A stretch of DNA of 48,236 nt from Methanosarcinaceae archaeon (GTDB lineage: Archaea > Halobacteriota > Methanosarcinia > Methanosarcinales > Methanosarcinaceae): contig JAFGCK010000116.1 of the NCBI GenBank assembly GCA_016932675.1, positions 1 through 48,236 on the forward strand, in the 5' to 3' direction. Both the position numbers and the translations under genes were made by a program. Within the stretch, counting starts at the first letter, position 1, and every line of letters starts with the position of its first letter. Below, in pieces: positions 1 to 48,236 of this stretch. Below the pieces are notes generated by a model. The model saw only the letters and a program-made list of their open reading frames with translations, was not told where the DNA came from and made no database searches.

Positions 1-58
1 AAAATCCATAACAGTGAATTCATACTGAGGGATTATTATTCATGAAAAAAAAATAGAA

Positions 59-1252
59 GTGAGAAATCTTGTTAAAATTTTTGGAAAACAGCCTCAAAAA
101 GCTCTTTCAATGGTAGAGAAAGGCATGTCAAAACAAGAGATCTTCGAGCAGACAAAACAGACAGTTGGTCTGTATAATGTTAACTTTGATGTTTACAATG
201 GTGAAACATTCGTACTCATGGGACTCTCAGGCTCCGGGAAATCAACCCTGCTCCGGTGTCTCAACAGACTGATACCCCCCACAGACGGGCATATACTCAT
301 CGACGGTGATGACATTGCAGGTATGAATACCGAGGAGCTTCGCAATATCCGCAGAAAAAAGATGACGATGGTGTTCCAGAGTTTTGCACTGCTTCCTCAC
401 CGGACGGTCATAGACAATGTAGCCTTCGGACTTGAGATACAGGGCATGTCCAAGGAAGAAAGATACGCAAAGGCTGAGGAAGCTATTGCCAAGGTTGGAC
501 TTAAAGGACACGAGCAAAGCACTACCTCCTCTCTGAGCGGAGGTATGCAGCAGAGAGTCGGGCTTGCAAGAGCCCTTGCAACAGATCCTGATGTCCTGCT
601 TATGGATGAGGCATTCAGCGCCCTTGACCCCCTCATAAGGGCGGAGATGCAGGATGAACTCCTGGCCCTTCAGAACAAAATGAAAAAGACCATTGTCTTC
701 GTATCCCACGACCTGGATGAAGCTCTGAAACTCGGGGACAGGATAGCCATAATGAAGGATGGCTACATAGCCCAGACAGGTACTCCCGAAGAGATACTTA
801 CCTCCCCTGCAGACGACTATGTCTCAGAGTTCGTGGCGGGAGTTGACAGGGCAAAGATCCTGACCGCAGAGAATGTGATGAAACGACCGGAACCTGTAGT
901 TTCCATAAACTCGGCCCTGACGGTTTCGATCCAGCTGATGAAAAAACACGGAATTTCCTCTATCTTTGTTGTCGATCCCGACAAGATGCTTCAGGGAATT
1001 GTGCTTATAGATCATGCAGTAACTGCAATGAAGGAAAAGAAAAAGATTAGTGAGGTAATGATCAGTGATTTCCCCAGGGTAGAACTCGATACGCCGGTAA
1101 AGGATATCATTCCGATCATTGCTGAAGGCCAGTACCCTCTCCCGGTCGTTGATGAAAGCGGCAAGTTTCGGGGCATAATAGTACGCGGGAGCGTACTTGG
1201 GGCACTGGCGATCACAGAGAAAGATGCAGAACAAGAGAAGGAGGCGCAATAA
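59..1252 (+). CDS. proV: Glycine betaine/proline ABC transporter ATP-binding protein with C-terminal CBS domains (N-terminus uncertain; see A9 tract finding)
   Basis: Walker A GLSGSGKST, signature LSGGMQQRVGLARAL, Walker B VLLMDEAFSALDP, C-terminal CBS-like region; followed by matching permease and binding protein. Confidence 0.93.
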   Translation: MRNLVKIFGKQPQKALSMVEKGMSKQEIFEQTKQTVGLYNVNFDVYNGETFVLMGLSGSGKSTLLRCLNRLIPPTDGHILIDGDDIAGMNTEELRNIRRKKMTMVFQSFALLPHRTVIDNVAFGLEIQGMSKEERYAKAEEAIAKVGLKGHEQSTTSSLSGGMQQRVGLARALATDPDVLLMDEAFSALDPLIRAEMQDELLALQNKMKKTIVFVSHDLDEALKLGDRIAIMKDGYIAQTGTPEEILTSPADDYVSEFVAGVDRAKILTAENVMKRPEPVVSINSALTVSIQLMKKHGISSIFVVDPDKMLQGIVLIDHAVTAMKEKKKISEVMISDFPRVELDTPVKDIIPIIAEGQYPLPVVDESGKFRGIIVRGSVLGALAITEKDAEQEKEAQ

Positions 1253-2085
1253 TGGAAATGCCCGACCTTAATATTGGAGAAGGAGTTGAGTTGGTCGTCT
1301 ACTGGATCGATGATCATTTCGGTTTCTTCCTGGATATCTTCAGCGATTTTGTGGATATACTGATATCAGGGCTCAGGGATGGCCTTATGTTCCTCCCTCC
1401 CCTGGCTTTTACAGTGATCACGGCTTTGCTGGTCTATTTCCTGACAAAGAGAATGGCAGGACTTGCCGTCGGGACTGCAGCAGGTTTCCTGTTGATAGAT
1501 TCCATGAATCTCTGGGACCTTGCAATGGAAACACTGGCACTTGTACTGTCATCGGCATTTATAGTCCTTGCTGTGGGGATACCACTGGGCATACTGGTTG
1601 CAAAGAGCGAAATTGCGTACCAGATCACCAAGCCAATACTTGACTTCATGCAGACAATGCCATCTTTCGTCTACCTTATCCCTGCTGTGATATTCTTTGG
1701 GCTGGGCAATGTACCCGGCCTGGTAGCGACCGTTGTGTTCGCAATGCCTCCCGCGATACGCCTGACCAACCTGGGAATACGGCAGGTGCCTGTGGAACTT
1801 GTGGAAGTTGCCGATTCCTTTGGGACCACACCGATGCAGAAGCTATTGAAAGTGGAACTGCCTGTTGCCGTCCCGACTATAATGGCAGGGGTCAACCAGT
1901 GTATAATGCTATCCCTTTCAATGGTCGTTATTGCTGCCATGATCGGTGCACGCGGACTTGGCTACCAGGTGCTTGTAGGTATCCAGAGAGTGGATATCGG
2001 GCAGGGATTCGAGGCTGGCCTTGCGATCGTGATCATTGCTATTGTGCTTGACAGGCTGACACAGAATCTGACACCCAAAAAATAG
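1252..2085 (+). CDS. proW: Glycine betaine ABC transporter permease
   Basis: Hydrophobic ORF with binding-protein-dependent permease signature (VADSFGTTPMQKLLKVELPVAVPTIMAGVNQ); starts at TAATG overlap with the ATPase stop. Confidence 0.93.
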   Translation: MEMPDLNIGEGVELVVYWIDDHFGFFLDIFSDFVDILISGLRDGLMFLPPLAFTVITALLVYFLTKRMAGLAVGTAAGFLLIDSMNLWDLAMETLALVLSSAFIVLAVGIPLGILVAKSEIAYQITKPILDFMQTMPSFVYLIPAVIFFGLGNVPGLVATVVFAMPPAIRLTNLGIRQVPVELVEVADSFGTTPMQKLLKVELPVAVPTIMAGVNQCIMLSLSMVVIAAMIGARGLGYQVLVGIQRVDIGQGFEAGLAIVIIAIVLDRLTQNLTPKK

Positions 2086-2136
2086 GATTAACATTCCAAT
2101 AGGTATCTTATATAATGCAAAGAAAGATGTGATAAT

Positions 2137-3021
2137 ATGAAAAGAAAGATAAAAGCCCTTGCAGCAATTACACTGGTTGCCATGCTGGTCATGGTAAGCG
2201 GATGTACTGACCAGGACACAAATGAGGAAACGGAAGAGACCACACCTGCTAAAGAAGCCACGATCGGCTATGTTCTCTGGGACGGGGAGATTGCCAGTAC
2301 CAATGTCATGAAACTTGTCCTTGAAGAAGCCGGATATGATGTAGAGATCATTTCAATGGATGCAGGTGCACTATATCAGGGACTTGCAGACAGCCAGTTC
2401 GACTTTACAACATCAGCATGGCTCCCTCAGACCCAGAAGAACTTTTGGGACAAGTACGGGGATGATATCGACAGTGTTGCTGTCAACCTTGAGGACTGCC
2501 GCATCGGACTCGTTGTCCCTACATATGTTACTATTGATTCCATTGAGGAACTCAATGACAACAAGGACAAGTTCGATGGAGAGATCATAGGTATTGATCC
2601 GGGTTCCGGAATTATGCAAACCACTGAGACAGCAATTGAGAACTATAGTCTTGATTACGAACTTGTCGCCAGCAGCAATGCGGGAATGACAGCTGAACTT
2701 CAGAACTCAATAACAGATGATGAGTGGATTGTTGTTACACTCTGGACACCTCACTGGACATTCAACAGTTTTGACCTTAAATATCTCGAGGATCCGAATG
2801 GCGTATATGGCGAGGCAGACCATGTTGAAACCCTTGCAAGGGTTGGCCTTGAAGAAGATGACCCTGAACTCTATGGCATCATAAGCAGATTCAAATGGAC
2901 GCATGATGATATCCAGTTCGTTATGGCAGACCTTACCGAAGGTGTGCCTGAAGAGGAAGCTGCACAAAAGTGGGTTGACAACAATCCGGAAAAAGTGCAG
3001 GAATGGATTGGGGAGAACTGA
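2137..3021 (+). CDS. proX: Glycine betaine ABC transporter substrate-binding lipoprotein (OpuAC/ProX type)
   Basis: Lipobox VSGCTD, ATIGYVLWDGEIASTNVMKLVLEEAGYDVE, third gene of the operon. Confidence 0.92.
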   Translation: MKRKIKALAAITLVAMLVMVSGCTDQDTNEETEETTPAKEATIGYVLWDGEIASTNVMKLVLEEAGYDVEIISMDAGALYQGLADSQFDFTTSAWLPQTQKNFWDKYGDDIDSVAVNLEDCRIGLVVPTYVTIDSIEELNDNKDKFDGEIIGIDPGSGIMQTTETAIENYSLDYELVASSNAGMTAELQNSITDDEWIVVTLWTPHWTFNSFDLKYLEDPNGVYGEADHVETLARVGLEEDDPELYGIISRFKWTHDDIQFVMADLTEGVPEEEAAQKWVDNNPEKVQEWIGEN

Positions 3022-3030
3022 AGTTCTCCC
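3011..3030 (+). terminator. Hairpin terminator overlapping proX stop codon
   Basis: GGGAGAACT-ga-AGTTCTCCC (9-bp arms) followed by TTTTCC; the TGA stop is in the hairpin. Confidence 0.65.
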
Positions 3031-3067
3031 TTTTCCTGTTCTATACTATTTCCTTTTTTAAATCTCT

Positions 3068-3545
3068 TTACTCCCGATTTTTGGTTTTATTGCTTTCAGC
3101 CGGGAATGCGGCCCTGACCATTTCAATGTGATCGATACCTGCATCCCTGAAAATACCTCCGTTTTCCCTGAAGCCGAAACGCCGGTAGAATTCGACGGCA
3201 TAGATCTGGGAATCCAGCCTGATCCCTTCTGCATCAATTCCTTCAGCTTTTTTCAACATTTCTTCCATCAGTAAACTACCAACACCCTTTTCGCGATATT
3301 CTTTAAGTACACATATCCTGCCAAATCTCAGGAAACCATCTTTATGAAACATCCTTCATCCTTCCGGTTGCAGCCGGCATGTCACCATGATATACTATAA
3401 GGTGCTCCGCAATGCAGTCATACTTATCTATCTCAATTTCTTCGGGCACATTCTGTTCGATGATAAAAACCTGCCTGCGCACAGGATAGGCTTCCTCAAG
3501 TCCGGCAAGCCCTTTTTTCCATCTGGGTTCCATACATACACTCAT
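3068..3545 (-). pseudogene. GNAT family N-acetyltransferase, frameshifted by a 7-bp tandem duplication
   Basis: N-terminal half (MEPRWKKGLAGLEEAYPVRRQVFIIEQNVPEEIEID...AATGRM) and C-terminal half (KDGFLRFGRICVLKEYREKGVGSLLMEEML) lie in different frames and join at a duplicated CATCCTT (3350-3356/3357-3363). Confidence 0.88.
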
Positions 3546-3720
3546 CTTTTTCAGGGAAAACTTAGCATTCCAGAAGATAAATAGGTTTACAGACGGGACC
3601 CGTCTTTTTACGGATCACTTCAAAAACACAATTCAATGCCGCATCATATCGAAAAGCTTAAATAAAATATAGGAAATGTTTAGGCGTCTATATAATATAT
3701 AGTCATGTAGGAGAGTAGTT

Positions 3721-4032
3721 ATAAATAAAATACTTAGTATACTGTTAGTTTTCCTGATGATCGGACTGGTAGCCGTATCAGAATGCACGGACACATCTGA
3801 AGAAGAAATGGAAGAAGAGGATGCAGCACCTGAGGAAGAGGCCCCTGAGGGAGAGATGACCGAAGAGGATATGGCCGGGAATGCAAGCGCAGAGGAGAAT
3901 GCTATTGCAGACATGAATGCTACCGGGGGAATGAACGAAACGAACGTCACCGGGGAAATGGCTGATGTAAATGTCACCGAAGAGGAGACATCAGTCACTG
4001 AAGCAGAAGAGAACACTACAGAAGAGATGTGA
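3721..4032 (+). pseudogene. Acidic, sequon-rich lipoprotein-like gene lacking a canonical start codon (ATA at 3721; first in-frame ATG at 3757)
   Basis: Reading from ATA 3721 gives (M)NKILSILLVFLMIGLVAVSECTDTSEEE..., a signal peptide similar to that of the gene at 4360, with a GGAG motif correctly spaced before ATA 3721. Confidence 0.5.
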
Positions 4033-4359
4033 TCCAAACCCTTTGAATTACCACAATTCCAGGAGAGGGAGCAGTGAACAGAATTCCACGATCTGGGATT
4101 TGTGGCAGTCTCCCTTTAAAATACTTTTTTGAACTGTGAATTTAACCAGTTGGTAACTCTTACCCCGGTTGAATTCAGCTGATTCATGATACATAATACA
4201 GCGGATTATGTTCCAAAATTCACTCATGTGCCAGTTCTCAGGAGCTTCCGATGATCTGTGAAGTTATTACATTGAACTGAAAAACAAAAATCTTAAATTG
4301 TAATTGGTTCTGCACTAGAACCCACACATTTTATTTGCAATATATAAAAGAGAAAGTTT

Positions 4360-5157
4360 ATGAAAAAGATTCAAAGCATAATACTCGTCTTTATGGTCAT
4401 TGGCCTTGTAGTTGTCTCAGGCTGTACAGGCACAGAGGCTGAGAACGTTGAAGCGCAAAACGAAACAGAAGTGACAGAGACTGTAACCTATATCATAGGA
4501 ACAGAACCATACTTCCCACCATTTGAATATGCTGACGAGAATAACAGCAATTAGATCATCGGTTTTGATGTAGACCTTATGAATGCCATTGCTGCAGACC
4601 AGGGTTTTGAGATAGTCTGAAAAGACCTTGAATTCGATGCACTCATACCGGCACTGCAGTCAGGACAGATCCATATAATAGTATCAGGCATGACGATCAC
4701 TGAAGAACGCGAGGAATCCGTTGACTTCAGCGAACCATATATCAATGCCGGTCTTGCCCTTGCAGTGGCCGTGGACAATGATGATATAACCGGCGTTGCT
4801 GACCTTGAAGACAAGGTTGCTGCTGTACAGCAGGGTTCCACCGGCGCTGCAAAGGCAGATGAGCTCAAGGCAGAAGGCCTCATAGATGATGTGATCTACC
4901 TCCCCCACGTCAATGATATCATCATGAACCTTCAGAGCGGACGTGCAGACTTCATGATCAACGACCTGCCGGTGACTATATCCTATATGAACCAGCAGCC
5001 AGGTATCATCAAGATAGTCGATGACCAGCTCCAGAGCGAGTCATACGGTTTCGCCGTACGCAGCGGAAACACCGAACTCCTCGACAAGATCAACGCAGGT
5101 CTTGCAAATGTCAGGGAGGACGGTACATACGATGAAATAATGGAAAAGTATTTCTGA
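4360..5157 (+). pseudogene. Polar amino-acid ABC transporter substrate-binding protein, two in-frame nonsense codons
   Basis: MKKIQSIILVFMVIGLVVVSGCTG... lipobox; single continuous frame to 5157 with TAG at 4552-4554 and TGA at 4618-4620; downstream LIPALQSGQIHIIVSGMTITEEREESVDFSEPY is typical of the family. Confidence 0.9.
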
Positions 5158-5183
5158 ATCCTTTTCAGGGATCCGCAATACCT

Positions 5184-5210
5184 GCAAACGGGATTTACTG
5201 ACCCGTTTGC
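5184..5210 (+). terminator. Hairpin terminator after the binding-protein pseudogene
   Basis: GCAAACGGG-atttactga-CCCGTTTGC, perfect 9-bp arms. Confidence 0.55.
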
Positions 5211-5428
5211 ACTTCCTTGTTTTATGATCGGCCGGCCGGGAAACATTATAATTCAATTTACCCTGAGATCCTGCCTTAAGAGTACTTCTTTTTTTAAAGG
5301 ATTTTAGCCGCACTTAATAGTCTTTAAATAGAACTTCTGTTTTTTATCAGTACTGAGGAAAAATCCCCGTACCATATGGATGGTTCAGGGACCATATGAT
5401 CAGAATAAAATCATCAGGATGTATCGAA

Positions 5429-6577
5429 ATGAACTCAAAGAACTTTACACCTCTCGTATTCCTGGCATCACTCGGGGCAGGGGGAATTGCAGTAATGCCC
5501 TTTGTATTGATGCAGTACACGGTAGAACATGGAGCTGAACTTATAACGAGGTCTCATCTGTGGTCACTGGGACTGTCCGGGATATCTGCTGCATACTATT
5601 ACTCACTTGAGGCCATAATGATACTGTTCACCTTTATCCATCTGGCATTGACAGTATGGTTTGCCGCCGGCCTGTTCACATGGATGAGAACAGACAGTTT
5701 CAGAGAACTTATCATGGACCCTCTGAAGAACGCTGCTATTCTCGCGCCCCTGATATCCCTGCTGATGACCATGAATGTCATGATCGGACCCCTGAGATAT
5801 TTCCTGCCTGTGATGTCGGATAACTTTCAGTCCCTGTTCCTTCCGGCAATGATATTCTGGTCACTGGTCTTTCTGGTAGTGATGGTCACTGAGATCAAAC
5901 TTCTGGAGATATCCTTCAGCAAAGGTTTTGACATAACACAGATCAACTTTGGATGGTTGTTGCACCCATTCCTCCTGGGCATGCTGACCGTTGTCGGGAC
6001 AGGCATCGCAGCTATGGCTTCAGACCATGCCATTGCAAACACTGCAGCCTTTCTGTCTTTGATCTCCGGCTCAATGGGAGTATTCCTGCTGCTTGTAAAG
6101 ATGGTCATCCTGTTCAAGAGCCATTTTCAATTGCAGGGACTTCCGGAGAAACATTTTCTCCCAAGCTTCCTTATTGTCATACCTAACATAACCCTCTTTG
6201 GACTAAGTGCCTTCAGATTCGGCCACTTCCTGGAGCATACACACGGGTTCGACCTCGGGGCTTACTTCTATATGGTTGTCGGAGTATCGTTCGGGTTCGA
6301 AATATGGTACATGCTCTTTGGAATGGTTCTGCTCGGTGATTACTTCAGGAAGAACCATTTCAGGGAATTCTACGTGACACAATGGGGATTGATCTGTCCG
6401 TTGGTCGCATTCGTAGTTCTTGGCGCCTTCGCATATGATGTTGTGCTCAGTAGTTTCGTGGTCTATATAGTCCTTGCACTGATGATGGCAGTTACCATTG
6501 TGGTGTATTTCGAACTGCTCAGCAAGCATATCAGGTGTTCCTCATCCAGAAAGGCAAACCTGAGCTGTGAGGTCTGA
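5429..6577 (+). CDS. Polytopic (~10 TM) membrane protein, possibly TsoY-like or TehA/SLAC1-like; function unknown
   Basis: Long ORF (track start 5396) with many hydrophobic segments; MNSKNFTPLVFLASLGAGGIAVMPF N-terminus. Family assignment tentative; start could be 5396. Confidence 0.75.
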   Translation: MNSKNFTPLVFLASLGAGGIAVMPFVLMQYTVEHGAELITRSHLWSLGLSGISAAYYYSLEAIMILFTFIHLALTVWFAAGLFTWMRTDSFRELIMDPLKNAAILAPLISLLMTMNVMIGPLRYFLPVMSDNFQSLFLPAMIFWSLVFLVVMVTEIKLLEISFSKGFDITQINFGWLLHPFLLGMLTVVGTGIAAMASDHAIANTAAFLSLISGSMGVFLLLVKMVILFKSHFQLQGLPEKHFLPSFLIVIPNITLFGLSAFRFGHFLEHTHGFDLGAYFYMVVGVSFGFEIWYMLFGMVLLGDYFRKNHFREFYVTQWGLICPLVAFVVLGAFAYDVVLSSFVVYIVLALMMAVTIVVYFELLSKHIRCSSSRKANLSCEV

Positions 6578-6618
6578 GACCCGAAAGAATCTGTTTCCCG
6601 GATATTCTGCCACGCAGG

Positions 6619-6649
6619 CCGTCCCATGGGACGGTCCCCCTTTTTTTTA
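6619..6649 (+). terminator. Strong intrinsic-like terminator after membrane protein gene
   Basis: CCGTCCCATGGGACGG perfect palindrome followed by TCCCCCTTTTTTTT. Confidence 0.7.
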
Positions 6650-6773
6650 GCTGAGGGGCTTTCTTCTTTTCAAGCTGGAGTAAAAAGCGTTTTATATCCT
6701 TATCTTCATACCTTTTATTACCAGTTGGATGGAAAAACGGTTCTTATAAACGTAAAAAACAGAGGTTCTGAGT

Positions 6774-7465
6774 TTGTCTCTTTTAGCAGCGTATCTGGAA
6801 CACATTGTAAAAGTGGTGCCTGACCTCATTGCAGGATCTGTGATCACCATTGAGATCACTTCATTTTCCCTGTTCTTCGGACTGGTACTTGGAACGATAG
6901 CAGGTCTCTGGAAACTATCAGAGAAGATCGTGTTACGGTATCCCAGTATCGTATATGTAGACTTCATAAGAGGCACCCCCTTCTGGTGCAAATACTGCTC
7001 TTCTATTATGGCATACCAGGACTTTACTCCAACGTGACCGGCAACCCCCTGCAGATCGACCCGATAGTTGCGGGCATAATCGTGTGCAGCATTAACAGTG
7101 GAGCATATATAGCAGAGATCGTTCGTGCAGGCATACAGTCCATAGACAAAGGACAGATGGAAGCTGCGCGTTCCCTTGGCATGAATGAAAAACTCGCAAT
7201 GAGGGAGATAATACTCCCACAGGCGTTCAGGAGGATAATCCCACCCCTTGGCAACGAATTCATCGCTCTCCTTAAGGACTCGTCCCTGCTTGCGGTTATC
7301 GGCGTGCATGAGCTGCTCAAGAACGGACAGTTATACATCTCAAGGACCTTTGCGGCTTTCCCGGTGTACATTGCCGTTGCACTTATGTATCTTATAATGA
7401 CCATAGCCATATCGCGCCTGGTAGCATATTCAGAAAGGAGGCTTGGTGTAAGTGATAGAAGTTAA
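6774..7465 (+). pseudogene. Polar amino-acid ABC transporter permease, one-base deletion frameshift
   Basis: RGTPF in frame 1 then VQILLFYYGIPGLYSN in frame 2; restoring one C (CCCTTC[C]TGGTGCAAATACTG) gives RGTPFLVQILLFYYGIPGLYSN. TTG start at 6774. Confidence 0.9.
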
Positions 7466-8174
7466 GGACCTGTACAAGAGCTTCGGGGACCTTGAAGTAT
7501 TGAAAGGTATCTCCATTGACATACAGGACAGTGAAGTGGTCTGTGTCATCGGACCAAGTGGTTCCGGCAAGAGTACCTTCCTGAGATGCATAAACCTTCT
7601 GGAAATGCCGACCTCGGGAAACATATGGATCGATGGCGAGCAGATAACTGACAGGTCCATCAATATCAATAAGATCCGCGAAGAAGCAGGCATGGTCTTT
7701 CAGCATTTCAATCTTTTCCCCCACAAGACCACTCTTGAGAACGTGGCACTTGCACCGATCAAGGTCAGGAAACTGAAAAAAGAAGAAGCTGAATCAAGAG
7801 CATTTGACCTGCTGAAAAAGGTCGGGCTTGGCGACAAAGCGCATGTCTATCCTTCTGCACTGTCGGGCGGCCAGAAACAGAGGGTTGCCATCGCCAGAGC
7901 ACTTGCCATGCGCCCTAAGTTGATGCTCTTTGACGAGCCGACATCAGCTCTTGACCCTGAAATGGTCGGTGAGGTGCTGGCTGTCATGAAAGACCTTGCA
8001 AAGATGGGAATGACCATGGTAGTGGTCACACATGAAATGGGATTTGCCAGAGAAGTAGGCGACAGGGTCCTTTTCATGGACGAAGGCATGATAGTGGAAC
8101 AGGGTACGCCTGAAGAGATCTTCTTCCATGCAAGGCATGAAAGGACAAGAGCATTCCTCAGCAAAGTGCTTTGA
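7452..8174 (+). CDS. Polar amino-acid ABC transporter ATP-binding protein
   Basis: [47 protein letters not shown] start. Confidence 0.95.
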
Positions 8175-8209
8175 TCCTTGTCTTCCTGCAAATAATAAAA
8201 AATCTTTTT

Positions 8210-8640
8210 CTCTCAACCACCGATGATCCGGTCTTCATCAGCCACGCCCCTGAACTCTCACAGGAATTACGCAGGATCCCGGGTCAGCGAACTCAAGTCC
8301 ATATCCTGCCGCAGCCTCTCTCTTTTGCGATACTGGCACAACATGCCATCAACGACATGCCGATACCCTTGCTCCTGTATGCGGAATGCACATAGATGTC
8401 TTCAATGTACAGGCCCTGCTTTCCCATAAAGGAGGAAAAGTTATGAAAGGAAGTGACAGATCCGCGGGTCTTTCCCTGCTTCTGCAATTGCAGCCTCTGC
8501 ATATGATCCTGGACAAATAACGCCACCCAGATACTATCTTCGCTCTCCGTGGTGCTATCGCTGAGACACTCGAAATCAGCGATCACCTTTCACATAGCTG
8601 CCCCGAATCCCTGTATATGGTATATTGGCCCTGGACCCGG
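8210..8640 (-). pseudogene. GNAT family N-acetyltransferase remnant with at least three frameshifts
   Basis: Minus-strand segments DSIWVALF (frame B), PGSYAEAAIAEAGKDP (frame A), SFHNFSSFMGKQGLYIEDIYVHSAYRSKGIGMSLMACCASIAKERGCGR (frame B), then SCESSGAWLM (frame C) together spell a diamine-type GNAT. Confidence 0.8.
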
Positions 8641-8739
8641 GTCACTGCGGGATTTAAAGCAATATTATTAAAGCATTGGCAGGTTTATTGCTAGTGGAGT
8701 ATAATAGAAAAAAGAGAGGAAAACGAGAAAGGTTAAAAT

Positions 8740-8934
8740 ATGGAACTGGTCATGCGATCTCTACTTAGCTTTATAGCTTCTATCCTGATGACAATACTCG
8801 TGACAGAAGCACTGGCAGACAGGATATTCTTTTCACTTTTTGTTGGCATTCCGGCGGGGATCCTTACCTTTATTGCCACATTTGTCTTCCTCGGTCTCAA
8901 AAAGGACATGCAGAATGAAAAGCCAGACAAATGA
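8740..8934 (+). CDS. Small two-TM membrane protein, hypothetical
   Basis: 64-aa ORF with two hydrophobic segments and charged C-terminus; stands alone with upstream A/G-rich leader. Confidence 0.6.
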   Translation: MELVMRSLLSFIASILMTILVTEALADRIFFSLFVGIPAGILTFIATFVFLGLKKDMQNEKPDK

Positions 8935-8983
8935 GAAAGTATGCCGGCTGGTCAGGAAGACCTGAACGACACATGGTGATCAC

Positions 8984-9781
8984 ATGCCCGTAATGACAAT
9001 ACTATCGTGTAAGATATTGCAGGACGAGATAATCCACCTGATCGAAAATGACCCGTCCATAGATGAACTCACAGTTGTCAGGAACAATGAAGAGCATGAA
9101 TTCCTTGCGAAGCTGGATAAGCTGGGCCTGGACTACGACCTTAGTCCCCTGAATGAAATCCCACCTGCCTGTGTAAGAGAGGACAGCGGAAGATACACTG
9201 TCATTGTTTACCTTGTAGAGCTTGGCCTGCATGAATTACCTAAAAAGCTACGTGAAGAGGTCTACAGGGTCCTGAGGGAGATTTCTCCCTATTCAGACGG
9301 AATTCTCCTTTTTTACGGTCTTTGCGGCAACGTGCTTGATAAGGTTGAAGAAGACTTCAGGGGCCAGGAATCTACATGTCCGGTAAGGATTCTGAGGGAT
9401 GATAAGCGGATTGTGGATGACTGCGTGGGTGCAACCCTGGGGGGCTGTGACGAATACCTAAAGGTACTTAAAAGGTTCAGTGATAAGGGCACTTTCCTTT
9501 TCACACCCATGTATGCCCACTCATGGAAAGAGATCATGCGCGTGGATCCTGTAAAGCCTGAAAAGACATTCAGGATGATCAGAAAGATGAATGAGATCAC
9601 CGGCTACAAAAGGGTGGCAATGGTGCACACCGGACTGGACTATACTCCAGAATTCGATAAGAACGTGGAAGAATTCGCTGAGATATTCGATTTTGAGATA
9701 CTTGAGATCGAAGGCAACCAGCAGATCTTCTCTAAATGCTACAGTTCCCTGAAAAAAGAGATGGGTCTGACCGGTCTTTGA
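8984..9781 (+). CDS. DUF1638-family protein
   Basis: MTILSCKILQDEIIHLIENDPSIDELTVV... LFYGLCGN... DDCVGATLGGCDEYL, resembles the methanogen DUF1638 family. Confidence 0.75.
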   Translation: MPVMTILSCKILQDEIIHLIENDPSIDELTVVRNNEEHEFLAKLDKLGLDYDLSPLNEIPPACVREDSGRYTVIVYLVELGLHELPKKLREEVYRVLREISPYSDGILLFYGLCGNVLDKVEEDFRGQESTCPVRILRDDKRIVDDCVGATLGGCDEYLKVLKRFSDKGTFLFTPMYAHSWKEIMRVDPVKPEKTFRMIRKMNEITGYKRVAMVHTGLDYTPEFDKNVEEFAEIFDFEILEIEGNQQIFSKCYSSLKKEMGLTGL

Positions 9782-9880
9782 GCCGGGCGTGATCATCCTC
9801 GCATTCCGGAGCATTCAGAAAGATATATACGTCATCGCTGACAGAATTAACAATATCTGTACAACACAACATATAACTAC

Positions 9881-10498
9881 ATGTCAGGGACAAGAGGCAG
9901 GATATTCTTTGTTTTATTGATCGTGGCTTTAGTATATGCAGGCATATCCTGGGATCCGCCACAGGTAGTTCCTGCCGGTTCAACTGGGGATATTATGAGA
10001 TCAAGAGAAGAATTACTTAGTGAGGGAAACGAAATTGCAACATTTGCAGCCGGCTGTTTCTGGGGAGTTGAAGCAACCTTCAGAAAGGTGAAGGGAGTTA
10101 AATATACGCAGGCAGGGTACACAGGAGGAGACTTTGAGAATCCCACCTACAGGGATGTCTGTAGCGGCAGGACCGGACATGCTGAAGCCGTAGAAGTGAT
10201 ATTTGACCCTGAAATTGTGTCCTACGATAAGCTCCTGGAGCTCTTCTGGGCCATGCACGACCCTACAACACCCAACCGGCAGGGACCTGACATAGGGAGC
10301 CAGTACAGGTCAGCGATATTTTACCATAACGAGGAACAGAAAAAAGCTGCACTGGCATCAAAGGAAAAACTCCGGAGCAGTGGGAAGCATAAGGCTGATA
10401 TCGTTACTGAGATCGTTCCTGCAGGCACGTTCTATCGTGCAGAGGAATACCACCAGCAGTATTTTGAGAAGAACGGCAGGGGAGGATACAGTATCTGA
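9881..10498 (+). CDS. msrA: Peptide methionine-S-sulfoxide reductase MsrA with N-terminal membrane anchor/signal
   Basis: [50 protein letters not shown]; hydrophobic N-terminus [15 protein letters not shown]. Confidence 0.95.
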
Positions 10499-10601
10499 AC
10501 TTCCAGGGACAGAGTATCTCAGTCAATACGTTTAAGGGTATGGAATACAAGATACTGCTACAATAAACAGGATAAACGGATATCTGTTAGTTGGTGAGGA
10601 T

Positions 10602-10844
10602 ATGCAGGAATTCACACTTGAAGAAGTTGCAAAATTCAATGGAAGAGATGGACAGAAAGCTTACGTGGTCTACTCAGGTAAGGTCTATGACGTAACAGAC
10701 AGCGATTTCTGGGACGAAGGGGAGCACATGGGACTTCACAAAGCAGGAGTTGACCTCACTGAAAGTCTTGATATGGAAGCACCTCACGAAACAGAAGCCC
10801 TGGAAGATTACCCTGTCGTAGGCATCATTAAGGATAAGGAATAG
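10602..10844 (+). CDS. Cytochrome b5-like heme/steroid-binding domain protein
   Basis: FTLEEVAKFNGRDGQKAYVVYSGKVYDVTDSDFWDEGEHMGLHKAGVDLTE...APHE. Confidence 0.88.
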   Translation: MQEFTLEEVAKFNGRDGQKAYVVYSGKVYDVTDSDFWDEGEHMGLHKAGVDLTESLDMEAPHETEALEDYPVVGIIKDKE

Positions 10845-11086
10845 CTGCAGCGGATCGAAGGACCTCTGCCAGCTTTCATGATATCGGCTTTCTGGCTCCT
10901 ATTATTTTATCTATCTATCTATCTGTTTACCTATCCATCTGTCTTGTTGTCGCTTTAAGGAAGAAAACCTAACAGGCTGATTTTCAATCCTGATCGATGA
11001 TCTTCCAGCTGCAGACCTTAATGCTCCCACCAACGGGACCTAAAAGGTCATAGCCACCTGAAAAGTAACCGGATTGCCGCATATGC

Positions 11087-11116
11087 CCTCTTCTATGAAA
11101 GCCTCTTCTATGAAAG
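11087..11116. repeat. Perfect 15-bp tandem duplication upstream of ribL
   Basis: CCTCTTCTATGAAAG twice in tandem. Confidence 0.95.
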
Positions 11117-11174
11117 AGGAGCTAGGTTTATCTAATATAGACTTGTATAGCATGCATCGGACAGGTGATCTTTT

Positions 11175-11648
11175 TTGGTAAGGATACTTGCAACAGGAAC
11201 TTTCGATCTGCTTCATCCGGGACATATCTTCTATCTCAGTAAGGCACGCGAACTTGGAGACGAACTGTACGTCATCGTTGCCAGAGCGTCAATGATCAGG
11301 CACAAGCCAAAGCCTGTAATTCCTGACGGTCAGAGATTGAAGATGGTCAATTCACTGGCAGTAGTGGATAAAGCTGTTCTCGGAAGCGAATCCGACATCT
11401 TCGAGCCCATAAGGGAGATAGAGCCCGACATAATTGCACTGGGATTTGACCAGATGTTTGATACCCAGCAGCTTGAAAAAGAGCTCAGAGAGCGCGGGTT
11501 GCCTGCCAGGGTGGTGCGGGTCACGGGATCAAGTAAATGCCCTCTGTGCAGCACCGGAAAAATAATAAAAAAAATAATTGAGCGCTGTAATGAAAGAAAT
11601 GCAGACAGAAATAGAGAACAGGTCAGCTCAATGCAGACTCGATCCTAG
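11175..11648 (+). CDS. ribL: FAD synthetase (archaeal RibL, cytidylyltransferase fold)
   Basis: ILATGTFDLLHPGHIFYLSKARELGDELYVIVARASMIRHKPKPVIP; TTG start. Confidence 0.9.
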   Translation: MVRILATGTFDLLHPGHIFYLSKARELGDELYVIVARASMIRHKPKPVIPDGQRLKMVNSLAVVDKAVLGSESDIFEPIREIEPDIIALGFDQMFDTQQLEKELRERGLPARVVRVTGSSKCPLCSTGKIIKKIIERCNERNADRNREQVSSMQTRS

Positions 11649-12765
11649 AAAGTCCTTCCTTTATGTTTTCCTGTGAGGTCGCATAGGATATCCTTATGAA
11701 ATCCCTGCCGCTTTCACCAAAAGCGGATCCGGGTGTCACTGCAACGTGCGCATCTACAAGTAGCTTTTCTGAGACAGTGTCCCCATCACCAAACTCGCTC
11801 ACATCTGCAAAGGCATAAAAAGCACCGCCAGGTGTCTTGCATTTTAGACCGATATCATTAAGGCCTTTGACCAGGATGTCACGCCTTGCCCTGAACCTGT
11901 CGACCATCTCAGTTACCGGCTGCTGCGGACCCTGCAAAGCTGCCAGTCCTCCATACTGTACAAAACTGGTTGCACTGCTTACAGAATGGGACTGGAGCTT
12001 GAGCATGCCATTGAATATATCGGGTCTCGCTGCAACGTAACCAAGTCTCCATCCTGTCATGGCGTATGCTTTGGAAAAACCGTTGACGGTTATTGTTCTG
12101 TCCTGCATACCTTCCATGGAACCCAGGCTCATATGTTCCCTGTCATAGATTATCTTTTCGTATATCTCATCGGAGAGTACAAGGATATCATGGTCAATAG
12201 CTATATCTGCGATATTCTTCAGTATGCTCCTGTCATATACTGCACCCGTGGGATTGCCAGGAGTGTTCACAACTATAAGACGGGTCTTGTCAGTAATGAA
12301 TTCCTCCAGATCCAGTGGTTTGAAACTATCAGATGGATCCGTCGGGACCCAAACTGTATCAGCACCTGCAAATTTGATCACAGAGTCATAGGAAACCCAT
12401 GCCGGGTCAAAAAGGATAGCCTCATCACCATCATCAAGAACGGTCAGCATGATCTCAAAAATAGCCTGTTTCGCTCCCGGCGTTACGAGCACATTTGAAG
12501 CATTTACATCAAGCTGGTTCTCAGTCCTTAGCTTCTCAGCAATCGCTTCCCGTAGTTGCGGAATTCCCGCAGACGGGGTATAATGGGTCTCACCCATGTA
12601 CAGTGCATCTGCAGCCGCTTCACATATATGTTTTGGAGTATCGAAATCCGGTTCACCCAGACTGAAACTGATGACATCTGCGCCCTGTTGCCTTAAGTTA
12701 GTAGCGATATTTGAAACTTTTATGGTTGCTGATTCTTCCACTCTTTTTAGCCTTGATGATGTCAT
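11623..12765 (-). CDS. Pyridoxal-phosphate aminotransferase class I/II (aspartate aminotransferase-like)
   Basis: ISFSLGEPDFDTPKHI, NTPGNPTGAVYD, VNGFSKAYAMTGWRLGYVAA; start chosen at MTSSRLKRVEES. Confidence 0.93.
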   Translation of the reverse strand: MTSSRLKRVEESATIKVSNIATNLRQQGADVISFSLGEPDFDTPKHICEAAADALYMGETHYTPSAGIPQLREAIAEKLRTENQLDVNASNVLVTPGAKQAIFEIMLTVLDDGDEAILFDPAWVSYDSVIKFAGADTVWVPTDPSDSFKPLDLEEFITDKTRLIVVNTPGNPTGAVYDRSILKNIADIAIDHDILVLSDEIYEKIIYDREHMSLGSMEGMQDRTITVNGFSKAYAMTGWRLGYVAARPDIFNGMLKLQSHSVSSATSFVQYGGLAALQGPQQPVTEMVDRFRARRDILVKGLNDIGLKCKTPGGAFYAFADVSEFGDGDTVSEKLLVDAHVAVTPGSAFGESGRDFIRISYATSQENIKEGLSRIESALS

Positions 12766-12809
12766 GAAGTCCCTAAGCAGTCTGCTTAATATATAAAGTT
12801 TTTCATGCG

Positions 12810-13214
12810 TCAAAGACGCTGTACAAGTTTAACAGCCGCTTCCACAGCACGCTTTCCATAGTCAAGTCTTTCGTGAGCTTCCATTCTGGTCATACCCGGT
12901 CCGGCGATACCCAGGGTTACAGGTTTGTTGTACTCAAGCGAAAGGTCGGTTATCTTCCTTGCAGCATGCTGTACCACGATCTCATCGTGTTCTGTGGCAC
13001 CCTCGATCACGATACCGAGGGTGACCACAGCATCTATGTCATTGTTCTCGCATAGTTTCTTGATGGCCAGAGGCATGTCATAGACCCCCGGAACCAATAT
13101 CTTCTCTACAACCTCTGCTCCGAGGAACTTTGCATGTTCCTCGCCCAGTATTTCCATCTGGTAGGTGAGGTCCCTGTTGAATTCGGCTATCACAAATCCC
13201 AGTTTGATGCTCAT
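12810..13214 (-). CDS. ribH: 6,7-dimethyl-8-ribityllumazine synthase
   Basis: [47 protein letters not shown]. Confidence 0.92.
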
Positions 13215-13256
13215 GTTGATCACTTTTATATTTGACAGATTAAACCTTTACAGATC

Positions 13257-13736
<480 letters not shown>

Positions 13737-14888
13737 TCAAAGCAGGGCATCCAGCACCTCACTGGCAGCTTCAACACCCGCTCCAATATCTGATACTATG
13801 TTTCTCTTTTTAAGGACTACCTCGAGTTCCTGTATTGTCAGCATTATATCCTTTGGCTGCACGTTACCCATGCTGCCTATCCTGAAGATCCTGCCACTTA
13901 GATGGGCCTGACCGCCGGCAATAGTGATACCCCGTGCCAACATGTCCTTCTTGATATCATTGCCTGAAACACCCTCTGGAGCCTTCATGGCAGTAACTGT
14001 GTTAGAATAATGGCTGTGATCGTCATGAAGCTGGGGGAACATCTCAATACCCATTGCATCGGCTGCTGCACGTATGGCCCTGGCCTCGGTTGCGTGGCGT
14101 TTGATCCTGGTATCCATACCCTCTTCCTTTACGATGTGAAGTGCTTCCTGCAGGCCGAAAAAAAGAGGGACTGCGGGAGTATAGGGTGTCTGTGACTTCG
14201 CGTCGCTTTTCCTGTATGCCCTGAGGTCAAGGTAGTATGGGAGATTGTCCTTCTCTTCCATTGCCTCAAAAGCACGTTCGCTGACCGAGATCATAGAAAG
14301 GCCCGGTGGTGCAGCAAGACATTTCTGAGAACCAACAAAAGCAATATCAACACCCCATTCATCGGTCATGACAGTATCCCCGCCAAGGGTGGTCACACCG
14401 TCCATAATAAAGAGAGCATCATATTTCCTTGCAAGCTTGCCGACCTCTTTGGCCGGGTTCTGTATTCCCGTAGATGTTTCGTTGTGCACAAGAGTGATGG
14501 CCCTGGCACCTTCTTCAAGTTTGCTTTCAACCTCAGCGAGATCGAAAGAGTGACCCCATTCGTTCTCCAGAGGGTTCACTTTTCCATACCTTGCAATGAT
14601 ATCCTTGAACCTCTCCCCGAACTTACCGTTCTCAAGAGCGACAACGGTGTCTTCCGGACCGATCGTGCAGCCGACTGCCGCTTCCATTGCGGCGGTACCT
14701 GAGCCGCTTAAGATGAATATATCGTTCTTTGTCTGGAAAACCTCAGCGAGGATCTCGCAGCAATCATCATACACTGCCGCAAATTCTGCTCCCCTGTGGT
14801 TGATCATAGGCCTGGACATCGCCCGGAGGACCCGGGGTGCCACGGGAACCGGTCCTGGCATCATAAGAAGCGTATCTTCGATTTCCAT
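13737..14888 (-). CDS. Class V aminotransferase (alanine-glyoxylate/serine-pyruvate type)
   Basis: LLMMPGPVPVAPRVLRAMSRPMINHRGAEFA, ILSGSGTAAMEAAVG, DGVTTLGGD, FVGSQKCLAAPPGLSMISVS. Confidence 0.92.
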   Translation of the reverse strand: MEIEDTLLMMPGPVPVAPRVLRAMSRPMINHRGAEFAAVYDDCCEILAEVFQTKNDIFILSGSGTAAMEAAVGCTIGPEDTVVALENGKFGERFKDIIARYGKVNPLENEWGHSFDLAEVESKLEEGARAITLVHNETSTGIQNPAKEVGKLARKYDALFIMDGVTTLGGDTVMTDEWGVDIAFVGSQKCLAAPPGLSMISVSERAFEAMEEKDNLPYYLDLRAYRKSDAKSQTPYTPAVPLFFGLQEALHIVKEEGMDTRIKRHATEARAIRAAADAMGIEMFPQLHDDHSHYSNTVTAMKAPEGVSGNDIKKDMLARGITIAGGQAHLSGRIFRIGSMGNVQPKDIMLTIQELEVVLKKRNIVSDIGAGVEAASEVLDALL

Positions 14889-15061
14889 GTAAATCTCCTG
14901 ATAATCATTGACGTATGTGAATGGCAGAATCTCTCATAATTAAATCTTTGGCGACTGAACGGACAGGGAACATGAAATGTGTTCCCGGCCATTTCAACAT
15001 TCGCTTTTCGTGCCTGATATGTAGCATTATTATTTAAAGGTATTAGGAAGCTTTGATCTAG

Positions 15062-15190
15062 TTACAGGTTCAGGTCGTAGGATACCAGTTCCTGCTCAAA
15101 GCCTGATACATGCGGAATTATCAGGGCATTGATATCCTGCATGGTGAGTTTCAGATCAACGGTTCCCGGGTCCCACGCCGACCTATTCAC
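15062..15190 (-). CDS. Candidate 42-aa small protein, GTG start overlapping the upstream regulator stop
   Basis: Minus-strand ORF (M)NRSAWDPGTVDLKLTMQDINALIIPHVSGFEQELVSYDLNL*; overlaps 8 nt with CDS 15183-15764. Confidence 0.5.
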   Translation of the reverse strand: MNRSAWDPGTVDLKLTMQDINALIIPHVSGFEQELVSYDLNL

Positions 15191-15764
15191 TCAGCAACTT
15201 CATCACATCGTGCTTTGTCACAACGCCCACGACCCTGCCCATTTCAAGTACAAGGACAGCGGGGTTTCTTTCCAGCATGTGGGAAACCATTTTTATATCT
15301 GCTTTGGGAGAAACGGTAGGGAAGGGATCACCCATCATTTCTCTTATAAGCATTTGTGACACTGCGCTTTTTTTCCTGTCTGCCAGAGACCTTACTATCA
15401 TTTCCTCGGAGATGCTTCCCACCGGCACACCCATTGATATCACCGGTATCTGGGATATATTATGCCTTTCCATGATCTGCACGGCTACTTCGACGTGTTC
15501 TTCCGGCCTTGCGGAAATTACAGCAGTGTTCATAATAGTGCCTATCTGGATATCTTCCTTCTCAACCTCTTCGAACACATCGATGATCTTCTTCAAAGTA
15601 GATAGCCGGGGATCAACATCACCGGACTCTATTCTGGCTATCAGAGGCTGACTGACACCTGCACGCTTTGCAAGATCGCTCTGGGTGAGCCCGAGTTCCG
15701 TTCTCTTATCTTTCAGTTCCTCTGGAGTTGGAAGTTGCACATTATTACTGATGGTAATTATCAT
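15183..15764 (-). CDS. XRE-type HTH transcriptional regulator with two CBS domains
   Basis: ELKDKRTELGLTQSDLAKRAGVSQPLIARIESGDVDPRLSTLKKI followed by paired CBS motifs; start at MIITISNNVQ. Confidence 0.92.
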   Translation of the reverse strand: MIITISNNVQLPTPEELKDKRTELGLTQSDLAKRAGVSQPLIARIESGDVDPRLSTLKKIIDVFEEVEKEDIQIGTIMNTAVISARPEEHVEVAVQIMERHNISQIPVISMGVPVGSISEEMIVRSLADRKKSAVSQMLIREMMGDPFPTVSPKADIKMVSHMLERNPAVLVLEMGRVVGVVTKHDVMKLLSE

Positions 15765-15916
15765 ATTTAAGGCATACCTTCTCCAAAAACCTGTGAATGA
15801 GGCAATCCGATCAGCTCCTGAAATTCCTTTACCATTCGGACAGCATTCGATCATACCCAGGCCAGTATTAATTGGATCTATAAGTGCCATTGGTGGATCT
15901 ATTTCAAAGGATTCCA

Positions 15917-16003
15917 GACATGGATAAACTCCGATTAACACAGATCCACGGTAATACCGGAATCTGAAAACATCAAAAGGCAGGATCTGTGTATATCCGT
16001 GTC
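15917..16003 (+). repeat. Copy 1 of ~90-bp interspersed palindromic repeat
   Basis: GACATGGATAAACTCCGATTAACACAGATCCACGGTAATACCGGAATCTGAAAA...TATCCGTGTC; matches the reverse complement of 17204-17301 along its length. Confidence 0.8.
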
Positions 16004-16080
16004 CATGACAGAGATCTGGAATACCACAGCATCCAATGAAAAAGAACAGGCCTTTAAACTGAAATACTGACTGGAAAAGT

Positions 16081-17049
16081 TCATCTGAAATAGATAAAAA
16101 GACCTGCAATATAGGCTGCGTAACTCATAAGTATCACAGACCCCTCCCATTTTTCCAGCTTCCTGCCTGTGATCCCGAAGATCACCAGAATGATTATGAT
16201 AAAGAGCATTGCAGGGAAATCGTACACCATTGATTGCTCAAGGATGTCAAGCGTCCTTATCTGTGATGAGGCGCCCAGGATAAGAGTGATATCCATTATA
16301 TTCGCACCCAGTATATTACCAATGGAAATATCCTGGTGTCCCTTCAGGGTCGATGAGATCGCTGTTATGATTTCCGGAAGGGAGGTCCCCAGAGCCACAA
16401 GTGTAAGGCCGATAAGCATTTCAGGCACTCCGAGCCACTCCGCAAGGTCGATGCCCGAATCAACAAGAATGCGGCTGCCTGCTACGACCATGCTGGCACC
16501 CGCGATGAAAAGCATTATCTCTTTTTTCATGTACTTTGCAGGAGTCCTGACAAAACTGCCATCGGAATCACTGAAGATAGTGCGCTGGAGTTTGTAGTTA
16601 TAATACATGAAAGCAACAAATACAGCCAGCAGAAGAAGGCCATCAAAAGAACTAAGCTGGCGGTCGATTGTTGTAATGACCAGCAAAATACCTGAAAGGA
16701 TCATAAAAGAGCCTTTGCGTACAAAACTGTGTCTTTCAACAGGAATGGCATTGATCACAATAACAAGCCCCAGGGCAAGACCAATGTTGCATATCACAGA
16801 ACCCACAGCATTGCCCACGGAAAGGTCCGTATGGCCAATGTATGCTGCCGTAACAGAAACAGCGAACTCTGGCGACGTGGTGGCAAAGCTCACGATGGTG
16901 GCACCTATGATGATCTTTGGTATGCCACTCTTCTCGGATATGGTCACCGCAGACTCAACGAACCAGTCAGAACCTTTGGTGATCATTGCAAGGCCTATGA
17001 TGATCAATGCAATTGTTCCCATTACCATGGACTGCCTATACTGCACCAT
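16081..17049 (-). CDS. Na+/Ca2+ exchanger family (CaCA) antiporter
   Basis: Two alpha-repeats: IPKIIIGATIVSFATTSPEFAVSVTAAYIGHTDLSVGNAVGSVICNIGLALG and VPEMLIGLTLVALGTSLPEIITAISSTLKGHQDISIGNILGANIMD. Confidence 0.95.
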   Translation of the reverse strand: MVQYRQSMVMGTIALIIIGLAMITKGSDWFVESAVTISEKSGIPKIIIGATIVSFATTSPEFAVSVTAAYIGHTDLSVGNAVGSVICNIGLALGLVIVINAIPVERHSFVRKGSFMILSGILLVITTIDRQLSSFDGLLLLAVFVAFMYYNYKLQRTIFSDSDGSFVRTPAKYMKKEIMLFIAGASMVVAGSRILVDSGIDLAEWLGVPEMLIGLTLVALGTSLPEIITAISSTLKGHQDISIGNILGANIMDITLILGASSQIRTLDILEQSMVYDFPAMLFIIIILVIFGITGRKLEKWEGSVILMSYAAYIAGLFIYFR

Positions 17050-17203
17050 TGCATTTAAAGATTGGAGTTAGTGTGGGTTACAGCAGGAGATCATCAGGTT
17101 GGCTTCAGAAACCCCCTCCCAACCGGACAGTATCCGTTCATACTTAACCGGTAAATTTCCGGATTGAGCTGTCCCCTGAGAATATCAGCTCAGGAATATT
17201 TCA

Positions 17204-17301
17204 GACACGGATCAACGCAGGATCCATGCGGATTTTGCCGTTTGCCGGTTTCAGATGCCGGTGTTACCATGAATCCGTGTTGATCGGTGCAGATCCGTGT
17301 C
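17204..17301 (-). repeat. Copy 2 (inverted) of the ~90-bp interspersed palindromic repeat
   Basis: Reverse complement GACACGGATCTGCACCGATCAACACGGATTCATGGTAACACCGGCATCTGAAA... aligns with 15917-16003. Confidence 0.8.
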
Positions 17302-17485
17302 CTGGGAATGAATATGGAAGATCAGCGGCTTAAATGAAAAAAGATCTTTAAACTGCAGTTCTGATCAGATAGCCTCAATGGTTCTGAATGAAAGAACAGT
17401 TAAACCCTGAAATCAAAAATATACTTGATGGCCTCAGCAGGCATCATGGATCAAAAAGGAGGACATACTTTTAATACAGTCAGAC

Positions 17486-18040
17486 TTATTCCAGCCCCAG
17501 CATCGTTACTGCCGCAACGATCAGTATCCCCAGGCCCACCATGCGGGCAGAATGCTTGATGAGGCTCTGCCTGGCGAGTTTCCCGGAGAACACGCCGAGC
17601 ACTGAAAGCACAATGATGCTGAATACTATCGCAACCTCAAGCTGGTGAGAAGGCAGGAGCACGAAAGGCAGGATTGGTACCAATGATCCTAATAAGCTTG
17701 CACCGCCATGGAAGAAGGAATCACTCCATATCTTCTTTTTGGTCTCCTCCTCCAGTATGGTGCGTCCCAGGCTCCTGAGCAATGGCCTTTCCAGTTCTGC
17801 CAGCCTGCCGTACTCAACGGCACTTTCTGCAAGATAGGATCCCACGCCGTTTGTCAGCGCCAGGGCTATGGCCCCGCCAAGTGCGGCATTGATCACGATA
17901 GAGGTATCACTTGATACATGGGATGTTCCGATAACGACTCCCAGAACGGCCAGTATGCCGTCGATACTGCCAAGGATCACATAACGGCCCTGTTCGGCCT
18001 TGACTTTCATATTGATATCTCTGAAAAATAGCTTTGTCAT
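17486..18040 (-). CDS. VIT/CCC1-family membrane protein (putative Fe/Mn transporter)
   Basis: VILGSIDGILAVLGVVIGTS...NAALGGAIALALTNGVGSYLAE...FFHGGASLLGSLVPILPFVL. Confidence 0.85.
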   Translation of the reverse strand: MTKLFFRDINMKVKAEQGRYVILGSIDGILAVLGVVIGTSHVSSDTSIVINAALGGAIALALTNGVGSYLAESAVEYGRLAELERPLLRSLGRTILEEETKKKIWSDSFFHGGASLLGSLVPILPFVLLPSHQLEVAIVFSIIVLSVLGVFSGKLARQSLIKHSARMVGLGILIVAAVTMLGLE

Positions 18041-18170
18041 AATGTTTTCAGATGATAGGCACTTAAAGTAGATAAATATACACATAAAGCTCTTTTGCTT
18101 TACGGATATTAGCAGGTAACGTTTATTTCCTGTCAGAGGATATATGTCAAACTAACTGAGGAATCAACCC

Positions 18171-19049
18171 ATGAAAGTCCACCCACGATGCACATACTGC
18201 CTGCTCTCAAGAATACACATGGAAGCGGAACTGTCCACGGATGATGAGGAACTCGTGCATGAAGCTGTAAGGGGAGGTATCGAAGTGCTTAACAGTCTGT
18301 ATGAACCCGGCATTCCGACAGCGGCTCTCTCGACCCCAATGCACAGGAAAGCCTATGCGATACTCAATGACAAAGACCCCTACAGGGAAAAGAAAGAGTT
18401 GAGCAGCATGGTAGCAGAGAGATTCCTTCCCGCGATACGCTCCCATGTGTTCAACGGGAATGGGGATGATGTTGCCGCCACATTCAAACACGCGGTCCTT
18501 GCAGCCGTGATAGGGAACTACTTCGATTACGGGGTCATGGGACTGGAAGTACCTATCGACATTTTCGAGAGAACCTTTACTGAACATTTCAAGCGTGGGC
18601 TGGACATCGACGACACTGACAGGATGCTGGACAAGCTCAGCAATGTCGTGTATCTTGCTGACAACTGCGGAGAGATACTCATAGATACACTTGTCTTTGA
18701 GATGATAAAGAAAATGGGGGGTAATATCACCCTTGTCGTACGTGGTGCCCCTATTCTCAATGATGTCACCATGGAAGAGGTGAAGCAGTTCGGCATAGAT
18801 GAGAAGGTCGACCGTGTGCTGACAACCGGTTCCAATGCGATAGGGGTCTGTCTTGACGAGGCACCACAGGAATTGAAGGATGCCCTTGATGATGCATCGC
18901 TTATCATCAGCAAAGGCATGGCCAACTACGAGACAATGTCAGAAGAGAATTATAGGCCCATAGCCTACTTACTAAAGGTCAAGTGCGATCCTGTAGGCGA
19001 GGACATCGGTGCTCCGAAGGGATGCTCTGTAGCCAGATTGATCGGATAA
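18171..19049 (+). CDS. DUF89/ARMT1-like domain protein (damage-control phosphatase family)
   Basis: CTYCLLSRIHMEAEL, VVYLADNCGEILIDTLVFEMIKKMGGNITLVVRGAPILNDVTMEE, ISKGMANYETMSE. Confidence 0.9.
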   Translation: MKVHPRCTYCLLSRIHMEAELSTDDEELVHEAVRGGIEVLNSLYEPGIPTAALSTPMHRKAYAILNDKDPYREKKELSSMVAERFLPAIRSHVFNGNGDDVAATFKHAVLAAVIGNYFDYGVMGLEVPIDIFERTFTEHFKRGLDIDDTDRMLDKLSNVVYLADNCGEILIDTLVFEMIKKMGGNITLVVRGAPILNDVTMEEVKQFGIDEKVDRVLTTGSNAIGVCLDEAPQELKDALDDASLIISKGMANYETMSEENYRPIAYLLKVKCDPVGEDIGAPKGCSVARLIG

Positions 19050-19063
19050 AGGAGGAAAATAAG

Positions 19064-19261
19064 ATGTGTGAACTAAATGCCATAATGGTGCAGGGAGATG
19101 AGCGTAAAACAGTTATGGAATCCGTCATAAAGATAGTTGTGGAGGAGGATCTTATCCATCTTTATGGTCTGCTTGGAGAAAGAGAGACTGTCGAAGGTTC
19201 GATAAAACTGGTCGATTTTTCAAAAGGAGAAACTGTAATACTTGGAAAACAGCATACATAG
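19064..19261 (+). CDS. CooT-family small (putative nickel-binding) protein
   Basis: MCELNAIMVQGDERKTVMESVIKIVVEEDLIHLYGLLGERETVEGSIKLVDFSKGETVILGK, SD AAAGGAGGAAAA. Confidence 0.8.
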   Translation: MCELNAIMVQGDERKTVMESVIKIVVEEDLIHLYGLLGERETVEGSIKLVDFSKGETVILGKQHT

Positions 19262-19306
19262 TAAAAAATATGGAACAGGTTTTATAGTCTGTATGGCTCT
19301 TACATA

Positions 19307-19367
19307 AAGAGGATAAGAGTCAAGAGGATAAGAGTCTGAACTTAATGGGAATCTGAACTTAATGGGA
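19307..19367. repeat. Two successive tandem duplications (15 bp and 17 bp) in gap leader
   Basis: AAGAGGATAAGAGTC x2 (19307-19336) then TCTGAACTTAATGGGA at 19335-19350 and 19352-19367. Confidence 0.95.
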
Positions 19368-19376
19368 GGGAAATAG

Positions 19377-20384
19377 ATGTCAAAGGTAAAAGTAGCAATA
19401 AATGGATACGGTACGATCGGAAAAAGAGTGGCGGATGCTGTCAGCCAGCAGGATGACATGGAGATCATAGGCATCTCCAAAACAAGGCCAAACTATGAGG
19501 CCTGGGTTGCAGTCGACAGGGGATATGCCATATATGCACCAGCTGAAAAGATCGATGCAATGAACAAAGGCGGGATCACCGTTGCAGGCTCTGTGGAAGA
19601 TATGGTGGGAAGTGCGGAAATTGTCGTAGACTGTACACCTGGCGGCATAGGCGAGAAGAACAAGGCGCTCTACGAGAAGGCAGGGATCAAGGCGATCTGG
19701 CAGGGTGGCGAGGAGCATGAACTTGCAGGGTGCTCATTCAATGCCAGCTCCAATTATGAGGAAGCCCTGGGCAGGGACTTCGTGAGGGTCGTTTCATGTA
19801 ACACGACCGGACTTTGCAGGGTCATCTCTCCTCTTGACCGGGAATTCGGCGTGAAGAAGGTAAGGGCCACTCTCATGAGAAGGGCCGCTGACCCCGGCGA
19901 TATCAAGAAGGGACCTATCAACGCGATCGTTCCAAACCCTATCAAACTCCCGTCACACCATGGTCCTGACGTGAAGACCGTCATGCCCCATATCGATATT
20001 GTGTCCATTGCAGTCAAGCTGCCGACAACACTGATGCACCTGCATGCCTTGAATGCAGAGCTTGACAAAGACTGCTCGGCAGAAGATGTGAAAGACCTCT
20101 TTGCAAAACAGCCCCGTATAAGGTTTGTAGGCCAGGGTATCAGCTCAACGGCCGAGATCATGGAACTGGGCAAGGACATGAGGCGGCCAAGGGGCGACAT
20201 GTGGGAGAACTGCATATGGGATGAATCCATCACCATCTACGAAGGGGAACTCTACTTCTTCCAGGGCATCCACCAGGAATCTGACGTGATCCCTGAGAAC
20301 ATCGATGCCATCCGTGCCATGATGGAGCTTGAGAGTGACGGTGCAAGGTCCATAGCAAAGACCAACAAGGCAATGGGTATCTGA
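19377..20384 (+). CDS. gap: Glyceraldehyde-3-phosphate dehydrogenase, archaeal type II
   Basis: VKVAINGYGTIGKRVADAVSQQDDMEIIGISKT, VVSCNTTGLCRVI. Confidence 0.96.
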   Translation: MSKVKVAINGYGTIGKRVADAVSQQDDMEIIGISKTRPNYEAWVAVDRGYAIYAPAEKIDAMNKGGITVAGSVEDMVGSAEIVVDCTPGGIGEKNKALYEKAGIKAIWQGGEEHELAGCSFNASSNYEEALGRDFVRVVSCNTTGLCRVISPLDREFGVKKVRATLMRRAADPGDIKKGPINAIVPNPIKLPSHHGPDVKTVMPHIDIVSIAVKLPTTLMHLHALNAELDKDCSAEDVKDLFAKQPRIRFVGQGISSTAEIMELGKDMRRPRGDMWENCIWDESITIYEGELYFFQGIHQESDVIPENIDAIRAMMELESDGARSIAKTNKAMGI

Positions 20385-20405
20385 TACCTGTCCGTCTTTT
20401 TTCTT

Positions 20406-21215
20406 ATGCCCGAAGATGGTTACTTTCTAGATCTAAGCAACAGGATAGCTGGTGCAGTATATGAGAGAATAAAGGATATCGCCGGGACATCCAATGCGAA
20501 TGATGTCATGTACATGGGTGCCGACGGCACTCCCACAAGGGTGATAGACGACATGTCCGAAAGGGCCATCCTGGAGATACTGGAAAATGAGAGGAGGTCC
20601 TTCAGGATCCTGAGCGAAGAGTGCGGCGAGAAAATTATCGGAGGCATTCCGGAATGTACCATCATAATCGATCCCATTGACGGCACATACAATGCATCCT
20701 TCGGGATCCCATTTTACAGCATATCCCTTGCCTTCACCACTAAAAGTCCGGGTGAAGTATGCTTTGGATATGTGAAGAACCTTGCGACGGGTGATGTGTT
20801 CCATGCGGAAAAGGGGAAAGGGGCATTCCTAAATACAGAGAGGATACAAATATCCAGCAAGGCAGAAATAAGCAGGTTCTGCATAAGTGTTTACGGATAC
20901 CGGCCCCACATAGAAGAGACCGCTGAACTGTGCAGGAATGTAAGGCGGGTAAGGGTGCTGGGAAGCGTGGCACTGGAACTTTGCTATGTTGCTGCCGGTA
21001 AGTTCGATGCCTTTGTTGATGTAAGGGGTTCACTGCGCCTGACCGATGTAGCTGCCGGAAAACTGATTGTAGAGGAAGCAGGGGGAAAGGTCACAGACGG
21101 ATCCGGAGCACCTCTTGAACTTGAGGACAATATCCTCAACAAGGTCTACATGGTAGCTTCCAACGGCCATGCACACGAAACGATATTGAAACTTTCAAAA
21201 GGAGGGTTGGCATGA
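20406..21215 (+). CDS. Inositol monophosphatase / fructose-1,6-bisphosphatase family protein
   Basis: ILSEECGE, IIDPIDGTYNASFGIPFYSISLAF, LRLTDVAAGKLIVEEAGG. Confidence 0.92.
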   Translation: MPEDGYFLDLSNRIAGAVYERIKDIAGTSNANDVMYMGADGTPTRVIDDMSERAILEILENERRSFRILSEECGEKIIGGIPECTIIIDPIDGTYNASFGIPFYSISLAFTTKSPGEVCFGYVKNLATGDVFHAEKGKGAFLNTERIQISSKAEISRFCISVYGYRPHIEETAELCRNVRRVRVLGSVALELCYVAAGKFDAFVDVRGSLRLTDVAAGKLIVEEAGGKVTDGSGAPLELEDNILNKVYMVASNGHAHETILKLSKGGLA

Positions 21216-22045
21216 GGGTCCAGAAGATAGGCATAGTATCACGCTTTGATAGCCAGGAAGCTCTGGATATGGCCAGAAAGATCATGGAAACCTTTGAGGA
21301 TAAAGTCGACATCGTTCTGTCCCCGGGAACTGCAGAACATCTGAACATTGATGACAGATGCATGCCTGTCGAGAATATGCGGGATGGTGGTGTCGAACTT
21401 GTGATCTCTGTTGGTGGTGACGGCACCGTGCTGCGCAACATATCCAGGATGCAAGACCCGCTCCCTATCCTTGGAATAAACATGGGAACCCTTGGATTCC
21501 TTGTAGATGTACAGCCAGATGATGCCATCAGTTCCATTGAGAAAATCCTTAACGGGTTCACATACACAGAACGCAGCAGGCTTGGAGTGTACCTTAATGG
21601 AAGAGCCCTGCCACCGGCAACCAATGAGATGGTGCTTATTACCGCAAGACCTGCGAAGATACTCACTTTCAGGATATCAGTTGATGATTCCATGATCGAG
21701 GAACTGCGCGCTGATGGTGTTGTTTTTGCAACTCCCACAGGTTCAACGGCCTATGCAATGAGTGCAGGAGGTCCGATAGTTGACCCGAGGGTCGACGCAT
21801 CACTGATAGTTCCGCTGGCCCCATTCAAGCTTTCAGCACGCCCATGGCTTGTTCCCGCAAGCAGTAAAATTGCAGTGGAAATGACCATTCCGGAAAAGGA
21901 GGCTGCTATCGTCATTGATGGTCAGCATTCCTACAGCATCAAGGCCAGTGACAGGATAATACTTACCCGGGCAAAATATCCTGCACGTTTTGTAAGCAGT
22001 TCGATCAATGGTTTCTATGAGAAGGTCCAGAGCAAACTTACATAG
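21212..22045 (+). CDS. nadK: NAD(+) kinase
   Basis: LVISVGGDGTVLRNISRM, ILGINMGTLGFLVDV, FATPTGSTAYAMSAGGPIVDP; 4-nt overlap with upstream gene. Confidence 0.95.
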   Translation: MRVQKIGIVSRFDSQEALDMARKIMETFEDKVDIVLSPGTAEHLNIDDRCMPVENMRDGGVELVISVGGDGTVLRNISRMQDPLPILGINMGTLGFLVDVQPDDAISSIEKILNGFTYTERSRLGVYLNGRALPPATNEMVLITARPAKILTFRISVDDSMIEELRADGVVFATPTGSTAYAMSAGGPIVDPRVDASLIVPLAPFKLSARPWLVPASSKIAVEMTIPEKEAAIVIDGQHSYSIKASDRIILTRAKYPARFVSSSINGFYEKVQSKLT

Positions 22046-22239
22046 GTGTGCAGACTTTAGCGCAACTCACATGCAAGTGCCGGATATGCTTCAATTTGCT
22101 CAAAGATGCAGACACCTGCCTTCTATATGATAAATAAAGGTTGCCTTCTGGTAACAGGCTTTTAACCTAAAAAAAAGCTTGAAAAGCTAAAATTTATATT
22201 GAGTATCGGGGATGTTCATCACTTACAGGAATCAAGAAT

Positions 22240-23412
22240 ATGTCAGAAGTGGAAGCTTATTCAAGGAACAAACTGATCGATTATCTGAACCTGCCACCCC
22301 TTGATATAGAAATATGTGATGTCACCCTGAGGGATGGCGAACAGACGCCCGGAGTGGTCTTTACAAGAGATGAAAAGATCGCAATTGCCACAGAGCTCGA
22401 CGCTGTCAAAGTGGAGATAATTGAAGCCGGTTTTCCGGTGGTATCACCTGCTGAAAAAGAGATAGTGAAAGAGATCGCTAACATGGGGCTCAATGCAAAG
22501 ACATGCTGCCTGGCACGTTCTGTCATTGGAGACGTTGAGACCGCAGTTGACTGTGATGTTGATTTTGTTAGCATATTCATTGCCATGTCCGAACTTCACC
22601 TGAAGTACAAGTACCACAAAAGCTATGAAGAAATGTTCAGCTCTGCGATGATTGCCGTCGAATATGCGAAGGATCATGGTGTAGGGGTGAGGTTTGCTGC
22701 TGAGGACGGTACAAGAACCGATGTAGATGTCCTGAAAAAAGCATTTACAGCCGCTGAAGACTACAAAGTCGACTATGTAAGCATCGCAGACACCATCGGG
22801 ATCCTCAATCCCAGTACAACTTATTATCTTGTAAGTGAGATCAAAAAGGTAGTTCATACACCGATATGCATACACTGCCATAATGATCTGGGAATGGCCA
22901 CAGCAAATACACTTTCTGCTGCAGAGGCAGGCGCGAAACAGCTCCACACTACCGTTAATGCCATTGGTGAAAGGGCTGGTAACGCTTCCCTTGAGGAAGT
23001 GCTTGTCGCTCTAAGGATACAGTATGGGATAGACAGGTATGACACTGCCAGACTGACAAAACTTTCAAAAATGGTCAACGAATTCTCAGGTGTAAGGCCA
23101 GCCATAAATAAAGCTATAGTAGGCGAGCATGCATTCTCCCACGAGTCAGGCATACATGTCTGCGCCATCCTTGAAGAGCCAAGGACATATGAACTGTTCA
23201 GTCCGGAAATGGTGGGAGGCGAACGTCATCTCATAGTTGGCAAGCATACAGGAACAAAGGCACTCAGAGGTATTTTAAAAAGTATGGGATATGAACTTGA
23301 TAAGGAACAGCTCTGTGAACTCCTCGATAAGATAAAGAACTGCACGGATGCAAAGAAAGGAATATCTCCTTCCAGACTGGAAGAGATGATCAGGAAGATA
23401 TGCAATATCTAA
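22240..23412 (+). CDS. aksA: Homocitrate synthase-like (AksA/isopropylmalate synthase family)
   Basis: ICDVTLRDGEQTPGVVFTRDEK, IHCHNDLGMATANTLSAAEAGA, FSHESGIHV, VGKHTG. Confidence 0.85.
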   Translation: MSEVEAYSRNKLIDYLNLPPLDIEICDVTLRDGEQTPGVVFTRDEKIAIATELDAVKVEIIEAGFPVVSPAEKEIVKEIANMGLNAKTCCLARSVIGDVETAVDCDVDFVSIFIAMSELHLKYKYHKSYEEMFSSAMIAVEYAKDHGVGVRFAAEDGTRTDVDVLKKAFTAAEDYKVDYVSIADTIGILNPSTTYYLVSEIKKVVHTPICIHCHNDLGMATANTLSAAEAGAKQLHTTVNAIGERAGNASLEEVLVALRIQYGIDRYDTARLTKLSKMVNEFSGVRPAINKAIVGEHAFSHESGIHVCAILEEPRTYELFSPEMVGGERHLIVGKHTGTKALRGILKSMGYELDKEQLCELLDKIKNCTDAKKGISPSRLEEMIRKICNI

Positions 23413-24008
23413 TAGTCCATCAAAGCATCTTTTTTCTTGCGTGAACCCGGTATCAGGCTCTCATCGGCCAGGTCACCGGCCTCATTATCTTTTTTAGATC
23501 CCGGGGCATACTCCTCATAGTAGTTCATCTCGTTATTCTCAAGTATTATCACATAATCTGCAGAGTTCCTGAGAGCAGTTGAGAAACCCGGTTCCACACC
23601 GAAAATAATGGTTTCTTTGCCGTGTTCGTTCGCCTTGTTCAAAAGAGGCTTGAAATCAGCATCCCTTGTGACCAGCGCCAGAGTATCGATAGTGGGATTG
23701 TAGACAAGTTCCATTCCTTCCACCGCAAGTCTCACATCCACATCACTTGAGCAGACGATCGGCTCAAAACCATTGTTCTCAATTGCTTCAACAAGCTTAT
23801 CGGATGCATACTGGTTAAGGAACACCCTGCCGATCTTCACATTTCCATATTCCTTCAACACATCCCGTATCTCTTCGAGATTGACATTGAACTCCTTGCG
23901 GAGCACATTCGGACCATCTACAAGCAGACCTATACTACGCCTGCCGGTTTCCTTCTTGGTACTAAGGTACTTGACAATGGAGTTAAGCCCGGTTTTAACA
24001 TTGGCCAT
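23409..24008 (-). CDS. NYN/LabA-like domain protein (putative nuclease, TIGR00288-like)
   Basis: SIGLLVDGPNVLRKEFNVNLEEIRDVL, LALVTRDADFKPLLNKANEHGKETIIFG. Confidence 0.88.
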   Translation of the reverse strand: MANVKTGLNSIVKYLSTKKETGRRSIGLLVDGPNVLRKEFNVNLEEIRDVLKEYGNVKIGRVFLNQYASDKLVEAIENNGFEPIVCSSDVDVRLAVEGMELVYNPTIDTLALVTRDADFKPLLNKANEHGKETIIFGVEPGFSTALRNSADYVIILENNEMNYYEEYAPGSKKDNEAGDLADESLIPGSRKKKDALMDY

Positions 24009-24175
24009 GATACCTCTCTATAATTATACATAATTGTTACAGTTACTCATAATTCTAAAGTTGCAATACCTGCTATATATTTGCTATAGGTAATATAATA
24101 ACATACAAATATTTGACTATGATAGCATATAACCCTTACTAAAAATCCACACAAATGCAGAATCCACATATATCG

Positions 24176-24631
24176 TCACAGAATATCTTCCAGCAGTTTT
24201 TCTTTTACATTCGCTTCCGGGATGGAAGCCATTTCCAGCCTGAAATGGTTTATGAGCCTCCCATTTTTTTTTACCCTTGTATACCGGATTTCACCACCAT
24301 GTTTTATAAACATGTCCGCTATCTCTTCAAATTGCAATCTTTCCATTTCAGAAAGCTCGATCAGGCTCTCCCTGTCTGAAAGCCAGTTGTAGACCCTGAG
24401 CACGGAAACTTCCCGCACTCTTTTCAGGTTCTCCGTGTCCCTGAAGTCATCAACATATACTGAACGCTTTAACTGAGGGGACCATCCTGCCAGCTTTTCC
24501 TGTATATCTATGAACTGTATAGGTATCTCCTCATTCTCCCCGGGTCTTGGAAAGAAGCATTTGAGATGACTGATATCCTTTTCCACCGGATCACCTCTCA
24601 TAGTAAGAATAGGGTTCTTGCCATTGATCAT
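24176..24631 (-). CDS. Hypothetical protein
   Basis: 151-aa ORF immediately downstream of rhomboid gene on same strand; start may be internal (MRGDPVEKD at 24601). Confidence 0.65.
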   Translation of the reverse strand: MINGKNPILTMRGDPVEKDISHLKCFFPRPGENEEIPIQFIDIQEKLAGWSPQLKRSVYVDDFRDTENLKRVREVSVLRVYNWLSDRESLIELSEMERLQFEEIADMFIKHGGEIRYTRVKKNGRLINHFRLEMASIPEANVKEKLLEDIL

Positions 24632-25454
24632 TCATATTGCTCTGCCGTATCCTGTATCCCATGAACAGACCTACCAGTATGCCACTCAGATGTGCGGTGT
24701 GCGCCACCATATCGTTGGAGCCTATATAAAGAAAATCGATCAGCACGAATAAGATCAAAGCATGCCATATCTTCATAGGGATGAAATAGACATAGACCCT
24801 TATTTCAGGTGCAATGACCGTAATTGCGGCAAAGAGACCCATTATCGCACCACTGGCTCCTACAACCGCTGCATCAGGCGAGCTTGTAAGAGAGTAGCCA
24901 AGCGCTGCCACAATACCTGCAACAAGATATACCTTCAGGAAAGTACTCTTTCCAGCCCTTCTTTCCAGTTCAGGACCGAAGAAGAAGAGGACCAGCATGT
25001 TAAAGAAAAGGTGGAAGAAACCTACATGGAGGAACATATGGGTTATCAGCGTCCAGGGACGCGATAAGATCTGTCCCGGTACCAGCATTAAGGCTTCAAA
25101 ATAGCCCGGGATGATCTGCAGGATAAATGATAATATACATAGATAGATGATAGCCATAGAAGGGCTGCTCCTCATGGAGTGCCTTATATTGGAACCAATT
25201 CCTCTGATAGCAGTTCTTCCAGCATACTTCGCAGTGTCCTTCATCATGCTCCTGAGAATATCATCAGCTTCCGCAGGAGTATGATCGGCATATCTGCCAC
25301 CTGAGCTATGCTGCCTTGCATATTCAATGCCCTCACATGCATGCTGCTCTGGAAGCCTGTGCCTGGAACAGAACACTTTCCCACAAAAGCGGCATTTGAA
25401 AGGTATAGGCTCTTCCTTGCCACATATCCAGCATTTTTTGTCCAAAACATTCAC
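24591..25454 (-). CDS. Rhomboid-family intramembrane serine protease with N-terminal AN1-type zinc finger
   Basis: CWICGKEEPIPFKCRFCGKVFCSRHRLPEQHAC; HMFLHVGFFHLFFNML, VVGASGAIMGLFAA, HTAHLSGILVGLFMGY. Confidence 0.93.
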   Translation of the reverse strand: MNVLDKKCWICGKEEPIPFKCRFCGKVFCSRHRLPEQHACEGIEYARQHSSGGRYADHTPAEADDILRSMMKDTAKYAGRTAIRGIGSNIRHSMRSSPSMAIIYLCILSFILQIIPGYFEALMLVPGQILSRPWTLITHMFLHVGFFHLFFNMLVLFFFGPELERRAGKSTFLKVYLVAGIVAALGYSLTSSPDAAVVGASGAIMGLFAAITVIAPEIRVYVYFIPMKIWHALILFVLIDFLYIGSNDMVAHTAHLSGILVGLFMGYRIRQSNMNDQWQEPYSYYER

Positions 25455-25649
25455 CGTATCAAAATATTCTGTTCCAATAAGGTTCGCATCAAATAAAACT
25501 ATTTCCGGGGAAAAACGAAATATATGTTATCGATTGTCAAGAATAATCGTTATAGATATCGGAAAACTTATATGTGAAAATTACCTATCTGGATTACGTC
25601 AAAAACTGTCTGGGATCTATTTATTCCGTATATGTGGAACTATGAAACT

Positions 25650-25673
25650 TTTGTCACATATAATCGTGACAAA
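25650..25673. promoter_or_regulatory. Palindromic operator-like site upstream of cdhA promoter
   Basis: TTTGTCAC-atataatc-GTGACAAA, perfect 8-bp arms, just 5' of TATA-like TTTTTTATATGG. Confidence 0.55.
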
Positions 25674-25682
25674 TTCGGAAAC

Positions 25683-25694
25683 TTTTTTATATGG
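25683..25694 (+). promoter_or_regulatory. Candidate TATA box of cdh operon
   Basis: TTTTTTATATGG in the intergenic region; implies roughly a 110-nt 5' leader. Confidence 0.4.
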
Positions 25695-25823
25695 GATTGT
25701 TGTATTAGAACACCCGGAATAACAGTTTCAAATTTATTACAAATTGGGAAGAACGTATAATTTTTTAACACGATTTTATTGTTCAGTAATACACCAGAAC
25801 ACCAGAGGAGGAAAAGATACAAA

Positions 25824-28235
25824 ATGAGCGATATACCAACCGGATCGATATCCATTGAAGATCTGGAAAACGTCCAGATCACAATAGGCAAGGTTGTAGG
25901 TGCCATTGAGAAGAAAGCGAGTGACGAAGGGATTGAAGTAGGCCCTACTCCAAAACCCGGGATATCTACCCTGAGGGACTGGGACTACAAGCTTCTGTCC
26001 CGGTACCAGCCGGTCTACACTCCGGTATGTGACCAGTGTTGTTACTGTACCTTTGGTAAATGTGACCTCAGTGGTAACAAAGAAGGAGCATGCGGCATCA
26101 ACATGGAAGGCCACCAGGCACGTGAATTCATGCTCAGGGTCATTACCGGAGCAGCTGCGCATGCGGGTCATGGTCGACATCTGTTGCACCACCTGATCCA
26201 TCTTCATGGACGTGACCACCCCATTGATGTGGGACCTTCAAATCTGCTGGCCCCGAACATCCAGGCGGTAACAGGCATAAAACCTGAGACCATCGGTGAC
26301 CTTGAAGAGGTAATGGACTATGTGGAAGAACAGCTAACACAGTTGCTGGCAACGGTCCATGCGGGGCAGGAAGGTTCAGCAATGGACTTTGAATCCAAGG
26401 CACTGCATGGAGGAATGCTTGACCATGTAGGCATGGAAGTATCCGACATCGTGCAAATTTCCTGTATGGGTATGCCAAAATCAGATCCCGAGGCACCACT
26501 TGCAGAGATAGGCATGGGATGTATCGATTCGACAAAGCCGGTTCTTCTTGTGATAGGGCATAATGTTGCTGGAGTCACTAACATAATAGATTATCTGAAC
26601 GACCATGACCTGTCTGATAAGGTTGAGCTTGCCGGCCTTTGCTGTACTGCCATCGACATGACACGTTACCAGATGGACAAGGGAGGCAAGCCTTACGCAA
26701 AGATAGTCGGAAGCCTTGCAAAGGAACTCAAGATGATACGTTCCGGCGTGCCTGATGTGATCGTTGTTGATGAACAGTGTGTCAGGGCTGATGTCCTTGC
26801 TGAGTCAAAGAAGCTCTCGATCCCGGTCATAACCACCAATGAAAAAATAATGTATGGCCTTCCAAACAGAACAAATTCAAGTCCTGAAAGCATTATTGAA
26901 GATCTTTCCAGTGGCAGGGAAGCCGGGGCACTGATCCTGGATTACGATCTGCTTGCTGAAGTCTCGACTGAACTTACGATAAAGATGTCAAAAATAAGGG
27001 ATGAAATGGGTATTAAGGCACTTCCCAATGAAGAAGAACTCAGGGAAATTGCAGCCAGATGTGTCCAGTGTGGCGCATGTGAGATGGATTGCCCCGATAA
27101 CCTTCCGATAATGGCAGCAATGAAGGCAGGCGCTGAGGGAGACTTCACAAAGTTCGAGTACCTGCATGACAAATGTATTGCCTGTGGAAGATGTGACCAG
27201 GCGTGTCCAAAGGAGATACCTATTCTCAACATAATGGAAAAGGCATCCCAGAAGCTCATACGTGAGGAAAAGGGATATATGCGCGCAGGCAGGGGACAGA
27301 TCAGCGACCCGGAGATCCGTGAGGAAGGTGTCAACCTCGTCTTCGGAACAACGCCTGGTATCATAGCAATGGTAGGGTGTTCCAATTATCCTGACGGCAC
27401 AAAAGACCTGTACACAGTTGCAGATGAAATGCTTAAGAGAAACTATATTGTGCTGATGTCAGGATGTTCTGCAATGGATCTTGGAATGTATAAGGATGAG
27501 TATGGACAGACCCTGTACGAGAAGTATCCTTCCAAGTTCCTTGCCGGTAATCTTATCAATGTGGGATCATGTGTTTCCAACGCACACATAACAGGAGCGG
27601 CTATCAAAGTAGCTGCTATCTTTGCACAGAGACAGGTTGCCGGTAACTACGAAGAGATCGCTGACTACATCACGAACCGTATCGGTGCTGTTGGTGTAGC
27701 TTGGGGAGCGTACTCCCAGAAAGCATCTTCCATAGCCACCGGATGCAACAGGCTTGGCATACCAGTGGTTGTCGGACCGCATGGTTCCAAATACAGAAAG
27801 GCACTTATAGGAAAACCTTATGATGAAGATACATGGAAGGTATATGATGCAAGGGACGGCTCAGAAATGCCGATCCCGCCCTCGCCCGAATTCCTGCTGA
27901 CAACCGCAGATACCATAGAAGAGCTGCTTCCAATGCTGGCAAAGAACTGTATACGCCCATCTGACGGCAACCTGGGAAGAATGATAAAACTAACTCATTA
28001 CATAGAAATGAGCCAGAAGTATCTTGGCCAGATGCCAGATGACTGGTACAAGTTCGTAAGGGGTGAGACAGACCTTCCAATTGCAAAGCGTGAGGAGCTT
28101 CTTAAGATACTTGAGAAGGACTATGGTTGGGAGATCGACTGGAAGCGCAAGAAGATCATCTCAGGACCGGCAATGAAGCTGGATATCTCTTCTCAGCCGA
28201 CAAATGTAAAGAGGCTCTGCAAGGAGGGATGCTGA
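25824..28235 (+). CDS. cdhA: CO dehydrogenase/acetyl-CoA synthase alpha subunit
   Basis: [38 protein letters not shown], two 4Fe-4S motifs ([27 protein letters not shown]), start MSDIPTG after SD GAGGAGG. Confidence 0.97.
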
Positions 28236-28751
28236 ATGGCAGTAGACACAACCAGGAATACACAGATCTACACTACCTGGGGCAGAAAGACGGCAAAACC
28301 TGTGAAACCAGATGTCGCAGGCAAGATGATCTCAAAAGCAAAAAGGCCTCTCATGGTTGTTGGCTCCGGGATCGTAGGCGATGAAACGCTCACGGAGAAA
28401 ACGATCATAATCGCAAAGAAAGGGATCCCGGTTGCAGCAACCGGGCATTCCATGATCGTCTTCAACGGTATGGATGTGGACGCAAAATACATCAACGTCC
28501 ATGCACTCGCACACTACCTTGGGGATGCGAAATGGAAGGGCTTGGACAACCAGGGCCCCTATGACACTATCTTTTTCCTAGGGCACAAGAAATATTATCT
28601 TGAACAGGTCCTATCTGGTCTCAAGAACTTCACGGACCTGAAAACTATCTCTATCGAGAGGCATTTCATGCAGAATGCCACACTTTCTTTTGGCAACCTC
28701 AGAACTGAGGTACACCTTGAAGCGCTTGACGAATTTATTGAGAACCTGTAA
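28236..28751 (+). CDS. cdhB: CO dehydrogenase/acetyl-CoA synthase epsilon subunit
   Basis: [19 protein letters not shown]... [10 protein letters not shown]; position in cdh operon. Confidence 0.95.
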
Positions 28752-28786
28752 TATAATTTCAATGCTGACAATACGGAGAACTAATA

Positions 28787-30202
28787 ATGGCAGATGAATT
28801 CCCTTTTGAGATATCTCCCATGTTTGAAGGAGAAAGGATCAGAAAAGAAGGTATGTATGTAGAACTTGCAGGCCCCAAGTCCAAAGGCTTTGAGCTTGTG
28901 AGAGCAGTGGAAATGGGTGAAGTTGAGGATGGCAAATTCACATTGATAGGCCCTGACATCCAGGATATGGAAGAGGGTTCCAGACACCCTCTTGCAATGA
29001 TCTACAAGATCGCAGGCGAACTCGTGGAAGCCGACCTTGAGTCCATTGTGGAAAGAAGGAACCACGAGTTCCAGAACTACATACAGGGCCTTATGCACCT
29101 TAACCAGAGATACGACATCTGGCTGAGAATAAGCAAGGATGCAGTGAATAAAGGAATGACCTCTTTTGAGCAGATAGCAAAGGCTATTATGATGCTCTTC
29201 AAGAACGAACTTTCATTCATAGAGAAGGTCGAAGCGATCTATATCACAGACCTTGATGAGATCGAGAAGGAGATCGGGAACGCAACAGAGATCTATAAGG
29301 CAAGAGATGAGAGGACCCGTAACCTTCATGACGAAGATGTCGACACTTTTTACGGTTGCACCCTTTGCCAATCATTCGCTCCGACCAACGTCTGTGTTGT
29401 GAGCCCGGACAGGGTCTCACTTTGTGGTGCTATCAACTGGTTCGACGGGAGGGCGGCAGCAAAGGTCGATCCTGAAGGTCCCCAGTTCGCAATCCCGAAG
29501 GGAGAGCTCATTGACGCAGAATCCGGTGAATACACAGGTATCAACGAAGCTGCAAAGAAGCTTTCAAGCGGCGAATACGACCGTATAAAGCTCCACTCGT
29601 TCTTCGATTGTCCGCACACATCATGTGGCTGTTTTGAGGTTGTCGGGTTCTATATTCCGGAAGTCGACGGCATTGGCTGGGTTGACAGGGATTTCCCTGG
29701 CACGGCACCAAACGGACTGCAATTCTCGACCATGGCAGGACAGACCGGCGGAGGTAAACAGGTCATAGGTTTCCTTGGAATAGGTATACACTACTTCCGT
29801 TCACCAAAGTTCATCCAGGCAGACGGAGGCTGGAACAGGGTTGTATGGATGCCAAAGCTGCTCAAGGACAAGGTGTACGACGATATCCCGGAAGAGATCC
29901 GTGACAAGGTCGCAACCGAAGAAGATGTGGCAGACGTCGAGAGCCTCAAGGCCTTCCTCAAGGAGAGGAACCATCCTGTACTTGAAAGGTGGGTCGAGGA
30001 AGAAGAGGAGGAAGTACCTGAAGAGGAGAAAGCTCCAGGAACACTGCCACAGGCAGGATTTGCCGTCCCGCAGATGATGCAGGCTGCAAACTTCATGCCA
30101 TCCATGCCAATGATGAGCGGTGGCGGATCCGGCGGTGTAAGGATAGTCCTGAAGAATGCAAAGGTCAGCATTGACAAGGTAATAATTAAGAAAGAGGACT
30201 AA
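28787..30202 (+). CDS. cdhC: Acetyl-CoA synthase beta subunit
   Basis: A-cluster region FYGCTLCQSFAPTNVCVVSPDRVSLCGAINWFDGRAA...FFDCPHTSCGCFE. Confidence 0.97.
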   Translation: MADEFPFEISPMFEGERIRKEGMYVELAGPKSKGFELVRAVEMGEVEDGKFTLIGPDIQDMEEGSRHPLAMIYKIAGELVEADLESIVERRNHEFQNYIQGLMHLNQRYDIWLRISKDAVNKGMTSFEQIAKAIMMLFKNELSFIEKVEAIYITDLDEIEKEIGNATEIYKARDERTRNLHDEDVDTFYGCTLCQSFAPTNVCVVSPDRVSLCGAINWFDGRAAAKVDPEGPQFAIPKGELIDAESGEYTGINEAAKKLSSGEYDRIKLHSFFDCPHTSCGCFEVVGFYIPEVDGIGWVDRDFPGTAPNGLQFSTMAGQTGGGKQVIGFLGIGIHYFRSPKFIQADGGWNRVVWMPKLLKDKVYDDIPEEIRDKVATEEDVADVESLKAFLKERNHPVLERWVEEEEEEVPEEEKAPGTLPQAGFAVPQMMQAANFMPSMPMMSGGGSGGVRIVLKNAKVSIDKVIIKKED

Positions 30203-30214
30203 GAGAGGTCTTTT

Positions 30215-30967
30215 GTGGCTAAGATCATTGCAGTGACAGGTAAAGGCGGAACCGGGAAGACGGCAATTACCTGTCTTCTCATCCGCCACCTTACAAGGGG
30301 TGACAGGATAGTCCTTGCCGTTGATGCGGACCCTGATACCAACCTCCCTGAAACGCTCGGGTGTGAGCCCGGCAAGACCATCGGAGACATCAAAGAATAC
30401 TTGTATCAGGAACGCGAGAACCTTCCACCCGACATCAACAAGGAATCAATACTTGAATCAAAGATCTATGAGACCCTTGAAGAGATGCCCCGATATGACC
30501 TGCTGGTCATGGGAAGGCCCGAGGGTTCCGGATGCTACTGCTATGTGAACAACCTGCTCCGTGGCATCATGAACAAACTCGTGAACAATTACGATGTGCT
30601 TATCATCGATGCTGAAGCCGGCCTGGAACATTTCAGCAGGAAGATATTCAGGAAAGTCGATGATCTCATAGTCATCACAGATGGGTCACGCAGGGGGCTC
30701 CGGACCGCAGAACGCATCCGGGAACTGGTGGATGAACTGGATACCGATATTTCCAACATCTATGTTATTGCGAACAAGGTCACAGATACAAACCGTGAGA
30801 GTATTGCCAGCACCGCTGAAGAACTTGGCCTTGAACTCATAGGAATGATCCCCGTGGACAAGATGATAATAGAGAGAGATCTTGCAGGGGAGCCTTTATT
30901 CGATCTGCCGGACAATTCCGCTGCAGTGCAGGAAATCGAGAAGATCGCTCAAAAACTTGGTTTGTAA
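30215..30967 (+). CDS. cooC: CODH nickel-insertion accessory ATPase (CooC type)
   Basis: IIAVTGKGGTGKTAITCLLIRHL deviant Walker A, GSGCYCYVNNLLR CXC motif. Confidence 0.93.
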   Translation: MAKIIAVTGKGGTGKTAITCLLIRHLTRGDRIVLAVDADPDTNLPETLGCEPGKTIGDIKEYLYQERENLPPDINKESILESKIYETLEEMPRYDLLVMGRPEGSGCYCYVNNLLRGIMNKLVNNYDVLIIDAEAGLEHFSRKIFRKVDDLIVITDGSRRGLRTAERIRELVDELDTDISNIYVIANKVTDTNRESIASTAEELGLELIGMIPVDKMIIERDLAGEPLFDLPDNSAAVQEIEKIAQKLGL

Positions 30968-30985
30968 CAAAAATCATATGGTGAA

Positions 30986-32317
30986 ATGCACATGACAAAG
31001 AAAATGAAATTATCGCAACTTAGTAATATGTTGCAGGACCTTGATGTCGAGTCAATGGAAGGTGTGACCATCGAAGGTGACATCGAGCTTAACATCACCG
31101 GTGGCGGAGGACTTGATCCGGCACTTGCCTACGCATTGGGACATGAGATATCCCATGTATCCCTGCACATGGCAAACATCGCAAGGATGCTGGGATTCCC
31201 TGCAGAACAGCTGTTAGCATCTGCTTTCGGAATGGCAGAAGCAGGCCAGCCCCGGGCACTTCAGGCCTCACCAAAGATACAGGAACTCCTTGCTTCCAAA
31301 TTCGAGGTTGCAAAGATAGAAAACTGGAAAAGCCAGATACAGGAAGTCACACTTGGCGCCACTTCAGGCGATGGGGGTTCAAGGAAGAGTACCATAACCA
31401 TTGGTGGCGAGAACGCACTTCCATATTACTTCGATGCCGGGATGCCGCACAGGAACCATGTTACACTGGATGTCTTTGACATGCCCATAAGTATGGCAAA
31501 GGCGGTGAAAGCCAACTATGAGGATGTTATTAACGACCCTGCGGAATGGGCAAAGAAAGCAGTGCGTGATTTCAACGCTGACATGGTGACAATACACCTT
31601 ATTTCAACTGATCCCCTTATCAAGGATACTCCTGCAAAGGAAGCGGCGAAGGTTGTCGAGGACGTACTCCAGGCGGTCGATGTGCCTATAGTCATCGGCG
31701 GCTCGGGAAATCCCGAGAAGGACCCCGAAGTACTTGCAAAGGCTGCCGAGGTTGCAGAGGGCGAGAGGGTACTGCTCGCATCTGCCAGCCTGAACCTTGA
31801 CTATGAGAGGATCGCAAAGGCAGCAGTCGATTACGGACATGTTGTCCTTTCCTGGACACAGCTTGAGATCAACGCCCAGAAAGAGCTTAACCGAAAGCTC
31901 ATGAAACAGTGTAATGTCCCGAGGGAAAGCATTGTAGTGGACCCGACAACAGCAGCACTTGGATACGGCCTTGACTATGCATATTCGAACATGGAGCGCA
32001 TAAGGCTTGCAGGTCTTATGGGTGACGACGAACTCACCTTCCCCATGTCATCCGGTACCACCAATGCATGGGGTGCCCGTGAGGCATGGATGGTCTCATC
32101 CCCGCTCAGCCAGGACTCTGACTGGGGACCAAGGGAATACCGTGGACCCATATGGGAGATCATTACAGGTCTTACACTCTCGCTTGCAGGTAACGATCTG
32201 TTCATGATGATGCACCCGACATCCGTACAGGTGCTCAAGGAGGTCACGCAGACACTCTATGGCGCCATCGAGTCTGAAGAGATAGACATCAGCAACTGGA
32301 TAGGAGCGGAGGTGTGA
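30986..32317 (+). CDS. cdhD: Acetyl-CoA decarbonylase/synthase delta subunit (corrinoid Fe-S protein)
   Basis: [29 protein letters not shown], operon position. Confidence 0.95.
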
Positions 32318-32320
32318 TAA

Positions 32321-33730
32321 ATGAAGATCAACAGTCCACTTGAAGCTTATAAGTTCCTGCCTGGCACCAACTGTGGTGAATGTGGCGAGCTGACATGTAT
32401 GGCCTTTGCAGCACACCTTATCGACAGATCAAAGAAGCTCACAGAATGTAAGCCCATCCTTGAAGACAAGTTCAAAAAGAAGTTCGAGGAACTTACCGCA
32501 CTCCTTGCCCCTGAGATAAGGGAAGTGGAAATCGGTGTCGGTGACAGGGTATCAAAGATCGGCGGAGATGACGTTCTCTACAGGCACAAGCTTACATTCT
32601 TCAACCAGACCCAGTTCGCATACGATGTATGGGATACCATGGATGAGAAGGAACTCGTGGAAAGGGTGAACTACATACAGGACTTCAAAAAGTTCTATGT
32701 AGGTAGCTTCCTTAATGTGGATATGGTAGCCGTCCGCTGCACATCCAATGACCCTGCAAAGTTTGCAGCAGCAGTTAAGAAGGTCGTTGAAACCACAGAC
32801 ATGCCGATCATTCTCTGTTCCTTTGAACCGGCGGTCCTCAAAGCAGGTCTTGAGGTCTCAAAGGACAGGAATCCACTGCTCTATGCAGCTAACAGGGACA
32901 ACTGGAAGGAGATTGCTGACCTTGCACTTGAGTACGATGTACCTGTAACACTCTTTGCACCTGATGACCTTGAACTGCTCAAGTCAATGGCAAAGACCTT
33001 CGCTGCCATGGGCACCGAGAAACTCGTGCTCGATCCGGGAACGTTCCCCACAGGCAAGCAGCTCAGGCAGACCTTTACCAACTTCATCAAGCTTCGCAGA
33101 GCAGGTATCGAAGGTGACCGTGACATCGCATATCCTATAATGGCAGTTCCATTCACAGCATGGATGGCCCATGATGACCCTGTAAGTGCATCTTACTGGG
33201 AGACCGTGGTCGCATCGATATTCACCATCAAATATGGTGATATAATGATCCTGCACAGCACAGAACCATATGCCATCCTGCCGGAGATACACATCCGTGA
33301 TACCATGTACACAGACCCCAGGAAACCTGTTTCTGTCGATCCGGGTATGTACAAGGTAGGAGAGCCTACTGTGGACTCACCTGTACTGATCACGACCAAC
33401 TTCGCTCTCACATATTACACAGTAGAGAGTGATCTCGCCTCAAGCAAGATCGACTGTTATCTCTGGGCAATTGATACCGACGGTATCGGCGTAGAGGCTG
33501 CTGTGGCCGGTGGGCAGCTTACTGCCTCCAAGATCAAGAAAGGGATCGAGGATTCCGGATTCGATCTTAAGAAGGATACAACACATAACACCATCATTAT
33601 TCCCGGACTTGCAGCACGCCTGCAGGGTGACGTGGAAGATGAGACCGGTGCAAATGTGATGGTCGGTCCTGCAGATTCCGGCAGGATACCTGGCTGGATG
33701 GATAAGAACTGGCCACCACAGAAGAAGTAA
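32321..33730 (+). CDS. cdhE: Acetyl-CoA decarbonylase/synthase gamma subunit (corrinoid Fe-S protein)
   Basis: N-terminal 4Fe-4S motif YKFLPGTNCGECGELTCMAFAAHLI, operon position. Confidence 0.96.
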   Translation: MKINSPLEAYKFLPGTNCGECGELTCMAFAAHLIDRSKKLTECKPILEDKFKKKFEELTALLAPEIREVEIGVGDRVSKIGGDDVLYRHKLTFFNQTQFAYDVWDTMDEKELVERVNYIQDFKKFYVGSFLNVDMVAVRCTSNDPAKFAAAVKKVVETTDMPIILCSFEPAVLKAGLEVSKDRNPLLYAANRDNWKEIADLALEYDVPVTLFAPDDLELLKSMAKTFAAMGTEKLVLDPGTFPTGKQLRQTFTNFIKLRRAGIEGDRDIAYPIMAVPFTAWMAHDDPVSASYWETVVASIFTIKYGDIMILHSTEPYAILPEIHIRDTMYTDPRKPVSVDPGMYKVGEPTVDSPVLITTNFALTYYTVESDLASSKIDCYLWAIDTDGIGVEAAVAGGQLTASKIKKGIEDSGFDLKKDTTHNTIIIPGLAARLQGDVEDETGANVMVGPADSGRIPGWMDKNWPPQKK

Positions 33731-33749
33731 TTCTGTTGTAATACAGATC

Positions 33750-33769
33750 TCCGTGCGATCCTGCACGGA
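33750..33769 (+). terminator. Hairpin after cdhE
   Basis: TCCGTGC-gatcct-GCACGGA followed by CCTCTTCTATTTT. Confidence 0.55.
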
Positions 33770-33878
33770 ACCTCTTCTATTTTACCGAAAAACAGCATAG
33801 TTTTTGAAACATTTGAAATATAGTTGCTCACTGCAATATTAAATAACAAAATTATTATATATCATCCCGAATTATAAT

Positions 33879-34241
33879 ATGTGGAAAAGCATGGAAGCCA
33901 TAATAAGACGCTCCGACAGCCTCCAGGTAACAAAGGAAAAAAAGCACTGCACTATCATTGGTAATGTTACAGATGTCAGTGATGTCTATATCCTCAAACT
34001 TGCCGAATGGGCTACCGGATCATGGGACTATGACAAAATAACCATGTGGAGAAAATCGGATTCCATGGAACCAGGGTACTTCATTCGTGACAGCCCCGGA
34101 GGGAAATATAAACTACATGTCCTTGATAATGAACAGCTGGAAGCCCTTTTTGGTGCATCACGCAAAGATAGTCCCGGGAGATTGCGTGACTGGAAAGAAA
34201 AGGGACTTGTGGCCTATGTGGACTGGCTGGTAGATCAGTAG
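33879..34241 (+). CDS. Hypothetical protein
   Basis: 120-aa ORF with coding-like composition; no family recognised. Confidence 0.65.
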   Translation: MWKSMEAIIRRSDSLQVTKEKKHCTIIGNVTDVSDVYILKLAEWATGSWDYDKITMWRKSDSMEPGYFIRDSPGGKYKLHVLDNEQLEALFGASRKDSPGRLRDWKEKGLVAYVDWLVDQ

Positions 34242-34276
34242 ATCAATTAAATGTCCCATGAGATCACAAATATCTT

Positions 34277-34456
34277 TTAAAAGCCGCAATCGTGAACCAT
34301 TATTTCAGGATGCGTATCTTTTGTGAGGTCAGCTCTTGTCTTTGATTCAAGGTATTTCAGGTACTCGCATTTCCCGGTTTTCCTGAAAATAATGCAATTG
34401 CTACAGTAAAGCATCCTGTTCTTTTCCGAATAGCCGACAGATTCTATTATACACAT
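34277..34456 (-). CDS. Small Cys-containing protein, 59 aa (not in supplied ORF track)
   Basis: MCIIESVGYSEKNRMLYCSNCIIFRKTGKCEYLKYLESKTRADLTKDTHPEIMVHDCGF*; overlaps the 3' end of the preceding small gene. Confidence 0.65.
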   Translation of the reverse strand: MCIIESVGYSEKNRMLYCSNCIIFRKTGKCEYLKYLESKTRADLTKDTHPEIMVHDCGF

Positions 34457-34611
34457 TTTCCCACTCTTTCCTTTTTAAGTCCGATCACCATGTCCTTTGC
34501 CGAAGTAATCCTGCCGCAGCATTTGCAATAATAGAAGACATTAGAGCCTAATAACTGCCTCTTCAATTCCTTATTGCAGTGTTCGCAGGATATGACGATC
34601 TTCTCATTCAT
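34447..34611 (-). CDS. Small zinc-ribbon-like protein, about 54 aa
   Basis: MNEKIVISCEHCNKELKRQLLGSNVFYYCKCCGRITSAKDMVIGLKKERVGKCV; CxxC...CxxC pattern. Confidence 0.7.
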   Translation of the reverse strand: MNEKIVISCEHCNKELKRQLLGSNVFYYCKCCGRITSAKDMVIGLKKERVGKCV

Positions 34612-34648
34612 AGCTGCTACTCCATCAGATCTGATACTCCCCAACCCT

Positions 34649-34801
34649 TTATTTTGCTTCGATGCCACCGATCATGAACCTGATCAGTTCCAGGTCCTCC
34701 GGGTCGATTGTTCTCTCATACAGACCATTGACAACAAATGTGATATCGTTATCTGTTTTTATATTTTTGTACGATTTTGCATATTCTTTAATATTGCACA
34801 T
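34649..34801 (-). CDS. Small protein, 50 aa (not in supplied ORF track)
   Basis: MCNIKEYAKSYKNIKTDNDITFVVNGLYERTIDPEDLELIRFMIGGIEAK*; SD AAAGGAGC upstream of ATG. Confidence 0.65.
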   Translation of the reverse strand: MCNIKEYAKSYKNIKTDNDITFVVNGLYERTIDPEDLELIRFMIGGIEAK

Positions 34802-35174
34802 AATTATTGCTCCTTTCTCATTATACAGATGCAGTATTCCTCACTAAACATATATATTTAATGTAAATAATTGATATATTTGCCAATAAAGTATATATTT
34901 TATATATTAGCCCGTGCTATTTATCAGTGATTAAACTATATACGCCGATTTATTTATAAAGCAATAATAATTCAGGAGGCAGGTTACAGATCCGCTTCTG
35001 GGAAAGGGATTTGTAGCCAGCATATTTTAACCGGAAGTGAGAAGCTGCGTATATCCGGATAGTTCCTTTGCAGAATATATTGGATGCATGAGGTCCTGAA
35101 TACGATCATGTGCATTGAACACAGATAACTTAACAGGGGAAAACATTATTAGTCCGGGCAGGGATTGTGGAACG

Positions 35175-36242
35175 ATGAACTATACCATTTGTCCCAGATG
35201 CGGGAAGGATACGGAAAGACTGATTGACGGTCTTTGCCAGGAATGTTTCTTTGAGAGCTCCGACCTTGTGAAAGTGCCGCTTGTGTTGCACACAACTATA
35301 TGTTCAGGCTGCGGGGCACGATTTAGCAGGGGCAGGTGGACAAATGACCTGAATATCGATGAGATCATAGTACAAACCGTGGAGGATGAACTGCTCATAC
35401 ATGAAAAAGCAGATGACATCGACATCTGTATCGAACCCGGACAGATGACACCACACCTGTATCGTGTAAGAGTAAAGGTCAGTGCCTCTTTGATGGGCGA
35501 GGAAGTCAGCCAGGAAGTGGGGGCCGAGGTACGCATCACACGCATGGCCTGTGACATGTGCAGCAGGGTCTCAGGAGGGTATTTCGAATCCATACTCCAG
35601 ATAAGGGCTACCAAACGTCGCCTTACGGATGATGAGAAGAAAAAATGCATGTCCATTGTCAGCTCCGTCCTGGAAAGAATGCGCAAAAGAGGCGATAGAA
35701 TGGCATTTATTTCTAATTCCATCGATGACAGGGAAGGCATTGACCTCTATATGGGTTCTGCAAACGCAAGCCGTGATATATGCAGGGAGACAGTGGCCGG
35801 GCTGGGTGGCAGTTTCTCGGAATCACCCAACCTTTTCACCAGAAAGGACGGGAAGGATGTTTACAGGGTCACATTTTCATTAAGGCTGCCTGAATTCATG
35901 CCCGGCGATATCATAGAGTTCGGGGGGAAGGTGGTCGAGGTGAAAAAGTTCGGCAGGAATGTGACAGGAACAGACCTTATGACAGGTTCCAGATTCATTT
36001 CAAAACCAGATGATATGCAGGGAGCAGAACTGCTTGCACGAAGGGAAGATGCGGTCAAGACCGTAGTCGTTGCAACAGAAAAGGATGAACTGATGTTGCT
36101 CGATCCCGAGACATTTGAGACAGTGACGATCAAGAGGCCCCTTCTGTTCACTGCAGAAGCAGGAGACGAGGTCCCTGCAATTAGAACACGTAACGGTGTT
36201 GTGGTACTGCCGGAAGGAACAGCAAAGAAGACCGGTAAATGA
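35175..36242 (+). CDS. nmd3: NMD3-family ribosome-associated protein
   Basis: MNYTICPRCGKDTERLIDGLCQECFF, CSGCGARFSRGRW, MACDMCSRVSGGYFESILQIRA. Confidence 0.93.
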   Translation: MNYTICPRCGKDTERLIDGLCQECFFESSDLVKVPLVLHTTICSGCGARFSRGRWTNDLNIDEIIVQTVEDELLIHEKADDIDICIEPGQMTPHLYRVRVKVSASLMGEEVSQEVGAEVRITRMACDMCSRVSGGYFESILQIRATKRRLTDDEKKKCMSIVSSVLERMRKRGDRMAFISNSIDDREGIDLYMGSANASRDICRETVAGLGGSFSESPNLFTRKDGKDVYRVTFSLRLPEFMPGDIIEFGGKVVEVKKFGRNVTGTDLMTGSRFISKPDDMQGAELLARREDAVKTVVVATEKDELMLLDPETFETVTIKRPLLFTAEAGDEVPAIRTRNGVVVLPEGTAKKTGK

Positions 36243-36254
36243 TATTCAAGGATT

Positions 36255-37463
36255 ATGAAGGACATACTTGTCATAGGATTTTCCACCCGCAATATAGTCT
36301 GTTCAGGAAAGCGTGCCGGCTATAATATGTTCGCCATAGATGTATTCTGCGACCATGACATGCTTGCATGTGCTGAAGCTGCCATGAAACTTGATGTGGG
36401 CGAGGGTTTTTTTACCCGGGATATTGAGCTTTCCAGGATATGCAGCATGATAGATGATTTCGGGATCGACTTTGATGGCATCATACCTGCCTCCGGCTTC
36501 GAGACAATGAGGTTCCCTGAGCATTTACCAGTACTCGGGAATGACCATGTGATCATGAAAGAGGTTTCCGACAAATCAAGATTTGCTGAAATGATCACAG
36601 CTATGGATCTGCCGCATCCGCAAACCTACTCCTTATCGGAAACAGGGGATCTCAAATATCCGGTAATGGTCAAACCCTCATGTGCCGGAGGAGGAATACT
36701 CAACAGGGTCTTGCATGACCGGAATGAGCTGGACTCCTATCTTGGATCCCTGGATAAACTGCCGGTCCAGATCAAAAAAGAGGATATGATCATCCAGGAT
36801 TATCTTTCGGGCATTCCTGCCAGTGTTTCTGTAATTTCCACCAGGGACGAGGCACGTACGGTTGCCATCAATGAACAGCTGATTGGAATTCCCTGGCTTA
36901 CAGAACTTCCTTTTGCATATTGTGGCAATATCACACCCCTCATAACACCCTGCGCTGACCAAATGAAAGATATATCTGAAAGGCTAATACATGAACTCGG
37001 ACTTATAGGGTCTAACGGGGTTGATTTCCTTATAACAAAAAATGGTCCTGTGGTCATTGAAGTGAACGCCAGGTTCCAGGGGAGTCTCGATACTGTAGAG
37101 ATGTCCACAGGATGCAACATATTTGAAGCACATATGCAGGCTTTTGACGGCATTTTAGAGTTGAAGGAGCCCCTGAACAGGCAATATGCATCCAGAGCCA
37201 TAATTTACGGAAACTGTGATACGGTGATCACCAATGATATCCAGGGCAGGATACTAGAAAAAAACGTTGTAGACGTTCCGAATACAGGAGATGTCATACA
37301 CATGAACGAACCGCTGACATCGGTCTTATCCACCGGAAGGTCCAGAGATACAGTGATCAGGGAGGCCAGGAGCAACGTCATGTTTATACGTGAATATATA
37401 AATAGGTATATACTCAGCGGAAAAAGTCCTGCAACAAAGGACAGCTGTGTCCATGATACCTGA
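36255..37463 (+). CDS. ATP-grasp domain protein
   Basis: YPVMVKPSCAGGGI...GSNGVDFLITKNGPVVIEVNARFQGSLDTVE. Confidence 0.88.
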   Translation: MKDILVIGFSTRNIVCSGKRAGYNMFAIDVFCDHDMLACAEAAMKLDVGEGFFTRDIELSRICSMIDDFGIDFDGIIPASGFETMRFPEHLPVLGNDHVIMKEVSDKSRFAEMITAMDLPHPQTYSLSETGDLKYPVMVKPSCAGGGILNRVLHDRNELDSYLGSLDKLPVQIKKEDMIIQDYLSGIPASVSVISTRDEARTVAINEQLIGIPWLTELPFAYCGNITPLITPCADQMKDISERLIHELGLIGSNGVDFLITKNGPVVIEVNARFQGSLDTVEMSTGCNIFEAHMQAFDGILELKEPLNRQYASRAIIYGNCDTVITNDIQGRILEKNVVDVPNTGDVIHMNEPLTSVLSTGRSRDTVIREARSNVMFIREYINRYILSGKSPATKDSCVHDT

Positions 37464-37534
37464 ATGGTGCTCCCTGGCAAAAGTTAATATTGTTATACAT
37501 TACATAGACATGCGTTTTATGAGGTGAATGTTTT

Positions 37535-38026
37535 TTGATAGATCTGAATAATCCGGTTATCAGGGGATATCTTATCCGACTTGTGGGCGAAGAAGGGCTG
37601 GAAATGATAAAAAATATGCCTGAAGGTGAAGTTACGGATGAAAAAATCACAGAATCAACAGGCATACTTCTGAACATAGTCCGAAGAACGCTTTTTATTC
37701 TCAATGAGAATAAACTGGCTGTTTGCCGACGGGAACGTGATTCCAGTAGTGGATGGCTCACATACCTCTGGACCCTTGATATGTCTGATATCGAGCCACA
37801 ACTTGTAAAAGAGAAAAAGAGACTCATAAAGAACCTCAGGACACGCCTGGCCTTTGAGGAAGACAATGTATTTTATAGCTGCCCCGAAGGCTGTACGCGC
37901 ATGAAGTTCAACGAAGCCAGCGAATGTGAGTTCCTCTGCCCGTTATGCGGCGAGGATATGATGTTCGAGGACAACATTATCTTCATTAAAAAGATACAGA
38001 AACGGCTTGAAAGCCTTGAGAACTGA
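37535..38026 (+). CDS. tfe: Transcription initiation factor E alpha subunit
   Basis: Winged-helix N-terminus and zinc ribbon CPEGCTRMKFNEASECEFLCPLCGEDM; TTG start. Confidence 0.93.
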   Translation: MIDLNNPVIRGYLIRLVGEEGLEMIKNMPEGEVTDEKITESTGILLNIVRRTLFILNENKLAVCRRERDSSSGWLTYLWTLDMSDIEPQLVKEKKRLIKNLRTRLAFEEDNVFYSCPEGCTRMKFNEASECEFLCPLCGEDMMFEDNIIFIKKIQKRLESLEN

Positions 38027-38027
38027 T

Positions 38028-38534
38028 ATGATCACTCCTGATCAGGCCCTGATGATACTTGAGGAAGCCGGCTGTAACAAGAAATTGATAGCACACTGTC
38101 GTGCAGTTTCAGGTCTTGCGTCATCCATTGGAAGGGAACTTTCTGCAAAAGGGGAAGAACTGGACCTTGAACTTGTAGAGATCGGCGGATTGTTGCACGA
38201 CCTGGGCAGAGCTGAAACCCACGGGATCATGCATGCAGTCGAAGGTGCCAGAATGGCCGAGGAGAGACAACTTGACCCACGTCTTGTCCGGATAATAAAA
38301 ACACACATTGGCGCCGGTATTACACCGGAAGAGGCAGTGCAGCTAGGACTTCCGGATGATGATTACATGCCACGCACCCTGGAAGAGAAGATCGTCGCAC
38401 ATGCAGATAATCTTATAAAAGGAACAAAAATGATCACAATTGATGAGCGACTTGCACTGATGAAAAAGAAGAATATCAGCAGAGAAAGCATTGAGCGCGT
38501 GAAAAAACTTGCTGATGAGATAGGCATTGTGTAG
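38028..38534 (+). CDS. HD domain phosphohydrolase (TIGR00295-like)
   Basis: IAHCRAVSGLASSIGREL...LVEIGGLLHDLGRAETHGIMHAVEGA. Confidence 0.9.
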   Translation: MITPDQALMILEEAGCNKKLIAHCRAVSGLASSIGRELSAKGEELDLELVEIGGLLHDLGRAETHGIMHAVEGARMAEERQLDPRLVRIIKTHIGAGITPEEAVQLGLPDDDYMPRTLEEKIVAHADNLIKGTKMITIDERLALMKKKNISRESIERVKKLADEIGIV

Positions 38535-38550
38535 GACATGAGGGATAATT

Positions 38551-38560
38551 ATTTATATAG
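38551..38560 (+). promoter_or_regulatory. Candidate TATA box for psmB
   Basis: ATTTATATAG about 90 nt upstream of the psmB ATG. Confidence 0.4.
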
Positions 38561-38646
38561 AAATCACTAATGGGTAACAGTGCATAAGAATGCATGACAC
38601 GTTTTTGTCACATTGTTTTTCTCATTTTCAGCTAGAGGTATAACTG

Positions 38647-39279
38647 ATGACCGATGATAAGTATTTGAAAGGTACAACTACAGTTGGAATCGTTTGCAAT
38701 GATGGTGTTGTTCTTGCAACCGAACAGCGTGCAACGATGGGAAATCTTATTGCAAGTAAGACTGCAAAGAAGATCTACCAGATAGACGACTTTGCAGCTA
38801 TGACAACTGCTGGTTCCGTGGGGGATGCACAACAGATTGTTCGTATTATCAGCGTCGAGTCAAAACTTTACAGGATGAGGCGCAAGGAACCAATGACCAT
38901 CAAAGGTATTACCACTCTTTTGTCCAATCTGCTGGGGGGGCAGAGATACTATCCATTAATGGTTCAGCTTCTGATAGGAGGCTATGACAAGAATGGCCCG
39001 GCCCTCTACTCTCTCGATGCACTTGGCGGTAACATAGAAGAAAAGGATGCTGTCTCTACCGGTTCAGGCTCACCCATAGCATACGGTGTGCTTGAGGACA
39101 GGTACAGGGAGAACATGAGCACGGAAGAGGGCGTAGAATTGGCAGTCAGGGCATTGCACAATGCAATGAAAAGGGACTCTGCATCCGGAAATGGAATCGA
39201 TGTCGTAGTTATTGGCAAAGAGACTTACAGAAAGCTTGAACCAGGGGAAGTAAAGGATTTGAGGGAACAACTCAATTGA
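38647..39279 (+). CDS. psmB: Proteasome beta subunit (propeptide [14 protein letters not shown])
   Basis: [42 protein letters not shown]. Confidence 0.97.
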
Positions 39280-39363
39280 TCAAAACATGCACATTTAAAA
39301 TAATTTTTTACGATCTGAATTTTCATAACTTATATTTTTATTTTTTACAGGAAGGCTGTTTTA

Positions 39364-41274
39364 ATGGCGGTAGAAGAAGTATTATCTGACCTTAAGAAAA
39401 AAATAGAGGAGAGGTTGCCAGATGGCACAACTATTTCTAATGTTGAATTTGAAGGCCCGCAACTCGTTGTTTACACCGAGGAACCAAAGAAGTTTGCAGA
39501 CAACGGCAATATTGTCAGGAACCTGGCAAAGGCCCTGAGGACACGTATTGTTGTCCGCCCGGACCCTAAAGTCCTGATGCCTCCCGAGGAATCGATCAGA
39601 AAGATCGAAGAGACGGTCCCATCTGAATCCGTTGTATCTAACTATCATTTCGATCCGGATGTTGGCGAGGTGATCATCGAAGCTGAAAAACCGGGACTTG
39701 TAATCGGTAAACATGGGGAGACGCTGAGGGAGATCACTAAAAAGATAGGCTGGACACCCAGGGTCGTAAGGACGCCACCGATCAAGTCACGGACAGTGAA
39801 GAACATCCGTGAATTCATGCGTACGAACCATAAAGAAAGAAAGGAAATCTTAAAGGCTGTGGGAAGGAAAATACACAGGGGATGCACCTCCAGGGACCAG
39901 TGGGTAAGGATCACATCCCTTGGCGGTGCAAGGGAAGTCGGACGCAGCTGTTTCATAGTATCGACGCCTGAATCCAGGATAATGATCGACTGTGGAGTGA
40001 ACGTTGCTTCGGATGACGACATGAGCCCTTACCTCTATGTACCCGAGGCATTCCCGATAAACCAGATAGATGCCGTTGTGCTCACACATGCCCACCTTGA
40101 CCATCAGGGCCTTGTTCCCCTCCTCTACAAGTATGGTTTCGAGGGGCCTGTATACTGTACTCCACCCACGCGTGACCTTATGGCACTGCTGCAGCTTGAC
40201 TTCATAGATGTGGCTGCAAAGGAAGGTAAAAGGCCACCTTATTCCTCAGCCGATGTAAGAGAGGTATTGAAACATACCATCGTACTCGATTATGAAGAAG
40301 TAACGGATATCGCACCTGATATCAAACTGACATTCCACAATGCAGGACACATACTTGGTTCAGCTGTCTCCCATTTCCATATAGGTGACGGGCTGCACAA
40401 TGTTGTGTTCACCGGTGATTTCAAGTTCGAGAAGACAAGGCTGTTCGATGCCGCGGTCAATAAGTTCCCGCGTGTGGAAAGCGTGGTAATGGAGTCCACC
40501 TACGGCAGTTCGAATGCAATTCAGCCATCCCTTGCAGAAGCAGAGAGCAATCTCAAGACAGTCATAAAAGAGACACTCAGTAAGAACGGAGTGGTACTCA
40601 TTCCAGCTTTTGCGGTGGGAAGGAGCCAGGAGGTCATGATCGTTATAGAGGATGCTATACGCAAGGGAGAGATCCCGAACGTACCAGTATACCTTGATGG
40701 TATGATATGGGAGGCAACTGCCATCCATGCCACGTATCCCGAATACCTGAACAACGACCTGCGCAGGCTTATCTTCCAGAAAGGCGAGAACCCATTCCTT
40801 GCAGAGTGTTTCCAGCCTGTTGACTCCAACGAGCTGCGTCAGAAGATCATTGAAGAATCACAACCATGTGTCATCCTGTCCACCTCAGGTATGATGAATG
40901 CAGGCCCTGTTATAGAATATTTCAAGGCTTTTGCGGATAACGAGAACAACACACTTGTCTTTGTGGGTTATCAGGCCGACGGAACCCTGGGAAGAAGGAT
41001 ACAGAAGGGATGGAAGGAGATACCATTGTCCACCAGCAACGGAACACTTGTCATATCTATGAACATGAGAGTAGAGGTCATTGATGGTTTCTCCGGCCAC
41101 TCCGACAGGAGACAGTTGATGGACTATATCAAGAAAATGAAGCCACGCCCCGAGAGGGTTTACACCGAACACGGCGACGAGCGCTCATGCCTTGACCTTG
41201 CCAGCTCCATCCACAAGAAGAACAAGCTTGAGACAAGGGCACTGACAAATCTTGAAACTGTACGGTTGGTATGA
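39364..41274 (+). CDS. fttA: Beta-CASP ribonuclease / transcription termination factor aCPSF1 (FttA) with KH domains
   Basis: N-terminal KH regions ([18 protein letters not shown]), metallo-beta-lactamase HAHLDHQG, beta-CASP motifs, C-terminal [11 protein letters not shown]. Confidence 0.95.
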
Positions 41275-41280
41275 CCGTAC
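41260..41280 (+). terminator. Hairpin overlapping the fttA stop codon
   Basis: GTACGGT-tggtatg-ACCGTAC followed by ATCTCTTTTCCC. Confidence 0.5.
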
Positions 41281-41300
41281 ATCTCTTTTCCCTGTTCTTA

Positions 41301-42017
41301 TTATAGGATATTACCCTGAGACCGCGATAGCTGAGAGCCATACTGGCCATCTGCTGAAACCAGCTCCTTAAGGTAAACTGTTAAAGAAGCATGGTCTTTG
41401 AACACCCTGTCGGCCTTTGACAATTTTTCCGGATCAAGATAACTCGCAACTGCCACACAGTACAGACCCGCATCCTTAGCAGACTTTATCCCAAATGGAG
41501 CATTCTCCACGACAAGACATTCTTCTTTTTTGAGACCCAGACGTTCCACAGCCATTAGGTAAGGTTCAGGATCAGGTTTTCCGTTGCTGACATCTTCCCC
41601 AGATATGATCACGTCGAAAATATCCGGGTAGAACCTGTCCATCAGGCCTGTCAAAATAGTCCTGTCTGCGCCTGAGACAACTGCAAGCTTATATTGGCCA
41701 TGCAACAGTTGCAGGCATTCACGCATATCAGCAAATGGCACTGCCCTGTCATTCTCCATGAAGATGGTCCTTTTTTTCCGGAGCAGCTCTTCGTAAATAG
41801 TATCATCAGCCGCCCTTCCGGCCTTTTTGAAGAATATGTCTGTGATACCTTTATGATTCGAACCCTCTATCTCGTATATCTCTTCCTCGCAGACCTTTAT
41901 ACCTTCATCTGCAAAGACCTTGACCCAGGCCCTTGCATGATAGAGCATGGAATCCACAAGCACACCATCCGAATCAAATACTATTCCCTTGAACATACTA
42001 TGCAATAAGGCATCCAT
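41301..42017 (-). CDS. HAD-superfamily hydrolase (beta-phosphoglucomutase-like)
   Basis: FKGIVFDSDGVLVDSMLYHARAW, GEDVSNGKPDPEPYLMAVERLGLKKEECLVVENAPFGIKSAKDAG; exact start uncertain (42017 or 41996). Confidence 0.9.
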   Translation of the reverse strand: MDALLHSMFKGIVFDSDGVLVDSMLYHARAWVKVFADEGIKVCEEEIYEIEGSNHKGITDIFFKKAGRAADDTIYEELLRKKRTIFMENDRAVPFADMRECLQLLHGQYKLAVVSGADRTILTGLMDRFYPDIFDVIISGEDVSNGKPDPEPYLMAVERLGLKKEECLVVENAPFGIKSAKDAGLYCVAVASYLDPEKLSKADRVFKDHASLTVYLKELVSADGQYGSQLSRSQGNIL

Positions 42018-42166
42018 ATTAGAATAAATTTCCCGGAATTCCTGACATGATGAGGTTTTCCCTGAAAACATGCTTTTCTGCCTGTCAGACCTTTGAGAAT
42101 AGAAAGACCACATGCAAAAAATCCGCATGAGAAGAAACTTTCACTAATAATCCTTATTAAAAAACA

Positions 42167-42173
42167 TTATATA
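42167..42173 (+). promoter_or_regulatory. TATA box of the mrp operon
   Basis: TTATATA centred 27 nt upstream of the mrpA ATG. Confidence 0.5.
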
Positions 42174-42196
42174 CAGGTAGTTGAATTTAGAATGAT

Positions 42197-44566
42197 ATGG
42201 ATTCGTTTACAGCAATTACACTAGCGGTTTTTTTGCCATTCGTTTTGGCCGGTATATTGCCAATGGTCGGAAAGGTCCTGAAGAACAGGATAGGATGGTA
42301 TGCATCTGCGGTGGCTTTCCTGAGCCTGATGCTTGTGGCATGGGTGGCACCAGCTGTTATCCATGGTGAGGACATCCATGGTTCTATATCATGGCTCCCT
42401 TCAGTGGGCATCGACCTGTCATTCTATGGCGACGGGCTCAGTATTATGTTCGGATTCATTGTCTCGGGAATAGGCCTTATAATCATGTCATATTCCAATG
42501 GGTATATGTCAACAAGGGAAGACCTTCCACGCTATTATCAGCAGCTTCTCTTCTTCATGGGCTCGATGCTTGGAATGGTATTCTCTGCCAATCTCATCCA
42601 GCTATTTATCTTCTGGGAACTTACAAGCATCACGTCATTCCTGCTCATAGGGTACTGGCGCAACAGGCCCCTGTCCGTCTACGGAGCAACGAAATCCCTG
42701 CTCGTTACAGCCACAGGCGGTCTTTTCATGCTGGCAGGTTTTCTGGTGCTCCAGTCCATGACCGGCACTTTTGATATCCCGGCGATCCTGCAAAACGAAT
42801 CCATGATAGCGGTCATCAAAGGACATGAACTTTTCATTTTAGCATTACTCCTTATCCTCATAGGTGCAACCTCAAAGTCCGCACAGGGCCCCTTCTATAT
42901 ATGGCTTCCCAATGCAATGGAAGCGCCCACCCCTGTAAGCGCTTTCCTTCACTCTGCCACCATGGTGAAAGCAGGCATCTACCTTGTCGCAAGGATGCAT
43001 CCGATATTTTCCGGAACCGATGCCTGGTTCATTCTTGTCAGCGGTGTCGGGATAATTACCATGCTTGCTGCAGGTTTTCTGGCATTCCGCCAGACGGACA
43101 TCAAGGGAATACTCGCCTATTCCACCATCAGTCAGCTTGCCTACCTGATGACGATGTACGGCTACACGACCCATCAGCATCCTGGAATAGGAGTTGCTGC
43201 TGCAAGCTTCCATCTGCTCAACCATGCAAGCTTCAAGGCATGTCTTTTCCTTGTGGCAGGTATCGTAGCCCATGAAACAGCTACAAGGGACATCACAAAG
43301 ATGGGAGGACTGCGAAAGGAGATGCCTGTAACCTTCATCCTGGCGGTCATTGCTGCCCTTTCCATGGCAGGCATACCGCCACTAAGCGGTTTTTTGAGCA
43401 AGGAGATGTTCTATGAGGCGTCCCTGGAAATGGGACAGGCACTCGGAGGTTCTTTCACATACATGATACCCGCACTGGCGGTGCTCGGAGGAGTACTGAC
43501 CTTTGCCTATTCCATCAAGCTCATTGATGGTATATTCCTGGGAAAACGCCCGGCACACGGACTTCCGGAACATATACACGACCCTGGATGGGTCATGATC
43601 CTGCCAACAGCATTACTGGCACTGCTTATAGTATTGTTCGGACTTGTCCCTTCAATCCCTTCACACTACATTGTCGGACCCACAGCCGGATCGATACTCT
43701 CTGAAACGGCTGACCTGCACATTGAACTATGGCACGGGTTCACACCTTCGCTTATGATGACAATTGTCACTTTCGTTCTGGGCATCCTTACATATACACG
43801 CTATGAAAGCATTGCTGCCTGGCAGAACAGGTTCAACTCAAGGCATCCCATGATAAGTGTCAACTATTTCTATGACGCAGCAGTTGACAATGCAAAAAAC
43901 ATAACATCCGGATTCTCATCACGGATGCAGCCTGGAACTGTGAAGACATACGTAACTGCCCTGCTGTTGTTACTGCTGGTCCTGTTCATAATACCTGTCA
44001 TTCAGATCTCCACCGATGTTATTCCTGCCGGCCTCAATTTTGACATACCACCATATGAGGCTATCCTGTTCACCTTCATGATCATTGCAGCACTCGGAGC
44101 TGCATTGCTCCCGCGCTACATACCCGCTGTCATTTCCCTTTCAGGGCTTGGGTACCTGGTCAGCTTGCTGTTCATTTACCTTTCAGCGCCGGATCTGGCA
44201 CTCACACAGGTGCTCGTAGAAACACTCTCTACAATTATCTTCCTCCTTGCGATCGTGAAGATACCTCAGAGGTTCAGGGAGCGTATGAGCACTTCAGTCC
44301 TCACCAAAGATATTCTGATATCTTCGGCGGTTGCTTTGACCGTGTTCATTCTGATGATCAATGCAACCCAGGGAATAGTTTCTCCCTTTGAGAGCCTTTC
44401 CCACTACTTCATAGAGAACAGCCTGCCACTTGCCGGAGGTCATAATATTGTCAACGTCATAATCGTTGATTTCAGGGGTTATGATACCCTTGGGGAGATA
44501 TCGGTCCTTTGTCTGGCGGCATTTGGCGTCTATAACCTGATACACAGCAGAGGTGAGGGAGAATGA
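42197..44566 (+). CDS. mrpA: Mrp Na+/H+ antiporter subunit A
   Basis: NuoL-like core (LIFWELTSITSFLLIGYW, AQGPFYIWLPNAMEAPTPVSAFLHSATMVKAGIYL) with MbhD/E-like C-terminal region. Confidence 0.96.
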   Translation: MDSFTAITLAVFLPFVLAGILPMVGKVLKNRIGWYASAVAFLSLMLVAWVAPAVIHGEDIHGSISWLPSVGIDLSFYGDGLSIMFGFIVSGIGLIIMSYSNGYMSTREDLPRYYQQLLFFMGSMLGMVFSANLIQLFIFWELTSITSFLLIGYWRNRPLSVYGATKSLLVTATGGLFMLAGFLVLQSMTGTFDIPAILQNESMIAVIKGHELFILALLLILIGATSKSAQGPFYIWLPNAMEAPTPVSAFLHSATMVKAGIYLVARMHPIFSGTDAWFILVSGVGIITMLAAGFLAFRQTDIKGILAYSTISQLAYLMTMYGYTTHQHPGIGVAAASFHLLNHASFKACLFLVAGIVAHETATRDITKMGGLRKEMPVTFILAVIAALSMAGIPPLSGFLSKEMFYEASLEMGQALGGSFTYMIPALAVLGGVLTFAYSIKLIDGIFLGKRPAHGLPEHIHDPGWVMILPTALLALLIVLFGLVPSIPSHYIVGPTAGSILSETADLHIELWHGFTPSLMMTIVTFVLGILTYTRYESIAAWQNRFNSRHPMISVNYFYDAAVDNAKNITSGFSSRMQPGTVKTYVTALLLLLLVLFIIPVIQISTDVIPAGLNFDIPPYEAILFTFMIIAALGAALLPRYIPAVISLSGLGYLVSLLFIYLSAPDLALTQVLVETLSTIIFLLAIVKIPQRFRERMSTSVLTKDILISSAVALTVFILMINATQGIVSPFESLSHYFIENSLPLAGGHNIVNVIIVDFRGYDTLGEISVLCLAAFGVYNLIHSRGEGE

Positions 44567-44979
44567 CCACCACTATTACAAAAACAGTAACAAGGATATG
44601 CTTACCTTTAGTGATACTCTTTTCCATTTCCCTCCTGCTGGCAGGGCACAACAATCCGGGAGGAGGATTCATCGGAGGGGTTATGTTTGCTTCGGTAATT
44701 GCCCTGACATATGTCGTTTACGGGCTTGACCACATCAAGTCGTTCTTTGATCCCGACTGGGGCAACTGGTTCGGGTTCGGACTGCTGCTTGCGTCTTTTA
44801 CAGCCTTTGCGGCAATTCCTTTCGGGCATAACTTCTTCAGGAGCGCTGTAGAATTCCTTCACCTTCCCTTTTTCGGGGAGATCGAACTGGTATCCGCAGG
44901 TCTTTTCGACATCGGAGTATACTTCGTTGTTATAGGGAGTCTGCTCTTTATTTTCAAAAGCGTGGGTGATGACAGGTGA
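44563..44979 (+). CDS. mrpB: Mrp antiporter subunit B
   Basis: LLLAGHNNPGGGFIGGVMFASVIAL; order in operon. Confidence 0.94.
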   Translation: MTTTITKTVTRICLPLVILFSISLLLAGHNNPGGGFIGGVMFASVIALTYVVYGLDHIKSFFDPDWGNWFGFGLLLASFTAFAAIPFGHNFFRSAVEFLHLPFFGEIELVSAGLFDIGVYFVVIGSLLFIFKSVGDDR

Positions 44980-45404
44980 ACAATACGCTGCTCTCATTGA
45001 CCATTGCCATCATGTTCGGTATCGGCACATTCCTGATACTTCGCAGGGACATAGTAAGGGTCATCATCGGCCTGAGTGTACTTTCACATGCCGTGAACCT
45101 GCTTATAGTATCGACCGGTGTTTTCTACGGAACGAAGGTACCTATTATAGCCAATGATGGAGGACATGGGGTCACGGAGGAAACAGGTACCATCTTTAAC
45201 GATGTGCTGTCCGAGAACATACTTGCACCCATACTTGCGCCGGGTCACTCCGTTGCTTATGTGGACCCCCTGGTCCAGGCACTGGTACTTACAGCGATAG
45301 TCATCAGCCTGGCAACAACTGCATTCATACTGATACTTGCATATCGTATCTATGAGGAATACGGCACCACCGACATAAAGGAACTCAGGAGACTGCGGGG
45401 ATGA
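44976..45404 (+). CDS. mrpC: Mrp antiporter subunit C (NuoK-like)
   Basis: FGIGTFLILRRDIVRVIIGLSVLSHAVNLLIV, DPLVQALVLTAIVISLATTAF; GTG start. Confidence 0.94.
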   Translation: MNNTLLSLTIAIMFGIGTFLILRRDIVRVIIGLSVLSHAVNLLIVSTGVFYGTKVPIIANDGGHGVTEETGTIFNDVLSENILAPILAPGHSVAYVDPLVQALVLTAIVISLATTAFILILAYRIYEEYGTTDIKELRRLRG

Positions 45405-46942
45405 ACTCACTTGCACAACACCTGCCGATAATCCTGATAGCCACGCCCATCCTCATGGCATCTCTTATGGTATTGCTGCGGTCAAGACCGCAGTTTCAGA
45501 AAGTGCTGAACATCTCGGTTTACTTTGTGCTTGCCTTCCTTAGCATAGTACTGCTGCTCCAGGTATGGAACGATGGTATACAGGTCTATGAGGTCGGCGA
45601 ATGGGGCAAGTACGGCATATTGCTTGTCGCAGACCTGCTCAGTGCAGGCATGGTAGTGCTCACAACATGCATCTCGTTACTGTCAATGGTCTACTCACTG
45701 GACTATATCGAGAAGAGATCATTGAGTTCCACGTACTACCCGCTGTTCAACCTGATGCTGGCCGGTCTTAATGGGTCCTTCCTGACCGGGGACATATTCA
45801 ATCTCTTCGTGTTCTTTGAGATTCTGCTGCTCTCGTCATGCGGACTTGTCATCGCCAATGAGCACGGCGGGGTTACGAAAATCTCCGACAAGATGGAAGC
45901 TACATTCAAGTACCTTGTACTGAACATGCTCGGGTCCATTGTGATGCTGATAGCTGTTGCTTCATTGTATGCGACCACAGGTACGCTCAACATGGCTGAT
46001 ATTTCCGTAAAGCTCAGTGCAATGAGCGCGGCAGGAACAATGCCATGGCACGTGTTTGCCATAGCACTCATGTTCATCGTTGTCTTCGGAAACAAGGCAG
46101 CCATCTTTCCATTACACTACTGGCTTCCCGACGTACACCCAACAGCACCATCCCCCATCAGTGCCATGCTGAGTGGTGTACTCATCAAGGTGGGCGCCTA
46201 CGGTATGCTGCGTGTATTCTTCCTGATATTCAGGGACACCCTGTACATATTCCAGCCTGTGATCATCTATCTGGCACTCGCCACGATCATAGTAGGGGCA
46301 ATCTCTGCAGTTGCGCAGAACGATGTGAAACGCCTGCTGGCGTACTCCAGTGTGAGCCAGATAGGTTACGTATTCCTTGGCATGGGACTTGGAAGCATAT
46401 ACGCGATCACAGCATCACTTGTCTACCTTGTTAACCATGCAATTGCCAAGTCAATGCTTTTCTTAAGTTCTGGGGCCATCATACACTATGCGGGCACGAG
46501 GGATATGCGAAAAATGGGAGGTATGGTTGACAGATTCCCTATGATCGCACTATTTTTCCTTGCAGGTGCAATGTCCATTGCAGGATTACCTCCCACAGGA
46601 GGGTTCATAGCCAAGTTCGTGCTCTTTGATGCAGGCATCACCGATAAATACTACTTTGAGATAGGCATAGCACTTATATTCGCAGTGTTCTCCCTGTTCT
46701 ATATGTTCAGGGCCTGGCTGCTTATGTTCTGGGGAGAGATAAGGGATACTGAAAAGTACGGCGATTATTCCGCCCAGAAGGCATCCCCATTGATACTGGT
46801 GCCGATCATGGTGCTTGCTGTTGCCATCATGGTCCTCGGACTCTATGCAGAGCCATTGATAGCACTTGCAACTGCTACTGCAGGACAGATACTTGACCCG
46901 CAACCTTACATTGAAGCTGTACTCACAAGGGTGGTCAGATGA
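45401..46942 (+). CDS. mrpD: Mrp antiporter subunit D (NuoN-like)
   Basis: FPLHYWLPDVHPTAPSPISAMLSGVLIKVGAYGMLR, AQNDVKRLLAYSSVSQIGYV. Confidence 0.95.
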   Translation: MNSLAQHLPIILIATPILMASLMVLLRSRPQFQKVLNISVYFVLAFLSIVLLLQVWNDGIQVYEVGEWGKYGILLVADLLSAGMVVLTTCISLLSMVYSLDYIEKRSLSSTYYPLFNLMLAGLNGSFLTGDIFNLFVFFEILLLSSCGLVIANEHGGVTKISDKMEATFKYLVLNMLGSIVMLIAVASLYATTGTLNMADISVKLSAMSAAGTMPWHVFAIALMFIVVFGNKAAIFPLHYWLPDVHPTAPSPISAMLSGVLIKVGAYGMLRVFFLIFRDTLYIFQPVIIYLALATIIVGAISAVAQNDVKRLLAYSSVSQIGYVFLGMGLGSIYAITASLVYLVNHAIAKSMLFLSSGAIIHYAGTRDMRKMGGMVDRFPMIALFFLAGAMSIAGLPPTGGFIAKFVLFDAGITDKYYFEIGIALIFAVFSLFYMFRAWLLMFWGEIRDTEKYGDYSAQKASPLILVPIMVLAVAIMVLGLYAEPLIALATATAGQILDPQPYIEAVLTRVVR

Positions 46943-47433
46943 AACGTTACATATTCTTTGCTGCAGTATTCGGATTGATCTGGTGTTTTGTCCACGGCAC
47001 GGTCAGTCTTAACAATTTCATACTGGGACTCATCTTCGCGCCTCTAATCATACACCCTTTCATGCCACTCTACCATTTTGAGCGCGGTTTCTCATATAAA
47101 AAAGGCATCAAGAGGATACCTGCCCAGATCAGGTACCTGTATGTACTCATCAAGGAGATCATAAAGGCAAATATCATGGTGGCAAAAATAGTGCTCCAAC
47201 CTAAAATAAATATAAAACCAGGTATCATTGCAGTTCCAATCAGGACAAAGACAGACCTGGGGATCACCGCAATAGCAAATACAATAACACTGACACCAGG
47301 TACATTGACAATTGACATATCCGATGACAGGTCTGTCCTCTATGTCCATACGATCGATGCATCGGACCCGGAGAATGTTGCCAGTTCCATCAGGGACGAT
47401 CTGGAAAAATATGTACTGGAGGCTTTCGAATGA
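46939..47433 (+). CDS. mrpE: Mrp antiporter subunit E
   Basis: ANIMVAKIVLQPKINIKPGIIAVPIRTKTDLGITAIANTITLTPGTLTIDI. Confidence 0.95.
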   Translation: MKRYIFFAAVFGLIWCFVHGTVSLNNFILGLIFAPLIIHPFMPLYHFERGFSYKKGIKRIPAQIRYLYVLIKEIIKANIMVAKIVLQPKINIKPGIIAVPIRTKTDLGITAIANTITLTPGTLTIDISDDRSVLYVHTIDASDPENVASSIRDDLEKYVLEAFE

Positions 47434-47693
47434 TCTCAATGTTCACCCTGGCAATAATTTTCATGGTGCTTGCCATCATACCCTGCATCTACAGGATAAT
47501 AATGGGGCCGACAATACCAGACAGAGTGATAGCACTTGATGCAATGACAACTGTGATCGTTGTAATGCTCGGTGCGTATTCATTTGACCAGGGCTCTGTA
47601 TTCTATATGGATGTGGCACTTGTGCTTTCGATCATCGCATTCGTGGGAACTGTGACTATAGCTAAATACCTGGACGAAGGAGTGATTCTGTGA
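47430..47693 (+). CDS. mrpF: Mrp antiporter subunit F
   Basis: YRIIMGPTIPDRVIALDAMTTVIVVMLG. Confidence 0.94.
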   Translation: MISMFTLAIIFMVLAIIPCIYRIIMGPTIPDRVIALDAMTTVIVVMLGAYSFDQGSVFYMDVALVLSIIAFVGTVTIAKYLDEGVIL

Positions 47694-48049
47694 GCACGGC
47701 CGGAATTGTTCTTGAGGTATTGAGCAATGTATTCCTTGTGGTCGGTCTGCTCTTCGTTTTCCTTGGAATGCTGGGGCTTGTAAGGCTCCCTGATGTATAT
47801 AACCGCCTGCATACTACAACAAAGATAGGTACGCTGGGAGCATTCGGAGTAATGCTGAGCATCCTTATGAAAGTAGGCTTCTCTCCCATTGGGGTGAAGG
47901 CCATAACGGTAGGCATGTTCCTTCTGCTGACAGCCCCTATTGCAGCCCACATGATCAGCCGTGCAGCCCACAGGCATGGAGTAGGCCTTTGTGATGAATC
48001 GGTGATAGATGAATATGGCAAGGTCAACACTCTCAAGAAGAATGAATAA
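47690..48049 (+). CDS. mrpG: Mrp antiporter subunit G
   Basis: FVFLGMLGLVRLPDVYNRLHTTTKIGTLGAFGVML. Confidence 0.95.
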   Translation: MSTAGIVLEVLSNVFLVVGLLFVFLGMLGLVRLPDVYNRLHTTTKIGTLGAFGVMLSILMKVGFSPIGVKAITVGMFLLLTAPIAAHMISRAAHRHGVGLCDESVIDEYGKVNTLKKNE

Positions 48050-48236
48050 TTTCTGATGTAAGCCTGAATATGGATCCTCCAGCTGACCGTGAAAATTCCC
48101 GAGGTCACCTGTGAGCTTTTTTCAAACATATGTTCCAGGTTTTCCGGAATGAAAAAGAATATCCCCTGACAGGGACCAAAAATGAATAGGCTGGGCAATG
48201 ATTACCAGATCCTGCCAGCTGGCACCGAAGCATGCC

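Follow-up and report, generated by a model that had tools for sequence, protein, structure and literature searches.

Archaea are already known to encode free-standing zinc microproteins, and small genes without annotation are likewise a known kind. The C(P)XCG zinc-finger microproteins of Haloferax volcanii, among them HVO_2753 and HVO_0758, are free-standing proteins of <70 aa with two CxxC pairs (PMC11241148, PMC10716476). Nine of 14 Haloferax zinc microproteins bound zinc, and such predicted proteins sometimes bind none (PMC11241148). Small proteins have also been described in Methanosarcina mazei (sORF_06, sP26, and sP36), some of which modulate metabolism, and sORF_06 carries four clustered cysteines (PMC11456600). 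The sulfur and iron-sulfur handling of methanogens is only partly understood (PMC8351635, PMC7585200).

We analyzed a 48,236-nt stretch of DNA (here, the window) from a methanogen of the family Methanosarcinaceae, which contains a cassette of three small minus-strand genes that we designate A50, B54, and C59. B54 has the size, the free-standing architecture, and the two CxxC pairs of the Haloferax proteins, but no homology to any named one was found, its zinc is predicted, and its gene shares a conserved operon with members of two other families. The M. mazei small proteins come from the same archaeal family, and sORF_06 has four cysteines, as the Cys4 proteins of the cassette do, but C59 was not found in genus g7, which is probably Methanosarcina. 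A ribbon fold like that of Rpb9/TFIIS-type zinc ribbons and of ZifS is predicted for B54, but neither the sequence nor the fold comparison gives a significant E value, and B consists of a single ribbon with no domains on either side. Finally, at the SufS-type loci of the Methanosarcinaceae the widespread copy of A immediately precedes the desulfurase gene in all 14 genomes examined, whereas the cassette in the window has no adjoining desulfurase gene, and A differs from SufE, SufU, and every other named partner. New here are the A and C families, neither of which has a name, a conserved operon, and the link between A and SufS; literature searches, which left most subscription journals outside their reach, found no paper on any of these. 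The features discussed below are as follows, with positions in the window.

34649-34801, minus strand: A50, 50 aa, from a family essentially specific to the Methanosarcinaceae among the genomes sampled, with a conserved C terminus (F..GG...K) at its extreme end
34447-34611, minus strand: B54, 54 aa, whose sequence and predicted fold are those of a Cys4 zinc ribbon, CxxC-x16-CxxC
34277-34456, minus strand: C59, a 59-aa Cys-rich protein with C2, C18, C21, and C30 invariant
34447-34456, minus strand: 10-nt B/C overlap, comprising the stop region of B and the start region of C
34845-34884, minus strand: promoter-like block 5' of A, ATATATA.ATTAT.T.CAT....TATATAT, about -83 to -44 from the A start
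33879-34241, plus strand: D120, 120 aa, a convergent neighbor downstream of the CODH/ACS operon, with no known family
32321-33730, plus strand: CODH/ACS corrinoid iron-sulfur subunit gene of the cdhE type, at the end of the cdh operon flanking the cassette
35115-36242, plus strand: NMD3 family gene, the divergent flank of the cassette

The original prediction had read three minus-strand frames at these coordinates, the second of about 54 aa with CEHC...CKCC and a 10-nt overlap with the third, and all of this proved exact. The ATG at 34611 is the start of B54 and is backed by sequence comparison with relatives; an ORF lister instead begins at the GTG at 34668 and returns 73 aa. A and B are separated by 37 nt in the window, and ribosome-binding sites precede A (GAAAGGAG) and B (GGAG). 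A homologue search across 61 relatives recovered A, B, and C throughout the window's genus, identified through named relatives as Methanolobus, at one syntenic place, with best E values of 6e-17, 2e-24, and 8e-33, respectively. At this locus beside the CODH/ACS operon, A and C are each present in 26 of 27 Methanolobus genomes (C unbroken in 24) and a B ribbon in 24, and the single genome without the cassette is 70% complete. The check on conservation and synteny that the original prediction had proposed thus returned relatives of all three frames in nearly every Methanolobus genome, with order, spacing, and overlap kept. The 10-nt overlap itself is retained in 22 of the 25 Methanolobus genomes having all three genes, the exceptions being a deletion in B, a late frameshift in B, and a frameshift in C.

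All three genes are under purifying selection. Codon-level comparison gave pN<pS in 99-100% of pairs, and the median dN/dS over pairs with finite dS was 0.23 for A, 0.16 for B, and 0.12 for C, ratios that are rough because most pairs are close to saturation at synonymous sites. That the region holds chance ORFs or a noncoding RNA, an idea favored by the small size of the frames only, is refuted by this codon-level selection; conservation, the ribosome-binding sites, and the absence of any Rfam family matching the region speak against it as well, and its probability is next to nil. A50, B54, and C59 are almost certainly a conserved set of real genes.

Conserved order, spacing, and overlap, together with a single conserved promoter-like block 5' of A, lend strong sequence-based support to the operon that had been proposed, and we infer from them that A, B, and C are cotranscribed. 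Within the block the major-base frequency is 0.77-0.85, compared with about 0.42-0.60 in most of the flank, and a TATA-like element lies in it at a plausible distance. A scan of six genomes for the motif returned one exact copy in the window's genome, that of the cassette itself, and the motif was not found at the SufS-locus copies of A. A wider regulon sharing the motif was considered and is not supported, since two-mismatch counts in the six genomes were at most about twofold above a reversed-pattern control. B is internally deleted in one species (G013), C is frameshifted in another (G015), and both are degenerate in a third (G020) that keeps A. These losses show that parts of the cassette are separable, and that B and C have been lost independently speaks against an obligate complex and weakens the case for a strictly three-part system.

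Outside Methanolobus, in genus g25 the cdh operon likewise ends beside D120 and the A-B-C cassette (L136, L145), and the coordinates in its member G148 show the 10-nt overlap to be kept. D120 is present in 25 Methanolobus genomes and in g25; among 113 genomes of the family it occurs only in these two genera, and it has no Pfam or NCBIfam family. The arrangements in other genera are as follows: B then C in genus g23; A, C, and ribbon genes at another place in g5; C elsewhere in g8 and g4; and A then a B-type ribbon, without C, in g3. Among 240 genomes of the class, C was found in six genera, all Methanosarcinaceae. Members of the A family occur in 105 of the 113 Methanosarcinaceae genomes, and a match in a single genome outside the family is of marginal significance. 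In the genomes sampled, both families are essentially confined to the Methanosarcinaceae. In G112 (L148:978-1151) the B frame contains an in-frame TAG where relatives continue to the C overlap, either a nonsense mutation or a site of pyrrolysine read-through; read-through was also considered for a TAG in the C gene of g8 and rejected, as that codon looks like an ordinary stop. The divergent side of the cassette varies. The gap to NMD3 is 313 nt in the window, and FIST, PAS histidine kinase, and DUF362 4Fe-4S genes are absent there. The other Methanolobus loci read have a DUF362 4Fe-4S gene in the interval that separates the cassette from NMD3. In G008 (L095:8618-12581) genes for a FIST-domain protein and a PAS histidine kinase diverge from the cassette, and genes similar to these two occur in g25 (L136:7724-11562; L145:674-4460).

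By sequence and predicted fold, B54 is a Cys4 zinc ribbon, and it presumably binds zinc. C9, C12, C29, and C32 are invariant in 29 relatives and form two CxxC knuckles. The AlphaFold model has a ribbon core with a pLDDT of about 90, strands at residues 15-21, 24-29, and 35-37, and a disordered tail; the structures closest to it are ribbons of the Rpb9 type and ZifS, a small zinc protein, with a best Foldseek E value of 0.075, which is not significant. The conserved C-terminal Cys-Val of B was considered as a functional element and set aside, as it is better explained by overlap with the Met-Cys start of C, given that C2 is kept where B and C do not overlap. For the same reason C2 is kept for the sake of C itself. 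Across six genera C2, C18, C21, and C30 of C are invariant, and other genera carry a further C36, whereas intact Methanolobus copies lack it and have C57 near the C terminus instead; this looks like a moved ligand, though it could be coincidence. The AlphaFold model of C59 is of low confidence (pLDDT 48), and a PDB profile search with C gave only chance-level matches. The cysteine spacing of C59 is reminiscent of that of an FeoC-like Fe-S protein, and the Pfam FeoC model matched none of 10 C members at E 0.5. The original prediction that two members are Cys rich was correct for B and C, whose cysteines are among the most conserved positions. Its statement that no known family could be recognized stands for A50 and C59, neither of which scores above a curated Pfam or NCBIfam cutoff; B54 is a recognizable zinc ribbon for which no family exceeded its cutoff. 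A metal, redox, or regulatory system, as then suggested, is a plausible reading.

The best functional lead comes from A50, which has a family-wide paralogue, a small protein whose gene immediately precedes that of a SufS-type cysteine desulfurase; the window's genome has both copies, A50 being the second. When 20 A-bearing loci were probed with a desulfurase query, a SufS-type class-V aminotransferase gene lay directly downstream of A in 14 of them, from 14 different genomes, and the six without this neighbor were cassette-type copies, which have no adjoining desulfurase gene, or extra copies, as in G011. The desulfurase-linked copies encode 50-58 aa (L124, L128, L129, L132-L135, L137-L139, L143, L144, L146, and L149) and, in all 10 loci inspected, are preceded by GAGACAGGAGG or a close variant of it, an extended ribosome-binding site. 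The enzyme is assigned to Pfam Aminotran_5 (E 4e-130) and scores 427 bits against the SufS subfamily model, just under the cutoff of 475. In an alignment of A with its paralogues the N-terminal half is variable, and the conserved stretch is C-terminal, ends exactly at the stop codon, and includes the invariant residues F42, G45, G46, and K50. Comparison of A50 with SufE-, SufU-, and IscU-type acceptors gave no family match, the A alignment has no conserved cysteine, and a PDB profile search with A gave nothing. Orthologues of the desulfurase occur without an A gene in genera g9 and g10 and outside the Methanosarcinaceae, which rules out an obligatory pairing and indicates that A is not essential to the enzyme; A seems to have been added within the family. 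We take the position of the paralogue beside a SufS-type gene as a testable clue, and any function of A50 suggested here is read from that neighborhood. A protein of 50-58 aa that is near-universal in the Methanosarcinaceae, belongs to no named database family, and is encoded 5' of a SufS-type gene in all genomes examined is a direct candidate for experiment in a family that includes the genetically tractable Methanosarcina.

We tentatively propose that the cassette is a small module for handling or sensing sulfur or metal, possibly Fe-S clusters. A would have begun as a desulfurase-associated factor and been duplicated into a module with B and C, and through its conserved C-terminal segment it may act on the SufS-type cysteine desulfurase or its sulfur acceptors. 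B would serve as a zinc-bearing adaptor or regulator, and C, whose translation would be coupled to that of B by the 10-nt overlap, could hold a metal or an Fe-S cluster on C2, C18, C21, and C30 plus C36 or C57. A more specific form of the proposal, in which the A family is an unrecognized family-wide partner of SufS-type desulfurases and A-B-C a second, dedicated module for sulfur or Fe-S delivery or sensing built from a duplicated A copy and two Cys4 microproteins, seems to us rather unlikely as a whole. The main rival holds that B is a free-standing ribbon contacting RNA polymerase, DNA, or the ribosome, with A and C as partners, the set acting as transcription or translation regulators. In its favor, the B model is similar to ZifS and to the N-terminal ribbon of Rpb9, B has weak sequence similarity to ribosomal L37Ae ribbons, and its paralogues are dispersed beside unrelated genes such as that for pyruvate phosphate dikinase (PPDK) or paired with another ribbon; one-domain zinc finger microproteins of Haloferax also matter for stress adaptation, biofilm formation, and swarming (PMC6562870). 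However, the ribbon is a very common fold, the Foldseek matches fall short of significance, and the link between A and SufS is left unexplained, so we regard a regulatory role as somewhat less likely than the module.

Position suggests a further possibility, that the cassette is an accessory to CODH/ACS, for example in Ni/Fe-S cluster maturation. It adjoins cdh and D120 in both Methanolobus and g25, and a B-type ribbon gene lies just upstream of cdhA in G036 (L157). Yet the two genera have an ancestry in common that accounts for the position, cassette and cdh operon are convergent and therefore not cotranscribed, and in the loci read g4, g5, g8, and g23 keep C away from cdh, for which reason we down-weight this role to an improbable one. 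More improbable still is a toxin-antitoxin-like or mobile small-gene cassette: the genes are tiny and overlapping, members are occasionally lost or decayed, and G011 has its extra A, but the chromosomal position is fixed across the genus, A stays when B and C are lost, and viral contigs hold no relatives of the cassette genes. The sulfur or metal module thus remains the reading that we put forward, and whatever its function the cassette illustrates how proteins conserved across a genus slip under annotation cutoffs, automatic annotation tending to miss such genes.

Relatives of the B54 ribbon are scattered through the Methanosarcinaceae; some have a second tiny ribbon as partner, and some lie downstream of PPDK. 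A B-type ribbon gene follows a PPDK-like gene in L153, L155, L156, and L157, the last of these being the G036 locus near cdhA. Genes of the second tiny zinc-ribbon family, which has the pattern CPxC...CxxC.YW...GTARLDS.M, immediately precede B-type or C-type genes (L130:5026-5314; L126:7572-8063; L154:5192-5672; L142:7756-7935), and pairs of tiny Cys4 proteins therefore recur in the Methanosarcinaceae.
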